Assembly: GCF_014237875.1 (NCBI RefSeq)
Contig: NZ_JACJVJ010000001.1
Location: 980,501-1,044,500, forward strand
Length of the DNA: 64,000 nt
Direction of reading: 5' to 3'
Origin: Parasphingopyxis marina
GTDB lineage: Bacteria > Pseudomonadota > Alphaproteobacteria > Sphingomonadales > Sphingomonadaceae
In this document: piece after piece, positions 1 to 64,000 of the stretch
How positions within the stretch are numbered: position 1 is the stretch's first letter
How the letters are laid out: each line of letters begins with the position of its first letter
The notes under the pieces: model-generated
Database searches by the model: none
What the model was told of the DNA's origin: nothing
What the model saw: the letters and a program-made list of their open reading frames with translations, nothing else
Program-made: the position numbers and the translations under genes

Positions 1-912
1 AGCCACGGCCTTTCCCAATATCGCACCGAAGGCCTGCCGGTCGGCGCCGCCGCCTTCACCAATTTGAGCCGCGATCATCTCGATTATCACGGCACGATGG
101 AGGCCTATCTCACGGCGAAGCTGCGGCTGTTTACCGAGGTCGTCGACAAGGACGGCACGGCGATCGTCTGGGCCGACGATCCCGCGAGCGCCCAGGTGAT
201 CGAGGCGATCGAGGGGCGTGGCTTGCGTGGTCTTTCGGTCGGCAAGAAGGGCCGGGCTATCCGGCTTGTCAGTCGCACGCCGACCCAGCTCGGCCAGCGG
301 CTCGATGTCGAGGCAGACGGGCAGGCTTACGCCATAAACCTGCCGTTGATCGGCGCTTACCAGGCGAACAACGCGCTCGTCGCGGCGGGCCTGGTCTGGG
401 CGACGGGCGGCGATATCGGCGCGACGCTCGGCAATCTTTCGCGCGTCCAGCCGGTGCGCGGACGGCTGGAACGCGCGGTGATCACCAAGGCCGGCGCGCC
501 GGTCTATGTCGACTATGCCCATACGCCCGATGCGCTCGAAGCGGCGATCGACGCTTTGCGCTGGCATGCCAAGGGCCGGGTGATTACGGTGTTCGGTGCG
601 GGCGGGGATCGCGATACGGGCAAGCGCCCATTGATGGGAGAGGTCGCCGTCAAACTGTCCGACCATGTCATCGTCACCGACGATAATCCGCGTTCCGAAG
701 ACCCGGCTGCGATCCGCGCCGAAATCATGGCCGGCGCGAAGGGCGCGGTCGAAGTGGAAGGCCGGCGCGAGGCCATCGCCGCCGCCATCGCCGAAGCGGG
801 CGCCGACGATATCGTGCTGCTGGCCGGCAAGGGGCATGAGCAGGGTCAGGAAATTGCCGGCCGCGTGCTGCCCTTCGACGATGTCACGGTGGCGCGGGAA
901 TGTGTAACATGA
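1..912 (+). CDS. murE: UDP-MurNAc-tripeptide synthetase MurE, 3' part
   Basis: The frame is open from the first base, so the gene begins before the window; about 303 C-terminal residues are visible. MurE adds the third amino acid to UDP-MurNAc-L-Ala-D-Glu in the cytoplasm. The visible part holds the end of the Mur ligase central domain (NLSRDHLDYHG) and the C-terminal domain. The DNPRSEDP motif is the signature of enzymes that add meso-diaminopimelate rather than lysine. The GKGHEQGQ motif near the end is also typical. The stop codon overlaps the murF start in ATGA. The murE-murF-mraY order confirms the call. Confidence 0.97.
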   Translation, partial: SHGLSQYRTEGLPVGAAAFTNLSRDHLDYHGTMEAYLTAKLRLFTEVVDKDGTAIVWADDPASAQVIEAIEGRGLRGLSVGKKGRAIRLVSRTPTQLGQRLDVEADGQAYAINLPLIGAYQANNALVAAGLVWATGGDIGATLGNLSRVQPVRGRLERAVITKAGAPVYVDYAHTPDALEAAIDALRWHAKGRVITVFGAGGDRDTGKRPLMGEVAVKLSDHVIVTDDNPRSEDPAAIRAEIMAGAKGAVEVEGRREAIAAAIAEAGADDIVLLAGKGHEQGQEIAGRVLPFDDVTVARECVT

Positions 913-2294
913 GCGCGCTTTGGACCTCCGAGCGGATCGCCACGGCGGTCGGCGGCGAAGCGCACGGTGCGTTCGAGGCGAATGGTGTCGCGTTCGACAG
1001 CCGCGAGGTCGGCCCCGGCGATCTCTTCATCGCGCTGAAGGGCGAGACGACCGACGGGCATCGCTTCCTCGACGGCGCGTTCGAGCGCGGCGCGGCCGGC
1101 GCTATCGCCAGTGCCGATTGTGCGCATCCGCATGTCCGCGTCGCCGATACGACCGAGGCGCTCAACGCCCTGGGCCGGGCATCGCGCGCGCGCATGTCGG
1201 GCAAGGTGATCGGCGTGACCGGATCGGTCGGCAAGACCGGCACCAAGGAAGCTCTCCACGCGGCGCTTGCCCGCAAGCCCGGGCGAATCGCCCATCGCTC
1301 GGTCAAGAGCTACAACAATCATACCGGCGTGCCGCTCAGCCTCGCGCGGATGCCGATGGCGAGCGATTTCGGCGTTTTCGAAATGGGCATGAACCACGCC
1401 GGAGAGCTCGCAGCGCTGACCCAGCTCGTCCGTCCGCATGTTGCTATCGTCACCGCGATTGCCCCGGCCCATTCGGAATTTTTCCCGAATGAGGAAGCGA
1501 TCGCCGACGCCAAGGGAGAGATTTTCGCCGGGCTGGAGCCGGGCGGTACCGCGCTCGTCCCCTATGACAGTCCGCACCGCGACCGGCTGATTGCCGCCGC
1601 CGAACCCCATGCCGAAACCATATGGACTTTCGGCCTTGGCGAAGGCGCGATTATCCGCGCGCGCGAAGTGGTGCGCGAATTGACCGGCACCATCGTCACC
1701 GCCGAACTGCCCGGCGCCGAACTGACCTTCACCATCGGCCTGCCCGGCGATCACTGGGTGTCGAATGCGCTCGCGGTGATCGGCGCGGTCGAGGCGGCGG
1801 GCGGAGATCTGGCGCTGGCCGGCCTTGCACTCGCCGAGATGGCCGGTCTGCCCGGGCGCGGCGAGCGGACGATGATCCGCGTCGATGGCGGCGAGGCGCT
1901 GCTCGTCGATGAAAGCTACAATGCCAACCCTGCCTCGATGGCGGCGACGCTCAAGACGCTCGGGGAGGAAACCGCCGACCGGCGGATCGCCGTGCTGGGC
2001 GGAATGCGCGAGCTTGGCGACAAATCCGAGCAATATCATGCCGATATCAAGGGGCCCATCGAAGCGGCCGGCGTCGACCTGTGCATCCTTGTCGGCGAGG
2101 AGATGGCACCTTTGGCAGATGCCCTTGGCAGCGGCACCGAGTTCGTCCATGTGCCCGGCCCTTCGGAGGCGCTCGACGTGCTTTCGGACCGTATTCGTCC
2201 CGGGGACGCTGTGCTCGTCAAAGGCAGCAACGCAATTGGGCTCGCACGTCTCGTCGAGGCGCTGACGAGCGGAAAGATTCCATGTTCGACCTGA
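909..2294 (+). CDS. murF: UDP-MurNAc-tripeptide--D-Ala-D-Ala ligase MurF
   Basis: MurF adds D-Ala-D-Ala to UDP-MurNAc-tripeptide, the last cytoplasmic step of the precursor. The protein is about 461 residues, normal for the family. The P-loop [10 protein letters not shown] lies near residue 105, where most Mur ligases have GTNGKT-like sequences. The SYNANPAS motif in the C-terminal half is a MurF hallmark. An ATG nine bases upstream is also possible, but the ATG overlapping the murE stop (ATGA) fits the spacing of the whole cluster. The 3' end runs 13 bp into mraY. Confidence 0.97.
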
Positions 2295-3352
2295 TCGCCA
2301 GCTATTTCGATTATGAGGGGCCGTTCAACCTCTTCCGCTATCTCTCCTTCCGGGCGGGCGGGGCGACGGCCACCGCGCTGTTGATCGGCCTGCTGATCGG
2401 GCCGCGCTTCATCGGCTGGCTGCGCATCAAGCAAGGCAAGGGCCAGCCGATCCGCGAAGACGGCCCGATTACCCATCTGAAGAAGGCCGGCACGCCGACG
2501 ATGGGCGGGCTGATGATTCTCGCTTCGCTCACCATCTCGCTGCTGCTCTGGATGGATCTTTCCAATCGGCTGGTCTGGGCCTGTCTGTTCGTCACGCTGG
2601 GTTTCGGCCTAATCGGCTTCCTCGACGATTACGACAAGGTCACCAAGCGCCATCATGCCGGGATATCGGGCAAGGTCAGGCTGCTGTTCGAATTCATCGT
2701 CGCCGGCTTTGCCTGCTGGATCATTCTCGGCGAGACCGGGACGGACCTGTATCTGCCTTTTTTCAACGGGCCGGTCGGCGATATCGGCTACGCCTATTAT
2801 ATTTTCGCGATGCTGGTGATCGTTTTCACCGGCAATGCCGTGAACCTTACCGACGGCCTCGACGGGCTTGCGACGATGCCGGTGATCATCGCCTCGGTCG
2901 CCTTCATGATGATCATCTATCTTGTCGGGCGTGAGGATTATGCGACCTATCTGAGCATTCCCTATGTGCCGGGGGCGGGCGATCTCGCGATCATCTGCGC
3001 ATCGATCGTCGGCGCCGGGCTCGCCTTTCTCTGGTTCAACGCCCCGCCCGCGGCCGTCTTCATGGGCGATACCGGGAGCCTCGCCCTTGGCGGCGCGCTC
3101 GGCGCGATCGCCGTCACCGCGCATCACGAGATCGTGCTTGGCATCGTCGGCGGCCTGTTTTTCCTGGAGGCGATGTCGGTCATCATCCAGGTCTTCTTCT
3201 TCAAGCGGACCGGCCGGCGCGTCTTCAAGATGGCGCCGATCCATCATCATTTCGAACAGATGGGCTGGTCCGAACCGACTGTTGTCATCCGCTTCTGGAT
3301 CATTTCCTTCGTGCTGGCGCTTGCCGGCCTGTCGACGTTGAAGCTCAGATGA
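2282..3352 (+). CDS. mraY: Phospho-MurNAc-pentapeptide transferase MraY
   Basis: MraY transfers phospho-MurNAc-pentapeptide to undecaprenyl phosphate in the inner membrane, giving lipid I. The 356-residue protein has about ten hydrophobic segments. It carries the family motifs FLDDYDKV (aspartates for Mg2+), [14 protein letters not shown] and MAPIHHHFE near the C terminus. The start ATG lies inside the end of murF. An upstream extension of the open frame lacks membrane character and was discarded. Confidence 0.97.
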
Positions 3353-4626
3353 AGGCCGCCCGCGCCTTTGCCGGTAAGCGCTATGCGGTGCTCGGTCTCG
3401 CGCGGACCGGGCTATCGGTCGTCGACTATCTGTGGAATTCGAGCGCGACCGTCATCGCCTGGGACGACAAGGAAGAGGCGCGCGAGCGGGTGAAGGGGAA
3501 GGCCAAGCTCGCCGATCCGATGGAAATGGACCTCGAACAGTTCGACGCGGTCGTCGTTTCGCCCGGGGTGCCGCTCAACACCCATCCGATTTCCGAAAAG
3601 ATCCGGCGCACCGATACCCCGCTGATCTGCGATATCGAACTGTTCTCCCAGGCCCGGGCCGAACTGCCGCCGCACAAGGTGATCGGCATCACCGGCACCA
3701 ACGGCAAGTCGACGACGGCGGCGCTGATCCATCATATTTGCAAGACGGCAGGGCTGCCCACGCGGCTCGGCGGCAATATCGGCAAGCCGATCCTCGGCGA
3801 GATGGAGCTGGAAGAGGGCGGCGTATATGTGCTCGAACTTTCCTCCTTCCAGATCGACCTGACCCAGAGCCTCGATTGCGACGTCGCGATCCTGCTCAAC
3901 ATCACACCCGATCATCTCGATCGCTATGACGGTTTCGACGCCTATGCGGCGTCGAAAGCGCGGCTATTCGCGATGCAGTCGCCCGATCATTCCGCCATCA
4001 TCGCCATAGACGATGCGCCGAGCGCCGCGATTGCCGTCGAAGCGAAGGGCGCCGTCATCCAGATTTCGGCCGGCGGCTGCATGGACCAGTCGCGCTGGCC
4101 GACGCTGCAGGGCCCGCACAATGCGCAGAACGCGATCGCCGCGATGAGCGCCGCGCGCCGGCTCGGCATTTCGGAAGACGCGATCGAGCAGGGGTTGCGC
4201 AGCTATCCCGGCCTGCCGCACCGCATGGAGCGGATCGCCGAAAAGGATGGCGTGCTTTTCATCAACGACAGCAAGGCGACCAACCCGACCTCGACCGCGC
4301 CGGCGCTGGCCGCCTATCCTGCGGTCCACTGGATTCTCGGCGGTCGCGCCAAAACCGACGATCTGGACGCGTGCGCGCCTTTCTTCGATCATGTCCGCGC
4401 CGCCTATACGATCGGCGAGACCGCCGACATGTTCGAAGAGCTGCTCGCGCCGGTGATGACCGTCAGCAATTGCGGAACGATGCGCAAGGCCGTGCAGGTC
4501 GCCTCCAGGGCGGCGAGGCCCGGTGAGACGGTGCTGCTCTCTCCGGCTTGCGCTTCGTTCGACCAGTATCGCGATTTCGAGGAGCGCGGCGACGATTTCC
4601 GCGCGGCCGTGGGGAGCGTGCTATGA
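3349..4626 (+). CDS. murD: UDP-MurNAc-L-Ala:D-Glu ligase MurD
   Basis: MurD adds D-glutamate to UDP-MurNAc-L-Ala in the cytoplasm. The 425-residue protein has the ATP-binding loop [14 protein letters not shown] near residue 113, the [10 protein letters not shown] motif, and [11 protein letters not shown] in the C-terminal domain, all characteristic of MurD. It overlaps mraY by four bases (ATGA) and ftsW by four bases, so it is translated as part of one long operon. Confidence 0.97.
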
Positions 4627-5816
4627 CCGTCGAAGTCGCCATCGCCAAACGCACCCGCAAGCCGCTCGGCGAATATCTGGGGCGTTCCCAAAAGGGGCCG
4701 CTCGGCGAATGGTTCTGGGAAATAGACCGCGTCCTGCTGCTGCTGGTGACGATCCTCATCTCGATCGGCCTGATTGCCGTCGCCGCGGCCTCGCCCGCTG
4801 CTGCCGACCGCTACTCAGGCACGAGCGTCACCTTTCCCGATCTCTATTATTTCTACCGTCAGCTCGTCTGGCTCGCCATCGGTCTCCCGATTATGTTCGT
4901 GATCTCGACCATGCCCAAGGAGTTCGCCAAGCGTTTCGCGCTGGGCGGGGCGGTTTGTTTCTTCGTGCTGCTGTTGCTCGTGCCCTTCCTCGGCAACGAA
5001 GTGAACGGCGCGCGCCGCTGGATCGGTTACGGCGCGGCGACGCTCCAGCCGTCTGAATTCCTGAAGCCCTTTTTCATCGTCGCGACGGCCTGGATCCTTT
5101 CGCTCCGGGTCACGCAGGATCCGACGCTGCCGGTGGTCACCGCGACCGGCATATTGACCGGCGTCATCGCACTCTTGCTGATGCGCCAACCCGATTTCGG
5201 GCAGACCGTGATTTTCGCCAGCGTCTGGTTCGTGATGTTGATGATCGCGGGGGTCTCCAACAGGCTGCTCGGCATATTGGCGGGCGGCGGGATCGGCGGG
5301 CTGCTCGCCGCCTATCTTTTCTATCCGGTCGCGACGACGCGGATCAACGCCTTCCTGTTCGGCCAGGGCGACGAATATCAGGTCGAGAATGCGATGCGCA
5401 CGCTTACCAATGGCGGCATCTTCGGCACGGGCCCGGGCGACGGCGTGATGAAGTACCGGCTGCCCGAACCGCACACCGATTACATCTTTTCGGTGGTCGG
5501 CGAGGAGTTCGGGCTCATCGCCTGCCTTGCCATCGCGATGATTTTCGGCGCCATCGTCGTCCGCGTCTTCGTGAAATTGATCAACGAAGAGAATATCTTC
5601 TACCTGCTCGCTTCCGCCGGGCTTGCCACCCAGTTCGCTGTTCAGGCGCTGATTAACATGGCGGTAAACCTCGACATGGCACCTTCCAAAGGGATGACGC
5701 TGCCTTTCATCTCCTATGGGGGCTCGTCGCTGATTGCGCTGTCGATCGGCTTCGGGCTGTTGCTCGCCTTTACGCGGCGCAACCCGCACCTGCCCGCGCT
5801 TACGAGGCGCCCATGA
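4623..5816 (+). CDS. ftsW: Septal peptidoglycan polymerase FtsW (SEDS family)
   Basis: FtsW is the SEDS-family glycosyltransferase that polymerises septal glycan with its cognate penicillin-binding protein. The 397-residue protein has about ten membrane spans after a basic cytoplasmic N terminus of roughly 35 residues. It shows the SEDS signatures GARRWI, QPSEFLKP and, near the C terminus, MAVNLDMAPSKGMTLPFISYGGSS. The ATG overlapping the murD stop was chosen; the open frame extends 25 codons further upstream without support. Confidence 0.96.
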   Translation: MTVEVAIAKRTRKPLGEYLGRSQKGPLGEWFWEIDRVLLLLVTILISIGLIAVAAASPAAADRYSGTSVTFPDLYYFYRQLVWLAIGLPIMFVISTMPKEFAKRFALGGAVCFFVLLLLVPFLGNEVNGARRWIGYGAATLQPSEFLKPFFIVATAWILSLRVTQDPTLPVVTATGILTGVIALLLMRQPDFGQTVIFASVWFVMLMIAGVSNRLLGILAGGGIGGLLAAYLFYPVATTRINAFLFGQGDEYQVENAMRTLTNGGIFGTGPGDGVMKYRLPEPHTDYIFSVVGEEFGLIACLAIAMIFGAIVVRVFVKLINEENIFYLLASAGLATQFAVQALINMAVNLDMAPSKGMTLPFISYGGSSLIALSIGFGLLLAFTRRNPHLPALTRRP

Positions 5817-6976
5817 GGGGCGCGCGGCATTTCGTTCTGGCGGCCGGCGGCACGGGCGGACACATCATCCCGGCCTTTGCGCTGGCGACCGAACTCAAGA
5901 AGCGCGGCCATTATGTCGCGCTCATCACAGACGAACGCGGCGCGGCGATCCCGGGCACTTTCGAGGGCGAGGAAAAGCACATCCTTCCCGCCGGTCGGCT
6001 GACGCGCAATCCGCTCGGCTGGCTCGGCGCGGCGAAGAATATTCTTGCCGGCCGGGCGATGGCGCGGCGGCTCTATGAAAGCTTCCAGCCGGAAGCGGTA
6101 ATCGGCTTTGGCGGCTATCCGGCCTTGCCGGCGCTGCTCGGCGCGCTCCGGGACGGCATCCCGACGGCGGTGCATGAGCAGAATGCAGTGCTCGGCCGCG
6201 TCAACCGGCTGCTCGCAAGCAAAGTCGATGCGATCGCCACCGCCTACAAGCAGATCGGCCGGCTCAAGGAAAGCCATCTTCCCAAGGTCCATCTCGTCGG
6301 CAATCCCGTGCGCGAATCCGTCGAGCTGCTGCGGGCCCAGCCTTTCCCGGCGCTCTCCGAGGACGGCATCTTCCGCGTGCTGGTGACCGGCGGCAGCCAG
6401 GGCGCGGGCATCCTTTCCGAAGTCGTGCCCGATGGCCTTGCCTTGCTGCCGCTTTCCTTCCGCCGCCGAATGCAGGTGACCCAGCAATGCCGCGAGGAGG
6501 ATATCGAGCGCGTCCGTACGCGCTATGCCGACCTCGCCATACCGGCCGATCTCGCCACCTATATTCCCGACCTTCCCGAGCGGCTGGGCTGGTCGCATGT
6601 CGTGATCGCCCGGGCGGGCGCGTCGACCATCGCCGAGCTGACGACGGCGGGCCGGCCCGCGATCCTCGTTCCCCTACCGATCGCGACCGACGATCACCAG
6701 ACGGCTAACGCGCGGGAGATGGCGGCGTCCGGCGGCGCGCGCGTGATCAGGCAGGCCCAGTTCACGCCCGCCGAACTCGCCAAGCAGATGCAGAAGCTCG
6801 GGCTCGAACCCGATGCGCTGATGAACGCGGCGGGCCGCGCGCGCAGTGCCGGCTATCCCAACGCCACCCGCGATCTCGCCGATCTTGTCGAACGGCTCGG
6901 CAGCGGCCTCGGCGGCGAAGCAATCCCGGTTCCCGCGACCCCCCAGGCGCGCCCGGCCGCGCAGGGAGCCGGCTGA
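5813..6976 (+). CDS. murG: UDP-GlcNAc:lipid I N-acetylglucosaminyltransferase MurG
   Basis: MurG adds GlcNAc to lipid I at the cytoplasmic face of the membrane, producing lipid II. The N-terminal glycine-rich loop [12 protein letters not shown] near residue 10 and the VTGGSQGA loop near residue 190 are family signatures. The acceptor-side residues around [12 protein letters not shown] are also present. At 387 residues it is slightly longer than E. coli MurG because of a Pro/Ala-rich C-terminal tail. The start overlaps the ftsW stop, and the final A of its stop codon is the first base of murC. Confidence 0.97.
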
Positions 6977-8382
6977 TGAAGGGGTTTGGCACCGATATCG
7001 GCATCATCCATTTCATCGGCATCGGCGGTATCGGCATGTCGGGCATCGCCCGCGTGATGAACAATCTCGGCTACACGGTGCAGGGCTCCGACATAGCCGA
7101 AAGCGCGAGCGTCGAGGCGATGCGCGAGCGCGGCATTACCATCCATATCGGCCATGATCCGGACAATCTCGGTGACGCCGCCGTCGTCGTCACCTCGACC
7201 GCGATCCAGCGCGGCAACCCGGAAGTCGAACGCGCGCTCGAACGCCGCATCCCGGTCGTCCGCCGCGCCGAAATGCTGGCCGAGCTGATGAAGCTTAAGG
7301 CCACGGTCGCGATTGCCGGCACCCATGGCAAGACGACGACGACCTCGCTGGTCGCGGCGATGATGGATGCCGGCGGGCTCGATCCCACGGTGATCAATGG
7401 CGGCGTGATCAACGCCTACAAGTCCAATGCGCGGGTTGGTGAGGGCGACTGGATGGTCGTCGAAGCCGATGAAAGCGACGGCAGTTTCCTCAGGCTCGAC
7501 GGCACGATCGCGGTCGTCACGAATATCGATCCCGAACATCTCGATCATTATGGTTCGTTCGACCGGGTGAAGGACTGTTTCGTCGAATTCGTCGAGAATG
7601 TGCCCTTTTACGGCGTCGCCTTGCTCTGCCTCGATCATCCCGAGGTTCAGGCGATCATCCCGCGCGTCCGCGACCGGCGGATCGTCACCTATGGCTTTTC
7701 GACCCAAGCCGATATCCGCGCCGAGAATGTCCGGCCGGATAACGGCGGGAATTGCTTCGACGTCGTCGTCCGCAACCGCGACGGCGAAACGCGCAAAATA
7801 GAGAATATCGCGCTGCCCATGGCCGGGCGGCACAATGTCCAGAACGCCCTCGCCGCGGTCGGCGTCGGACTGGAGCTTGGCATCGCCGACGAAGCGGTCG
7901 CCAAGGGCTTTGCCGGTTTCTCGGGCGTCAATCGGCGCTTCACCCATGTCGGCGATGTCGCGGGCGTGACGGTGATCGACGATTACGGCCATCACCCGGT
8001 GGAAATCCGCGCCGCGCTTTCGGCGGCGAAGGAGCGCGCGTCGGGCAAGGTTTTCGCGGTCATGCAGCCGCACCGTTACACGCGCCTGCGCGATCTGCTG
8101 ACCGAATTCGAAGCGGCCTTCAACGATGCGGATGCGGTGTTCGTGACCCCGGTCTATGCTGCCGGCGAGACCCCGCTCGACGGCATCGATTCCGAAGCGC
8201 TGGTCGCGGGCCTCAAGGAGCGCGGCCATCGTTCGGCGCGCGCGGTTGCCGACGAGGAGGAACTTGCCATGCTCCTCGGTGCGGAAACGGCCGAGGGCGA
8301 CATGATCGTCTGCCTCGGCGCGGGCGACATCACCAAATGGGCAGCGCGGCTGCCGGAAAAACTTGCAGGGGCGCGCGCATGA
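6976..8382 (+). CDS. murC: UDP-N-acetylmuramate--L-alanine ligase MurC
   Basis: MurC adds L-alanine, the first stem-peptide residue, to UDP-MurNAc. The 468-residue protein begins with the Rossmann motif [14 protein letters not shown]. It has the Mur P-loop [11 protein letters not shown] near residue 115 and the MurC-typical [10 protein letters not shown] motif near residue 335. The start overlaps the murG stop by one base. Confidence 0.97.
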
Positions 8383-9287
8383 ATGCGGCCAAAACCCTTA
8401 CCGGGCTGCCGCCGCTCGAAGGCTCGGTCAAACGGGGCGGGAGCCTTGCCGATTTCATCTGGTTCCGGTGCGGCGGCCCGGCCGAATGGCTGGTCCGGCC
8501 GAGCGATATCGAGGATCTCTCGCATTTCCTTTCCCAGCTCGATCCGGCGATCCCCGTGCTCCCGGTCGGCGTCGGATCGAACCTGATCGTTCGCGACGGC
8601 GGTGTGCGCGGCGTCGTCATCCGCCTGCCGAAAAGCTTTGCCGAGATCGGCGTCGAAGCGGGTAGCCGTGTCCGCGCGGGCGGCGCAGCGATGGGCATTA
8701 CGGTCGCGACCAAGGCGCGCGAGGCGGGTATCGCTGGCCTCGAATTCCTGCGCGGCATCCCGGGTACGGCCGGCGGCGCGGTGCGGATGAACGCGGGCGC
8801 CTATGGCCGCGATGTGAGCGATATCCTCGTCGAGGCGAAGCTCGTGCTCCGAGACGGCTCGGTCGAAACCTGGCCGTCCGAAAACCTCGAATACACCTAT
8901 CGCCACTCGGCTGTGCCGCAGGGCGCGATTGTCGTTGAAGCATTGTTCGAAGGCACGCCCGGCGATCCCGCCGATATCGGCGCGGAGATGGACCGGATCG
9001 CCGCCGAACGCGAAGCCTCCCAGCCACTGCGCTCGCGCACTGGCGGATCGACCTTCAAGAATCCGGACGGCGAAAAGGCCTGGCAGCTCGTCGATGCCGC
9101 CGGTTGCCGCGGCCTCCGGATCGGCGGTGCGCAGGTTTCCGAAAAGCACACCAACTTCCTGATCAATACCGGCGAGGCGAGTTCCGCCGATATCGAGGAA
9201 CTGGGCGAAGAGGTCCGCCGCCGGGTGTTCGAAGAATCGGGGATCGAACTCGAATGGGAAATCCAGCGTGTCGGAGATCCGGCATGA
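8379..9287 (+). CDS. murB: UDP-N-acetylenolpyruvoylglucosamine reductase MurB
   Basis: MurB is the FAD/NADPH enzyme that reduces UDP-GlcNAc-enolpyruvate to UDP-MurNAc. The 302-residue length and the absence of the type I extra domain suggest a type II enzyme. The FAD-binding segment [14 protein letters not shown], the [18 protein letters not shown] motif and the GSTFKNP active-site segment are visible. The start is the ATG overlapping the murC stop; the upstream open frame lies inside murC and is not real. Confidence 0.97.
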
Positions 9288-10201
9288 AGAAGCTGCATGT
9301 CGCGGTGCTGATGGGCGGCTGGTCGGCCGAGCGAGAGGTCTCGATGATGAGCGGTACCGGCATCGCCGACGCGCTCGAAAGCCTCGGCCACAAGGTTACG
9401 CGGATCGACATGGACCGAAATGTCGCCGAAGTTTTGGCGGGTGTCCGCCCCGATGTCGTGTTCAACGCGCTGCACGGGTCGCCGGGCGAGGACGGCACGG
9501 TCCAGGGCATGCTGGACCTGATGCAGATCCCCTATACCCATTCCGGCCTTGCGACTTCGGTCGTCGCGATCGACAAGCAGCTGACGAAACAGGCGCTGGT
9601 GCCGCACGGCATCCCAATGCCCGGCGGCCAGATCGTCGCGAGCGAAAGCCTGTATGCGGGCGATCCGATTGCGCGGCCTTATGTGCTGAAGCCGGTCAAC
9701 GAGGGTTCGTCGGTCGGAGTGGCCATCGTCACCGACAGCGGCAATTACGGCAACCCGATCGCCCGCGACGCCGAGGGGCCGTGGCTCCATTTCGAACGCC
9801 TGCTCGCCGAGCCGTTTATCAAGGGCCGCGAGCTGACGACGGCGGTGATCGGCGAGGAACCGCTCTGCGTTACCGAACTCGTGCCCAAGAGCGGCTTCTA
9901 CGATTACGACGCCAAATATACCGACGGCATGACCGACCATATCTGCCCGGCCGATATCCCCGAAGCCATCGCTGAGCGCTGCAAGGCGATCGCGATCGAG
10001 GCCCACCGCCTGCTTGGCTGCAAGGGCACGAGCCGGTCCGATTTCCGCTGGGACGAGGAGCAGGGCGAGGCCGGCCTTTTCCTGCTGGAGGTCAACACCC
10101 AGCCCGGGATGACGCCGCTGAGCCTCGTTCCCGAACAGGCCCGCTATGTGGGCATGAGCTATGCAGAGCTCGTCCAGCGTATCGTGGAGGAAGCGTTATG
10201 A
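9284..10201 (+). CDS. ddl: D-alanine--D-alanine ligase
   Basis: This ATP-grasp enzyme makes the D-Ala-D-Ala dipeptide used by MurF. The 305-residue protein starts with VLMGGWSAEREVS, matching the Ddl N-terminal motif GGxSxEREVS. It has the YVLKPVNEGSSVGV ATP-binding loop and the metal-binding LLEVNTQPGMTPLS near the C terminus. It overlaps murB and ftsQ by four bases each. An upstream extension of the frame falls inside murB. Confidence 0.97.
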   Translation: MKKLHVAVLMGGWSAEREVSMMSGTGIADALESLGHKVTRIDMDRNVAEVLAGVRPDVVFNALHGSPGEDGTVQGMLDLMQIPYTHSGLATSVVAIDKQLTKQALVPHGIPMPGGQIVASESLYAGDPIARPYVLKPVNEGSSVGVAIVTDSGNYGNPIARDAEGPWLHFERLLAEPFIKGRELTTAVIGEEPLCVTELVPKSGFYDYDAKYTDGMTDHICPADIPEAIAERCKAIAIEAHRLLGCKGTSRSDFRWDEEQGEAGLFLLEVNTQPGMTPLSLVPEQARYVGMSYAELVQRIVEEAL

Positions 10202-11118
10202 GCCAGTCGAGAAATAGGCGCAAAGCCGCTCCGCGCAAGCGCGCTTCGGCCAAGAGGAAACCGGCACGGAAACCGCCGAGCCAGCCGATCTCGGCCCGGC
10301 TCGCCACCATATTGCCGATGCAGGAAGAGACGATCCGCCGCTCCGGGCGCTTCGCGGTGCTGGGCGGTCTCGGCGTGGCGATGGCCGCCGGCGCGATGGC
10401 GATCCAGTTGCCGCAGATGATCGGCTGGCAGATCGGCGAAGGGATCGGGCGGCTCGGCTTCACGGTGGAGCGCGTCGAAATCCTTGGCATCGACCGGATG
10501 GAGCGGCTGCCCGTCTACGCCGTCGCGCTGGACCAGCCATCGATGGCGATGCCCAATGTCGATATCGACGAAATCCGCACACGGGTGGAAGCGTTGGCCT
10601 GGGTCCAGGAGGCGCGGGTTTCGCGGCGGCTGCCCGATACGCTCGTCGTCTCGATCACCGAACGGTCGCCGAGTGCGATCTGGCAGCACGACCAACAGCT
10701 CTTCCTCGTCGACAGCGACGGCGCGGTGTTGGAGGAAGTGCCGCTCGATGCAATGCCGGACCTGCCCCTGATCGTCGGGCCGCGGGCCAATCGGCAGGTC
10801 GCCAGTTTCGAGGCGCTGATGGATAGCGCCCCCGCTTTGAAGCCGATGCTGGCGGGCGCGACCTGGGTGGGGAACCGGCGCTGGGACCTGCGTTTTCAGT
10901 CGGGCGAGACACTGGCCTTGCCCGAAGGCCATGAGGATGCGGCGCGCGCGCTCGTTCGTTTCGCGCGGATGGACGGGGTGACGGGGCTGCTTGGCGAGGG
11001 ATTTCGCCGTTTCGATATGCGGGTGCCCGATCGCTTCGTTGTTCGCGTCGCGCGCAACGCGCCGACGCCCGAACCGCCGGCCGAGGATGAAGCCGAGGCC
11101 GACACCGATACGATCTGA
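10198..11118 (+). CDS. ftsQ: Cell division protein FtsQ
   Basis: FtsQ is a bitopic divisome scaffold linking early cytoplasmic and late periplasmic division proteins. The 306-residue protein has a strongly basic cytoplasmic N terminus (residues 1-50), one membrane span near residues 57-80, then a POTRA domain (VERVEILGIDRM onward) and the FtsQ beta domain. The basic N terminus and acidic C-terminal tail are common in alphaproteobacteria. Its place between ddl and ftsA is canonical. Confidence 0.95.
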   Translation: MSQSRNRRKAAPRKRASAKRKPARKPPSQPISARLATILPMQEETIRRSGRFAVLGGLGVAMAAGAMAIQLPQMIGWQIGEGIGRLGFTVERVEILGIDRMERLPVYAVALDQPSMAMPNVDIDEIRTRVEALAWVQEARVSRRLPDTLVVSITERSPSAIWQHDQQLFLVDSDGAVLEEVPLDAMPDLPLIVGPRANRQVASFEALMDSAPALKPMLAGATWVGNRRWDLRFQSGETLALPEGHEDAARALVRFARMDGVTGLLGEGFRRFDMRVPDRFVVRVARNAPTPEPPAEDEAEADTDTI

Positions 11119-11160
11119 ATTTGGGGGATTTGATCCGGAGAACCCGGGGGACAGGAACGC

Positions 11161-12420
11161 ATGGCACAGGGACGAAACGACAATCTCATAACGGTCCTTG
11201 ATATCGGATCATCGAAGATCTGCGCGATGATCGTGCGCAATCCGGAAGGATCGGATTTGCAGGTGCTCGGTACCGGGCAGCGCGAGAGCAAGGGCGTGCG
11301 GCGCGGCTATATCGCCGACATGGAAGCGACCGAGGCCGGGATCCGCGCCGCCGTAGAGCAGGCCGAGCGGATTGCCGGGCTCAATATCGACAGCGCATGG
11401 GTCGGCTTTTCGGCCGGCGGACTGGCGTCCAAGGTGACGACGATCGAGGCCGATCTGGGCGGCTACCGGATCGAGGAAGCCCATATCCGCGATCTTCATA
11501 TCGCCGGGCTCAACGCCATTGATCCCGAAGACAAGCAAATCCTCCACGCCCATCCCACACTCTACACGCTCGATGGCCTTGCTGGGGTCAAGAATCCGCT
11601 CGGCCTTCACGCCGATCAGCTCGGCGTCGATATCCATGCGGTGCTGACCGAACGGTCGCCGATGCGCAATCTCGATCACTGCGTGCGCGCCGCCTATCTT
11701 GGCGTAGACGGTATCGTCGCCTCGCCGGTCGCCACCGGTTACGCCTGTCTCAGCGCCGAGGAGCGCGAGCTCGGCGTGGCGCTGGTGGAGCTCGGTGCGG
11801 GCGTTACCAATGTTTCGCTATTCGCGGGCGGCATGCTCGTCGGTCTCACCTCTATCCCGATGGGGGCTGCGGATATCACCGATTCCATCGCCACGGAGTT
11901 CGCGATGCGGCGCGCGCAGGCCGAACGCGTCAAATGTTTCCACGGCTCCGCGACGACGAGCCCGCGCGACAATCATGACATGATCGATCTTGGCCCGCAT
12001 TCCGAAGATGAGGGCGCCGAGGCGCCCCGCATCACGCGCGCGCAGCTGATCGCCGTCATCCGAGAACGCCTGGAAGAGTTGATGACGGAAGTCGGCAACG
12101 CGCTCGATGCGATGGGCTTTACCGGCCCCGTCGGCCGCCAGGTCGTGCTGACCGGCGGCGGCGCCGAGCTCAAGGGAATTGCCGATTTCGCGCAAGGCGC
12201 GCTGGGCCGAACGGTGCGCACCGGACGGCCGATCGCGCTGGCGGGTTTGCCCGAAGCGCATTCCGGCCCCGGCTTCGCGACGCTCGCCGGGCTCGCCCGC
12301 TTTGCCGCCGAGGGACCGGCGGACCTGCGCGTGATGCAGGATCAGGCACAACTCATCGTCACGACCGCCAAAGGCAGCCTCTGGAACCGCTTCATGGCTG
12401 CGTTCAGGAGTGAATATTGA
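11161..12420 (+). CDS. ftsA: Cell division protein FtsA
   Basis: FtsA is the actin-like protein that tethers FtsZ to the membrane. The 419-residue protein has the phosphate-1 motif VLDIGSSKICA at the N terminus and the adenosine motif VLTGGGAELKGI near residue 327. A short amphipathic C-terminal helix (LWNRFMAAFRSEY) would serve as the membrane anchor. A 42-bp gap separates it from ftsQ. It is followed by a 122-bp non-coding stretch before ftsZ, so ftsZ probably has its own promoter. Confidence 0.96.
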   Translation: MAQGRNDNLITVLDIGSSKICAMIVRNPEGSDLQVLGTGQRESKGVRRGYIADMEATEAGIRAAVEQAERIAGLNIDSAWVGFSAGGLASKVTTIEADLGGYRIEEAHIRDLHIAGLNAIDPEDKQILHAHPTLYTLDGLAGVKNPLGLHADQLGVDIHAVLTERSPMRNLDHCVRAAYLGVDGIVASPVATGYACLSAEERELGVALVELGAGVTNVSLFAGGMLVGLTSIPMGAADITDSIATEFAMRRAQAERVKCFHGSATTSPRDNHDMIDLGPHSEDEGAEAPRITRAQLIAVIRERLEELMTEVGNALDAMGFTGPVGRQVVLTGGGAELKGIADFAQGALGRTVRTGRPIALAGLPEAHSGPGFATLAGLARFAAEGPADLRVMQDQAQLIVTTAKGSLWNRFMAAFRSEY

Positions 12421-12542
12421 GCGATAAAGTGAGCTTTATCCACGAGTCGCGGTGTTTTTTCACTGGAATCCGCGAGTCACTGTGGTGTAGTATTAGTTAA
12501 CGCGTTGAACGACATGCAGATTTGCAAGGGGAACACACTGTC
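12421..12542 (+). promoter_or_regulatory. ftsZ leader with three clustered GANTC sites
   Basis: Three GANTC sequences, the target of the alphaproteobacterial cell-cycle methyltransferase CcrM, lie within 35 bp: GAGTC at 12444-12448, GAATC at 12466-12470 and GAGTC at 12474-12478. Downstream is the palindrome-like GTTAACGCGTTGAAC (12496-12510), whose core AACGCGTT is a perfect palindrome. A small stem (ATAAAG/CTTTAT) sits right after ftsA. In Caulobacter, ftsZ transcription depends on GANTC methylation and GcrA, so the same control is inferred here. The -35 and -10 elements could not be placed with certainty. Confidence 0.6.
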
Positions 12543-14225
<1,683 letters not shown>

Positions 14226-14239
14226 ACGATCGCTTCCGG

Positions 14240-14271
14240 CGCCTTCGCTCCCTTTTTGGGAAGCGAAGGCG
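14240..14271 (+). terminator. Hairpin terminator after ftsZ
   Basis: The arm CGCCTTCGCTCCC (14240-14252) pairs with GGGAAGCGAAGGCG (14258-14271), with one bulged A, around a TTTTT loop. It lies 15 bp after the ftsZ stop. There is no U-run after it, so it may act as an attenuator or RNA-stabilising stem rather than a classic terminator. Confidence 0.55.
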
Positions 14272-14372
14272 TTCGCATGCGCCGGTTCGCCGTCGGCAAG
14301 GACCGGTCTGCCGCGCCGACCGCCCCGAGATGCCGTGCGTTCCGGAAAGCCCACGTCTATGATCCCTTCGTG

Positions 14373-16478
14373 ATGTTATCCAGCAAGGCCGATTTTCGCC
14401 GGGGGGGCGTGCGCCAAATCCTGTTGCCGCTGCTCCTGGCGAGCGCGGCGATGCCGGTCCACGCCCAGCAGAATAGCGATGCGTTCCCGTTCATGAACCA
14501 GTCGCAACCGGGCGGCGCGGCGGCCAGGCTCAGCAGCTCGCTCGGGCAGCTGGCCACCAACCCCAATAACAGCGAAGCGCTGATTGGGGCGGGCGGGGCA
14601 GCGCTCGATCTCGGCGATGCCGATGCTGCGCTCGGCTTTTTCGTGCGAGCCAACGAACTGTCGCCGCGCAATGGACGGGTAAAGGCCGGGCTCGGCCGCG
14701 CGCTCGTTCGTCTCGAACGGCCGCTCGAGGCGATGCAGCGGTTTCGCGAGGCCCAGCAACTTGGCGCATCGCTCGCCGATTATGTGGCGGATCGCGGCTT
14801 TGCCTACGATCTGCTCGGCCAGCCGGAACTCGCCCAGGCCGATTACCGGGCGGCGATGGCGCGCGGCTCCACTCCCGAACTCGTCAAGCGGCTGGCGATC
14901 AGCCTCGGTATTACCGGCGACAGGGCCGGGGCGCTGGAGGTGCTCGATCCGCTGCTGCGCGCGCAGGATATGTCGGCGTGGCGAACGCGGGCTTTCGTCA
15001 TCGGGATGACGGCGGAGGATGTCCGGGAAGCCATTGAGGCGGCATCGGTTGCCATGCCGCGCAGGCAGCTCCAAATTCTTACCCCCTATCTCTCGCAACT
15101 CCCGACCCTCAGCGATGCTGGCAAGGCGCAGGCCGTGCATTTCGGCAATTTCCCGGTGAACGGCACAGGGCCGCGCTATGCGCTCTCCGATTTTCCCGAA
15201 TTTGCCAGTCTCGGTACGCCCGGTGCCGGTCTCGTGCCGCAGGGAACGGCGCTGGGGCCGCGCACCGAGGCCGAGCAGCGCCGCGAAACCCGCCGCGAAC
15301 AACGCCGCCGCGAACGCCAGGAAGCGCGGCAACGGCGGCTTCGCGGCAGCGAGACGCAGGTACGGCGGCGTCCCGGTGTCGCCAGCGATGCCGAGGTGGC
15401 GCAAGCTGAAATCCCGGCGCCGCCGCCTCCTCCACCGCCTCCACCACCACGACCTACTCCTCCGCCTCCTCCCGCGCCTGCGCCACCAACGCCTCCACCG
15501 GCCGCGCGGGAGGTGCCTCCGCCCTCTCGGTCCGAACCGCAGACGCCTGCCCCGACGCCCGGATTCAGCGCTGCCCAAGCCTCCGGTCCTGGTTCCGAAG
15601 GGGACACCGTCCTCGATACGCGTTTCTCGCTGACCGACTTGGCGAGCGAATTGCGGTCCCGGGCGCGCGAGGAGCGAACGGCGGAACCTGCGGGGCCCGA
15701 AACCCGGCCGGAATCCTTGCTGCCAGCGAGGGTGGTTGCTGCGGCTCCTCCACCGCCAACGACACCGAGACCTTCACCGCCGCCGCCGCCGCCTCCACCG
15801 CCACCGCCGCCGCCTCCACCGGCACCGGCGCGGAACGAGGCCGCGCAGGCCGAACCGGCCCGCAACTGGGTGCAACTCGCAACCGGGCCGACGATGGACG
15901 GGCTGCGCTTCACCTATCGCCGCTATGCCCGCGCGAATGCGGTCTTCGATGGCTATGAAGGCTGGTATGCGCCGCTGGGCCAGACCAACCGGCTGCTCGT
16001 CGGACCCTTCGATACAGGGGCGGAAGCGCAGGCATTCATCAATGCGCTGGCCGAGGGCGGAATCGCCGCCCTGCGCTGGCGGAGCGGCGAAGGCGAGGCG
16101 ATCCCGCGCCTCTATGACGAGGGGGCTTCGCCCCAGCCAACCGCCGATGCGCGGCGGCCCGGCGATGCGCCGCCGGAAGCTGCCGCGCCGGCCGCGCCTT
16201 CGCACCCCGCCCGCTATTGGGCGCAGGTCGCGATCGGCCAGCAGATCGATGCGCTGCGTTTCACCTTCCGCCAGTTCTCCCGCCAGGCCCCGAGCGCTTT
16301 CGAAGGCCGGACCGCATGGTATACGCCGCTCAACGCGACCAACCGGTTGCTCGTCGGCCCGTTCGACAGCCGCGCCGACGCCCAGGCCTTCCTGAACGCC
16401 GCTGCCGAAGAAGGAGTCGAGGGCTACATCTTCCATAGCGATGACGGGCAAGAGGTTTCGCGCCTCAATCCTCGCTGA
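14373..16478 (+). CDS. Exported TPR protein with polyproline tracts and two SPOR-like repeats
   Basis: About 701 residues. A signal peptide covers roughly residues 1-32 (hydrophobic ILLPLLLASAAM, then VHAQ). Residues about 60-220 form tetratricopeptide-like helical pairs. A basic Arg/Glu-rich stretch and two polyproline tracts follow (near residues 350-380 and 464-480). The C terminus has two tandem copies of an approximately 80-residue SPOR-like domain, each containing NRLLVGPFD. SPOR domains bind septal glycan stripped of stem peptides, so an envelope or septal role is inferred, which fits the position after ftsZ. The start is the ATG before the signal peptide; no strong ribosome site is visible. 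The stop shares a base with the next start. Confidence 0.8.
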   Translation: MLSSKADFRRGGVRQILLPLLLASAAMPVHAQQNSDAFPFMNQSQPGGAAARLSSSLGQLATNPNNSEALIGAGGAALDLGDADAALGFFVRANELSPRNGRVKAGLGRALVRLERPLEAMQRFREAQQLGASLADYVADRGFAYDLLGQPELAQADYRAAMARGSTPELVKRLAISLGITGDRAGALEVLDPLLRAQDMSAWRTRAFVIGMTAEDVREAIEAASVAMPRRQLQILTPYLSQLPTLSDAGKAQAVHFGNFPVNGTGPRYALSDFPEFASLGTPGAGLVPQGTALGPRTEAEQRRETRREQRRRERQEARQRRLRGSETQVRRRPGVASDAEVAQAEIPAPPPPPPPPPPRPTPPPPPAPAPPTPPPAAREVPPPSRSEPQTPAPTPGFSAAQASGPGSEGDTVLDTRFSLTDLASELRSRAREERTAEPAGPETRPESLLPARVVAAAPPPPTTPRPSPPPPPPPPPPPPPPPAPARNEAAQAEPARNWVQLATGPTMDGLRFTYRRYARANAVFDGYEGWYAPLGQTNRLLVGPFDTGAEAQAFINALAEGGIAALRWRSGEGEAIPRLYDEGASPQPTADARRPGDAPPEAAAPAAPSHPARYWAQVAIGQQIDALRFTFRQFSRQAPSAFEGRTAWYTPLNATNRLLVGPFDSRADAQAFLNAAAEEGVEGYIFHSDDGQEVSRLNPR

Positions 16479-17638
16479 TGCTCGCGCCCTACGCTTCGGA
16501 CCCGCGCGCTTCGCGTGGGCGCTTGCACGACGAAGGCCGTGACGAGACGCGGGGCCCGCGCGACGCTTTTCAAAGGGATCGGGACCGGATCATCCACTCG
16601 GTCGCCTTCCGGCGCTTGCGCGGCAAGACCCAAGTGTTCGTCGCCCCCGATGGCGATCATTTCCGTGTCCGCCTGACCCACAGCCTGGAGGTCGCGCAGA
16701 TCGGCCGCACGGTGGCGCGCGCGCTCGGGCTGAACGAAGATCTCACCGAGGCATTGTGCCTCGCGCACGATATCGGCCATCCGCCTTTCGGCCATGCCGG
16801 AGAGGACGCGCTGGAGCTTGCGCTCGCAGGGGCCGGCGGCTTCGATCACAATGCGCAGACGGTGCGGATGCTGACGAGGCTCGAACGCCGTTACCCGCTT
16901 TTCGACGGGTTGAACCTCAGCTGGGAAACCCTCGAAGGGCTGGCCAAGCATAACGGGCCGGTCGCCGATCCGCCTTGGGCGCTGGCCGAGGCGGATTCTG
17001 AATTTCCATTGGAACTCAACGGCTTTTCCAGCCTGGAGGCGCAGGTCGCGGCGCTTGCCGACGATATTGCCTATGACAATCATGATATCGACGACGGCCT
17101 GCGCGCCGGCCTGTTCAGCCGCGAGGCGCTACTCGCTATTCCCGGCGTCGCCCGGCTATGGGAGCGCGCGGCAAGCCGCTTCCCCGGCGCGGGGCCGGAC
17201 CTTCTCGTATCGGAACTGATCCGCGAACAGATTGGCGTGATGGTCAACGACCTGATCGAAGAAACGCGCCGCCGCGTCGCCGATGCCGGCGTCGAAACCG
17301 CCGACGATGTTCGGGGCGCGGGGAAGCCGCTGGCCGGCTTTTCGAACGAGGGCGCGGGCCATGAACGCGCGCTCAAGGCGTTCCTCTATGCCAATATGTA
17401 CGAGCATCCGATGCAGGAGGAGGTGGCCGAAGTCGCGCGCCATATCGTGACGGGCCTTTACGACGCCTATGCGGCCGATCCCGACCTGATGCCGGCGGAC
17501 TGGCGCGCCGCCCTGCCGGCCGATGCGCCGCACCGCGCGCGGCATATCGCCGATTTCATCGCCGGGATGACCGACAGCTACGCGATTCGTTGCTATCGCG
17601 AAGCGGTCGGCGAGGTCGAACTGCCCGAAGGCTTTTAG
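16478..17638 (+). CDS. dgt: dGTP triphosphohydrolase-like HD protein
   Basis: This 386-residue protein belongs to the Dgt-like HD-domain family, which hydrolyses dNTPs to the nucleoside and triphosphate. The metal-binding residues appear as RLTHSLEV (first His), LAHDIGHPPFGHAGE (HD pair) and a later Asp in LADDIAYDNHDIDDG. The N-terminal RDRIIHSVAFRRLRGKTQVF is typical. The start ATG overlaps the preceding TGA. Sphingomonad genomes usually place this gene before argS; here three unrelated genes intervene. Confidence 0.9.
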   Translation: MLAPYASDPRASRGRLHDEGRDETRGPRDAFQRDRDRIIHSVAFRRLRGKTQVFVAPDGDHFRVRLTHSLEVAQIGRTVARALGLNEDLTEALCLAHDIGHPPFGHAGEDALELALAGAGGFDHNAQTVRMLTRLERRYPLFDGLNLSWETLEGLAKHNGPVADPPWALAEADSEFPLELNGFSSLEAQVAALADDIAYDNHDIDDGLRAGLFSREALLAIPGVARLWERAASRFPGAGPDLLVSELIREQIGVMVNDLIEETRRRVADAGVETADDVRGAGKPLAGFSNEGAGHERALKAFLYANMYEHPMQEEVAEVARHIVTGLYDAYAADPDLMPADWRAALPADAPHRARHIADFIAGMTDSYAIRCYREAVGEVELPEGF

Positions 17639-17653
17639 GCGGGCTAGTCCGTT

Positions 17654-17668
17654 GCGGCGTTTCGCCGC
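17654..17668 (+). terminator. Short GC hairpin after dgt
   Basis: GCGGCG-TTT-CGCCGC forms a perfect 6-bp stem with a 3-base loop, 15 bp after the dgt stop. No U-run follows, so it is a possible pause or termination site only. Confidence 0.3.
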
Positions 17669-17712
17669 ATCCGGCATAGCAAGGGTGACGACCGTTAATG
17701 GGAGAAGCGACC

Positions 17713-18018
17713 ATGGCCAGCGATACTCTTCACGCCCCGCGCGAAAAGCTTTCCACCGAAACCCTTTCGATGCATCACGCCATCGTCTCGCTGATGGAGG
17801 AGCTGGAAGCCGTCGACTGGTACCGCCAGCGCGCCGACGATTGCGAGGATGCCTCGCTCAAGGCAATCCTTCTTCACAATATGCGCGAAGAGATGGAGCA
17901 TGCCGCGATGGTCATCGAATGGCTGCGTCGCAACAATTCCGATTTCGAGAAGGAATTGAAGGATTATCTCTTCACCGAGGGCGATATCGCGTCGATCGAA
18001 GAACAGGTGCAGGGCTAG
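17713..18018 (+). CDS. Encapsulated-ferritin-like (EncFtn) protein without visible cargo tail
   Basis: A 101-residue, mostly helical protein that closely resembles the encapsulated ferritins studied in Rhodospirillum rubrum. These form ring-shaped decamers with ferroxidase centres at subunit interfaces. The motif MEELEAVDWY (residues 28-37) supplies Glu30, and REEMEHAAM (58-66) supplies Glu60 and His63, matching the known iron ligands. The LRRN and YLFTEG motifs also match. Family members usually continue into a C-terminal encapsulin-targeting peptide. This one stops about ten residues after LFTEG, and no encapsulin gene is nearby. The ATG at 17713 was chosen because GGGAGAAG precedes it at good spacing. 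Confidence 0.85.
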   Translation: MASDTLHAPREKLSTETLSMHHAIVSLMEELEAVDWYRQRADDCEDASLKAILLHNMREEMEHAAMVIEWLRRNNSDFEKELKDYLFTEGDIASIEEQVQG

Positions 18019-18022
18019 GCCG

Positions 18023-18298
18023 ATGGCCGAACCTGGCGCTTCCGTCAGCGACCCCGCGAGCGCTTATGCCGGGCCGGAAGAGGTCGCCGCCGATGTGCGG
18101 CTCAGCGAAGCGCAGAAAATCTCCGCGCTCAGACAATGGGCCTATGACGTGCGCGAACTGGAAGTCGCCGAGGAAGAAGGAATGGGCGATCATGACGGCG
18201 ACATTCTCCGCCGCATCCAGATCGTCCTGGCCGAGCTCGGCCATCCGGTCGATAGCGACCATGTGGCGCCCTCGAAACAGCATTCCGCCACGGACTAG
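18023..18298 (+). CDS. Small acidic protein of unknown function
   Basis: A 91-residue protein starting 4 bp after the ferritin-like gene, so almost certainly co-transcribed and probably coupled in translation. It has no signal peptide or membrane span. The central part (about residues 14-75) is a predicted helical pair with the pattern YAGPEEVAADVRLSEAQKI followed by ALRQWAYDVRELEVAEEEGM. I recall similar small proteins in other alphaproteobacteria, but know no function. Its coupling to the ferritin-like gene suggests a link to iron or oxidative stress; this is inference. Confidence 0.7.
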   Translation: MAEPGASVSDPASAYAGPEEVAADVRLSEAQKISALRQWAYDVRELEVAEEEGMGDHDGDILRRIQIVLAELGHPVDSDHVAPSKQHSATD

Positions 18299-18436
18299 TA
18301 TTCCCGATCCGGGGCGGCGTTTCAGTCCCCGATGGACCTAGCCGCGCTACGTTTCGGGGCCGAAAGATGCTATTCATTCGCTCCTATGCGGCGCGCAGAG
18401 GGGGAAGGCGGCACCGCACACAGGGAGGGAAACCAT

Positions 18437-20056
18437 ATGGGAGGGTTCCTCGAAGATGTCGGCACCGCGATCCTCAAGGGCGTTCTCGGCAAACGGAAAA
18501 CCAATGCGTTCCTGATCAACCGGCTGGTCGGCCGCTGCCGCAATCGCCCCCATCCCTGGAGCACGCGTGGCGACTATGTCAGCTGGCCCGGCCTCAAGGA
18601 TCGCAACTATTTCGGCCGGTTGCTGCCCAGCACCAACTGGCCCGGCGCGCATCAGCCGGTATTGCCGCCTCGCGAGGATGTCACCGGCCTGTTCATTGCC
18701 GGGCCGGGCGATCAACGTCTCTGCCCGAAATCGACCTGCCTGTTTCCGGCCTTCGCGCAATATCTGACCGACGGTTTCCTGCGCACCCGCCTTTCCAATA
18801 TCGAGGCCGAGGAGGACCGCACCCGGACGACGTCAAATCACGAGATCGATCTCAGTACGCTCTATGGGCGCGGCGAGTGGCAGACCTTGGCGCTGCGCCG
18901 GCGGTCGGAACAAATGGGCGAAAGGGGCCGGCTGAAATCGGAGACCATTGCCGGCGAGGAATGGCCGCTGCGCCTCTTCCTGCCCGGCGGCAACGAGATC
19001 GATCCGCAATTCCTCGATCCCGCCAGCGGAAAGCCGCTGCTCGATACGCCCCTCGGTATCGACAATACGTCACCCGAAATGCGAGCGACGCTGCTTGCGG
19101 TGGGCGGGGACCGGGTCAATGCCGCGCCGCAGACTGCGATGATGAACGTCCTGTTCCTGCGCGAGCATAACCGCATCGCGGGCCTATTCGAACAGGATCA
19201 CCCGCATTGGGACGACGACCGGGTCTTCGAAACAGTCCGCAATGTGATGATCGTGATGTTCATCAAGCTCGTCGTCGAGGAATATATCAATCATGTCAGC
19301 ACCGCGAAGATCAAGCTGAAGGCCTGGCCGGAAGTCGCCTGGAAGGCCGGCTGGAACCGTGAAAACTGGATGACCATCGAATTCACCTTGCTCTATCGCT
19401 GGCATTCGCTGGTCCCGCGAACGATGCGCTGGGCGGATGTGGAGATCGGTGGCGATGCGCTGCTGCTCGACAACAGGGTATTGCTGGAAGGCGGGCTGGC
19501 CAGCGCCTTTGCAGATATTTCCGCCAACCCGGCGACCGAACTCGGCCTCGGCAACGCCGCCGAGTTCATGCGCAAGGCAGAGATGAACGCGCTGAAGCAA
19601 TCGCAGACCAACAAGTTGCAGGGTTATGCGGCCTATCGCAGGGCAATGGGCAAGAAGGTGCCCAAGGATTTCGCGACGCTGGTCGGCAAATCGAAAGATC
19701 CAGCCGAGCAGGAACGCCGCACCGCGCTCGCCGCGGCGCTGAAGGTGCTTTACGGATCGGTCGACGGCCTGGAATTTTACACCGGGCTTTTCGCCGAGCC
19801 GCGCGAAAAAAATGGTCCGCTGCCAGACCTTCTCACCGCGATGGTGGCGATGGACGCCTTTTCCCAGGCGCTAACCAATCCGCTGCTTTCCGAACATGTC
19901 TGGGGAGACGAGGATATTCGCCGCGAAACCTTCACCCAGCGCGGCCTCGATATCATGACCGACACCGCGTGCCTGCGCGATATCCTGGCCCGCAACACCG
20001 ACGATCTGGGGGACCGCTTCGTCGGCATGACGCGGCCGGACTGGCAGCGCGAATAG
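18437..20056 (+). CDS. Cyclooxygenase-like animal-type heme peroxidase
   Basis: The 539-residue protein follows the catalytic domain of animal prostaglandin synthases almost end to end. LREHNR (242-247) is the peroxidase-family hallmark. LLYRWHSLVP (318-327) corresponds to the proximal-heme segment of COX, giving Tyr320 (catalytic Tyr385 in COX) and His323 (proximal His388). DAFSQALTNP (473-482) aligns with the aspirin-site segment, giving Ser476. The distal segment reads FAQYLTD where COX has FAQHFTH: Gln108 is kept but the distal His position is Asp112. No signal peptide, EGF domain or membrane-binding helices are seen. A likely product is an oxygenated fatty acid; the substrate is unknown. 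The ATG follows AGGGAGGGAA. Confidence 0.85.
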   Translation: MGGFLEDVGTAILKGVLGKRKTNAFLINRLVGRCRNRPHPWSTRGDYVSWPGLKDRNYFGRLLPSTNWPGAHQPVLPPREDVTGLFIAGPGDQRLCPKSTCLFPAFAQYLTDGFLRTRLSNIEAEEDRTRTTSNHEIDLSTLYGRGEWQTLALRRRSEQMGERGRLKSETIAGEEWPLRLFLPGGNEIDPQFLDPASGKPLLDTPLGIDNTSPEMRATLLAVGGDRVNAAPQTAMMNVLFLREHNRIAGLFEQDHPHWDDDRVFETVRNVMIVMFIKLVVEEYINHVSTAKIKLKAWPEVAWKAGWNRENWMTIEFTLLYRWHSLVPRTMRWADVEIGGDALLLDNRVLLEGGLASAFADISANPATELGLGNAAEFMRKAEMNALKQSQTNKLQGYAAYRRAMGKKVPKDFATLVGKSKDPAEQERRTALAAALKVLYGSVDGLEFYTGLFAEPREKNGPLPDLLTAMVAMDAFSQALTNPLLSEHVWGDEDIRRETFTQRGLDIMTDTACLRDILARNTDDLGDRFVGMTRPDWQRE

Positions 20057-20142
20057 GTCTTTCGCGGGCGGCCGGGACGGCGGAATTGCCGGACGCCTCC
20101 GGATCGTCTAATCGCGCCTCCTCGCACAAGCAGGGACAAACA

Positions 20143-21873
20143 GTGACCATCTATTCCGAGTTCGCCGGTCATATCGGCGCCATTCTCGATCATCTGGAGG
20201 AGGCCGGGGATTTGCCGGCCGGGCTCGACCGCAAGAATGTCGCCGTCGAACCGCCGCGTGATCCCTCTCATGGCGATCTCGCAACCAATGTGGCAATGGT
20301 GCTGGCCAAGCCTGCCGGCAAGAATCCGCGCGAGCTCGCGATGATAATCGCGCCCAAGATTGCGCGGTTCGATAGCGTCGCCGGGGCCGAGGTCGCCGGG
20401 CCTGGCTTCATCAATATCCGCCTTGTCGACGATGCCTGGCGCGAGGAACTGCGCGCGATTGCGGCCGCGGGCGAAAATTATGGCCGCTCGGCGATGGGCG
20501 CGGGCAAGACGGTCAATATCGAATATGTCTCGGCCAACCCGACGGGGCCGCTTCACATGGGGCATTGCCGGGGCGCGGTGGTCGGCGACGCGCTGGCGGG
20601 CCTGCTCGAATTTACCGGACACGCCGTAACGCGCGAATATTATATCAACGATGCCGGCGGGCAGGTCGATATCCTCGCCCGGTCCACCCATCTGCGCTAC
20701 CGCGAAGCGCTGGGCGAGGATATCGGAGAAATCCCAGAAGGCCTGTATCCGGGCGAATATCTGAAACCCGTGGGCGAAGCGCTCGCCGCCGAATTCGGCG
20801 ATCGCTATGCGGCGTCCGAAGAGACGCAATGGCTGGCGCTGTTCCGGGAACATTCGGTCGCCGCGATGATGGACCTAATCCGCGCCGATCTCGGCTTGCT
20901 CGGTATTGCGCAGGAAGTGTTCGCGTCGGAGGCCGCCGTGCACGCCGCAGGCAAGCCCGAGGCGGCCGAGGCCGAACTTCGCAAGCGCGATCTCGTCTAT
21001 GACGGCATTCTCGAAGCGCCCAAGGGCAAGACGCTGGACGATTGGGAACCGGTCGAGCTGCCCTTGTTCCGCTCGACCCGATTTGGCGACGACCAGGATC
21101 GCCCGATCCGCAAGTCGGACGGCAGCTGGACCTATTTCGGCGCCGATCTCGCCTATCATTTTCAGAAAAGCCAGTCGGCCGACATGCTGATCGACATCTG
21201 GGGCGCCGACCATGCCGGCACCGTGAAGCGGATCAAGGCGGCGGTCGAAGCGCTGACCGACGGCAAGACCGAGTTCGACGTCAAACTCGTCCAGATGGTC
21301 CGGCTGCTGCGCGACGGCGAGCCGGTGAAGATGTCGAAGCGCTCGGGAAGCTTCGTGACGCTTGCCGATGTCGTCGAGGAAGTCGGCAAGGATGTCGTTC
21401 GCTTCACCATGCTGACGCGCAAGGCCGATGCGCAGATGGATTTCGATTTCGCCAAGGTGGTGGAGGCGTCGAAGGACAATCCCGTCTTCTACGTCCAATA
21501 TGCCCATGCCCGTATCCGTTCGGTCCATCGCAGGGCGCAGGCCGAGGGCATAGAGATCGGCGGCGCGGCGGATCTCTCGCTGCTTGACGCCGAGGAACTG
21601 GCGCTGGTCAAGCGCGCCGCCCAATTCCCACGTATCGCGGAAGCCGCTGCAAATGCCCATGAGCCGCACCGAATCGCCTTTTATCTCGGCGATCTCGCGG
21701 CCGAATTTCACGCGCTCTGGAACCGCGGCAACGATCATCCGGAAAAGCGCCTGTTGGTCGCCGATGCGCCCGATTTGACCCGGGCACGGCTGGCATTGGC
21801 CGAGGGAATCGGGCAGATTATTCGCAACGGTCTTGCGATCATGGGGGTCGAGGCCGTCGAGGAAATGGAGTGA
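20143..21873 (+). CDS. argS: Arginyl-tRNA synthetase
   Basis: ArgS charges tRNA-Arg. The 576-residue protein has the class I signatures SANPTGPLHMGHCRG (HIGH motif as HMGH) and KMSKRSG. It has an N-terminal Add-1 domain and a C-terminal DALR anticodon-binding domain. The start is taken as GTG at 20143, preceded by CAGGGAC, because the family N terminus begins at TIYSEF; the open frame upstream overlaps the heme peroxidase gene and is not family-like. The stop is followed at once by the next ATG. Confidence 0.95.
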   Translation: MTIYSEFAGHIGAILDHLEEAGDLPAGLDRKNVAVEPPRDPSHGDLATNVAMVLAKPAGKNPRELAMIIAPKIARFDSVAGAEVAGPGFINIRLVDDAWREELRAIAAAGENYGRSAMGAGKTVNIEYVSANPTGPLHMGHCRGAVVGDALAGLLEFTGHAVTREYYINDAGGQVDILARSTHLRYREALGEDIGEIPEGLYPGEYLKPVGEALAAEFGDRYAASEETQWLALFREHSVAAMMDLIRADLGLLGIAQEVFASEAAVHAAGKPEAAEAELRKRDLVYDGILEAPKGKTLDDWEPVELPLFRSTRFGDDQDRPIRKSDGSWTYFGADLAYHFQKSQSADMLIDIWGADHAGTVKRIKAAVEALTDGKTEFDVKLVQMVRLLRDGEPVKMSKRSGSFVTLADVVEEVGKDVVRFTMLTRKADAQMDFDFAKVVEASKDNPVFYVQYAHARIRSVHRRAQAEGIEIGGAADLSLLDAEELALVKRAAQFPRIAEAAANAHEPHRIAFYLGDLAAEFHALWNRGNDHPEKRLLVADAPDLTRARLALAEGIGQIIRNGLAIMGVEAVEEME

Positions 21874-22605
21874 ATGATGAGTGAAGGCGCGCTCGACCCG
21901 GCCGACGAGGATCGGCTTCCCTGGCTCGAGGCTGTGGAAGAGGACGAGGATGAGGGAATCAGTCTCATCAAGCTGGTGGCCGGCGTGCTCGGCGTGCTGC
22001 TGCTGATCGCGCTATTCGTGGGCGGCTATTTCTGGATGCGCGGCCCGGCGGGCTCGCCCGACGGAATCGAAATCATCGCCGCGCCCGATGAAGATTACCG
22101 CGTCCGGCCGAGCGAGGCCGGAGGCATGGAAGTGGAAGGCGAGGGCGACGCCGCCTTTGCTGCGAGCGAGGGCGGCAGCCCCGAGGGCCGGATCGATCGC
22201 ACCGCGGTTCCCGAACCGCCCGTACAGGGCCGGCGGATCGCGGAAGGTTCTGCGCCCGCCACCGGCAGCTCCACGGCTCGCATTCCGGCCAATGATCGCC
22301 CGCTGGCCGAATCGGCGCCGCAACAGCCTGCGCCCGCTTCGCAGACCGCTGCCATCAGCACGTCGAGCGGCCGGCTGGTCCAGCTCGGCGCCTTTTCCAG
22401 CGAGGCTGCGGCCAACAGCGCCTGGGCACAGATCAGCGGCGGCCACGCGTCGCTGCGGCCGCTGAGCCGCACGGTTACGCCGGTCCAGGCGGGCGGGCGG
22501 ACGCTCTACCGCTTGCGCGCCGCAGCCGCCTCGCGTGAAGCCGCGCGGTCGCTCTGCGCCAACCTGCGCGGAGCAGGCCAGGCGTGCAGCGTCGTCGTCA
22601 ATTGA
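21874..22605 (+). CDS. Membrane-anchored SPOR-domain protein
   Basis: A 243-residue bitopic protein. The N terminus is acidic and cytoplasmic (residues 1-32), a single membrane span covers about 34-54, and a Pro/Ala/Ser-rich periplasmic linker follows. A C-terminal SPOR domain starts near residue 164 (RLVQLGAFSSEAAANSAW). Such proteins localise to the septum by binding denuded glycan strands. It begins directly after the argS stop and precedes nagZ, an arrangement I recall as common in alphaproteobacteria. A second ATG three bases downstream is equally possible. Confidence 0.85.
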   Translation: MMSEGALDPADEDRLPWLEAVEEDEDEGISLIKLVAGVLGVLLLIALFVGGYFWMRGPAGSPDGIEIIAAPDEDYRVRPSEAGGMEVEGEGDAAFAASEGGSPEGRIDRTAVPEPPVQGRRIAEGSAPATGSSTARIPANDRPLAESAPQQPAPASQTAAISTSSGRLVQLGAFSSEAAANSAWAQISGGHASLRPLSRTVTPVQAGGRTLYRLRAAAASREAARSLCANLRGAGQACSVVVN

Positions 22606-22642
22606 CGGAGCGAGCCAGCCGGACCTGTCGGGCGGGCGGACG

Positions 22643-23650
22643 ATGAAACCCGTTGTCTTCGGCATGGCCGGCAAAGCGCTGATCGATGACGAGCGTGCCC
22701 TGTTTCGCGAGGCGGATCCGGCGGGCTATATACTCTTCGCGCGCAATATCGCCGATAAGACGCAGCTGCGCGCGCTGACCGATACATTGCGGGAGGTTTC
22801 GGGCCGCGAGAATGTCCCGATCCTGATCGATCAGGAAGGCGGCCGCGTGGCGCGGATGAAGCCGCCGGTCTGGCCCGAATTTCCGCCCTGGGCGGCATTC
22901 GACAAGCTTTACGAGAAGGCGCCGGTCTCCGCGATCGAGGCCGCGCGGGTCAATGCCAAGGCGATCGCGCTGACCTTGGCCGAATGCGGCGTGACGGTGG
23001 ATTGCCTGCCGCTGCTCGATGTCCGCCAGCCGGGCGCGAGCGATGTGATCGGCGACCGGGCGCTTGGAACCGAGCCAATGCGGGTGGCGGCGCTCGGCCG
23101 CGCGGTTCTGGACGGGATGGCGGAGGCGGGCATCATGGGCATCGTCAAGCATATCCCCGGCCATGGCCGGGCGATGGTCGATTCCCACAAATCGCTGCCG
23201 CGCGTTGTCGCAACCACCGAAGAGCTCGAGATCGATCTTGCGCCTTTCAAAAGTCTTTCCGGCGCACCGATGGCGATGACCGCGCATATCGTGTTCGAAG
23301 CCTGGGACAGCGAGCATTGTGCGACGCTCTCGCCGACGGTGATCGAAACTGTGATCCGCGGGCAAATCGGTTTCGATGGCCTGCTTTTCTCCGACGATCT
23401 CGACATGAAGGCGCTCAAGGGCGATCGCGCCGACCTTGCAGCGCAGGCGATCGCGGCGGGCTGCGATATCGCGCTCAATTGCTGGGCGCGGCTCGACGAG
23501 ATGCAGGCAACGGTCGAAGCGCTGGATGATATTTCCGATGTTTCGCGCGCGCGGCTCGAACGGGCTGTGGCGGGGATCCGGCTTGATGCGGATATCGGCG
23601 AGCTGGACGAGCTTGTCGCCAAGCGCGATGCCTTGCTGGCGGTCGCCTGA
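22643..23650 (+). CDS. nagZ: Beta-N-acetylhexosaminidase NagZ
   Basis: A glycoside hydrolase family 3 enzyme that removes GlcNAc from anhydromuropeptides during cell wall recycling in the cytoplasm. The 335-residue protein has the NagZ signature KHIPGHGRAMVDSHKSLP, with the catalytic Asp/His loop, and LFSDDLDMKAL with the nucleophile Asp. IDQEGGRVAR near residue 60 is also typical. The ATG at 22643 gives the standard length; the 36-codon upstream extension overlaps the SPOR gene. Confidence 0.93.
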   Translation: MKPVVFGMAGKALIDDERALFREADPAGYILFARNIADKTQLRALTDTLREVSGRENVPILIDQEGGRVARMKPPVWPEFPPWAAFDKLYEKAPVSAIEAARVNAKAIALTLAECGVTVDCLPLLDVRQPGASDVIGDRALGTEPMRVAALGRAVLDGMAEAGIMGIVKHIPGHGRAMVDSHKSLPRVVATTEELEIDLAPFKSLSGAPMAMTAHIVFEAWDSEHCATLSPTVIETVIRGQIGFDGLLFSDDLDMKALKGDRADLAAQAIAAGCDIALNCWARLDEMQATVEALDDISDVSRARLERAVAGIRLDADIGELDELVAKRDALLAVA

Positions 23651-23744
23651 TCGCCCGCAACGCCGCGAAAAGACGCCAATCTGATACACAGGTTGCGGGA
23701 CGGGAGAGCTTGATCGGGGGGCGGGGCGGAGTATCCCTTGCCGC

Positions 23745-24515
23745 ATGGACGCCGTGACCGGAGAAATGTTCGAAGATGCACCGGAGGTAGCCGAATCCGA
23801 GCGGCTGACGCTCGATCTGGATGGCTGGGAAGGACCGCTCGACCTGTTGTTGAGCCTCGCCCGCACGCAGAAGGTCGATCTGCGGGAAATCTCGATCCTC
23901 GAACTGGTCGAGCAATATCTGGCCTTCATCACCGATGCCAAGGCGCTGAAGCTCGAAATCGCGGCCGATTATCTCGTGATGGCGGCCTGGCTCGCCTATC
24001 TCAAATCCTGTCTGCTGCTCCCCAAGGAAGAACAGGAGGATCCGAGTCCCGAGGAATTGGCGCTTCGCCTCCAGCTTCGCCTGCAGCGCCTTAACGCGAT
24101 GCGCGAGGCCGGCGCGCGCGTGATGGCGCGGAACAGGATCGGTCGCGACGTGTTCCTGCGCGGCGCGCCCGAAGGTATCCGGGTCGTCCGCAAGAGCCTG
24201 TGGCAGGCCGAACTCTACGATATCATCTCGGCCTATGGCCAGATCCGCGCGCGGACCGAGCCTGCCGTCCATGTCGTCGCCCTTCGCCCGGTGATGACGC
24301 TGGAGGCGGCGCTGGAGCGGCTCGAAAGGATGCTCGGCCATTCGGTGGAATGGGCGGCGCTGCAGAGCTTCCTCCCCGAAAGCGATGATCGCGGCTATCG
24401 CAAATCGGCGCTGGCATCGAGCTTCGTCGCCGCGCTGGAGCTGGCCCGTCAGGGCAAGGCCCAGCTGAAACAGGCCGACCATTTTGCCGACCTTATGGTG
24501 AGAAAACCCGAATGA
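23745..24515 (+). CDS. scpA: Segregation and condensation protein A
   Basis: ScpA is the kleisin subunit of the Smc-ScpAB condensin, which compacts and segregates the chromosome. The 256-residue protein shows GWEGPLDLLLSLARTQKVDL near residue 28 and YLVMAAWLAYLKSCLLLP, both kleisin signatures. The first ATG (23745) and an in-frame ATG seven codons later both have weak ribosome sites; GGAGAA precedes the second. It overlaps scpB by four bases. Confidence 0.93.
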   Translation: MDAVTGEMFEDAPEVAESERLTLDLDGWEGPLDLLLSLARTQKVDLREISILELVEQYLAFITDAKALKLEIAADYLVMAAWLAYLKSCLLLPKEEQEDPSPEELALRLQLRLQRLNAMREAGARVMARNRIGRDVFLRGAPEGIRVVRKSLWQAELYDIISAYGQIRARTEPAVHVVALRPVMTLEAALERLERMLGHSVEWAALQSFLPESDDRGYRKSALASSFVAALELARQGKAQLKQADHFADLMVRKPE

Positions 24516-25108
24516 CCGAGATCACCGACGATATCCGCTCCGTTGAGGCGACGCTGTTCGCGGCCGAAGAGCCGCTCACCCAGAACGATATCCAGCAGGC
24601 GGTCGGCGAGGATGTCGATGTGAAATCCGCGATCGATGCGCTGACGGATCACTATGCGGCGCGCGGCATCCATCTCGTCGAGCGCGGTCGGCGCTGGCAT
24701 TTCGAAACCTCTCCGGACATGGCCCATGTGCTGCGGCGGGAGCGCGAGGAACCCCGTAAGCTGAGCCGCGCGGCGACCGAAACCCTGGCCATTATCGCCT
24801 ATCACGAGCCCGTCAGCCGCGCGGAAATCGAGGCGATTCGCGGCGTCCAGATATCCAAGGGTACGCTCGATGTGCTCATGGAAGCCGGATGGGTGCGCCC
24901 GGCGGGCCGCCGCGAAGTTCCGGGCCGGCCGCTCATCTATGCGACAACCCCTGTATTTCTCTCGCATTTCGGTCTAGAAAGCCGTCGCGACCTACCCGGT
25001 CTTGACGATCTCAAAGCTGCCGGGCTGCTCGATCCTGTGGATGCCGCGCTGGAGGCCATGGAAATGGACACCTCCGACGAACTGGAATCCGCCGAACAGG
25101 ATGACTAA
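24512..25108 (+). CDS. scpB: Segregation and condensation protein B
   Basis: ScpB is the winged-helix dimer that binds ScpA in the condensin complex. The 198-residue protein has [11 protein letters not shown] near the start and [28 protein letters not shown], both diagnostic. The C-terminal tail is acidic. ATGA overlap with scpA. It lies 26 bp before tatA, the scpAB-tatABC order I know from other alphaproteobacteria. Confidence 0.94.
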
Positions 25109-25134
25109 CTAGGCCGCGGATAAGGAGAAAATTC

Positions 25135-25386
25135 ATGGCTTTAGGTCCGTGGCAAATTGTTATCGTTGTTCTGCTCATCGTCCTGTTTTTCGGGCGGGGG
25201 CGTATTTCCGACATGATGGGTGATCTCGCCAAGGGAATCACCAGCTTCAAGAAAGGCCTGCGCGACGACGAAGATGGAGCCGGTTCCGGTTCCACCGCCG
25301 AAGCGCCGCGTATCGCTTCGCAACCGGCTCCGGCGCCCGCAGAGCCTGTCGCCGAACCGGCGCGCGAAGACGGCAGCACCAGCTGA
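25135..25386 (+). CDS. tatA: Twin-arginine translocase subunit TatA
   Basis: TatA oligomers form the pore for folded proteins carrying twin-arginine signals. The 83-residue protein has one N-terminal membrane span ([19 protein letters not shown]), an amphipathic helix ([16 protein letters not shown]) and a disordered Pro/Ala tail. The FGRG motif after the span is typical. A good ribosome site, AAGGAG, precedes the ATG. Confidence 0.95.
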
Positions 25387-25477
25387 TCTTGGATAGCGCG
25401 GCTCACCGGGCCGCTGGCATGCACGCGCTGCCGGAGCGACGGCTTCGGCTTCGCGGGCTTTAGGACGTCGGGACACC

Positions 25478-25855
25478 ATGTTCGATATCGGGGCCACCGA
25501 ATTGTTGCTTGTCGCGATGGTGGCGCTTGTCGTCATCGGGCCGAAGGATCTGCCGCTGGCGATGCGCACGGCTGGCCGGTGGATCGGGCAATTGCGCAAG
25601 ATGACCGGCCATTTCCGGGTCGGCATCGACGCGATGATCCGCGAGGCCGAGGTCGACGAGCAGGAAAAGATCTGGGCGGAGAAAAACGCCAAGATCATGC
25701 GCGAGCATCCGTCGGTGGACGATGGCGAACGCGGCAATAGCGAACAGGGCGACGACCGGCACGTGGAAGGAATGGCCGTTTCCGAAACGCCGCGCACGGA
25801 AAATTCCGCGGAACCGCCCCCGGCTCCCGACGATGAACCGGAAAACAAGTCGTGA
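25478..25855 (+). CDS. tatB: Twin-arginine translocase subunit TatB
   Basis: TatB forms the substrate receptor with TatC. The 125-residue protein starts MFDIGATELLLVAMVALVVI, with the Glu in the membrane span and GPKDLP at the hinge. A long charged amphipathic helix and an acidic tail follow. It overlaps tatC by four bases. Confidence 0.95.
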   Translation: MFDIGATELLLVAMVALVVIGPKDLPLAMRTAGRWIGQLRKMTGHFRVGIDAMIREAEVDEQEKIWAEKNAKIMREHPSVDDGERGNSEQGDDRHVEGMAVSETPRTENSAEPPPAPDDEPENKS

Positions 25856-26625
25856 GCGATCGAGACAACGAGATCGACGAAAGCTCGGCGCCGCTGCTCG
25901 ATCACCTGATCGAACTGAGGAACCGGCTCCTGTGGTGCATGATCGGCTTCGCCGCTGCCTTTGGCCTATGCTTCTATTTTGCGACCGAAATCTTCGAATT
26001 TCTCGTGCGTCCGCTGCAGGAAGCCTTTGCCGATGGCGAAGGGCGGCTGATCTACACGCAACTCTACGAGGCCTTTTTCGTTGAGATCAAAGTCGCGATG
26101 TTCGGAGCCTTTGTGATCGCCTTTCCGCTCATAGCTATGCAGATCTGGGCCTTTGTCGCGCCGGGGCTCTATAAGAACGAGAAGCGCGCCTTCCTGCCGT
26201 TCCTGATCGCGACCCCGATCCTGTTCACCGCCGGCGCGGCGCTTGCTTATTATGTGGTGATGCCGACCGCGTTTCGCTTCTTCCTCGCCTATCAGGGCGA
26301 TGTCGCCGGGCTCGACCAGGAAGCGCTGCCGGCGATCGGCGACTATCTGTCGCTCGTCATGCGCTTCATCCTGATTTTCGGAATTGCGTTCCTGCTACCG
26401 GTGTTGCTCCTGCTGCTGAACCGCGCCGGGCTCGTCGATCGCCAGCAGCTGGTAAAGGCGCGCCGCTATATCATCGTGCTGGTATTCATTATCGCGGCGG
26501 TGTTCACGCCGCCCGATCCGATCACCCAGTTGATGCTCGCTGTTCCGCTATGCCTGTTGTTCGAGATAACGCTGCTCATCATCTGGTTCACCGACCGGAA
26601 GCGGCGGAAATCGCAATCGGCGTGA
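25852..26625 (+). CDS. tatC: Twin-arginine translocase subunit TatC
   Basis: TatC is the six-span membrane protein that recognises the twin-arginine signal. In the 257-residue protein, LLDHLIELRNRLLW near the N terminus is the conserved cytoplasmic segment, and FVAPGLYKNEKR is the conserved periplasmic/loop signature. The stop codon TGA lies inside GTGA, which also provides the start of the next gene. Confidence 0.95.
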   Translation: MSDRDNEIDESSAPLLDHLIELRNRLLWCMIGFAAAFGLCFYFATEIFEFLVRPLQEAFADGEGRLIYTQLYEAFFVEIKVAMFGAFVIAFPLIAMQIWAFVAPGLYKNEKRAFLPFLIATPILFTAGAALAYYVVMPTAFRFFLAYQGDVAGLDQEALPAIGDYLSLVMRFILIFGIAFLLPVLLLLLNRAGLVDRQQLVKARRYIIVLVFIIAAVFTPPDPITQLMLAVPLCLLFEITLLIIWFTDRKRRKSQSA

Positions 26626-28334
26626 GCGGCGAAGAGCCGTTCCTGCAGGGGGCGACCGGCGGCGAGCCTCCTTTTCCGCCCCGGTCCGGCTGCTCCGTCA
26701 CCCCGTTGATCGAAGCGGCCGAAATGTACCCACGGCTCGAAGAGGCGATGCTTGAGGCGAAGGAAAGCGTCTGGCTCGGCTTTCGGGTTTTCAATCCCGA
26801 TACGCGTTTGCGCGCGGATGCGGCCCGCAGCCAGGGGCTCAAGCGCTGGTCGGACCTGATCGCGGCGACCGTCGAGCGCGGGGTCGAGGTCAGGCTTCTG
26901 CTTTCCGATTTCGAACCGGTGATGGCCGATCGTCTCCATGCCGGCTCGTGGAACAGCTTTCGCAAGATTCGCGAGGTTCGTGATGCCCTGCCGGAGGCGG
27001 CCCAGTCTCGGCTCCAGATCCTCGTCATCCAGCATGAAGGCGAAATCGGTTGGGGGTGGCGGCAGATGTTGCGCCTCGCCCTGCGTTGGCGCTTGCGGCG
27101 GCTGATCGAAAAACTGCTCGGGCGGCTGGGGGAGGAAGAGCATGTCTTCGACGTCCGCCCCGGCCTGTGGCGCTGGTTGAAATGGAAGGGCAAGCGCCCG
27201 CATGGCTGGCGGCCGGGGCCGCCGCCGCGGCTCTGGCCGGCGACTTATCATCAGAAATGTGCGGTCGTCGACGGGCGCACGGCCTTTGTCGGTGGACTGG
27301 ATCTCGACGAACGGCGGTGGGACGATTCAGACCATGACCGCCAGGCCGACGACACATGGCACGATCTGTCGGCCCGGATCGAAGGGCGAGCGGCGCACGA
27401 CGTCGCTCGCCATTTTGCCGACCTGTGGAATAGGGAGCTACCGCGCTTCGCCGCGATCGTCGCCGAATGGACGGGAGGCGCCGAGCGGACCCTCAATCCC
27501 GATCCGCTGACCGAGATTGCCTCTGCGGACTTCGGGGACACACGCGAAGGGCAGGGGGCGGCGACCGTCCAGCTTGTGCGCACGCGCTCGCGCAAATCGC
27601 GCGCGCTGTTCGCGACGGGCCCCGTGGCGCATATCCGCGAAATTCGCGAAGCGCACCGCGCGCTCATCGGTTCGGCCCGGCGATGCCTCTATATCGAGGC
27701 GCAGTTTTTTCGTTCCAAGGCGGCGGCGGACTGGGTGATAGAGGCGCTCGCGGCGCATCCCGATCTCGAAGTGATCGTGCTGATTGCCAATGTGCCCGAG
27801 GAGATCGCCTTTCTCGGGGAAGGCAGAAATCCCGCCCATCGCCACGGCGAATATCTTCAGGCGCGCGCATTAGGGCGCATCGCGCGCGCCGGCGGACCGG
27901 ACCGGGTCGGGCTGTTCACCTTGGTGCGCGACCGCCGGGCGAATGGCGAGGAACGCGATTTCGAGGATAGCCGCGGCACCGCCTTCGGCTCCGGCATCAT
28001 CTATATTCACGCCAAACTGGTGGTCGCGGACACCGACGCCTGCCTGCTCTCCTCGGCGAATATCAACGGCCGAAGTTTCGATTGGGATACCGAGCTTGGC
28101 TTTCTATGGACGGAACGGGCCGGATCGATCGGCCATTTTCGCGGCGATCTGTGGAATCGGGTCTCCGACGGCGCGCTGGGAGCGGATGCCCGGCTCGCCG
28201 ACTGGCAACAGCTGGCCTTTGCCAACAGCAACGGGGCACCCGGCGAGCGCAAGGGGTTTGTAGTCCCCTATCAGCTCGGCCGAGCGCGGCGTTTCGGCAG
28301 TCCCTATTTCTGGATTCCCGACAGCCTCGTTTGA
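26622..28334 (+). CDS. Phospholipase D-family protein (two HKD motifs)
   Basis: A 570-residue PLD-superfamily protein. The first HKD motif is HQKCAVVDGRTAFVGGLD near residue 210; the second is IHAKLVVADTDACLLSSANINGRS near residue 465. Together they form one active site that could hydrolyse or transfer phosphatidyl groups. No signal peptide is evident, and a basic, Trp-rich segment near residues 140-200 could contact membranes. The start is taken as GTG in GTGA overlapping the tatC stop; the upstream ATG lies inside tatC. The length is closer to plant and bacterial PLD than to cardiolipin synthases, which carry N-terminal membrane spans. Confidence 0.85.
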   Translation: MSGEEPFLQGATGGEPPFPPRSGCSVTPLIEAAEMYPRLEEAMLEAKESVWLGFRVFNPDTRLRADAARSQGLKRWSDLIAATVERGVEVRLLLSDFEPVMADRLHAGSWNSFRKIREVRDALPEAAQSRLQILVIQHEGEIGWGWRQMLRLALRWRLRRLIEKLLGRLGEEEHVFDVRPGLWRWLKWKGKRPHGWRPGPPPRLWPATYHQKCAVVDGRTAFVGGLDLDERRWDDSDHDRQADDTWHDLSARIEGRAAHDVARHFADLWNRELPRFAAIVAEWTGGAERTLNPDPLTEIASADFGDTREGQGAATVQLVRTRSRKSRALFATGPVAHIREIREAHRALIGSARRCLYIEAQFFRSKAAADWVIEALAAHPDLEVIVLIANVPEEIAFLGEGRNPAHRHGEYLQARALGRIARAGGPDRVGLFTLVRDRRANGEERDFEDSRGTAFGSGIIYIHAKLVVADTDACLLSSANINGRSFDWDTELGFLWTERAGSIGHFRGDLWNRVSDGALGADARLADWQQLAFANSNGAPGERKGFVVPYQLGRARRFGSPYFWIPDSLV

Positions 28335-28350
28335 GAATCGGCGAAGCGGA

Positions 28351-28476
28351 CTATTCGGCGACGTCTTCGACGGTCTCGCCGACGCTTTGCACATCGCGGC
28401 CGACACCGGCGACGGTATTGCACGCCGAAACCGCCAGGGCGGCGGTTACGATGGCGATGGAAATCAGATGACGCAT
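28351..28476 (-). CDS. Entericidin A/B-family small lipoprotein
   Basis: A 41-residue protein too short for standard ORF calling. It has a lipoprotein signal (MRHLISIAIVTAALAVSAC; lipobox AVSAC with the Cys at residue 19) and the entericidin-type mature part NTVAGVGRDVQSVGETV. A ribosome site AGGAG precedes the ATG. Entericidin-like genes are frequent members of alphaproteobacterial EcfG regulons, and an EcfG-like promoter lies upstream. It probably sits in the outer membrane envelope; the function is unknown. Confidence 0.85.
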   Translation of the reverse strand: MRHLISIAIVTAALAVSACNTVAGVGRDVQSVGETVEDVAE

Positions 28477-28522
28477 GATACCACTCCTCTGCTGGCCGTG
28501 GGCGATCCGCAGCCAGTGTTTC

Positions 28523-28547
28523 AATGCCGTAGAACGTCTTCGGTTCC
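28523..28547 (-). promoter_or_regulatory. Candidate EcfG promoter for the entericidin-like gene
   Basis: On the minus strand GGAAC (28543-28547) is followed after 16 bases by CATT (28523-28526). The EcfG consensus is GGAAC-N16/17-CGTT, so the -10 element has one mismatch. The predicted leader is about 40 nt. Confidence 0.5.
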
Positions 28548-28572
28548 GAAGGTAGCCGGCCTGCCGTCTGAA

Positions 28573-28629
28573 AAGGATAAAATTAAACCCGGAGACGCTG
28601 TCCGGGGGGGATGGAAGCGTCTCCGGGTT
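28573..28629 (-). terminator. Rho-independent terminator of the predicted sRNA
   Basis: The 14-bp GC-rich stem at 28629-28586 is followed on the minus strand by TAATTTTATCCTTTT (28585-28571). The U-rich tract is found only on this strand, which fixes the direction of transcription. Confidence 0.75.
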
Positions 28630-28679
28630 AATCTGTTTGGATAGCGAGAGCGGGGGGGCAAAAAGGTCGCTATCCGAGT
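28573..28679 (-). ncRNA. Predicted stress-induced small RNA with two C-loop hairpins
   Basis: Read on the minus strand, the transcript would begin near 28676-28680, just after an EcfG promoter. It has a first hairpin with a 9-bp stem GGATAGCGA/TCGCTATCC (28675-28667 with 28647-28639) and a 19-nt loop containing CCCCCCC. After an 8-9-nt linker comes a second hairpin with a perfect 14-bp stem AACCCGGAGACGCT/AGCGTCTCCGGGTT (28629-28616 with 28599-28586) and a 16-nt loop, also containing CCCCCCC. A U-rich tail follows. No open frame with a ribosome site fits inside. C-rich loops in stress sRNAs, such as Caulobacter GsrN, pair with G-rich ribosome-binding regions; the same is inferred here. Confidence 0.7.
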
Positions 28680-28684
28680 AAGAA

Positions 28685-28709
28685 AACGACGCTCGCGGGC
28701 TTTGGTTCC
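28685..28709 (-). promoter_or_regulatory. Consensus EcfG (general stress response) promoter
   Basis: On the minus strand GGAAC (28709-28705), exactly 16 bases, then CGTT (28688-28685): a perfect match to the published alphaproteobacterial EcfG consensus. It lies a few bases upstream of the predicted sRNA. The AT-rich stretch between it and the end of the phyP-like gene (28710-28800) contains no other feature that I can identify. Confidence 0.75.
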
Positions 28710-28800
28710 GAAAAAAAATGCGAAAATTCAAAAAATATCGAAAAGTCTTATTTATCAGATATTTAATTGGACAAAAATATGCAGGTTTTTCCGTTTTGCG

Positions 28801-30366
28801 CTACAGATAGGGAATTTCGATGCAGAATCTGGTGCCTTTTTCGGTTTCGTGCAGCGCGGATCGCAACTGCCGTGCCAGCCCTTCGGTAACCCGCTGATAC
28901 CGGACGGATTCGGGCCGTATGGAAGCGGTTTCCAGCGCCGGAGCGATCAGGCAGAGCTGCGCACAATCCTCTGACAGCGTCGTAACCGCTATCGCGATGT
29001 CGACATTTTTTTCGCACAGCATCGCCAGTTCCACGAGCTCCGTGACAAGAAAGGCAACCGGCGCGGCAATGTCCTGGCCGACACGAATGGCCGCGACGTC
29101 CAGAGTGATGGCGATCCGGGTATCGGGCGGCGCGCTTTGCTGCAGGCCCGATGCCAGCTCGGCCAATACCGGACGGATCGGCAGGCCTTCGGCCTTGTCG
29201 AGTTCGGCGAACAGGTTGCGCTGGACGATCGCCAGCGCGTCGACCCGGCGCTGGATCGACGCATAGGCCGCGGCACTGTCTTCCGACTTGGCCGAGCGCG
29301 CGTGCAGGCTCAGCAAGCTCGCTACGATCTGGAGGTTGTTCTTGACCCGGTGGTGGACCTCGCGGGTCAGTCGCGTCTGTTCGGTCAGGCCGGCGGCGAG
29401 CTTCACCTCATTGTCTCGCAGCTGGACCACGGCCTCGTCGAAGGCCCGGCCGAGGTCGCGAATCTCGATGGCCGATATGGGATCGTCCGAAAGCTCGAAA
29501 TCGCCGCCATATGCTCCATGTTCGATCACCGCCCGGCGCAGGTGGGAGAGCGGCGTGAGCAACAGCCGCCCAACGGCTATCCAGCCGAGCACCGCTGCGG
29601 CAAGCCACATCAGGATCGGCAGCGCGACCGAGAGCCTCTCTGCGGGCCGGAGTGGCACCGCATTATAGGCCATGACGAGGGTAAGCTGGCCGTCGGCGAC
29701 AGCTTCGTGAAGCTGGTCGACATTGCGTTCATCCACCTCCGATCGCCAGGGATGCACGACATGCTCGGCATCGTCCTGGATCAGCGAGATACTGAACTGG
29801 TCGATCAGTTCAGCGGGTTCGCTCAAGGCCCTGACTGTTTCAGGAGGAAGCACGGCCATGCCTATCGGATGTTGCATGGGACCGGACACCACCAGCATTA
29901 CCGAGCCATCCTCGGCGTTCAGCGACACCGCGGCCGCCTGTTCGGCCGGGAGGACCGGGATCGGCGGGGGCATAAAGCCTTCGCTGACGCAGTTGGCATC
30001 GTGGATATCGTCGATGATGGCGTACTGGACTTCATAATCCTCGATTGCGGCCAGCGCGTCGAGCGTCAGCATACAGCCTGCATCGCTGGCGGGATGGACG
30101 CTCGGAAACGCGGTTGTCGCCGCTCTCAGGCTGATTTCGGTACGGTCGATGGCGTCGGTCAGTTGCCGGGCGCTGGCTTCGGCGAGCAGCCGCGCCCCGG
30201 AATTACGGCTCTCGCGGGCCCCGTCGGCCGCCTGGATCGATGACACGATTGCGACAAGTCCGAGGGGCAGTAGCGCCAAGCTCAGCAGAATCAGCATCTT
30301 GAGACCGGTCGGCAGCGCGGCCAGCCGCGTTCTCAGATGAGTGTGGGAACCGTTCCCGGATGTCAT
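28801..30366 (-). CDS. phyP: PhyP-like HisKA_2 sensor protein with degenerate ATPase domain
   Basis: A 521-residue membrane protein. Membrane spans lie at about residues 22-45 and 245-268, flanking a periplasmic sensor domain. A HAMP-like linker and a HisKA_2 dimerisation domain follow, with the phospho-acceptor segment REVHHRVKNNLQIVASLLSLHAR. The ATPase domain is degenerate: the N-box reads TELVELAM, without the usual Asn, and no DNGxG motif follows. This matches PhyP of Sphingomonas melonis Fr1, encoded in the ecfG locus and described as a negative regulator acting on PhyR. Phosphatase action on PhyR is inferred. It lies 33 bp after nepR on the same strand. Confidence 0.8.
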   Translation of the reverse strand: MTSGNGSHTHLRTRLAALPTGLKMLILLSLALLPLGLVAIVSSIQAADGARESRNSGARLLAEASARQLTDAIDRTEISLRAATTAFPSVHPASDAGCMLTLDALAAIEDYEVQYAIIDDIHDANCVSEGFMPPPIPVLPAEQAAAVSLNAEDGSVMLVVSGPMQHPIGMAVLPPETVRALSEPAELIDQFSISLIQDDAEHVVHPWRSEVDERNVDQLHEAVADGQLTLVMAYNAVPLRPAERLSVALPILMWLAAAVLGWIAVGRLLLTPLSHLRRAVIEHGAYGGDFELSDDPISAIEIRDLGRAFDEAVVQLRDNEVKLAAGLTEQTRLTREVHHRVKNNLQIVASLLSLHARSAKSEDSAAAYASIQRRVDALAIVQRNLFAELDKAEGLPIRPVLAELASGLQQSAPPDTRIAITLDVAAIRVGQDIAAPVAFLVTELVELAMLCEKNVDIAIAVTTLSEDCAQLCLIAPALETASIRPESVRYQRVTEGLARQLRSALHETEKGTRFCIEIPYL

Positions 30367-30399
30367 GCCAGTACCGCCTGCCGGTTGGAAAGGCGGGGC

Positions 30400-30588
30400 T
30401 CAGTTGAGCTTGCCGAGCAGTTCCAGCATTTCCGAAGGGATGTCTTCCTTGACAGCGTCGTCATAGACGGAGCGGAGGGCGTCGCCGATATCGTCGGCGT
30501 CCCCCGGTTTCTCTTCGCCAGCGCGGCGCCCCTTGTCGGGGTGCCGGGGCGTCCCCGCTCTGTCGCCTTCCGAAGCCAAACCGGTCAA
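30400..30588 (-). CDS. nepR: Anti-sigma factor NepR
   Basis: A 62-residue protein with a disordered, charged N terminus and the NepR core IGDALRSVYDDAVKEDIPSEMLELLGKL. NepR sequesters EcfG until phosphorylated PhyR binds NepR through its sigma-like domain. The open frame starts with TTG, preceded by GGAG only one base away; a second TTG three codons later has better spacing. No ATG is available, so the start is uncertain. It is transcribed toward phyP and divergently from phyR. Confidence 0.85.
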   Translation of the reverse strand: MTGLASEGDRAGTPRHPDKGRRAGEEKPGDADDIGDALRSVYDDAVKEDIPSEMLELLGKLN

Positions 30589-30697
30589 TCTCCACTAGCC
30601 CTACTATTCCGAGCCTTTCCTAGCCATATCGCGTTTCGCAGCGCAACCGGGAATTTATACCGCACCAATCCTTTGCAAGACTCTAAATTCTGAAAAT

Positions 30698-30725
30698 GGA
30701 AACAAATCAGGCTCTCATTGGTTCC
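30698..30725. promoter_or_regulatory. Overlapping divergent EcfG-like promoters between nepR and phyR
   Basis: On the minus strand GGAAC (30725-30721), 16 bases, then TGTT (30704-30701) points to nepR. On the plus strand GGAAA (30698-30702), 17 bases, then GGTT (30720-30723) points to phyR. The same 28 bp thus read as two imperfect EcfG promoters facing apart. The minus-strand copy is closer to consensus. Autoregulation of the locus by EcfG is known in other alphaproteobacteria. Confidence 0.45.
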
Positions 30726-30808
30726 GTACCAAGACCTTTGCTCTTGAGTTGTGTCGGCGCGAGCGCCTACGCAATGATCTTATTACCCGTGGGAGGGAGA
30801 GACTATCG

Positions 30809-31621
30809 ATGGCGTCACTGGGTGAGCAACTGGCACCGCATCTGCCGCTTCTGAGGCGCTTTTCGCGCGCATTGACCGGAAATCAGCAACAAGGGGACGC
30901 GTTCGTCCGCCTGACGCTGGAAACGATCGTTGCCGCGCCGGACATGTTTCCCACCGACGTCGATCCGCGGCTGGGCCTGTATCGGCAATTTCTCGACGTC
31001 TGGGCCTCGACCCGCAATGCCGATGTCGCGACGGAAAATATTGCCGATGAGCGTGAACGCGAAGGAATCGCGAGCGCGCGCCTGGCAATGATCGACATGG
31101 TTTCGCGCCAGGCGCTTTTGCTGGCCGAGGTCGAAGGCTTCGGCATCGCCGACATCGGCTATCTGCTCGATCGGCCGGTGCTGGAGGTCGAAGCCCTGAT
31201 CGCCGATGCGCGCGCCGAGATCGAGGGGCAGCTCAAGACCGATGTGCTGATCATCGAAGACGAACCGATCATCGCGATGGACCTGGAAAGCATCGTCCGC
31301 GATGTCGGCCATGAGGTGACGGGTATCGCCGTGACACGCGACGAAGCGGTCGCGGAGGCCCATGCCAAGGCCCCTGGCCTCGTCCTCGCCGATATTCAAC
31401 TGGCCGACGACAGTTCGGGCATCGATGCGGTGCAGGACATTCTGACGGAGATCGACGTACCGGTGATCTTCATTACCGCCTTTCCGGAACGGCTGCTGAC
31501 CGGCGAGCGCCCCGAACCGGCCTTTCTGATTACCAAGCCGTTCCTGCATTCGACGGTAAAGGCCGCGATCGCGCAGGCACTGTTCTTCAACCGCGCTACC
31601 CTGCCGCTGGCGGACGCGTAA
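30809..31621 (+). CDS. phyR: General stress response regulator PhyR
   Basis: PhyR is the anti-anti-sigma switch of the general stress response. The 270-residue protein has an N-terminal ECF sigma-like domain (residues 1-140) and a C-terminal receiver domain starting at VLIIEDEPIIAMD. The acidic pair is EDE, the phospho-acceptor Asp lies in LADIQLADDSSG, and the conserved Lys lies in ITKPF. When phosphorylated it binds NepR and frees EcfG. The ATG at 30809 follows GGGAGGGAGA; upstream codons in frame are not family-like. Confidence 0.95.
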   Translation: MASLGEQLAPHLPLLRRFSRALTGNQQQGDAFVRLTLETIVAAPDMFPTDVDPRLGLYRQFLDVWASTRNADVATENIADEREREGIASARLAMIDMVSRQALLLAEVEGFGIADIGYLLDRPVLEVEALIADARAEIEGQLKTDVLIIEDEPIIAMDLESIVRDVGHEVTGIAVTRDEAVAEAHAKAPGLVLADIQLADDSSGIDAVQDILTEIDVPVIFITAFPERLLTGERPEPAFLITKPFLHSTVKAAIAQALFFNRATLPLADA

Positions 31622-31691
31622 CGCGGGTCCGTCAACCTCGCCCGCACAGACGGGCGAAGACACGGGCCCGAGACCATGATATAAGGACGAT

Positions 31692-31832
31692 ATGACCGAC
31701 GAAGAAACCCATCTTACCAAGAACGAAGCCCGGGCGGGCGCCACGCCGCACATGACTCGCGTGGTCCTTGTTGTTTCGCTTTTGTTGATTGTCGCAATTT
31801 TTGGCCTGCTATTCATGTTTTGGTCTGGTTGA
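31692..31832 (+). CDS. 46-residue single-span membrane protein in the stress locus
   Basis: A short frame with AAGGACG before the ATG. Residues 1-22 are polar and charged (MTDEETHLTKNEARAG), and residues 23-44 form one hydrophobic span ending in FWSG. It lies between phyR and ecfG on the same strand, and the codon use resembles a real gene. I cannot assign it to a family with certainty. Its position suggests a small membrane component of the general stress response or simply a regulon member. Confidence 0.65.
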   Translation: MTDEETHLTKNEARAGATPHMTRVVLVVSLLLIVAIFGLLFMFWSG

Positions 31833-31937
31833 TCGGGAAACGATTGGGTCGCACTGGTTATTCCTTTAGCTCGAACGTAAGTTGTTGGCATTGTTACCCG
31901 AGTCGTGTCGGGTGGAGTGCTGGCGGGGGGCGTGTGC

Positions 31938-32573
31938 ATGGCTGACCGACCGAAACAGTCGGATGAGGCCGATGAGCGGACGGACAAGCCGGAACCGCTC
32001 AGCGACGCCGATTTCAAGGATCAGCTGGCCGAGATCATTCCGCATCTGCGCGCCTTCGGGCGCTCGCTGTCGGGCAATCGCGACACCGCCGACGATCTCG
32101 TCCAGGAAACACTGCTCAAGGCATGGGCCGCGCGTGAACGCTTCCAGGCGGGCACGAACATGCGGGCCTGGACCTTCATCATCCTGCGCAACATCTTCCT
32201 CTCGCAGATGCGCCGCGCGCGCTTCAAGGGGGAGTGGGACGAGCTCACCGCCGACAAGCTGCTCGCGGCGCCGGCCAGTCAGGACCGGCATGTCGAGCTG
32301 GGCGATATGCAGCGCGCATTGATGGAATTGCCCGAGCCGCAGCGCGAGGCGCTGATCCTCGTTGGCGCGGGCGGTTTCGCCTATGAAGAGGCTGCCGAGA
32401 TCTGCGGTTGCGCGGTCGGCACGATCAAGAGCCGCGTTGCCCGTGCGCGGGCCGCGCTCGAAACCGTGATGGAAGATGGCAGCATGAAATCGCGCCGCTC
32501 GGTAAAAGGCGGGGATGAACGCACCGTGCTTCAGGAAATCATGAATGAGGTCGATGAACTCAGCAATCGCTGA
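31938..32573 (+). CDS. ecfG: General stress response sigma factor EcfG
   Basis: An ECF-type sigma factor of about 211 residues. Region 2 includes HLRAFGRSLSGNRDTADDLVQETLLKAW, and region 4 includes ALMELPEPQREALILVGAGG and the helix-turn-helix AAEICGCAVGTIKSRVARAR. These match the EcfG (ECF15) group. It recognises GGAAC-N16/17-CGTT promoters, as seen in this locus. ATG at 31938 was chosen; GTG codons 11 and 7 codons upstream are possible. Its stop is 9 bp from the stop of the convergent nepR-like gene. Confidence 0.93.
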   Translation: MADRPKQSDEADERTDKPEPLSDADFKDQLAEIIPHLRAFGRSLSGNRDTADDLVQETLLKAWAARERFQAGTNMRAWTFIILRNIFLSQMRRARFKGEWDELTADKLLAAPASQDRHVELGDMQRALMELPEPQREALILVGAGGFAYEEAAEICGCAVGTIKSRVARARAALETVMEDGSMKSRRSVKGGDERTVLQEIMNEVDELSNR

Positions 32574-32582
32574 GGCCGCTAC

Positions 32583-32771
32583 CTAGTGAAGCATTTCCAG
32601 CAGCGAGAAAAATTCCTCGGGCACGGGTTCGGATTCCGCGCGATCGTCGTCGAACGCCGAACGCAGGGGAGCGCCGACGGCACTAGCATTGTTCCTGGCG
32701 CTATCGATCCGAAAGCGCGGCGGAAATTGCTCCGCGCTGCCACGGTCGCCAATGTCGAATTTCTGGGACAT
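32583..32771 (-). CDS. Second NepR-like protein, convergent with ecfG
   Basis: A 62-residue frame whose C-terminal half aligns with NepR: PLRSAFDDDRAESEPVPEEFFSLLEML against ALRSVYDDAVKEDIPSEMLELLGKL in the locus nepR. The N terminus is variable, as in the family. The ATG lacks a strong ribosome site. NepR paralogues occur in some alphaproteobacteria; whether this one binds EcfG or another sigma factor cannot be told. Tail-to-tail placement 9 bp from ecfG means the two transcripts overlap. The plus-strand frame over the same bases is a shadow. Confidence 0.75.
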   Translation of the reverse strand: MSQKFDIGDRGSAEQFPPRFRIDSARNNASAVGAPLRSAFDDDRAESEPVPEEFFSLLEMLH

Positions 32772-32844
32772 GCAGGTTAAACGGATATGTCGCGCATAAG
32801 TTGCATGCCGCCACCGAAAAAAGGCAAGAATCTCTGAACCCGCG

Positions 32845-35547
32845 ATGACCCGACCCGACCCCCAAACCGCGCTCGCTGGCGCAATCGCCCGGATCAGGCA
32901 GCATTCGCCTTTCCTCCGGCGGATTGCGGAAGGCCAGGCGGAAACGCTGGACAGCATGGTGAAAGGCGAATTTTCGCCCTCTTTGAGCGCTTTCCGCTCC
33001 CGTTTTGGAGAGGAGGAAGGCGCGATACCCGTGCGGTTGCGCCACGAACGGCAGAAGCTTGCCCTCTACGCCGGCCTCGGCGATCTAGCGGGCCTGTTCT
33101 CGTTCGAGGATGTCGTGGCGCTGCTGTCGGATTTCGCCGATCATGCGCTCGAACGCGCGATAGAAGATGCCTTCGCGGAATGCCTGCCCGGAGAGGCCGT
33201 GGCAGGGTTTACCGCCATTGCGCTGGGCAAACATGGCAGCCGCGAACTCAACTATTCCTCCGATATCGATATCATTTTCCTGTTCGATCCCGATACGCTT
33301 CCCCGGCGCGGGGGAACCGAACCGCAGAAAACTGCCGTCCGCATCGGCAGGCATGTCGTCGATACGCTGCAGGAACGCACCGGCGAGGGCTATGTGCTAC
33401 GGGTCGATCTTCGCCTGCGGCCCTCGCCCGAAGCGACGCCGATCGCGCTGCCGGTCAACGCGGCGATATCGCATTATGAAGCGAACGCCGAAGCGTGGGA
33501 GCGAGCCGTGTTCATCCGCGGACGCCCGGTCGGCGGCGACACGGCGCTAGGCGCGATGTTCCTCGAAGCGATCCGGCCCTTTGTCTGGCGGCGCTCGCTC
33601 GATTTCGGTGCGGTGCGCGATATCCGGGCGATCTCCCGGCGCATCCGGGGCCATTATGCGCAAGGGCAGGCGTTCGGACCGGGCTATGATTTGAAGCGGG
33701 GCCGCGGCGGCATTCGCGAAATCGAATTCTACGCGCAGATACCCCAGTTGATCCATGGTGGCCGGGAGCCGCAATTGCGCGCACCGGCCACGCTCGATGC
33801 GCTCCGCGCGCTGGGCGAGGCCGGCTGGATAGCTGCGCGCGACGTCGAGACGCTGGGCAAGCATTACCGGCTGTTCCGGACGATCGAGCATCGGCTCCAG
33901 ATGGTCGAAGACCAGCAGACCCACAGCCTGCCGTCCGCCGAACCGGCGCTCCACAATGTCGCGCAGTTGCACGGGCTGGGCGATGGCGAGGCGCTGCTGG
34001 GCCTGCTTGCCGGCCCGGTAGAATTTGTCGGCGCGCTGTATGACGAGCTGGACGAGGATGACGAGGAGCGGCTTCCCGCCGATGCCGAGAGGCTCGAAAA
34101 GGCGTTGGACGATGCCGGGTTTACAGCGGCGGGCGAGGCGCGCCGCCGGATCGAGGGCTGGCGCGAAGGCAAGGTGCGGACGACGCGGACAGCGGTGGCG
34201 CGTGAAGCATTGGAGACGGTGCTGCCCGCGCTGGTTGCCGAATTCGGCCGAGCGCCCGATCCGGCCGGCGCGCTCAACCGGTTCGATGTGCTGCTCGATC
34301 GATTGCCCAGCGCCGTCAATCTCTTCCGCATGCTTGAGGCACGGCCCGGCCTGGCCCGATTGCTCGTCGATGTGCTGAGCCACTCGCCGGCGCTTGCCGA
34401 CGAACTCGCGCGCCGGGCCGAACTGTTCGACGGATTGATCGACGCGACCGCGCTCGATCCGCCCGAACCGCTGGGCGAGCTGATCGCGATATTCGAAAGC
34501 CGCAGCGCCTCGCCAGACTATCAGCTGCGGCTTGATCGGATGCGCGCGATCGTTGGCGAGGAACGGTTCGCGCTCGGCGTCCAGCTGATCGAGGGGATTG
34601 CCGATCCGCTCGATGTGGCTGCAGGCTATGCGCGCGTCGCCGAGGCGGCGCTCACCGTGCTTGCCGACGCAGCGATTGCGGAGTTCGAGGAAACGCATGG
34701 CACGATGCCCGGCGGGGAACTGGTTATTCTTGCCCTGGGGCGGTTGGGCGGCGAGGCACTGACCCATGCCTCGGATCTCGATCTCGTCTATCTGTTTACC
34801 GGCGAGCATGGCGCGGAATCGGTTGGCAAGCGGTCGTTGGGCGCCACCGTCTATTTCCAGCGGCTCGCGCAGCGGGTAACGGCGGCGCTCAGCGCACCGA
34901 CCGCCGCCGGGCCGCTTTATGAGGTCGATACGCGGCTGCGACCGTCCGGCGCGCAGGGGCTGCTCGCGGTCTCGTTCGATAGTTTCGAAACCTATCATCG
35001 CGACAGCGCCTGGACATGGGAGCATATGGCGCTGGCCCGCGCCCGGCCGGTTTATGGTTCCCCGCAAGCGCGGGAAAAGCTGGTAGCGATGATCGCAACG
35101 ATCCTGCGCCGCGAGCGCGATCCCGAAAAGCTGGCTGCCGATGTGCGCGCGATGCGGGCCGAGATCACCGAGCATAAGGTTCCGGCCGGTTCGCTTGACG
35201 TCAAACTCGTGCCGGGGGGGCTCGTCGATCTCGAATTCTGCGTGCATTTGCTCCAGCTGCGCGAACGGATCGGGCTCGATCCGCACTTGCCCAGGGCCGT
35301 CGCAGACCTTGTCGCCGGGAGCGTGCTCGCCCCCGGGGTCGCCGCGGCAAACGAACTGCTGACGCGGATGCTCGTGACGCTGCGCCTCGTCGCGCCGGCG
35401 TCGAAGGAGGTTGCGGCGGCCAGCCGGCCGCTGGTCGCGCAGTGCTGCCGGGCCGACAATTGGGAAACGCTGCTTGCGGATTATGAGGCAGCGCGGCAAT
35501 GCGTGGCCGGCGAATGGCGGCGGCTTGCCCTGACGGACGAGGAATGA
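32845..35547 (+). CDS. glnE: Glutamine synthetase adenylyltransferase/adenylyl-removing enzyme
   Basis: GlnE adjusts glutamine synthetase activity by adding AMP to, or removing it from, a tyrosine. The 900-residue protein has the expected two nucleotidyltransferase domains. The N-terminal deadenylylating domain has GSRELNYSSDIDIIFLFD near residue 131. The C-terminal adenylylating domain has LGGEALTHASDLDLVYLF near residue 635. Both keep the paired aspartates. The gene begins 73 bp past the divergent nepR-like start and seems to have its own promoter. Confidence 0.95.
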   Translation: MTRPDPQTALAGAIARIRQHSPFLRRIAEGQAETLDSMVKGEFSPSLSAFRSRFGEEEGAIPVRLRHERQKLALYAGLGDLAGLFSFEDVVALLSDFADHALERAIEDAFAECLPGEAVAGFTAIALGKHGSRELNYSSDIDIIFLFDPDTLPRRGGTEPQKTAVRIGRHVVDTLQERTGEGYVLRVDLRLRPSPEATPIALPVNAAISHYEANAEAWERAVFIRGRPVGGDTALGAMFLEAIRPFVWRRSLDFGAVRDIRAISRRIRGHYAQGQAFGPGYDLKRGRGGIREIEFYAQIPQLIHGGREPQLRAPATLDALRALGEAGWIAARDVETLGKHYRLFRTIEHRLQMVEDQQTHSLPSAEPALHNVAQLHGLGDGEALLGLLAGPVEFVGALYDELDEDDEERLPADAERLEKALDDAGFTAAGEARRRIEGWREGKVRTTRTAVAREALETVLPALVAEFGRAPDPAGALNRFDVLLDRLPSAVNLFRMLEARPGLARLLVDVLSHSPALADELARRAELFDGLIDATALDPPEPLGELIAIFESRSASPDYQLRLDRMRAIVGEERFALGVQLIEGIADPLDVAAGYARVAEAALTVLADAAIAEFEETHGTMPGGELVILALGRLGGEALTHASDLDLVYLFTGEHGAESVGKRSLGATVYFQRLAQRVTAALSAPTAAGPLYEVDTRLRPSGAQGLLAVSFDSFETYHRDSAWTWEHMALARARPVYGSPQAREKLVAMIATILRRERDPEKLAADVRAMRAEITEHKVPAGSLDVKLVPGGLVDLEFCVHLLQLRERIGLDPHLPRAVADLVAGSVLAPGVAAANELLTRMLVTLRLVAPASKEVAAASRPLVAQCCRADNWETLLADYEAARQCVAGEWRRLALTDEE

Positions 35548-35593
35548 CCGACAAGCGCCGCGCACCGACAGACCGAAGACTGGGAGACACTCC

Positions 35594-36058
35594 GTGATCG
35601 AAGAAGGCCAGAAGGCGCCCGATATAAGCTTGCAGCTGCCCGACGAAAGCACCGCCAAGCTTTCCAGTTACAAGGGCAAGCCGCTCGTCCTCTATTTCTA
35701 TCCCAAGGACGATACGCCGGGCTGCACCAAGGAAGCGATCGGCTTTACCGAGCTTGCTGGCAAATTCGCCAAGGCCGGAGCGCGGATCGTGGGCGTATCG
35801 AAAGACCCGCCGGCCAAGCACCGGAAGTTCACCGACAAATATGATCTTCAGGTCGAGCTCGCGACCGATGCCGATGGAACGGTCACCGAGGCCTTCGGCG
35901 TCTGGGTCGAAAAGAATATGTACGGCCGCAAATATATGGGCATCCAGCGCGCGACCTTCCTGATCGATGCCGAGGGCAAGGTCGCCAAGGTCTGGCCTAA
36001 GGTGAAGGTCGCCGGCCATGCGGAAGATGTGCTCGAGGCCGTCAAGGCGCTCGGCTAG
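35594..36058 (+). CDS. bcp: Thiol peroxidase of the Bcp/PrxQ family, one visible cysteine
   Basis: A 154-residue peroxiredoxin that reduces hydroperoxides with electrons from thioredoxin or glutaredoxin. The peroxidatic Cys44 lies in DDTPGCTKEAIGF. E. coli Bcp has a resolving Cys five residues later; here that position is Ile49, and no other cysteine is present, so it must work as a 1-Cys enzyme or use an external thiol. The start is GTG after GGGAGACAC. It lies 46 bp after glnE. Confidence 0.92.
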   Translation: MIEEGQKAPDISLQLPDESTAKLSSYKGKPLVLYFYPKDDTPGCTKEAIGFTELAGKFAKAGARIVGVSKDPPAKHRKFTDKYDLQVELATDADGTVTEAFGVWVEKNMYGRKYMGIQRATFLIDAEGKVAKVWPKVKVAGHAEDVLEAVKALG

Positions 36059-36062
36059 TATC

Positions 36063-36857
36063 GTGGCGCGGCCTGATATTGCCTCGGCCGTCCGCGCCGT
36101 GCTCCTTGCGGCCGAACCGCGCGACAAGGTCTTCGCTGCGCGTGCCGCCGCGCGCGACTGGCGGCTGGGGCGGCTCGATCATCGCTTCGATTGCGCGATG
36201 CCCGACCGCCCGGCCCGGCCCGCCGAACCGGAACTCCTGCCTGCGCGCCACATGCCGCGGCGCGGGAAGGGCGGATCGGAGCGGGCGCGGATCGCGATGC
36301 TCCATGCGCTTGCCCATATCGAATTCACGGCTATCGACCTGGCGTTCGATCTGATCGGCCGTTTTGGCGGCGAGTTCGTGCGGGATTTTGTCGACGATTG
36401 GATGCGCGTTGGGGCGGAGGAAGCCATGCACTTCGCGCTGCTGGACAGGCGGCTGCGGGCGCTCGGGTCCCGCTATGGTGCGCTTCCCGCCCATGACGGT
36501 TTGTGGGAGGCCGCGGAAAGCACGGCGCATGATGCGCTCGCCCGCCTTGCGGTGGTGCCCATGGTGCTCGAAGCGCGCGGCCTCGACGTCACGCCGATGA
36601 CCATCGATCGCTTCGAAGCGGCGGGCGATGTGACATCCGCACGGATATTGGCGCGAATCATGGACGACGAGGTCCGCCATGTCGGATTTGGCGTCACATG
36701 GTTCGAATCAAGGTGCAAACAGGCTAATATTGCGCCGCAGCAACACTGGAAACAGTTGGTTTCCCGTCATTTCAACGGTCGAGTTAAGCCTCCGTTCAAC
36801 GACTCGGCGCGTCGGCGAGCCGGTTTAACCCGGGATTTCTATTCTTTGCTTGCCTGA
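36063..36857 (+). CDS. DUF455 ferritin-like protein
   Basis: A 264-residue helical protein with paired carboxylate/histidine motifs typical of the DUF455 ferritin-like family. HALAHIEFTAIDLAFDL and GAEEAMHFALL form one half of the presumed di-iron site, and MDDEVRHVGFG the other. The function of the family is not established; an RNA-modification-like hydroxylase or oxidase role has been suggested by fold. The start is GTG 4 bp after the bcp stop. The C terminus is basic. Followed by 133 non-coding bases with a weak TGCC/GGCA stem. Confidence 0.8.
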   Translation: MARPDIASAVRAVLLAAEPRDKVFAARAAARDWRLGRLDHRFDCAMPDRPARPAEPELLPARHMPRRGKGGSERARIAMLHALAHIEFTAIDLAFDLIGRFGGEFVRDFVDDWMRVGAEEAMHFALLDRRLRALGSRYGALPAHDGLWEAAESTAHDALARLAVVPMVLEARGLDVTPMTIDRFEAAGDVTSARILARIMDDEVRHVGFGVTWFESRCKQANIAPQQHWKQLVSRHFNGRVKPPFNDSARRRAGLTRDFYSLLA

Positions 36858-36990
36858 TTTGCGTCTCGTTAACACTGTGCCCCCATCACCGGTTGCGGGG
36901 AGGCAATAACCGTCTCCGGTATTGTTGGATTTCCGCGGTTTTCGGGCAGGTTTTCGCTCGGCTCCGCGCTAAGGACGGGTCGCAACCGAT

Positions 36991-37653
36991 ATGATCGCAA
37001 CGCTCAACACAGCTTTCGCCCGCAGCTTCAAGACGCTCGGACTGGCCGTTTTCGCCCTTTTCGCCGCCTTGACGATTGCAACGCCTGCAACCGCGCAGGT
37101 TCGCGATGCCGGCGCGGCCAATGCCGATGTCCGCGCGCTCTTCGCGAGCTGGCAGCAGGACGAACGGCAGCGTGCCGGCGTGATGGCGATCCCCTCGGGC
37201 CGCCCCGTCGAAGGCTATCGCCTGACCAGCAGCTTCGGCACGCGCAACGATCCGTTCGGCGCCGGCCGCCGCCGCCATAACGGCCTCGATATGGCCGGTC
37301 CCATCGGCACGCCGATATACGCGACCGCCGACGGAATTGTCGGTCGCGCGCAATGGGTTCGCGGCTACGGTAAATATGTCGAAATCAACCATGGCAGCGA
37401 AATCCAGACCCGATACGGCCATATGTCGGAAATTCTCGTGCAGCCCGGATCGCGCGTCGAGCGCGGCGAACTGATCGGTCGCATGGGCTCGACCGGGCGT
37501 TCGACGGGTAGCCACCTTCATTACGAGGTTCGCGTCGAAGGCGTTCCGGTAAACCCGACGCCGTTCCTGACTTCCGCCGAATATCTGGCATCTCTCCCCG
37601 TTGCGACGACGGCAGCGCTGGATACGTCGGCACCGGTGGGCGCCAGCCACTAG
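36991..37653 (+). CDS. Secreted M23-family metallopeptidase (LytM domain)
   Basis: A 220-residue protein with a signal peptide (about residues 1-36, ending near TATPATAQ-like Ala residues) and a C-terminal LytM/M23 domain. Zinc ligands are visible in RRHNGLDMAGP (His and Asp) and GSHLHYEVRV (HxH), with a further His in RYGHMSE. This arrangement suggests an active peptidoglycan endopeptidase rather than a degenerate EnvC-type activator. It is monocistronic and followed by a strong terminator. Confidence 0.88.
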   Translation: MIATLNTAFARSFKTLGLAVFALFAALTIATPATAQVRDAGAANADVRALFASWQQDERQRAGVMAIPSGRPVEGYRLTSSFGTRNDPFGAGRRRHNGLDMAGPIGTPIYATADGIVGRAQWVRGYGKYVEINHGSEIQTRYGHMSEILVQPGSRVERGELIGRMGSTGRSTGSHLHYEVRVEGVPVNPTPFLTSAEYLASLPVATTAALDTSAPVGASH

Positions 37654-37702
37654 GCGCTCGGTGGGGCGTCCCGCCGGGTTTTCAAACGAAATTCACGCAA
37701 AA

Positions 37703-37745
37703 GGGGCTGCCCGCTTGTCGCGCGCGGCCCCGTTTCCTATTTTAA
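37703..37745 (+). terminator. Rho-independent terminator after the M23 peptidase gene
   Basis: GGGGCTGCCCGC (37703-37714) pairs with GCGCGCGGCCCC (37720-37731) over 12 positions with one mismatch and one wobble pair, around a TTGTC loop. GTTTCCTATTTT follows. Confidence 0.75.
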
Positions 37746-37749
37746 GGCC

Positions 37750-38085
37750 ATGACGATGACATCCGAGATAGATCTGACATCCTCCGCGGCCAAGCGCGTG
37801 GCCGCTATCGCGGAGCGTCAAGGCAAGCCAGCGATCCTGCGGCTGGCAGTGGATGGTGGCGGTTGCGCAGGGTTTCAGTATCGCTTCGAGCTGGCCGAAG
37901 GTGCCGACAAGGACGATGTCACCGCCGAACGAGATGGCGTAACGCTCGTCGTCGATACGGTCAGTCTCGATCTCGTGCGCGGCAGTTCGGTCGATTTTGT
38001 CGAGAATCTCGGCGGCGCCGCCTTCCAGGTCAACAATCCCAACGCCCAGTCGGGCTGCGGTTGTGGCACCAGCTTTTCGGTCTAG
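37750..38085 (+). CDS. erpA: A-type iron-sulfur carrier (ErpA/IscA family)
   Basis: A 111-residue protein with the three A-type carrier cysteines: one in DGGGCAGFQY and the pair in SGCGCGTSF at the C terminus. It delivers Fe-S clusters to apo-proteins in the cytoplasm. ErpA and IscA cannot be separated by reading alone; no isc or suf genes are adjacent, which favours ErpA. Its stop overlaps the stop of the convergent GNAT gene. Confidence 0.85.
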   Translation: MTMTSEIDLTSSAAKRVAAIAERQGKPAILRLAVDGGGCAGFQYRFELAEGADKDDVTAERDGVTLVVDTVSLDLVRGSSVDFVENLGGAAFQVNNPNAQSGCGCGTSFSV

Positions 38086-38582
38086 CGGAAACGCAGGATC
38101 ATCGCGCAGCGCGTGGCCGGATCGAAGCCGCCCTCTATTTCGTCGGCCAGAATGGCCTTCGCCGCCGCGCTCGGCTCGTCCCAGTCGGCAAAACCGAGCG
38201 TCGCGTAAAAGGGGCGGTTCCAGGCGAGCTCGCGATCGGTAATCAGGCAGGCGCCCGCGCAATTCGCTTTTGCATGCGCAATGGCAGCGTCCATCAGCGC
38301 GCGGCCTAGGCCGAGCCGCTGATAGGCCTGGCCCACCGACAGTTCGGCGATATAGAGCAGATCGTCGATCGCCTGGGCGCAGCAAAAACCTGCGCGGGCC
38401 CCGTCGACCTCGGCAATCCAGTGCGACCCTTCGGCGATTCCGGCTTCATGCGTTGCGGCTCCGAGTGGCGGATGGTCGATGGCGAATTCCATATGCGTTC
38501 CGCGAAACAGCGCGGCGGACGAGCGCTCGATGTCAGCGAGGGCCGGGATATCGCCGGGGCGGGTGTTGCGGATATGGATCAT
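38082..38582 (-). CDS. GNAT-family N-acetyltransferase
   Basis: A 166-residue acetyltransferase. The acetyl-CoA loop reads QAYQRLGLGRALMDAAI, matching Q/RxxGxG/A, and the C terminus NRPFYATLGF is typical. The substrate is unknown. The ATG at 38582 gives the family N terminus (IHIRNTRPGDIPAL). It is convergent with the Fe-S carrier gene and divergent from exonuclease III, 48 bp away. Confidence 0.85.
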   Translation of the reverse strand: MIHIRNTRPGDIPALADIERSSAALFRGTHMEFAIDHPPLGAATHEAGIAEGSHWIAEVDGARAGFCCAQAIDDLLYIAELSVGQAYQRLGLGRALMDAAIAHAKANCAGACLITDRELAWNRPFYATLGFADWDEPSAAAKAILADEIEGGFDPATRCAMILRFR

Positions 38583-38630
38583 GATCTTGCGGCTGGCCGT
38601 TTGCGTATCGGCACGCCATAAGCTTTTCCC

Positions 38631-39407
38631 ATGAAAATCGCGACCTACAACGTCAACGGGATCAATGCGCGGTTGCCGCGCCTTCTCGAATGGCTGGATG
38701 AGCAGAAGCCCGATATCGTCTGTCTGCAGGAGCTCAAGGCCGACGGGGAGCGCATCCCGGAAAAGGCGATGGCGGAGGCCGGTTACGGAGCCGTCTGGCA
38801 TGGCCAGAAGGGCTTCAACGGCGTTGCGATCCTGGCGCGCGAGGCCGAGCCCAGGGAATTCGGTCGCGGTCTTCCCGGCGATCCCGAAGACGAACAGAGC
38901 CGCTATATCGAGGCCGAGATAGGCGATGTGATCGTCGCCTCAATCTATCTGCCCAACGGGAATCCGCAACCGGGGCCGAAATTCGATTACAAGCTGCAAT
39001 GGATGGAAAGACTGCTGGCGCGCGCCGAAGAGCTGTTCGCGCTCGAAAGGCCGGTCGTGCTGGCGGGGGACTATAATGTCATCCCGACCGATGAGGACAC
39101 CCACTCCGTCGACGCGATGAAAAACGACGCGCTGACCCAGCCGGAGAGCCGTGCCGCGTTCCGCCGGCTGGCTGCGATGGGCTGGACCGATGCGATCCGC
39201 GCGCGATTCCCTTCGGGCAAGATATGGACCTATTGGGACTATCAGGCTGGCGCCTGGCAGCGCGATGCCGGATTCCGCATCGATCACCTGATGCTGAGCC
39301 CGGTTGCGGCGGACCGGTTGTGTGCGGCGGGCGTCGACAAGGAGTATCGCGGTCGCGAAAAAGCGTCGGACCATACCCCGGTGTGGATCGAGCTGGCCGA
39401 GGCCTAG
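38631..39407 (+). CDS. xthA: Exodeoxyribonuclease III / AP endonuclease
   Basis: A 258-residue EEP-family nuclease involved in base excision repair. Motifs: TYNVNGINARL at the start, CLQELKADG (metal-binding Glu), AGDYNVIP (catalytic Asp/Asn) and KASDHTPVW at the end (catalytic His). Length matches E. coli XthA. It faces the divergent GNAT gene and converges on the sphingolipid N-acyltransferase gene with a 6-bp gap. Confidence 0.93.
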   Translation: MKIATYNVNGINARLPRLLEWLDEQKPDIVCLQELKADGERIPEKAMAEAGYGAVWHGQKGFNGVAILAREAEPREFGRGLPGDPEDEQSRYIEAEIGDVIVASIYLPNGNPQPGPKFDYKLQWMERLLARAEELFALERPVVLAGDYNVIPTDEDTHSVDAMKNDALTQPESRAAFRRLAAMGWTDAIRARFPSGKIWTYWDYQAGAWQRDAGFRIDHLMLSPVAADRLCAAGVDKEYRGREKASDHTPVWIELAEA

Positions 39408-39413
39408 GGCGCG

Positions 39414-40568
39414 TTAAAGCGGCTTTTCGTAGATCGTATAGACGCGGTTGATTTCGGCGTTGATCGCATCGGCGATCGCGACCATTCCTTGATTGTCTTC
39501 CAGGATCCAGCCGACCTCTGCATCCACCGCGCCATAGTCCCTTACGCCGATCGCCCGGATCTTTTCTATCATCATGAAGGCAAGCTGGCTCGCGAGACGG
39601 CTGTTCTGGTGCTTCTTGGAAACGCCCATCAACGGAACGCGATGGCCTTTCCATTGCTTTTTCCAGAGCCGATAAAGAAGCCGCGCCCAGCCGAAAGGCA
39701 GCAGCGAACCGCCAAGTGATCTGAGCACCTCGTTGACATCGGGCAGCGCGAGCATGAACGCCGCCGGCTCACCCTCATATTCGGCGATCAGATTGACCTG
39801 CGGGATAATCGCTGGTTTCAGCTTTTTCCGGATATAGACGACTTCGTAATCGGGGATTGGGACGAAGCCCCAATTTCCGCTCCATGCCTCGTTGAGCATG
39901 CCAAGGATCAACTCGGCTTCCTCTTCGTACCGATTCATGTCGATCGGCCGGATGGTGATTCGTTCGTTGCGCTCGCCCGACTGGACGATCCGCTGGATAA
40001 GCGGCGGGAAGCCGTCGGATACGGGCACGCGATAGGTGTAGAGTTGCTTGGCTTCGCTATAGTGCTGGCCTTCGATCCAGCCCTGATATTCGGCTTTGTC
40101 ATGGCCCATCATCACCATTGCCGGATGATCGTGTCCCTTGGTCAAGAGGCCGGGTTCTTCCCACACCGAAAGGCTCAGCGGGCCGAGCGATCGTGTCATG
40201 CCCTGGCCGCGCAGCCATTGCTCGGTCGCGGCGAGAAGGGCGGCCGCGACGGCCTCGTCCTCAGCTTCGAACAGGCCCCAATTGCCGGTGCCCGGCCCCA
40301 TGCCCTGCGCCACCGGCTGTTCCAGCGCGAGATGGTCGATATGCGCCGAAATCCGGCCAACGGCTTTGCCGCCGCGCCAAGCCAGGAACAGTTGGACGGT
40401 AGCGTGCTTGTGGAACGGATTCTTGTCGGGATTCAACAGCTCGAAGACATCCGACCTCAAAGGCGGAACCCAGTTCGGGTCGTCCGCATTCAGCCGATAG
40501 GCGATGTCGACAAAAGTCTTGAGGTCCGCCTTGCCCGTGACAGGGCGGACGGCAATGTCCGAATTCAT
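39414..40568 (-). CDS. bcerS: Ceramide synthase-like N-acyltransferase (bCerS type)
   Basis: A 384-residue protein of the acyl-CoA N-acyltransferase fold with no membrane spans, resembling the bacterial ceramide synthase found in Caulobacter, which N-acylates the 3-keto or sphinganine base. Visible features are an N-terminal DPNWVPPLRSD segment, RISAHIDH, GPLSLSVWEEPGLL and KKHQNSRLASQLAFMMIEKI (likely acyl-donor loop). Placement in a cluster with serine palmitoyltransferase, its acyl carrier protein and a reductase supports this call. It is translated 12 bp after the hydroxylase gene. An alternative would be an unrelated GNAT enzyme; the context argues against that. Confidence 0.75.
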   Translation of the reverse strand: MNSDIAVRPVTGKADLKTFVDIAYRLNADDPNWVPPLRSDVFELLNPDKNPFHKHATVQLFLAWRGGKAVGRISAHIDHLALEQPVAQGMGPGTGNWGLFEAEDEAVAAALLAATEQWLRGQGMTRSLGPLSLSVWEEPGLLTKGHDHPAMVMMGHDKAEYQGWIEGQHYSEAKQLYTYRVPVSDGFPPLIQRIVQSGERNERITIRPIDMNRYEEEAELILGMLNEAWSGNWGFVPIPDYEVVYIRKKLKPAIIPQVNLIAEYEGEPAAFMLALPDVNEVLRSLGGSLLPFGWARLLYRLWKKQWKGHRVPLMGVSKKHQNSRLASQLAFMMIEKIRAIGVRDYGAVDAEVGWILEDNQGMVAIADAINAEINRVYTIYEKPL

Positions 40569-40580
40569 GGAGCTGGCCGA

Positions 40581-41348
40581 CTATCCTTGGGCGCGCTGGC
40601 TGGGATGGCCGGTAGCCACACCCCCTGAAAGCTTGGCGACCCATGGATAATGTTTTGCCACCTCGGGCGTATAGCCGAGATTGAACACCGTCTCGCTCTT
40701 TTCCTGCCGGTCGGGGCGCTCGTAGAACGTGCCGAAGGCCTTGTCCCAGAAGAAGTTGGTGATGCCGAAATTTCCGCTTTCGTCGTGGAAATGATGGGCC
40801 ATGTGCCGCGCCTTCATCAGCGCGAGCCATTTGGCGCGCGGCTTGTATTTCAGGTGCTGGATGCAGTGGCAAAATTCGTAGAAGCAAGTCGTCAGCAGGC
40901 CCATGGCGAGGGCCATCGCCATGCCGCCGATACCCCCGATGGCGTATCCGATCGGTGCCAGGAAAATGACGATCGTCGGCAAGGTCGTGTAGAGCGCCCC
41001 GAACAACACCTCGAGATGGTTCGGGTCCTGGTGATGATCGTAATGGATGCGCTTCCATACCGGCGCGAAGGCCTTGAACTTGTACATCCACTGGCCGTGC
41101 AGCACCCAGCGATGGAGCACGTACCAGGCAAGCGGATAGAAGGCGACGGCGACGACGGCGCTTATCAGCGACGGAACGAGAGGTGCCGGCTGCCATGCAT
41201 AGACGCCAAACATCGCTGCAGAGAGCACCAGATAGGCAATGATCGCCGGATATTGGAAATAGGCGACGACTAGTTCCTTGAAGGTCATCCTGTCGAGATA
41301 GTGCGACCGGCTCCAGATTCCCGGGCGCGCTGTTGCTGCGGCTCTCAC
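40581..41348 (-). CDS. Fatty acid hydroxylase-superfamily membrane enzyme
   Basis: A 255-residue di-iron membrane hydroxylase with four to five hydrophobic spans. The histidine boxes are LHRWVLHG, HYDHHQDPNH, CHCIQHLKY and ARHMAHHFHD, the pattern of sterol desaturase/ceramide hydroxylases. It probably hydroxylates the acyl chain or the sphingoid base of the ceramide; 2-hydroxymyristate is a hallmark of sphingomonad sphingolipids, so that reaction is a good candidate. The start is GTG after AAGGAAG. The 143 bp upstream (41349-41491) is AT-richer than its surroundings and probably holds its promoter. Confidence 0.82.
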   Translation of the reverse strand: MRAAATARPGIWSRSHYLDRMTFKELVVAYFQYPAIIAYLVLSAAMFGVYAWQPAPLVPSLISAVVAVAFYPLAWYVLHRWVLHGQWMYKFKAFAPVWKRIHYDHHQDPNHLEVLFGALYTTLPTIVIFLAPIGYAIGGIGGMAMALAMGLLTTCFYEFCHCIQHLKYKPRAKWLALMKARHMAHHFHDESGNFGITNFFWDKAFGTFYERPDRQEKSETVFNLGYTPEVAKHYPWVAKLSGGVATGHPSQRAQG

Positions 41349-41491
41349 GTCTAACTTCCTTTATTCATTAATTTTTTCGGCATCTATCTCGCAAGGAGAC
41401 TGTTTTAGCGAGGCGGATATGAACCTGTAATGAGGCAGATTTGCGACGAAAACCGTGGCGATGTTGCGGCGCAATGGGGCCTTTGCGGGGC

Positions 41492-42952
41492 TCAGACGAG
41501 GCGGGCGCGCCGCGCAATCGGGCCAAGCGCCCGCCGGTCCGCAAGGTCGAGGCCCAGCCGGAGCGTGGCCCAGCATAGCGGCACGAACAATAAGGCTAGG
41601 GCGATAGCGCGAACCGGCGCGCCGATGGGTTCCAGCAGTGTGCCGCACAGGGCGAGGAGCGCGAGCCCGAATGCGCCGGCCAGCAGCCCGCGCAGGAAGG
41701 GCAGGTCGAAGGGGTGGAGGCCGTCGCTGATCTGGAGTTCCGCAACCGCGGCGACCGCGATGGCGACCGCGCCCACAGCGACGGCCAGCGCCATGCCCTC
41801 GGCGCCGTCGGCTGTGAACCACCAGGCGAATGCCGCCCAGGCCGTAACGCCAATCACGCTGTTCACCAGCGGCAGGGTGCGATGGCCGATCATCTCCACA
41901 ATCGGTGTGGCGGGGCCGAGTATCGCCTCGCCGACGCGTCCGGCAGTGAGGATGATCAGGGCCCCGAGCGCGGCATCGGCGCCGGGACCGAAGAGGCTCA
42001 ATATGTCGCTGGCGAGCAGGATCAAAAGGCCGCCGAGCGGTAGGACGAGGGCTGCCGAAAGCCGCGAGGAGAAGGAATAGAGTGGTGCGATATGGGTTCG
42101 GTCATGCGCGGCCTGGGCCGAACTCAACGGTGCGAGCACGTAAAGAAAGGCCTGACGCACGATCAGCGGTACCGAGGCGACCTTGCGGGCGATACCGAAC
42201 AGGCCCGCCGCGGTTGCGCCCTGGGCGCCGGGCAGCATTATGTTGAGGATGATCGGCGGCAGATCGTTGAGGATCCGCCGCGCGATATTGCTTGGCGACA
42301 GGGCAATACCCGAAACGAGAACATTGGCGCGGAGCGAGGCGGGCACCGGCACATGCCACATTCGCTTGAGATCGTAGTAGCGGCCGAGCAGACGCAGTGA
42401 GAGGATTGCGACGAGGGCCAGCGAGAGGAGATGTGCGATCAGCAATCCGGTGCTGGTCCAGCCCGCGAAAAACAGGCCGACCGCGAAGGCGAGCCGGGCG
42501 AGCTGCTCCCAGAAGATGCGCAACCGGATTTCCGGCCCGAAAGCGCGGCGTGCGCGCGAGGCTGATGTGGCTACCTCGATAAAGGTCCATAAAGGCAGCG
42601 CCCAGGCGAACAGGGCAATGGCGTCGGGCAGGCGCGCCGCGTCTTCCGGAGCGGCGGAGAGCAGGCCGGCAAGCGGTTCGGCGTATATCGTCGCGAGCAG
42701 CGCGATCAGCGTGGCGGGGATTGTCGTCACGATCAGCGCAAATTTCACCGCGCCATGCGCCGCATCCTCGCCCTCGACCGGCACGATGCGTTGCAATGCC
42801 TGGGTCAGTGAAAGATCGACGATCTTCTCGACCATATTCACCGCCGACCAGAGAACGATGTACAGCCCATAGGTCGCGATGCCGAACAACCAGGTGTAAA
42901 CCGGCTGGGCAATCACCTCGATCAGGGCGCCAAGCCGCGCGGCAGCGGCCAT
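41492..42952 (-). CDS. MOP-superfamily lipid/polysaccharide flippase
   Basis: A protein of at least 486 residues with 12-14 hydrophobic spans, of the polysaccharide exporter/flippase type. Its place directly behind lptF-lptG suggests it flips a glycosphingolipid or a related lipid across the inner membrane. The frame stays open upstream of the ATG used here by about 23 codons, to the lptG stop, without ATG, GTG or TTG. The strongest ribosome site (GAGGAA at the lptG stop) precedes an ATA codon at 43013-43015, so the true start may be unusual. Confidence 0.78.
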   Translation of the reverse strand: MAAAARLGALIEVIAQPVYTWLFGIATYGLYIVLWSAVNMVEKIVDLSLTQALQRIVPVEGEDAAHGAVKFALIVTTIPATLIALLATIYAEPLAGLLSAAPEDAARLPDAIALFAWALPLWTFIEVATSASRARRAFGPEIRLRIFWEQLARLAFAVGLFFAGWTSTGLLIAHLLSLALVAILSLRLLGRYYDLKRMWHVPVPASLRANVLVSGIALSPSNIARRILNDLPPIILNIMLPGAQGATAAGLFGIARKVASVPLIVRQAFLYVLAPLSSAQAAHDRTHIAPLYSFSSRLSAALVLPLGGLLILLASDILSLFGPGADAALGALIILTAGRVGEAILGPATPIVEMIGHRTLPLVNSVIGVTAWAAFAWWFTADGAEGMALAVAVGAVAIAVAAVAELQISDGLHPFDLPFLRGLLAGAFGLALLALCGTLLEPIGAPVRAIALALLFVPLCWATLRLGLDLADRRALGPIARRARLV

Positions 42953-43019
42953 CGCCGCGCCATGGGCGACATCGCCGCGTTCGACCGCGGTGCGCCCTGT
43001 TCCTTCCTCGGCTATGGTT

Positions 43020-44123
43020 TCATTCCTCGGTCCGGATCAGCACGGCCTCGCCGATCATCAGGAACAGGAAGAAGGGAGCCCAGGCGGCGAGCAGCGGCGG
43101 ATAGGCACCGATATTGCCCATGGCGAGCGCGAAATTGTCAGCCACGAAATAGGTGAAGCCCAGCGCCATACCGATAATCGCGCGGACGAAGAGCTGGCCC
43201 GACCGGGCCAGTCCGAAGCCCGCGACAGCGCCAAGCAGCGGCATCAGGATGGTAGAGAGCGGACCCGATATCTTGTGCCAGAGCCCGGCTTCGAGAGCGG
43301 TCGTCGGTCGGCCTGCGGCTTCGAGATCGGCGATGGCGCGCCGCAATTCCAGAAAATTCATCGACCGGGCGGTGACGTCGGAAAGCGTAAACTGATCGGG
43401 GGTTACGCCCGGGGCGATGGAAAAGGAGCGGAGCCGCGTTTCGGCTACCGCTTGCACATCGAAGCGCACGGGATTCTCAAGCTCCCAGCCATCGCCGGTG
43501 TAGCGCGCGCTGTCGGCGGAGATCACATATTGGATGATGCCGTTCTCGCGGTCGTAAACGGTCACGTCGCGGAGTTCGGTGCTCATGCCCCGGCCGGTGA
43601 CATGCGCGGCATTGATAAGGTCGTTGCCGTCGCGCACCCAGACGTTGGTGGCCGCGCGGCTGTCCTCGGGCATCGGTCCGTAATCGACCGATTCCCAGGC
43701 GGATAATTGGTCATAGGCTGGCGCGACGACGGTTTCGTTGAAGATGAAGAGCAGCAGGCCGACGATGAAGCTGGCAAGTATCAGGGGCGCAAGGATCTGA
43801 TGCGCGGACGCGCCGGCCGCCTTCATCGAGATGATCTCGCTATTGGCGTTCATCGATCCGAGCGCGATCAGCGCGCCGAGCAGAGCGGAAAAGGGCAGGA
43901 AACGCTCGATCAGCTGAGGTACGCGCAGCATGACATAATACCAGAGTTCGCCCTCGCCGTTACCCGGCTGAGCGAGGATTTTGCCGGATTCGCCGAGCAG
44001 ATCGAGTGTCATAAGGATAACCACGAGCCCGCCGAGCACCGCGAAGGTGCGGCTCAGGAACACGCGCGCCATGTAGAGCGAGATCGTCCGCGACGGGAAG
44101 AACTGAAATTGTGAAAGTTCCAC
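43020..44123 (-). CDS. lptG: LptG-type ABC transporter permease
   Basis: A 367-residue YjgP/YjgQ permease. Membrane spans lie at both ends (about residues 22-115 and 275-365) around a periplasmic beta-jellyroll domain, as in LptG. LptF/LptG with LptB2 pull lipids from the inner membrane onto the periplasmic bridge. In organisms with sphingolipids instead of LPS the cargo would be the glycosphingolipid; this is inference from the neighbours. The start is GTG, 3 bp after the lptF stop. Confidence 0.85.
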   Translation of the reverse strand: MELSQFQFFPSRTISLYMARVFLSRTFAVLGGLVVILMTLDLLGESGKILAQPGNGEGELWYYVMLRVPQLIERFLPFSALLGALIALGSMNANSEIISMKAAGASAHQILAPLILASFIVGLLLFIFNETVVAPAYDQLSAWESVDYGPMPEDSRAATNVWVRDGNDLINAAHVTGRGMSTELRDVTVYDRENGIIQYVISADSARYTGDGWELENPVRFDVQAVAETRLRSFSIAPGVTPDQFTLSDVTARSMNFLELRRAIADLEAAGRPTTALEAGLWHKISGPLSTILMPLLGAVAGFGLARSGQLFVRAIIGMALGFTYFVADNFALAMGNIGAYPPLLAAWAPFFLFLMIGEAVLIRTEE

Positions 44124-44126
44124 GGG

Positions 44127-45326
44127 TCAGATCCGCAGCCGGCGGCGGCCGAACAGGCGGCGGATAAAGCCCCAGAGCTTGGCGACGCCCTTTTCGAGCG
44201 CTCCGATCGGCTGGCCGCCGGGCACATAGGCGAGATGGTAATACATCCAGGCGATCAGCCCCGAAAACAGTAGGAACGGTACCCACATGGCGATCAGCGG
44301 ATCGACCCGGCCGAGCGCCGCCACGTCTTCGCCATATTGGCAAATCTTGTGAAAGGTCGTGATCATCACCACCGACAGAAAGACTCCGAGTGCCGATGTA
44401 GACCGCTTCGGCGGCACGGCGAGCGTTACCGCGAGCAGCGGCAACAGGAACATCATCGCGAGTTCGGCCAGCCGGTAGTGAAAATTCGCACGGCTGGCGA
44501 GCCGCAATTCGGTCGGCGTTGATGGATCGTTGCCGACCCGGAGCAGTTCCGGCAGCGTGAGTTCGCGATAGATGCCGCCGCGCCCCCTGAATTGCTCGAC
44601 CTGCGGCAGGTCGAAAGGCAGATCGTGGCTTTCGAAGGCGAGCACACGCGGGCTCTGGAAATTGGCCTGGTTGTGAATCAGTCGCCCGTTGGTGAGCCGC
44701 AGGATTACGGTGTCGGCGTCGTCGGTCGCCAGGAAGGTGCCATGTTCGGCCGAAACCGAAAGCTGGCGGCCTTGCGGCGAAACCGTGCGCACGAAAATGC
44801 CCGATAGATCGCGTCCGTCATTCGCGCTTTCCTCCACCCGCAGGGTCATATTGTTTCCGAGATGGTTGAACTCGCCGACATTGATCGAAGCGCCGAGTGC
44901 GCCGGATCTGAGCTCGAACTGGAGGTTTTCGTACGAATAGCGCGCCATCGGCTGAAAATAGCCGACGATAAACAGGTTCAGGACCACGAAACCGATGGTG
45001 AAGAGATACGGCACGAACAGCAGCCGCCGGTAGCCGATACCGACCGCGCGGAGCACGTCGAGTTCGGACGATAGCGCGAGCTTTCGGAAGGCGAGCAGGA
45101 TGCCGAGCATCAGCCCGACCGGAATGGCGAGCGAGAGATATTCGGGCACCAGATTGGCGAGCATCTGCCACACGACATTCACCGGCCCGCCCTCGCGCGC
45201 GACAAAATCGAACAGGCGCAACATCTTGTCGAGCACCAGCAGCATCGCCGCGATGATCAACGTCGCTATCAACGGGACCACGATCAGCCGGAACATATAG
45301 CGATCGGTAGAGGTGAATAATTGCAA
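44127..45326 (-). CDS. lptF: LptF-type ABC transporter permease
   Basis: A 399-residue permease with the LptF N-terminal pattern (DRYMFRLIVVPLIATLIIAA), three early spans, a periplasmic jellyroll domain (about residues 130-270) and three late spans. The extended basic C terminus (FIRRLFGRRRLRI) is cytoplasmic. It is the first gene of the lptF-lptG-flippase run and diverges from the DUF2141 gene across 133 bp that should hold promoters for both. Confidence 0.87.
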   Translation of the reverse strand: MQLFTSTDRYMFRLIVVPLIATLIIAAMLLVLDKMLRLFDFVAREGGPVNVVWQMLANLVPEYLSLAIPVGLMLGILLAFRKLALSSELDVLRAVGIGYRRLLFVPYLFTIGFVVLNLFIVGYFQPMARYSYENLQFELRSGALGASINVGEFNHLGNNMTLRVEESANDGRDLSGIFVRTVSPQGRQLSVSAEHGTFLATDDADTVILRLTNGRLIHNQANFQSPRVLAFESHDLPFDLPQVEQFRGRGGIYRELTLPELLRVGNDPSTPTELRLASRANFHYRLAELAMMFLLPLLAVTLAVPPKRSTSALGVFLSVVMITTFHKICQYGEDVAALGRVDPLIAMWVPFLLFSGLIAWMYYHLAYVPGGQPIGALEKGVAKLWGFIRRLFGRRRLRI

Positions 45327-45459
45327 AGTTCAGACGCTCCGTGACCATAATTTGGCCGCAAGCATTGGTGATATCCGTCAGAAATAGGGGATTAGTTTGA
45401 AATTTGCCATGCCTGACTTGGGCCCCGGGTGTGGCGGAAATACACTGGAGTTTGCGTAC

Positions 45460-45972
45460 ATGCTGAAAAGCACCATCATCCCTGTTTCGGCTGCCCTTGC
45501 CTTGGCGGCCACTGCAAGCGCGGCCGCTGCCGGCACGCGCGTGCCCAACGATATGTCCCAGTGCCGCGCCGGATCGGGCGGTACCGCGGCGCTTGTCCGC
45601 GTTGTCGGCTTCAAGGAAGGCACCGGCCGGGTCCGTGTTCAGTCGTACAGCGGCGCGTCGAACTGGCTGGAGCGCGGTCGCTGGCTGCACCGTGTCGATA
45701 TTCCCGTGCGCTTGCAGGGCCGCGACATGACCGTGTGCCTGCCGCTCGACGGCCCCGGGTCATATGGAATCGCCGTGCGTCACGATATCAACAATAACGG
45801 CAGCTCGGATCGTCGGGACGGCGGTGGATTTTCGGGTAATCCGAACATCTCCTTCCCGTTCAATATGGAACCGAACTACTCGGAGGTCTCCTTTCGCGCC
45901 AATGCCGGCGTCAACCGCATCACCATTGTTCTGAATTATCTTCAGGGCACGTCTGTGGAACCGATCGGCTAG
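45460..45972 (+). CDS. Exported DUF2141-family protein
   Basis: A 170-residue protein with a signal peptide (about residues 1-25, ALALAATASAAAA). The mature domain is beta-rich, with two cysteines (SQCRAGSG and MTVCLPL) that probably form a disulfide, and the family signature YGIAVRHDINNNGSSDRR. DUF2141 proteins are periplasmic and of unknown function. Its stop is 6 bp before the ceramide kinase-like gene, so a role in sphingolipid handling in the periplasm is plausible. ATG at 45460 was chosen because the signal peptide begins there. Confidence 0.8.
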   Translation: MLKSTIIPVSAALALAATASAAAAGTRVPNDMSQCRAGSGGTAALVRVVGFKEGTGRVRVQSYSGASNWLERGRWLHRVDIPVRLQGRDMTVCLPLDGPGSYGIAVRHDINNNGSSDRRDGGGFSGNPNISFPFNMEPNYSEVSFRANAGVNRITIVLNYLQGTSVEPIG

Positions 45973-45978
45973 GCCCGG

Positions 45979-46956
45979 ATGGTTTGCGTCGCCCTTCTCT
46001 CCAATCCCCGCTCGACCGGGAATGTGGCGATGTTGCCGCGGATACGGAAATTCTGCGCCGAACGGTCCGACATCTTCCATTATGAGGTGGAGGATGTCAG
46101 CCAGGTCGGCGAGGCGCTGAAAACAATCGCGCGGGTGAAGCCCCATATCCTTGTCCTCAATGGTGGCGACGGCACGGTGCAGGCGGCGATGACCGAGCTG
46201 CACCATGGCCGCCATTTCGCGGATTCGCCGCCGCCGGTTGCTGTTTTGCCGAACGGCAAGACCAACCTCATCGCGCTCGACCTGGGCGCCGAGGGCGATC
46301 CGATCGAGGCGCTGGAACGGATCATGGAGATCGCTAAGACCAATCTTGCCGATCATATCGTCCGGCGCGAGCTGATCTCGCTGACCGGCGGCGACGCGAA
46401 AGGCCGGCCGGTAATCGGCATGTTCCTCGGCGGTGCCGGGCTTGCCGATTCGATCCTCTATTGCCGGCACAAAATCTACCCGCTCGGCCTGCCCAACGGT
46501 TTCAGTCATTTCATCACCGCGATCGCGGTCGTCTTGTCGGCGCTGTTTAATATCCGTGCACGCTTCCTGCCGCCGCAGGCCCGCCCCATCAGCGTCCAGG
46601 TGGTTCATCAAGGCGAACTGATCCAGGGGCGGTTTGCGTTGCTGATGGTGACAACGCTCGAACGGCTGCTGCTGCGTAGCCAGACGAATCTGACGCAAAC
46701 GACAACGGGGCCGCTCAAGCTGATGATGGTCGAACAGAAGCCCCTAATATTGCTACGCGCCTTCTGGGCGGGTGTGATGGGCCGTCTGGATCGCGCGGAA
46801 TTCGAAGGTGTGCATCTGAGCCAGGGCAGCGAGATCCGCATTGAAGGCGACCATTCGAGCGTTATCCTCGATGGCGAATTGTTCGAAGCGCAAAACGAGC
46901 GGCCGATCGTGCTCACGCCGACGTCGCCGGTTCCGTTCCTTTCGCTGGCGGCGTGA
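45979..46956 (+). CDS. Diacylglycerol kinase-type enzyme, probable ceramide kinase (CpgB-like)
   Basis: A 325-residue lipid kinase with the DAGK catalytic signatures ILVLNGGDGTVQAAM (GGDGT) and VAVLPNGKTNLIALDLG. A bacterial ceramide kinase of this kind, CpgB, is known from the Caulobacter sphingolipid cluster. Together with the adjacent nucleotidyltransferase-like gene and the synthesis genes nearby, this suggests phosphorylation of ceramide. Diacylglycerol or sphingosine are the alternatives. It overlaps the next gene by four bases (GTGA). Confidence 0.75.
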   Translation: MVCVALLSNPRSTGNVAMLPRIRKFCAERSDIFHYEVEDVSQVGEALKTIARVKPHILVLNGGDGTVQAAMTELHHGRHFADSPPPVAVLPNGKTNLIALDLGAEGDPIEALERIMEIAKTNLADHIVRRELISLTGGDAKGRPVIGMFLGGAGLADSILYCRHKIYPLGLPNGFSHFITAIAVVLSALFNIRARFLPPQARPISVQVVHQGELIQGRFALLMVTTLERLLLRSQTNLTQTTTGPLKLMMVEQKPLILLRAFWAGVMGRLDRAEFEGVHLSQGSEIRIEGDHSSVILDGELFEAQNERPIVLTPTSPVPFLSLAA

Positions 46957-47855
46957 CATCCCTTGCCGAGCTTGTCGCTACCGAACTGGATGTTCGCGCC
47001 GATCCCCGCGTGGTTGCTTTCGCGGAACATGTCGCAAGCCTATACGGCGACTCCGCTCGCGCCGTCCTGTTTTACGGATCGTGCCTGAGAACGACCGAGC
47101 TAGATGGTCAGATGCTCGATTTCTACGTGATCGTTTCAGACTATCGTCGAGCGTATGACCGGAAATGGCTGGCCTGGGCGAACCGTGCGATCCCGCCTAA
47201 TGTCTTTCCCGTTCAATATCGGGGCCTACAGGCCAAATATGCCGTGTTGAGCGAGGCGGATTTTGCACGGCTCGCCTCGGCGAAAACGCGAAATGTTTCG
47301 GTCTGGGCGCGCTTCGCGCAGCCTTCGCGGCTCGTGTGGACGCGCGACGAGGCGGCGCGGGATCTGGCGATCGCCGCCGTCGCCGAAGCTGCGCCGGCGC
47401 TGCTCGGCGCGGCGCTGCCGGTTGTCGACGGCGCGCTCCAACCGCTCGAATTGTGGAACCGGGCCTTCGCACTCACCTATTCCGCGGAGCTGCGCGCCGA
47501 GCGCAAGGACCGAGCGGCATCGGTGGTCGATTTCGATCCGGACCGTTATCGCCGGTTTACCGCGCCGGTGCTGGCCGTTCTCGGTTTGCAAGCGCGCGAC
47601 TATATCGATACCGGCGCAGCGACGCGCCGGGGGCGATGGGCATGGCGGCGACGGCGAATCGAGGGTAAGGCGCTCACCCTGCTGCGCCTGGCCAAGGCCA
47701 GCGCGACCTATGCCGGCGGCGTCGATTATCTGGCCTGGAAGATCAACCGCCATGCCGGCACTGAAATCCGTGTCAAACCATGGCAGCGGCGCTGGCCGCT
47801 TCTCGGCGCGCTCGTCTTGCTGCCGCGCTTAATCCTGCGCGGGGCGGTACGCTAG
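46953..47855 (+). CDS. Tam41-like nucleotidyltransferase of the sphingolipid cluster
   Basis: A 300-residue protein. The N-terminal part shows a nucleotidyltransferase-like FYGSCLR followed by MLDFYVIVSDY. Then QAKYAVLSEADF and SVWARFAQPSRLVW line up by eye with the conserved blocks of Tam41, the mitochondrial CDP-diacylglycerol synthase. By analogy it could activate phosphorylated ceramide as a CDP derivative, but that is inference. The start is GTG overlapping the kinase stop, so the two are translationally coupled. It converges with the hybrid kinase gene (12 bp apart). Confidence 0.6.
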   Translation: MTSLAELVATELDVRADPRVVAFAEHVASLYGDSARAVLFYGSCLRTTELDGQMLDFYVIVSDYRRAYDRKWLAWANRAIPPNVFPVQYRGLQAKYAVLSEADFARLASAKTRNVSVWARFAQPSRLVWTRDEAARDLAIAAVAEAAPALLGAALPVVDGALQPLELWNRAFALTYSAELRAERKDRAASVVDFDPDRYRRFTAPVLAVLGLQARDYIDTGAATRRGRWAWRRRRIEGKALTLLRLAKASATYAGGVDYLAWKINRHAGTEIRVKPWQRRWPLLGALVLLPRLILRGAVR

Positions 47856-47867
47856 CCCCGGCAACCT

Positions 47868-49832
47868 CTATTCCGCGGCTTCGCTGCGCGTGTTGCCGTA
47901 CACGGCGTCGATGGTTTCCGACAACGCGGTGATCGTGAACGGCTTGCGCAGCACTACATGCCCGGCGAACTGGGCCGTGTCGGCCGCTTCGCGCGCATAA
48001 CCGGTGACGAATATGATCGGCAGCCCGGGATGGCGCTCGGAAACCTGGGCGGCCAGTTCGGGGCCTGTCATTTCGGGCATCACGACATCCGTCAGCAGCA
48101 GGTCGATATCGGCGCGCTCGCTCAGGATATCGAGGGCGGTCTGGCCGTTCGCGCAGGACACAACCCTGTGCCCCAGTTCCTCCAGCCCGGCCACCGTGGC
48201 GCGGCGGACCCGTTGATCGTCCTCGACGACCAGAATTGTTGCCGATTTCATGCTCTGCCCATGGGTCTGGCCGGACTGGGCCATCCCCCGGGGCTTGGTG
48301 TCGATGTCGCCTTCGAAGCGGGGCAGGTACAGCGATACGGTGGTGCCCCGGCCGACGGTAGAATCGATCCCTACGCCGCCGCCCGATTGCTGCGCGAAGC
48401 CGAATATCTGACTAAGGCCAAGGCCCGTTCCCCTGCCGACCGGCTTTGTGGTGAAGAAAGGTTCGAAGACATGCTCGATAATATCTTCTGACATGCCGCA
48501 GCCGTTATCGGTAACCGCGATCTGGAGATATTCGCCCGGCGCAACCTCGCCGACATCGCCGGCTTCGAGCGTCGCGTTGCGAATGGCGAAGGTCAGTTCG
48601 CCGCGGCCTTCCATCGCATCCCGCGCGTTGACTGCAAGGTTGAGCACAGAATTCTCGAGCTGATGGGGGTCGATCCAGACCGGCCAGGTTCCGGGCTCGG
48701 CGTCGATCGAGACGGTGATCTGCTCGCCGATGGAGCGGCGAATGAGATCGACCATGGAATCGATCCGCGCGGCGGCATCCGTGCCTTCGGGCAGAAAGGG
48801 CTCTGCGCGGGCGAACGCCAACAGCCGCCGGGTGAGCGCCGCAGCGCGATTGGCACCTTCGAGCGCATTGTCGATATGGCTGTCTGCCTCGGCCGGATTG
48901 CGACCGATCTTGCGCTTGGCGAGATCGAGCCCGCCAATGACCACGGCAAGCATATTGTTGAAATCATGCGCGATGCCGCCGGTCAACTGTCCCACGGCTT
49001 CAAGCTTTTGCACCTGGCGCAGTTGCTGTTCGGCAGCCTCGCGCTCGATCGCTTCGGCCCGAAGCTGTGTGTTGACGGCTTCGAGTTCGGCCGTGCGCGC
49101 GGCCACCGCGTCTTCGAGATCGTCGACGCGCTGATCGGCCTGGTGGCGCTCCCGGAATGCGCGAATCGTCGCATAGGCGAGGATGATCGCCGCGAGACCC
49201 AGAATGATACCGGCGATCGTCATCAGTGTCCCGAGCAGCGCCGCCCGCTCGCCGGCAGCCACGCGCGCCGCCGAACGGCGGCCGAGCAGCGTCCGTTCCG
49301 CATTGGCGATCGTTTCGAGGCGGCGGATCAACGCGGCTCCGGTTGCGCTGCCCGATGCGCTGTTGTGGAGCGACAATGCTTCGAGGTTACGCCCGCTGGT
49401 CGCGTAGCGTGCGGCGGGCGATATCTCCGCGCCATATGTCTCATAAAGCGTTTGGAGACCATCGACGAGCTCGCTTTGCGCCGCATCGTAGCGGACCATA
49501 CGATCCAGCTGGTCGATCTGGCGCCCGGCGGCGCGCCATTCATTGCGGTAGATCGTGCCCAGATTGCCGTCGCTGTTGATGACGAACCGGCCGAGTGCGG
49601 CTTCGGAGCGTGCGATCGACCCTTCGATGCCGCGGGCGAGCGTAATGATCTCGAAGCTCTGTCGTTCGCGTTGCGCGGCGGAATCGCGATCTTCGTTCGA
49701 TTCGGCTGTCAGATAGACGAGCGCACCAAAGAGCAGCGCAAGCAGCAATGCGCCCGCGCTGGCCAATCCCCGCCGCCACACCTCTATCCCAGAAGCCTGG
49801 GCGGACGTTGCGCCCGAATAGCCGTCCGTCAT
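47868..49832 (-). CDS. Hybrid sensor histidine kinase with CHASE3-like sensor and receiver
   Basis: A 654-residue protein. Membrane spans lie near residues 22-44 and 200-222, flanking a helical CHASE3-like periplasmic domain. A coiled coil is followed by a HisKA domain with the phospho-acceptor in [13 protein letters not shown]. The ATPase domain is complete, with [17 protein letters not shown] and [11 protein letters not shown]-terminal receiver has its Asp in [13 protein letters not shown]. No output domain is present, so the receiver may tune the kinase or pass phosphate to a separate regulator. It lies 91 bp after spt and may be co-transcribed. Confidence 0.88.
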
Positions 49833-49923
49833 GATTTGCGGGTTATAGATGCGGGGGGAAGCCGCCGCCAGCCGTCGACGTCGGCTAATGGCTCGAAAAA
49901 CCTCGCTTCGCCGCTGTCCGGGG

Positions 49924-51180
49924 TCAGTCTATAGCGCCGGTCGCCCGCCCCGCCGCAGCGAACATCCCGAGAATCTGCTCAACCTGTTCGGTCGTGTGCT
50001 CGGCGCAGAGCGAGCAGCGTAGCAGATAGACGCCGGCCGGTGTCGCCGGCGGCCGCGCCATATTCACGTAGAGGCCGTGTTCAAGCAGCGATTGCCACAT
50101 GCGCACGGCGGTATCCTGATCGGGTAGGAGGACGGCTAGAATCGCGCTTTCCGGCTCGTCGGTCGCCAGCTTGAAACCGAGATCGCGCAGGCCGCGATGC
50201 AGCCGCTTCGAATTTTCCCACAGATGCGCGCGCTTGTTGCCGGCATGCATAAGCTTGCGGATCGACGTCGATGCGGTCGCCACCACCGAGGGCGGCAGCG
50301 AGGCGGTAAACGTGTAAGGCCGGCAAACTAGGCGCAGAAATTCGGTCTTGGCGTGGTTCGACACGCAGAAGCCGCCCACCGTTCCCACGCTCTTCGAAAA
50401 GGTGCCGATGATGAAGTCGACATCGTCGATTACTCCCTGCGCCTCGGCAACGCCGCGCCCTTGCTCACCGAAAAAGCCCATCGAATGCGCTTCGTCGACG
50501 AGGACCATCGCGCCGTATTGCTTGGCGAGAGGCACCATCACGTCGAGCGGTGCGATATCGCCGAGCATCGAGTAAACGCCCTCGAGCACGACGAGCTTTC
50601 CGGCTTCCGGGGGCAGGCGTTGGAGACGCTTTTCGAGATTTTCGACATTGTTGTGACGGAAGCGAACGATCTCGGCATTGCCGAGGAAGCAGCCATCATA
50701 GATCGAGGCATGGCTGTCCGCGTCGAGGATAACATAATCGCCCTTGCCGGCGAGCGTCGAGACGATGCCGAGATTGGCCTGATAGCCGGTCGAGAAGACC
50801 ATCGCATGGTCCATGCCGTAAAATTCTTTCAGCGCCTCCTCGCAAGCCATGTGGCCGACATAGGTGCCGTTGAGGACGCGGCTGCCGGTCGTGCCGGCGC
50901 CGAATTTCTCGAGCGCGTCCTTGCCCGCCTGAATGACATCGGGATCGAAGGTCATGCCCATATAGTTGTAGGTGCCGAGCAGGATCGTGTCCTTGCCGTC
51001 GATCACCGCCTCGGTGGGCGACTTCACCTCGTCCATGACGATCGCGAAGGGATCGCGCACGCCGGAGTCCAGGAGCCTGTCGCGTTCGGCCATCAACGGT
51101 CCGAACTTGGCGAAAAGGTCGCGGGCCTGTGGCGTTTCGGCTTCCATCTCCGCGGCATCCTTGGTGTCTAATATTGTCAT
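49924..51180 (-). CDS. spt: Serine palmitoyltransferase
   Basis: A 418-residue PLP enzyme of the alpha-oxoamine synthase family that condenses serine with an acyl thioester to give 3-ketosphinganine, the first step of sphingolipid synthesis. Visible residues are the stacking His157 in DADSHASIYDG, Asp229 and His232 in VDEAHSMG, and the PLP lysine Lys263 in GTFSKSVG. Close relatives make 8-amino-7-oxononanoate or aminobutyrate; the adjacent dedicated acyl carrier protein and the sphingolipid genes favour this call. It overlaps the carrier protein gene by four bases; the longer upstream frame is not real. Confidence 0.9.
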   Translation of the reverse strand: MTILDTKDAAEMEAETPQARDLFAKFGPLMAERDRLLDSGVRDPFAIVMDEVKSPTEAVIDGKDTILLGTYNYMGMTFDPDVIQAGKDALEKFGAGTTGSRVLNGTYVGHMACEEALKEFYGMDHAMVFSTGYQANLGIVSTLAGKGDYVILDADSHASIYDGCFLGNAEIVRFRHNNVENLEKRLQRLPPEAGKLVVLEGVYSMLGDIAPLDVMVPLAKQYGAMVLVDEAHSMGFFGEQGRGVAEAQGVIDDVDFIIGTFSKSVGTVGGFCVSNHAKTEFLRLVCRPYTFTASLPPSVVATASTSIRKLMHAGNKRAHLWENSKRLHRGLRDLGFKLATDEPESAILAVLLPDQDTAVRMWQSLLEHGLYVNMARPPATPAGVYLLRCSLCAEHTTEQVEQILGMFAAAGRATGAID

Positions 51181-51419
51181 TGTTTGAGCTCCTCGACCGC
51201 ATCGACGAGCTGGCCGACGGTTTCGATTTCCGCTTGCTGATTCATCGTGATCACGATGTCGAATTCGTCCTCGATCGAGGCGACGAAATCCATCACCGTC
51301 AGGCTGTCCCATTCGAGATCGCCAACGAAGGTCGTTTCTTCCGTCAGTTCCGCGCCCTTGGCGTTGAACGGTTCGATCAGGGTCTTCACCGATGCGAAGA
51401 CGGTCGTACGATCTGTCAT
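51177..51419 (-). CDS. Dedicated acyl carrier protein for sphingolipid synthesis
   Basis: An 80-residue acyl carrier protein. The phosphopantetheine serine is Ser39 in DLEWDSLTVMDF, slightly different from the usual DSLD of the housekeeping protein. It ends in ATGA with spt, which implies that the palmitoyl group reaches spt on this carrier, as shown in Caulobacter. The acyl-ACP synthetase that loads the Caulobacter carrier is not in this window. Confidence 0.88.
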   Translation of the reverse strand: MTDRTTVFASVKTLIEPFNAKGAELTEETTFVGDLEWDSLTVMDFVASIEDEFDIVITMNQQAEIETVGQLVDAVEELKQ

Positions 51420-51518
51420 AAAAGATCCCTAAATATACTGGTTTTGCCTTGGCAAGCGAATGCGGCGGCAAAACGGCAAAGGCTTGTCGATTTGGGCGCG
51501 CTGTGGCAGTGGCTTGCC

Positions 51519-52052
51519 ATGTCACAAGAGCCTGAAACCCCCGGAAAAGACTGGCCGGACAGCGTAAACTACCTGTTGCGAACGACGCAGCAGCATCATG
51601 TCCAACTCAGCCTCATGGCCGATCAAAAGGCGAGCATTCTCGTCGGCGCGAGCTTCGTCGTCTTTACGCTCGCGCTGCGCGACGGTGTCGGCACGACGCC
51701 CAGCCCGGCCTCGGTCATTCTTGCCGCCTCGTCTTTCCTTTCGGCCGTACTTGCAGTGCTGGCCATCATACCATCGACCGGCAAGCGACCGAAGGGCGCG
51801 CCCAATCTGCTCTTTTTTGGCGGTTTCACGGCGTTGACCGAGAATGCCTATATCGACGAGATGCTGGAACGAACGCAGGCGCCGGAGGAAGTATACCGGC
51901 TCATGCTGCGGGATATCCACCAGAACGGCACGGTCCTCTACCGCAAGAAATACCGGTTCTTGAGCTATGCCTTCAAGGCGTTCCTGATTGGCCTGATATT
52001 GTCCTTTGCCGCCTTTGTCGGGCAGCTTCTCTCGGTTCCCGGCCTAGGGTAG
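51519..52052 (+). CDS. PycTM-like (DUF5706) two- or three-span membrane protein
   Basis: A 177-residue protein with an N-terminal helix that matches the Pycsar effector transmembrane family (LLRTTQQHHVQLSLMADQKASILVG). Hydrophobic spans follow at about residues 43-60, 68-86 and 152-172. In Pycsar defence such proteins are activated by cyclic pyrimidines from a neighbouring cyclase; no cyclase gene is visible here. It lies between the acp/spt operon (divergent, 99 bp) and the reductase gene (convergent, overlapping 9 bp). A house-keeping role in the membrane or the sphingolipid system is possible. Confidence 0.6.
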   Translation: MSQEPETPGKDWPDSVNYLLRTTQQHHVQLSLMADQKASILVGASFVVFTLALRDGVGTTPSPASVILAASSFLSAVLAVLAIIPSTGKRPKGAPNLLFFGGFTALTENAYIDEMLERTQAPEEVYRLMLRDIHQNGTVLYRKKYRFLSYAFKAFLIGLILSFAAFVGQLLSVPGLG

Positions 52053-52954
52053 CCAGCCCGCTTCGCGGTACCAGAGTGCAGTATCGGCGAGGCCCTGCTC
52101 AAAGGGAATTTCCGGGGTCCACAGGCTTTCCGGCGGTCGGTAATTGTCGTTCGCGACCCAGTCGGGATGGCAGAAATAACGCGCGCGGTCAGGCGTCAGC
52201 TTTGCCCGGGAGCCCCGAACCAGCCTCTCGAGCCGTGCTGCGAGGCGGACAATGCGGAGCGGCATGGAATAGGTGCGGACGGATTTCTTTCCGAGCGCCC
52301 GGCCCAGCGCTTGCGCAAAGGCCCTGTGGCTGAGGCCGTTATGCGTTCCATCGTCGGGTTCATAGATGCTGTGGACACTCTCCTGCGCGCCAAGGCTCGC
52401 GAGCAGGAGCCGGCAGAGGTCTTCTACATGGATAAGCGATATCCGGCCGGGCGGGGGCAGGGCGACGTGCCCGCGCTGGGCCATCTTGAACAGCGCGAAT
52501 GTCTCCGTGTCGTCGGGGCCGTAAACGGCGGGAGGGCGAATAATGGTCCAGTCGAGCGACGTGGCGCGGATCACCTGCTCGGCTTCGGCCTTGGACCAGC
52601 CGTAATTGGATATTTCGGGTTCGCGCGCGGCGAGCGAGGACACATGAACGAACCTGCTCGCGCCGGCTTTCTGCGCCGCGTCGGCCACGGCCCGCGTGCC
52701 CTGGATATTGGCGGCGGCGAAGCCGTCGCGGTCCGGCGCGTTGATCGCCCCGGCGATATGAATCACCGCCTCGGCCCCTTCGACAAGGTGCGCGAGGCTT
52801 GTGTGCTCGCCGAGCGATCCCGCAATCCATTGGACGTGCTGCATTTCGGGCTGGTCGCGCCGGGTGAGGGCGCGGATCGTGTGTCCGGTTTCTGTGGCGA
52901 GGCGTAGCAGATGGCCGCCGACGAAACCCGTGCCGCCGGTAACCGCGATCACGC

Positions 52955-52958
<4 letters not shown>
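52044..52958 (-). CDS. cerR: NAD-dependent epimerase/SDR, probable ceramide reductase (CerR-like)
   Basis: A 304-residue extended SDR with the nucleotide-binding motif VTGGTGFVGGHLL and the YGWSK catalytic segment (YxxxK) near residue 118. In Caulobacter an SDR in the spt cluster reduces the 3-keto group to give dihydroceramide. It overlaps proB by four bases and so is the last gene of an obgE-proB-cerR unit. The distance to spt is under 1 kb but on a different transcript. An unrelated sugar or steroid SDR is the alternative. Confidence 0.72.
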
Positions 52959-55158
<2,200 letters not shown>

Positions 55159-55194
55159 TTACAGGTCGGACTTCAAATAGGTGGCGCGGTCCGA

Positions 55195-55674
55195 TCAGCC
55201 TCCTTCGGCGGCTTCACCGGCTTCGCCGATCATGTACCGGCAGGCGGCGTTCGCGCAACCAACCGCTTCTTCGACGGCTCGCGTTACATCCTCGATCTCG
55301 GCGCAATTTTCCGCCCCCGTCAGTTCGAGAATCGTCGGCGGGACCGGCTGCATGATCGCAACGACATCCAGATATTGGCCTAGAGCGTCGCGCGTGACCG
55401 TTTCGCCGTTCCAGAGAATAGAGCCGTTCTCGCCGAACGAAATGCGATTGCTGATGGGATCGATCGGTCCGTTTTCGGGCTTCCCAGCATCAATCCAGCC
55501 GTCGAAGATCTGGCAGCTCGGACTGGAAATCGCCAGTGTCGCGTAGTTTGGCGCGGCATCGAGAGCGGCCTCTTCCGCAACGACATCCTCCGCCGTCACC
55601 TCGCCATTCTCGCCGCAGGCGACCAGCATCGCGATGGCGAGGCCGCTAACTGCCAGGGAAATTTGTCTGCGCAT
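55195..55674 (-). CDS. Predicted lipoprotein, possibly ExbD-like periplasmic domain
   Basis: A 159-residue protein with a type II signal and lipobox LVAC (Cys at residue 20). The mature part is acidic with four further cysteines. The segment NRISFGENGSILWNGETVTRDALGQYL resembles the periplasmic domain of ExbD-like proteins, but without the ExbD membrane anchor. The function is unknown. It lies 18 bp before the TetR gene on the same strand in the downstream direction, so it could be in the same transcript. Confidence 0.65.
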   Translation of the reverse strand: MRRQISLAVSGLAIAMLVACGENGEVTAEDVVAEEAALDAAPNYATLAISSPSCQIFDGWIDAGKPENGPIDPISNRISFGENGSILWNGETVTRDALGQYLDVVAIMQPVPPTILELTGAENCAEIEDVTRAVEEAVGCANAACRYMIGEAGEAAEGG

Positions 55675-55692
55675 GGCCTTCGATCTCCCGTT

Positions 55693-56292
55693 TTACCTGT
55701 CGTTGGCGAAGCCGTAATTCTCCCGTGTGGCGTCGAGCTGCCCGGTCGCCATTTCGCGCGCGGTTTCGCGCGGCAGTCCGAGCGATTTTGCCAGTGGCCC
55801 GCCGAGCAGTGCGTCGCCGAGCGCCATCAGCACCAGCTGGAGCGTTTCCTGATGGAGCGGGACAGATTCCTCATTATGCCCTTCGCCCAATTGGTCGACG
55901 AGATTATGGATCGCTTCGACAATTGGATTGAGCGCATCCTCGTTGCCGGTCAGGATCATCCAGCTCGCCAGCGCCCCCGCGCCACCTTTGTCGAAAGCGT
56001 CGAAGGTCATATCGACGATGCGGCGCGGGTCTTCCTCGCCGGCACGCGCTTTCATCACCGTCTCGCCGATCGTGGCGCAGACATTTTCGGCCAGTGTCCG
56101 TGCGAGTTCGCGCTGGAGGCCCGACGCCGATCCGAAATGATGGAGGAGATTGGCGTGCGTCCGGCCGATCCGGCCGGCGACAGCCTTTAGGGTCACGGCC
56201 TGCGGACCAGCCTCGATCAGGATATCGCGGGCAGCGTCCAGCGCGGCGGTCCGGCTCTCTTCCGGGGTTAGGCGTTTCTTGGTTATTGACAT
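55693..56292 (-). CDS. TetR-family transcriptional regulator
   Basis: A 199-residue regulator with an N-terminal helix-turn-helix (AARDILIEAGPQAVTLKAVAGRIGRTHANLLHHFGS) and a helical ligand-binding domain. It is divergent from the PF10118 enzyme gene across 52 bp that contains a palindrome, so it likely represses itself and that gene. The ligand is unknown; lipid-like ligands are common for regulators next to this enzyme family. Confidence 0.88.
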   Translation of the reverse strand: MSITKKRLTPEESRTAALDAARDILIEAGPQAVTLKAVAGRIGRTHANLLHHFGSASGLQRELARTLAENVCATIGETVMKARAGEEDPRRIVDMTFDAFDKGGAGALASWMILTGNEDALNPIVEAIHNLVDQLGEGHNEESVPLHQETLQLVLMALGDALLGGPLAKSLGLPRETAREMATGQLDATRENYGFANDR

Positions 56293-56319
56293 ATATGTAA
56301 GTAGCGTTCAGATACTGAA
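56286..56319. promoter_or_regulatory. Divergent promoter region with probable TetR operator
   Basis: TTGACA (56286-56291) on the plus strand could be the -35 of the PF10118 gene. TTCAG-ATA-CTGAA (56307-56319) is a perfect inverted repeat around a 3-bp centre and overlaps the likely -10 region. ACATATATGT (56289-56298) is a second palindrome overlapping the tetR start. Confidence 0.5.
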
Positions 56320-56344
56320 ATTGGAGCCCTAATGGAGTCGCACC

Positions 56345-57223
56345 ATGGCTAAAGACAAGACCCCTGTCGACCTCGAGATAACGCCGCGCGACCTGCGCTT
56401 CGGCCGCGAGTTGAAACAGGAGCGTTGGTGGTTTGGCGGCGATCCCTTTGCAACGGCGTTCAACAATGCGCTTTCGATCACCTTTCCGAAGGGCGAGGCC
56501 TTTTTCATCGAATCGGTAAAGGCGTTCCGCGAGGGCGTTTCGCCCAAGCTTGCTGGCGAAATCCGCGCCTTCACGATGCAGGAAGTGATGCACAGCCGCG
56601 AACATATAGCCTTCAACCGGAAGGTTGCCGAAACCGGCTATGATATCCAGCCGCTCGAACAGGTGGTGATCGATTCCATGGCGGCGACGCGCGGGCGTCC
56701 GGCCATCGTCGATCTCTGCGTTACCATGGCGCTCGAACATTATACCGCATTGATGGCGCGGCTGTTCCTCAAGAACGAACATTGGTGGGACGATGTCGAC
56801 AAGGAATGGGCCGATATGTGGCGCTGGCATGCGATCGAGGAGATCGAGCACAAGGGCGTCGCCTATGATACCTGGCTCCATGCAACCAGGGACTGGACTC
56901 GCTGGCAGCGCTGGAAACTCAAGACGCGCGTGATGCTGCTGATCACCGTTTTCTTCTGGGTGAACCGGATCAAGGGCATGAAATATCTGCTGCAGCAGGA
57001 CGGCATTACCGGCTGGCGCGCGAACTGGGGCATCTTCCGGCACATGTTCCTGAAGCCCGGCATCTTGCGGAAAGCCATCCCCGGCTGGCTCGCCTATTTC
57101 CTGCCCGGCTTCCACCCGTGGAACCATGACGACCGCAAGCTGATCCAGCTCGTCGACAGCGAATTCAGCGATGCGCTGGCGGGCGCGCCACAACCCGGCG
57201 CGTCCGAACCGGTTCCCGCCTAG
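56345..57223 (+). CDS. PF10118-family predicted metal-dependent hydrolase
   Basis: A 292-residue protein of the COG3687 family. The conserved metal-binding candidates are MQEVMHSREHIAFN (Glu/His), ALEHYTA and HAIEEIEHKGVAYD, giving a ferritin-like pattern of Glu and His in helices. A hydrophobic stretch near residue 200 could sit at the membrane. The activity has not been established for the family. A GGAG ribosome site precedes the ATG. Regulation by the divergent TetR protein is inferred. Confidence 0.8.
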   Translation: MAKDKTPVDLEITPRDLRFGRELKQERWWFGGDPFATAFNNALSITFPKGEAFFIESVKAFREGVSPKLAGEIRAFTMQEVMHSREHIAFNRKVAETGYDIQPLEQVVIDSMAATRGRPAIVDLCVTMALEHYTALMARLFLKNEHWWDDVDKEWADMWRWHAIEEIEHKGVAYDTWLHATRDWTRWQRWKLKTRVMLLITVFFWVNRIKGMKYLLQQDGITGWRANWGIFRHMFLKPGILRKAIPGWLAYFLPGFHPWNHDDRKLIQLVDSEFSDALAGAPQPGASEPVPA

Positions 57224-57232
57224 GCGGCGCGA

Positions 57233-57259
57233 CGATCCTCCCCAAGCAGGGGAGGATCG
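57233..57259. terminator. Perfect bidirectional hairpin between convergent genes
   Basis: CGATCCTCCCC (57233-57243) and GGGGAGGATCG (57249-57259) form an 11-bp perfect stem around AAGCA, between the PF10118 gene and the convergent GNAT gene. No U-run follows on either strand. Confidence 0.6.
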
Positions 57260-57262
57260 GCA

Positions 57263-57826
57263 TTAGGCCGCCATGGCCGGTTCGATATCGGCGGGTTGCT
57301 CGACCTCCTCGGCCTCGAGCGCGAATTCGAAACCCTCGACATCTTCGCCTCGGGCCAGGCTGAATTGCCGCATCGGCCCGGTTTTCCGGAAACCGAGTTT
57401 TTGGAGGACGCGGCCCGAATTCGGGTTGTCGGCGAAATGTCCCGAGAGGATCCGGCCATAGCCGAGGCAATGCCGGCCAGCGGCTATCGCCGCTTCCGCG
57501 GCCTCGGGCATAAGGCCTTGGCCCCAGCGATCGGGCACCAGCCAAAAGCCGAGCTCCGGCGTGCCCTCGCGATCGTGAAAGCCGACGCTGCCGATGATCC
57601 GCCGGGGATCTTCAACCCGGTCGGTGATCAGGAAGTTCGGATATTGGGGATCGCGCGGCAGCGCGAGGAATTGCTCGGCATCGGCCAGGCCATAAGGCCA
57701 GGGCGCGGTGACCAGATTGCGCACGATACGCTTGTCGGCAATTGCCTTGGCAAGCTGGGGCGCGTCTTCAGGCCATGCGGGCCGTAACAGCAGTCTCTTC
57801 GTAACCGCGAACATGTCTCTCTCCAT
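57263..57826 (-). CDS. RimJ/RimL-type GNAT acetyltransferase
   Basis: A 187-residue acetyltransferase with TKRLLLRPAWPEDAPQL at the start. The acetyl-CoA motif is PDRWGQGLMPEAAEAAI, and NPNSGRVLQKLGFRKTG near the C terminus is typical for protein or small-molecule N-acetyltransferases of this group. The substrate is unknown. An in-frame ATG four codons downstream is an alternative start. Confidence 0.85.
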   Translation of the reverse strand: MERDMFAVTKRLLLRPAWPEDAPQLAKAIADKRIVRNLVTAPWPYGLADAEQFLALPRDPQYPNFLITDRVEDPRRIIGSVGFHDREGTPELGFWLVPDRWGQGLMPEAAEAAIAAGRHCLGYGRILSGHFADNPNSGRVLQKLGFRKTGPMRQFSLARGEDVEGFEFALEAEEVEQPADIEPAMAA

Positions 57827-57880
57827 GCCGCCCCCAGCCGTCCCCTTAGCGACGTCCGATGACGGTTATATGAGGGAGAC

Positions 57881-57915
57881 AAAATAAAAGGGAGACCGGG
57901 CCAGCCCGTCTCCCT
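57881..57915 (-). terminator. Rho-independent terminator of the rplU-rpmA operon
   Basis: On the minus strand AGGGAGAC (57915-57908) pairs with GTCTCCCT (57896-57889), with an inner GGGC/GCCC extension, and is followed by TTTATTTT (57888-57881). It lies 66 bp after the rpmA stop. Confidence 0.85.
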
Positions 57916-57980
57916 CAATCGGTCCGTTTTATCGAACCATCGGGCTGCCCGCTTCTGGGACAGCCCTTTATCGACTGTCC

Positions 57981-58247
57981 CTATTCGGCTGCTTCGGCCA
58001 TTTCCACGTTCACAAAAGTTCGGTTGTTGCGACCTTTGTTGAAGCGGACATTGCCGTCCACGAGCGCAAAAATCGTGTGATCGCGACCGAGGCCGACATT
58101 TTTGCCGGGATACCATTTGGTGCCGCGTTGGCGCACGATGATGTTGCCGGCCACGACCACTTCGCCGCCGAACTTTTTCACACCGAGGAATTTCGGGTTC
58201 GAATCGCGACCGTTACGCGAAGAACCGCCTGCTTTCTTATGTGCCAT
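57981..58247 (-). CDS. rpmA: 50S ribosomal protein L27
   Basis: An 88-residue ribosomal protein. It starts [20 protein letters not shown], the conserved L27 N terminus that reaches the peptidyl-transferase centre, and contains [15 protein letters not shown]. It lies 2 bp after rplU, the standard gene pair. Confidence 0.97.
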
Positions 58248-58249
58248 CG

Positions 58250-58759
58250 TTACGCGTCCTTATCTTCGGCTTTCGGGGCTGCCTTTTTGGCAGGCGCCTT
58301 TTTAGCCGGAGCCTTCTTTGCCGGTGCCTTGGCGGCGGTACCGCTCTTGGCTGCGGCCGTCGTCGTGCTCTTCTTGGCCGGAGCCTTTGCCGCCGGTGCG
58401 GCCTTGGCTTCGGTTTCGCCTTCGGTTTTGGCTGCCGCCTTTTTCGGCGCGGCCTTCTTGGCGCCGCCGATCGAGGTGATCTTCACCGCCGTCAGATACT
58501 GGCGATGGCCGTTCTTGCGGCGATAATTGTGGCGCCGCTTCTTCTTGAAGACGAGAACCTTGTCGCCGCGGCCCTGCTCGAGGATCTCGCCGCCCACCGA
58601 AAGACCCTTGGTGTCTTTCAGCGTGCCGCCGTCGCCGGCCATCAGGACATCATCGAACGATACGGCATCGCCCGCCTCGCCGGCGAGCTTCTCGACCGTG
58701 ATAATGTCACCTTCGGCGACGCGATACTGTTTGCCGCCCGTGCGCACCACTGCGAACAT
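58250..58759 (-). CDS. rplU: 50S ribosomal protein L21 with long histone H1-like tail
   Basis: The first 102 residues are normal L21 ([34 protein letters not shown]). A further 67 residues follow, made almost only of Ala, Lys, Pro and a few Thr/Glu, with repeats of [11 protein letters not shown]. coli L21 has 103 residues. Such tails occur on L21 in some alphaproteobacteria and resemble histone H1 tails; they could bind rRNA or DNA. The ATG at 58759 was chosen because L21 begins there. Confidence 0.95.
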
Positions 58760-58834
58760 CGTCTTACTTCCCATCAAAACTGCTATCCGCACAGGCAAAC
58801 GGCCACGGCCGATCCCCCGCGCGGGAAAGCGGGC

Positions 58835-58863
58835 CAAATATGGGAAGAACCGGCGGTTGTCAA
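58835..58863 (-). promoter_or_regulatory. Sigma-70 promoter of rplU-rpmA
   Basis: On the minus strand TTGACA (58863-58858) is followed after 17 bases by TATTTG (58840-58835). The -35 is a perfect match and the -10 keeps the first three bases. The leader to the rplU ATG is about 70 nt. Confidence 0.65.
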
Positions 58864-58881
58864 CCGAGCCGGTCGGGAAAA

Positions 58882-59739
58882 TCAGGCCGCGGCCGCGTTT
58901 CTGCCGCCCGCTTCGCCAGGATCGGGCCGGTCAAGAAATTCGCGGATCGTATCAAGGCATTCTTCCGCGTGGCTGAGGAGGAAAAGATGGCCGCCATCCT
59001 CGATCACAGCCATCTCGCTATTGGGGATCAAAGAGGCGAGCAGCTTGCCATTGACGAGCGGCACGATGGCATCGTCGGCGCCCATCATGATCAGCGTCGG
59101 TTTCCGCAAGAACGGCAGAAAAGGCGCGCTCGTCCAGCCGAGCATCGCAAAAAGCTGGTAGAAATAGCCGGTTTTGGACGGCGGTTTGATGCGCGTCACA
59201 TGGCCGTCCGATCCTTCTTGCGAACCGCCATAGAGTGTCTTGAAATGCTTCTGCATGAAGGCGGGATCGATATAGCGGCGCGGATCCGCCATCTTGGCGA
59301 GCGCTTCGGGCTTGCCCGGCACCATGATCATCCCCGGCGTCGTCGCGGCGAGGATCAGCCGGTTGACGCGGCCCGAATGCTGGAGCGCGAAATGCTGGGC
59401 CATCGCACCGCCCCAGCTTACCCCCATCACATCGACCTGCGGCATATCGAACTGTTTCAGGAGGATCGCGGTGATCCGCGCCATCAGGATCGCATTATAG
59501 GGTATCACCGGATCGGGGGAACCGCCGACCCCCGGCATGTCGAACGTGATGAAATCGCGGTCGGGCAGCCGTTCGGCGAGAGGCGTGGCGACTTCGAGAT
59601 TTGCGCCGATGCCGTTGAAGAACAGCAGCGGCAAATGGCCGGCAGAACCGGTTTCGGCCTTCCAATGCGCAACGCGCAGTTCTCGGCCGTCGACCGTTTC
59701 CATGGTGATTGCGGGTTCCCGCTGGCGAGTTCTGCTCAT
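58882..59739 (-). CDS. phaZ: Intracellular polyhydroxyalkanoate depolymerase (medium-chain type)
   Basis: A 285-residue alpha/beta hydrolase that closely follows PhaZ of Pseudomonas, which mobilises medium-chain-length polyhydroxyalkanoate granules. Matching segments are [26 protein letters not shown], the nucleophile elbow [21 protein letters not shown] and [12 protein letters not shown] with the catalytic His. It lies 29 bp after phaC on the same strand. Confidence 0.9.
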
Positions 59740-59768
59740 GTCATAGTCTTTCCCGATTCCGGCATCCG

Positions 59769-61463
59769 CTAGTCGAACACATAAGTGCCAGGGGCGGATT
59801 CCATCGGCTTATGGGTTTCGCTGCCAAGGCTTTTGGGCGCCTTTACGCGCTCGCCCGATCGCGCGTGCAGCCATTCCATCCAGTACGGCCACCAACTCGC
59901 CTGCACTTCTTCGGTGCCTTCGAGCCATTTATCGACCGAGGCGGGCATCTTGCCCTTCTTTTTCGCCTTGAAATATTTGGCCTTCGGGTTGCCGGGCGGG
60001 TTGAGGATCGCCTGCATATGCCCCGATTGCGAAAGGATGAACTCTACGTTTTTCGATCCGAACAATTGGGTCGAACGATAGCAGGCACGCCAAGGCGTGA
60101 TGTGATCGGTCACGCCACCCAGGATAAACAGGTCGCTCGTGACCTTGGTAAGATCGAGATCGTGGTCTGCCACATGGGCCGCGCCCGGCGTCGCGAAGGC
60201 ATTGGCTTCGTAAAGTCCGAGAAAATCGCCCATCAGCGACGCCGATAGATTGGTAGCGTCGGCATTCCAGAACAGCACGTCGAAGGCCGGCGGGTCGCCG
60301 CCCATCAGATAATTGTTGATCACGTAATTCCAGATCAGGTCGTTGGGCCTGAGCCATGCAAAGCCGCGCGTGAGATCGCTGCCGGGGATGATGTCCGCCC
60401 GCGATGCCCGGCGCTTGGCGAGTTCCAGGCTGTTCTGCGAGACCAGCGAGCTCGCCTCGGTGTCGTCGGGCTTGGATTCGAGCACGCAGACCATGATCGT
60501 TGCTGCGCCCGCGCGTTTGTCATCGTCGGCGGCAAGCTTGGAGAGCAGCACGGAAAGCGTTTGTCCGCCCGAACAGCCGCCTGAGAGGTTGATCGTGTCC
60601 GCGCCCGTGATTTCCTGGATCGCGTCCATCGCCTCGATGCAACTCGCGATATAATCGTCCATGCCCCAATGGCCGTGCTCCTTTTGCGGGTTGCGCCAGG
60701 AGATGACGAAGGTCTGGATGCCGTTGTCGACCTGATATTTGACGACGCTTTTTTCCGGCGAGAGATCGTTGATATACATCTTGTTGATCTGCGGCGGAAT
60801 CGTGAGCTGCGGGATCGCGTAAACCTCTTGGGTCTGCGGCGTATACTGGATCAGCTCCATCATCTCGTTGCGGAAGACGACGGCGCCTTGCGAGGTCGCG
60901 ATATTTTCGCCGAGGGTGAACGGCGTCTTGTCGACCTGGCTGACCATGAAATCGTTGTTGACCATGTCGTCATAGGCGTTTTTCAGCCCCTTGATCAGCG
61001 ATAGTCCGCCGCTATCGATCAGCCGCTTCTGGGCCATCGGATTGCCAGCCAGCGTGTTGGTGGGGGCGACGGCGTCGATGATGATCTGCGAGATGAAGCT
61101 TGCCCGGTCGCGCTCGATCGGGTCGAGATCGAGATCGTCGAGCCAGCTCTTCATGCCTTTCTGCACGGCGAGGAAATACTGCATCCCGGCCTTTATGAAG
61201 GGATTGTACTGGAAGGCGGGATCCATGAAGCGCTTGTCGCGCGGCTCCGGAGTTAGCTGCGATTTGCCGGTCATGATCTGGACGACGTCTTCGGAAAAGC
61301 CCTGCATATGCTTTACCGCTTTCACCGGATCCGCCGCCGTCTGTTGCAGCATCACCGCAACCGCGCCGACGAAATCCTCTCGGGCGAGACCGGCCAGCGG
61401 CCCCAGCGCCATCGTCGATTGCGCGGCCTCTTCGCCGATATCCGGGCCCGATTGCGCCATCAT
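59769..61463 (-). CDS. phaC: Class II-like polyhydroxyalkanoate synthase
   Basis: A 564-residue PHA synthase. The lipase-like box is LSGGCSGGQTL with the catalytic Cys; the catalytic Asp lies in GVTDHITPW and His in SQSGHMQAILNPP. The length, the FVISWRNPQKEHGHW segment and the neighbouring depolymerase match the medium-chain class II synthases of pseudomonads. No PhaE or PhaR subunit gene is near. The start is the first ATG of ATGATG, after AGAGGACGC. Confidence 0.9.
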   Translation of the reverse strand: MMAQSGPDIGEEAAQSTMALGPLAGLAREDFVGAVAVMLQQTAADPVKAVKHMQGFSEDVVQIMTGKSQLTPEPRDKRFMDPAFQYNPFIKAGMQYFLAVQKGMKSWLDDLDLDPIERDRASFISQIIIDAVAPTNTLAGNPMAQKRLIDSGGLSLIKGLKNAYDDMVNNDFMVSQVDKTPFTLGENIATSQGAVVFRNEMMELIQYTPQTQEVYAIPQLTIPPQINKMYINDLSPEKSVVKYQVDNGIQTFVISWRNPQKEHGHWGMDDYIASCIEAMDAIQEITGADTINLSGGCSGGQTLSVLLSKLAADDDKRAGAATIMVCVLESKPDDTEASSLVSQNSLELAKRRASRADIIPGSDLTRGFAWLRPNDLIWNYVINNYLMGGDPPAFDVLFWNADATNLSASLMGDFLGLYEANAFATPGAAHVADHDLDLTKVTSDLFILGGVTDHITPWRACYRSTQLFGSKNVEFILSQSGHMQAILNPPGNPKAKYFKAKKKGKMPASVDKWLEGTEEVQASWWPYWMEWLHARSGERVKAPKSLGSETHKPMESAPGTYVFD

Positions 61464-61569
61464 GCGTCCTCTTTTAGCGTTATTTTCTTCGGAAGGTGAG
61501 CCGCGCGGTGCCCGCTGTCAAATGGGGAATCGCACCGCTGCGCGACGGAAGTCGCTATTGGCGAACGGC

Positions 61570-61959
61570 TTAGTGCCGGTGTTCGCGGCGCAGCGTGTAA
61601 CGGCCTTCGGTGAACTCGTCGAAAATGCCGGAAATCGCCGGATGATCGATCGGTTCTTCGCTTTCGTCCTGCAACAGGTTCTGCTGGCTGACATAGGCGA
61701 CATAGCTGCTGTCGGTGTTCTCGGCGAGCAAGTGATAAAAAGGCTGATCCTTGCGAGGGCGGACCTCTTCGGGGATGGCCTGGTACCAATCCTCGCTGTT
61801 CGCGAAAACGGGATCGATATCGAAGACGACGCCGCGGAAATCGAACATCCTGTGGCGCACGACATCGCCGATCGAAAAGCGCGCATGCGCGATCGGCGGC
61901 GCGTCCTTGCCGAGTACGCCGCGCGCGGCGAGGGAGGGAATGCCATTGTCCATCTCCAT
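61570..61959 (-). CDS. hspQ: Heat shock protein HspQ (YccV-type hemimethylated DNA-binding fold)
   Basis: A 129-residue protein with the HspQ/YccV core ARFSIGDVVRHRMFDFRGVVFDIDP, WYQAIP, KDQPFYHLLAE and SYVAYVSQQNLL. In E. coli it specifies Lon substrates and was first described as binding hemimethylated oriC. The first two ATG codons are two codons apart; the ribosome site GGGATGGAG overlaps the first, so the second may be used. Confidence 0.9.
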   Translation of the reverse strand: MEMDNGIPSLAARGVLGKDAPPIAHARFSIGDVVRHRMFDFRGVVFDIDPVFANSEDWYQAIPEEVRPRKDQPFYHLLAENTDSSYVAYVSQQNLLQDESEEPIDHPAISGIFDEFTEGRYTLRREHRH

Positions 61960-62078
61960 CCCAATGTAAGTATTGCGATTTGGCGAGGCAAGGACTGGCT
62001 TGGCAAGCGCTGTGGGGTAAGCTAAGGCGCGCGGCTCGAACGACCCGCCCAATTCATTTGGGCGCGCCAATCGCTTGC

Positions 62079-62598
<520 letters not shown>

Positions 62599-63186
62599 AT
62601 GCGCCTGCCGATCATCTTCGCCGCCGTCCTCACGCTCGCCATTCCGCCGGGAGCCCATGCGCAGGATAATCCAGAGCATGTTCACGGCGAAGGGATGGCC
62701 CCGCATGACGGCCAAATACAGGCCATGATCGATCGGATCGCGATCGAAGATCTCATCGTGCGCTATTACGCGGGGCTGGGCGGCACGCATGATGAGGGTT
62801 TCGACGCCTATTTCATCCCCGATGGCGTGCTGGATATCAACGGCCGGATCTATCGTGGCCGTGAGGGCATCAACCGTGCCTATGAGGAACTGGGCGGCGA
62901 GAATGCGCTTCCCGAAGGGACCTTCCACATGCTGTTGAGCAACGCCGTGATCGAGGTTGCCGGAGATGAGGCCACCGCCAGTTTCATCTGGACGGGCATC
63001 ATCAATGGCGATGTCAAAACCCCGCCGCAGCTGTTGGAACAGGGGCGCGAATATGATCGCCTGGTGCGGGTGAACGGCCAATGGTTGATCGCGCATCGCA
63101 CGATCATTGCCGATAGCGGCCTGCCGGATATCTATGATGCGACTTACCAACAGCGTCTTGATTACGATATTCGTGCAGCAGAATAG
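62599..63186 (+). CDS. Exported SnoaL-like / NTF2-fold protein
   Basis: A 195-residue protein with a signal peptide (about residues 1-21, ending AHAQ) and a SnoaL-like domain (IAIEDLIVRYYAGLGG through the C terminus). The fold is a cone-shaped alpha+beta barrel used by isomerases, dehydratases and binding proteins. The ribosome site GGGAGAG precedes the ATG. No substrate can be inferred. Confidence 0.8.
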   Translation: MRLPIIFAAVLTLAIPPGAHAQDNPEHVHGEGMAPHDGQIQAMIDRIAIEDLIVRYYAGLGGTHDEGFDAYFIPDGVLDINGRIYRGREGINRAYEELGGENALPEGTFHMLLSNAVIEVAGDEATASFIWTGIINGDVKTPPQLLEQGREYDRLVRVNGQWLIAHRTIIADSGLPDIYDATYQQRLDYDIRAAE

Positions 63187-63302
63187 GGCGGCATCCAGCT
63201 TGCAGTCGCATTTCGATCCCGGGCGGAATATTGGGTATTTATCGCCAACTCTCATATCGAGGATCGAAATCGGGAACGAAAGGGTTTGTGGAGAGCCAGT
63301 CT

Positions 63303-63824
63303 ATGAGCGTGAAAGTGGTGAGAAAAGCGTATGATGTGACGCGTGAATTGGAGGGCATTCCGGCAAATATAGAGCCGAATTCCTTTGCTATAACGCTGTA
63401 TCTTGTCCGGATGGGCGTGCTGATCGGTCAATTGATGGACAGGATCGCACGGCGTTTCGATATCAGCGGAGCCGATTCGCGGTTGATGAGCGCGATAAGC
63501 GCAAGTCGCAGCGCCAGTTCGCTGCGGCCGTCCGAGCTGGGCGTGCGGCTTGGGTTGTCACGCGCAACGATCACCTACCGGATGGACCGCCTTATCACCA
63601 AGGGACTCGCCGAAAGGTCCACCGACGAAAGCGACGGTCGTGCGCTGCATATCCATCTGACCTCTCGAGGACAGGAAGTGATTGATGCCATCATGACCGA
63701 AATCAACCTGATCTGCATCGAGCGCCTCGGTTCCATCGACCATCTTCCCGGTGGCCGCGAGGCCATGAAGGAGTTTCTCGATACGCTGGTCGATGTTTGG
63801 GAGGAAGCGGAATGGCGCCCCTGA
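63303..63824 (+). CDS. MarR-family transcriptional regulator
   Basis: A 173-residue winged-helix regulator. The DNA-binding part includes RPSELGVRLGLSRATITYRMDRLITKGLAER and the wing STDESDGRALHIHLT. GGAGAG precedes the ATG at 63303; the upstream frame is not family-like. A palindromic site with a promoter lies 38 bp after the gene, suggesting that it controls the genes beyond the window. Confidence 0.9.
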   Translation: MSVKVVRKAYDVTRELEGIPANIEPNSFAITLYLVRMGVLIGQLMDRIARRFDISGADSRLMSAISASRSASSLRPSELGVRLGLSRATITYRMDRLITKGLAERSTDESDGRALHIHLTSRGQEVIDAIMTEINLICIERLGSIDHLPGGREAMKEFLDTLVDVWEEAEWRP

Positions 63825-63861
63825 TATCGCCGACGCCCGCCTATCGGACATCCATCTTCGC

Positions 63862-63892
63862 TTGACATTTAGTTAGAAATTCGAACTATATC
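63862..63892 (+). promoter_or_regulatory. Promoter with 19-bp palindromic operator at the window edge
   Basis: TTGACA (63862-63867) is a perfect -35. TATATC near 63887-63892 (spacer 19) or ACTATA (63885-63890, spacer 17) is the -10. Between them TAGTT-A-GAA-A-TTC-G-AACTA (63870-63888) is a palindrome with one mismatched pair, of the size bound by MarR dimers. The remaining bases to 64000 hold no complete gene. Confidence 0.65.
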
Positions 63893-64000
63893 CCTTACGC
63901 GACGTCACACGGAGCAAATCCGGGATGCCGCGGGCGGCCTTCACCTGCCGAACGGCATAGCGCCGAACGAAATATTGGGGGTGAAGACCGGTATCCGCGA

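Follow-up and report, generated by a model that had tools for sequence, protein, structure and literature searches.

A putative EcfG-driven small RNA with two C-rich loops at the general stress response locus of Parasphingopyxis marina and other Sphingomonadaceae

Results

A two-hairpin element beside the stress response genes

The window analysed here, i.e. the whole stretch of 64,000 nucleotides of the Parasphingopyxis marina genome to which all coordinates refer, carries a general stress response (GSR) locus. According to Pfam, a gene encoding a HWE/HisKA_2 histidine kinase (28801–30366; PF07568, PF07536) and the anti-sigma factor gene nepR (30400–30588; PF18557) are located on the minus strand, while phyR (30806–31621; PF22029, PF22233, PF00072) and the sigma factor gene ecfG (31938–32573; Sigma70_r2/r4_2) are divergent from them on the plus strand. 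A gene encoding an EcnA/B-like entericidin (28354–28476, minus strand; PF08085) is also present, and a phospholipase D-like gene (Pfam) is convergent. The element described below is located between the entericidin gene, its downstream neighbour, and the kinase-nepR/phyR-ecfG genes, the kinase being its upstream neighbour on the same strand.

Read on the minus strand, the element starts with an EcfG-type promoter (28685–28709), composed of a -35 box GGAAC (28709–28705), 16 nucleotides and a -10 box CGTT (28688–28685). The 9 nt separating the -10 box from the first hairpin (28676–28684) form the putative start region, transcription being expected to start at or just 5' of this hairpin. Hairpin 1 (28639–28675) has a perfect 9-bp stem (GGATAGCGA/TCGCTATCC) and displays a run of seven C in its loop (28652–28658; context UUUUUGCCCCCCCGCUCU), which a predicted 2-bp GC/GC helix closes. 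After a 9-nt linker, hairpin 2 (28586–28629) has a perfect 14-bp stem (AACCCGGAGACGCT/AGCGTCTCCGGGTT) and is likely an intrinsic terminator. Its loop also contains C7 (28604–28610; context CCAUCCCCCCCGGA), which the predicted duplexes described below designate as the proposed main target-pairing site. A U-rich tail with an imperfect U tract follows (28575–28587; UUUAAUUUUAUCC), its first two bases being stem bases. The promoter, the two perfect C7-loop hairpins of 9 and 14 bp and the U-rich tail announced in the original prediction are thus all present.

This region is predicted to fold with a minimum free energy of -47.3 kcal/mol (z = -7.45), and none of 200 shuffled sequences was equally stable. 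Dinucleotide shuffling of the 128-nt region, repeated 2000 times, never produced even one perfect stem of at least 9 bp topped by a C7 loop. The window contains 4 C7 runs, versus 12.3 expected, and stems longer than 5 bp are found under only 2 of these 4 runs, which are the two loops of the element. As a window-level count, this scarcity of C7/G7 is compatible with an avoidance of strong G tracts. BLASTN detected a single copy of the element in its own genome.

Conservation of the structure

We used BLASTN against 148 relatives and obtained hits with E < 0.001 in 29 genomes, including the genome of origin. Of the 30 loci retrieved in this way, all but L025 then served to build a covariance model (R1; 29 loci). 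In addition, a scan with a pattern restricted to loop 1 and the 3' side of the hairpin 1 stem, which leaves the promoter out, identified at least 119 loci. The whole RNA was found in 116 of the 119 listed loci (77 out of 80, and 39 out of 39 further ones), whereas the three others (L081, L096 and L129, with the titles Opitutia, Rhizobiales and Amycolatopsis) match the pattern without carrying the RNA. The scan and the genome set share several contigs, and these two sets are therefore not independent. All counts of synteny, reading frames and loops given below rest on the 77 loci only, not on the 39 further ones.

Both hairpins are maintained by compensatory changes. In a MAFFT alignment (A1), 20 of the 24 supported pairs show such changes. 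In an alignment fitted to the model and including divergent members (A4; 62 rows, 60 of them distinct), 97.3% of the cells are paired and double changes affect 22 of the 24 pairs (8 out of 9 in hairpin 1 and 14 out of 15 model pairs in hairpin 2). None of 500 shuffles of A4 reached any of these measures, and pairing fell to 29–46% when the partners were shifted. Covariation is fairly tested in A1 and A4, because in another alignment (A2) helix 1 was nearly invariant by virtue of the search pattern that fixed it; a further one (A3) was discarded, 7 of its 71 rows being antisense matches of the same places. Since the hairpins are conserved with covariation, the two-hairpin element is a real conserved RNA gene as judged by comparative sequence analysis.

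Two loops might raise the avidity of the RNA, as the original prediction suggested. They evolve unlike each other, with the reservation that the scan pattern limits loop 1. In the 77 listed loci, loop 1 is C7 in 67 cases and C6–C8 in all of them, the pattern itself requiring at least C6. Loop 2, present in 76 of these loci, ranges between C6 and C13, and its C-run is preceded by CCCU or ACCU in 63 of the 76. With 6 to 13 C between species, the homopolymer of loop 2 could also vary within species and tune the RNA.

Loop 1 is also embedded in a context, UUUUGCCCCCCCGCUC, that is conserved more strictly than pairing of its C-run with a G tract requires. Such a constraint would be expected if the C-loops bound an RNA-binding protein or another RNA, as in a sponge, instead of mRNA leaders. 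We consider this unlikely, as the C-loop RNAs tested in the parts of the literature consulted pair with G-rich mRNA (PMC5869019, PMC10470900), and the strict context may simply be structural, given the predicted GC/GC pairs that close the C-run.

Conservation of the EcfG-type promoter

The pattern GGAAC/CGTT with spacers of 15–18 nt has 3 matches in the window for 1.9 expected. At such a chance level, the promoter by itself was dropped as evidence for a gene. Its conservation is informative: all 116 listed loci that bear the RNA possess GGAAC followed by 16 or 17 nucleotides and a -10 box that is CGTT in 102 loci and differs from it by one letter in the others. These boxes are CGTT (67), TGTT (6), GGTT (2), CATT (1) and AGTT (1) in the 77 loci, and CGTT (35), TGTT (2), CATT (1) and GGTT (1) in the 39 further ones. 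In comparison, the loose form of the promoter present in these 116 loci was detected in only 32 of 7735 control windows, and the strict form in 69 of the 77 loci versus 21 of 7700 control windows. Moreover, the -10 box ends 9 nt 5' of hairpin 1 in 71 of the 77 loci.

The same motif is known from related bacteria. According to the sections consulted, the GSR regulon of Sphingopyxis granuli is enriched for GGAAC-N16-CGTT; in vitro transcription decreased when TGTT or CATT replaced CGTT, although promoters with these boxes were still functional, CATT being a weaker working -10 box (PMC7083833). The motif of S. melonis was given as GGAAC-N17-20-GTT in the part of the study consulted (PMC6599016). 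From the conserved promoter, we infer that EcfG controls the RNA.

A last possibility is that no gene exists here and that the hairpins are inverted repeats without relation to each other, or the remnant of an element. Promoter-like sites do arise by chance in the window, but covariation, a fixed distance to the promoter and a fixed position in many species make this reading extremely improbable; as far as conservation can refute it, it is refuted.

An RNA gene distinct from its entericidin neighbour

The usual gene order, observed in most of the 77 listed loci, is tatC> <ecn <RNA <kinase <nepR phyR> ecfG>. Matches to the kinase were found near the RNA in 70 of these loci, to TatC in 64, to entericidin (ecn) in 60, to PhyR in 57, to EcfG in 52 and to nepR in 43; many loci are clipped by the 8-kb limit, and 4 of the 52 EcfG matches (L098, L101, L116 and L135) coincide with a PhyR match.

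In the 60 loci with an entericidin match, ecn is located 3' of the RNA on the same strand. This arrangement, together with the imperfect U tract after hairpin 2, which makes read-through possible, would suit a structured 5' leader of entericidin, a single EcfG transcript running through both hairpins and ecn being regulated in cis. A promoter of the strict CGTT-like form precedes ecn in only 2 of these 60 loci, which also favours a leader. However, a loose promoter (GGAAC-N15-18-NNTT) precedes ecn in 56 of the 60 loci, versus 102 of 3850 controls, and its -10 box is CATT in 39 of them. In the window, such an EcfG-like promoter (GGAAC-N16-CATT; 28523–28547, minus strand) precedes the entericidin gene and is separate from that of the RNA. 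The distance between the RNA and ecn, mostly about 80–200 nt, also varies. Furthermore, in 5 of the loci where no ecn match was detected (L092, L131, L107, L078 and L110), tatC converges towards the RNA and is found 28–58 nt from its 3' side. This gap is too small for an entericidin-sized gene, which supports the RNA as a stand-alone unit. In the other loci without an ecn match, the tatC stop is unreliably placed (5 loci), the gap exceeds 100 nt (3 loci) or no tatC match was detected (4 loci). A leader is thus quite unlikely in our view.

We also examined the coding capacity of the element. The original prediction had stated that no open reading frame fits, and this must be amended in its literal sense, for a mechanically called frame of 126 codons (28351–28731, minus strand) spans the RNA and continues into the entericidin gene. 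The entericidin frame is, however, open backward across the RNA in only 18 of the 60 listed loci with an entericidin match; the 126-codon frame is therefore no conserved protein. From the separate promoter of ecn, the loci in which tatC adjoins the RNA and the poorly open ecn frame, the RNA is therefore most likely, on sequence grounds, an independent gene, neither a leader nor a protein.

Distribution among Sphingomonadales

In the order, 297 genomes were scanned with the covariance model R1, and 97 gave a match at E ≤ 0.01. At least 7 of these 97 genomes are doubtful, as they rest solely on weak, chance-like places, and the one match outside the family of the window (G134) is regarded as chance. 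R1 also matched 44 of the 148 relatives. At the level of the class, matches were obtained in only 3 of 337 genomes: the genome of origin, one more member of its family and one genome of a different family (G458). The loci of the pattern scan mostly belong to Sphingomonas; Sphingorhabdus, Stakelama, Sphingosinicella, Sphingomicrobium, Hephaestia and Parasphingopyxis are also represented among the matches listed. The RNA thus appears largely restricted to a single family, Sphingomonadaceae according to the listed matches.

We then compared the presence of the RNA with that of the stress locus. Among the 148 relatives, 89 belong to the family of the window; R1 matched 43 of the 82 that possess a PF22029 match and none of the 7 that lack it. 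This domain (PhyR_sigma2) matches EcfG as well as PhyR, and at least 2 of the 43 matches (G046 and G057) resemble chance. The remaining 39 of the 82 PF22029-positive genomes gave no match with R1, whose search filters lose weak matches. The conservation of stems, C-loops and promoter in relatives with a preserved kinase-nepR-phyR locus, like the covariance search in the order, which returned the matches and double changes reported above, gave the result that the original prediction would lead one to expect.

Among the weak R1 matches, 20 places were inspected. The promoter was detected by script in 7 of them and by eye in 3 more (L188, L193 and L194, with GGAAC-N16-AGTT), and ecn and/or tatC adjoin 8 of these 10 places, all but L181 and L187. 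The other 10 places, with neither promoter nor ecn/tatC neighbour, were taken as chance. In divergent genera (L180, L182, L183, L185, L188, L193 and L194), the letters of the stems differ widely, and the promoter, the C-loops and an ecn/tatC neighbour are kept.

Three further observations were made during this survey. First, one genome (G014) carries two copies of the RNA (L187:3980–4090 and L030:1478–1580), each with a GGAAC promoter, and no match to the proteins of the window was found near the second copy. Secondly, the match in G458 (L201:1501–1600) shows by eye a pair of hairpins, each with a C-run in its loop, and a tail that contains U; neither a GGAAC promoter nor proteins of the window or stress genes were detected nearby, and this element is either chance or another two-C-loop RNA. 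Finally, three genomes that lack the typical RNA (L186:3975–4067, L190:3959–4046 and L196:4040–4128) have a terminator hairpin whose loop is rich in C, located 3' of the gene of a small, Cys-containing, secreted-looking protein that ends in GTIGDL or similar and is located 1.3–3.4 kb from an EcfG-like match. These hairpins are possibly a C-loop RNA derived from a 3'UTR.

Comparison with known small RNAs

At the gathering threshold, Rfam 15 recognised no family at the position of the RNA, the only match in the window being a tRNA (62079–62164). Our search of the literature, limited to open-licence papers, retrieved no description of this RNA. In the papers on the EcfG transcriptomes of S. melonis and S. 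granuli, a search of the main text by terms gave no small-RNA result, apart from one reference to SuhB. The RNA family is thus new to Rfam and apparently undescribed.

The original prediction had drawn a parallel with GsrN, the EcfG/SigT-dependent small RNA of Caulobacter, and this parallel is apt in its logic of a C-rich loop acting on G-rich leaders, as far as the published sections consulted go (PMC5869019). Like the present RNA, GsrN has an EcfG-type promoter and is usually encoded near the stress locus, a proximity also seen here in the window and in the 57 of 77 listed loci with a PhyR match. It likewise exposes a 5' loop, made of six tandem C, with mostly G-rich targets. GsrN is in addition processed to a stable 5' form. 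According to the same sections, 32 of 67 co-purified RNAs were predicted to pair through this loop, 31 of them with G-rich sites, and GsrN activates katG by a loop-leader pairing that was verified by compensatory changes (PMC5869019). The two RNAs differ in that GsrN combines one C-rich loop with a second exposed region of another motif, whereas both hairpins of the present RNA bear a C-loop and the second resembles a terminator. Moreover, GsrN activates its tested target katG, while the present RNA is read, by analogy, as a repressor. BLASTn homologues of GsrN were described as confined to Caulobacteraceae in the parts consulted (PMC5869019). The R1 scan of the class detected no homologue: it gave 3 matches among 337 genomes, and 2 of these matches fall in the family of the window.

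The architecture resembles that of the 6C RNA/B11 of actinobacteria (RF01066), both RNAs having two hairpins and a run of at least six C in each loop; in the sections consulted, either loop of B11 alone is enough to repress a reporter whose leader carries six G (PMC10470900). The two RNAs differ in lineage and promoter, and RF01066 scored only 16.5 bits (E = 6.5) for a gathering threshold of 47, so that the likeness looks like convergence. Pseudomon-1/ErsA (RF01719), also with a terminator-like hairpin and a C/U-rich loop, reached 15 bits for a threshold of 50, the match being limited to hairpin 2. ErsA is driven by an envelope-stress sigma factor. Finally, the small RNA SuhB of Sphingopyxis granuli is a sphingomonad example of the kind of trans action proposed here: it binds to the leader of an mRNA, whose translation decreases; by its published description, it is set apart by its length of 61 nt, its dependence on Hfq and its high level at fast growth, and the portion of the main text consulted leaves EcfG unmentioned (PMC6563040). 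By analogy, the present RNA would work like GsrN, and it is built like 6C, although its score falls short for 6C and R1 revealed no homology to GsrN.

Candidate targets

The original prediction suggested searching for targets among ribosome-binding regions that contain G7. In the genome of P. marina, G6 followed within 2–11 nt by ATG occurs at 122 sites (overlaps counted), versus 17 for the reversed pattern, and a second genome gave 92 versus 16. The ordinary Shine-Dalgarno pattern AGGAGA-N4-8-ATG is equally enriched (186 vs. 17). The enrichment therefore shows only that G6 is used as a ribosome-binding site, and it was dropped as proof of targeting. The inspection of the P. marina sites was confined to 30 listed loci and 60 further stretches. 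Four orthologues are preceded by G6 in both genomes: a secreted DUF4402 protein (L218/L383), named by Pfam, and a surface-like protein (L257/L354), a lipoprotein (L278/L343) and another secreted protein (L280/L339), described by a crude signal-peptide filter. Signal-peptide proteins represent 16 of 45 G6-led genes versus 3 of 20 controls; this excess is small and depends on the crude filter, and it was also dropped as evidence.

The search nevertheless provided one candidate in the genus, the DUF4402 gene. Its leader keeps CCGGGGGG, with variable flanks, in the 7 genus orthologues found (three more genomes of the genus gave no match). Predicted duplexes of these leaders with their own loop 2 reach -23.5 to -27.3 kcal/mol, values that 0 to 4 of 39 control leaders match or beat, whereas those with loop 1 do not stand out, 2 to 11 of the 39 controls being equally strong. 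Because the site is not kept outside the genus, where the RNA is, DUF4402 would be at best a lineage target. The pattern CCGGGGGG-N2-9-ATG itself occurs 151 times in 14 genomes, versus 12 times when reversed, and most of the 30 loci listed for it lack a convincing start. A second, divergent DUF4402 gene was also observed beside the DUF4402 gene in the genus (L432–L438 with L453–L459), and several of these second copies have G4–G6 runs before their start too. Two other candidates were rejected. The leaders of the L280-type secreted protein keep G4–G6 in 10 of 13 cases, three second copies lacking it, and their duplexes are no better than controls. The perfect complement of loop 1, GGGGGGGCAAAA, found in the own genome (C1:17805), lies within a long open frame with an unconvincing start.

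The mRNA of ecfG could itself be the main partner, in a feedback loop on the stress response that would be a special case of pairing between the C-loops and G-rich leaders. In the window, a G6 tract is located 7 nt 5' of the ecfG ATG (31925–31930, plus strand), a possible feedback site, and the predicted duplexes of the ecfG leader (-23.9 for loop 1, -21.4 for loop 2) are stronger than those of the entericidin leader (-10.7 and -7.8). Among the 46 relatives in which the ecfG start is covered, 14 possess G4–G5 before a possible start, but none has G6 and 32 have at most G3. We therefore regard ecfG as the main partner as decidedly unlikely.

Discussion

Taken as a whole, the data are best explained by a trans-acting, EcfG-driven small RNA of Sphingomonadaceae, about 105 nt long, whose C-loops would block G-rich ribosome-binding sites. 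We give this reading a probability of about 0.72, based on sequence comparison. Once the PhyR-NepR switch is on, the EcfG RNA polymerase would transcribe the RNA from its own promoter and stop at hairpin 2. The hairpins would present their C-rich loops (GCCCCCCC for loop 1; CCU-Cn in most relatives and CCAU-C7 here for loop 2) to G-rich ribosome-binding sites, chiefly G5–G7 tracts replacing the Shine-Dalgarno sequence, and pairing would block translation. We infer transcription under stress, termination, pairing and repression from the sequence features described above. In the genus, the leader of the secreted DUF4402 protein (CCGGGGGG) would be the best candidate target, through its predicted pairing with CCCCCCGG of loop 2. 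The RNA probably acts by repression, the sign of this effect being a guess by analogy with B11/6C. A response mainly known for gene activation would thereby gain a repressive arm, with surface and secreted proteins as its plausible targets. The conservation of the RNA, its promoter and its locus supports the small-RNA arm of the general stress response that had been proposed for this organism.

A broader and more tentative scenario, to which we give less than even odds, is that sphingomonads evolved, independently of GsrN and 6C, an EcfG-made double C-loop mimic of the 16S anti-Shine-Dalgarno sequence. This RNA might shut down genes with G6 sites, i.e. those encoding secreted and surface proteins and, in some species, ecfG. 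It would provide the general stress response with repression at the post-transcriptional level, in analogy with enterobacterial sigma-E, RpoE being an ECF sigma factor whose response has a known small-RNA arm, according to the part of the literature consulted (MicA and RybB; PMC8103513).

The RNA is open to testing, as its locus is fixed and its promoter and loops are known.

Erythrobacter litoralis is a member of the sphingomonad order. A published survey reported, in the sections consulted, no apparent gsrN-like gene in this species (PMC5869019), and a stress small RNA of sphingomonads matters in this context. If the proposed scenario is true, the general stress response of Alphaproteobacteria has a repressive post-transcriptional arm, and the RNA would be a case of an identical two-C-loop design arising in both Actinobacteria and Alphaproteobacteria.
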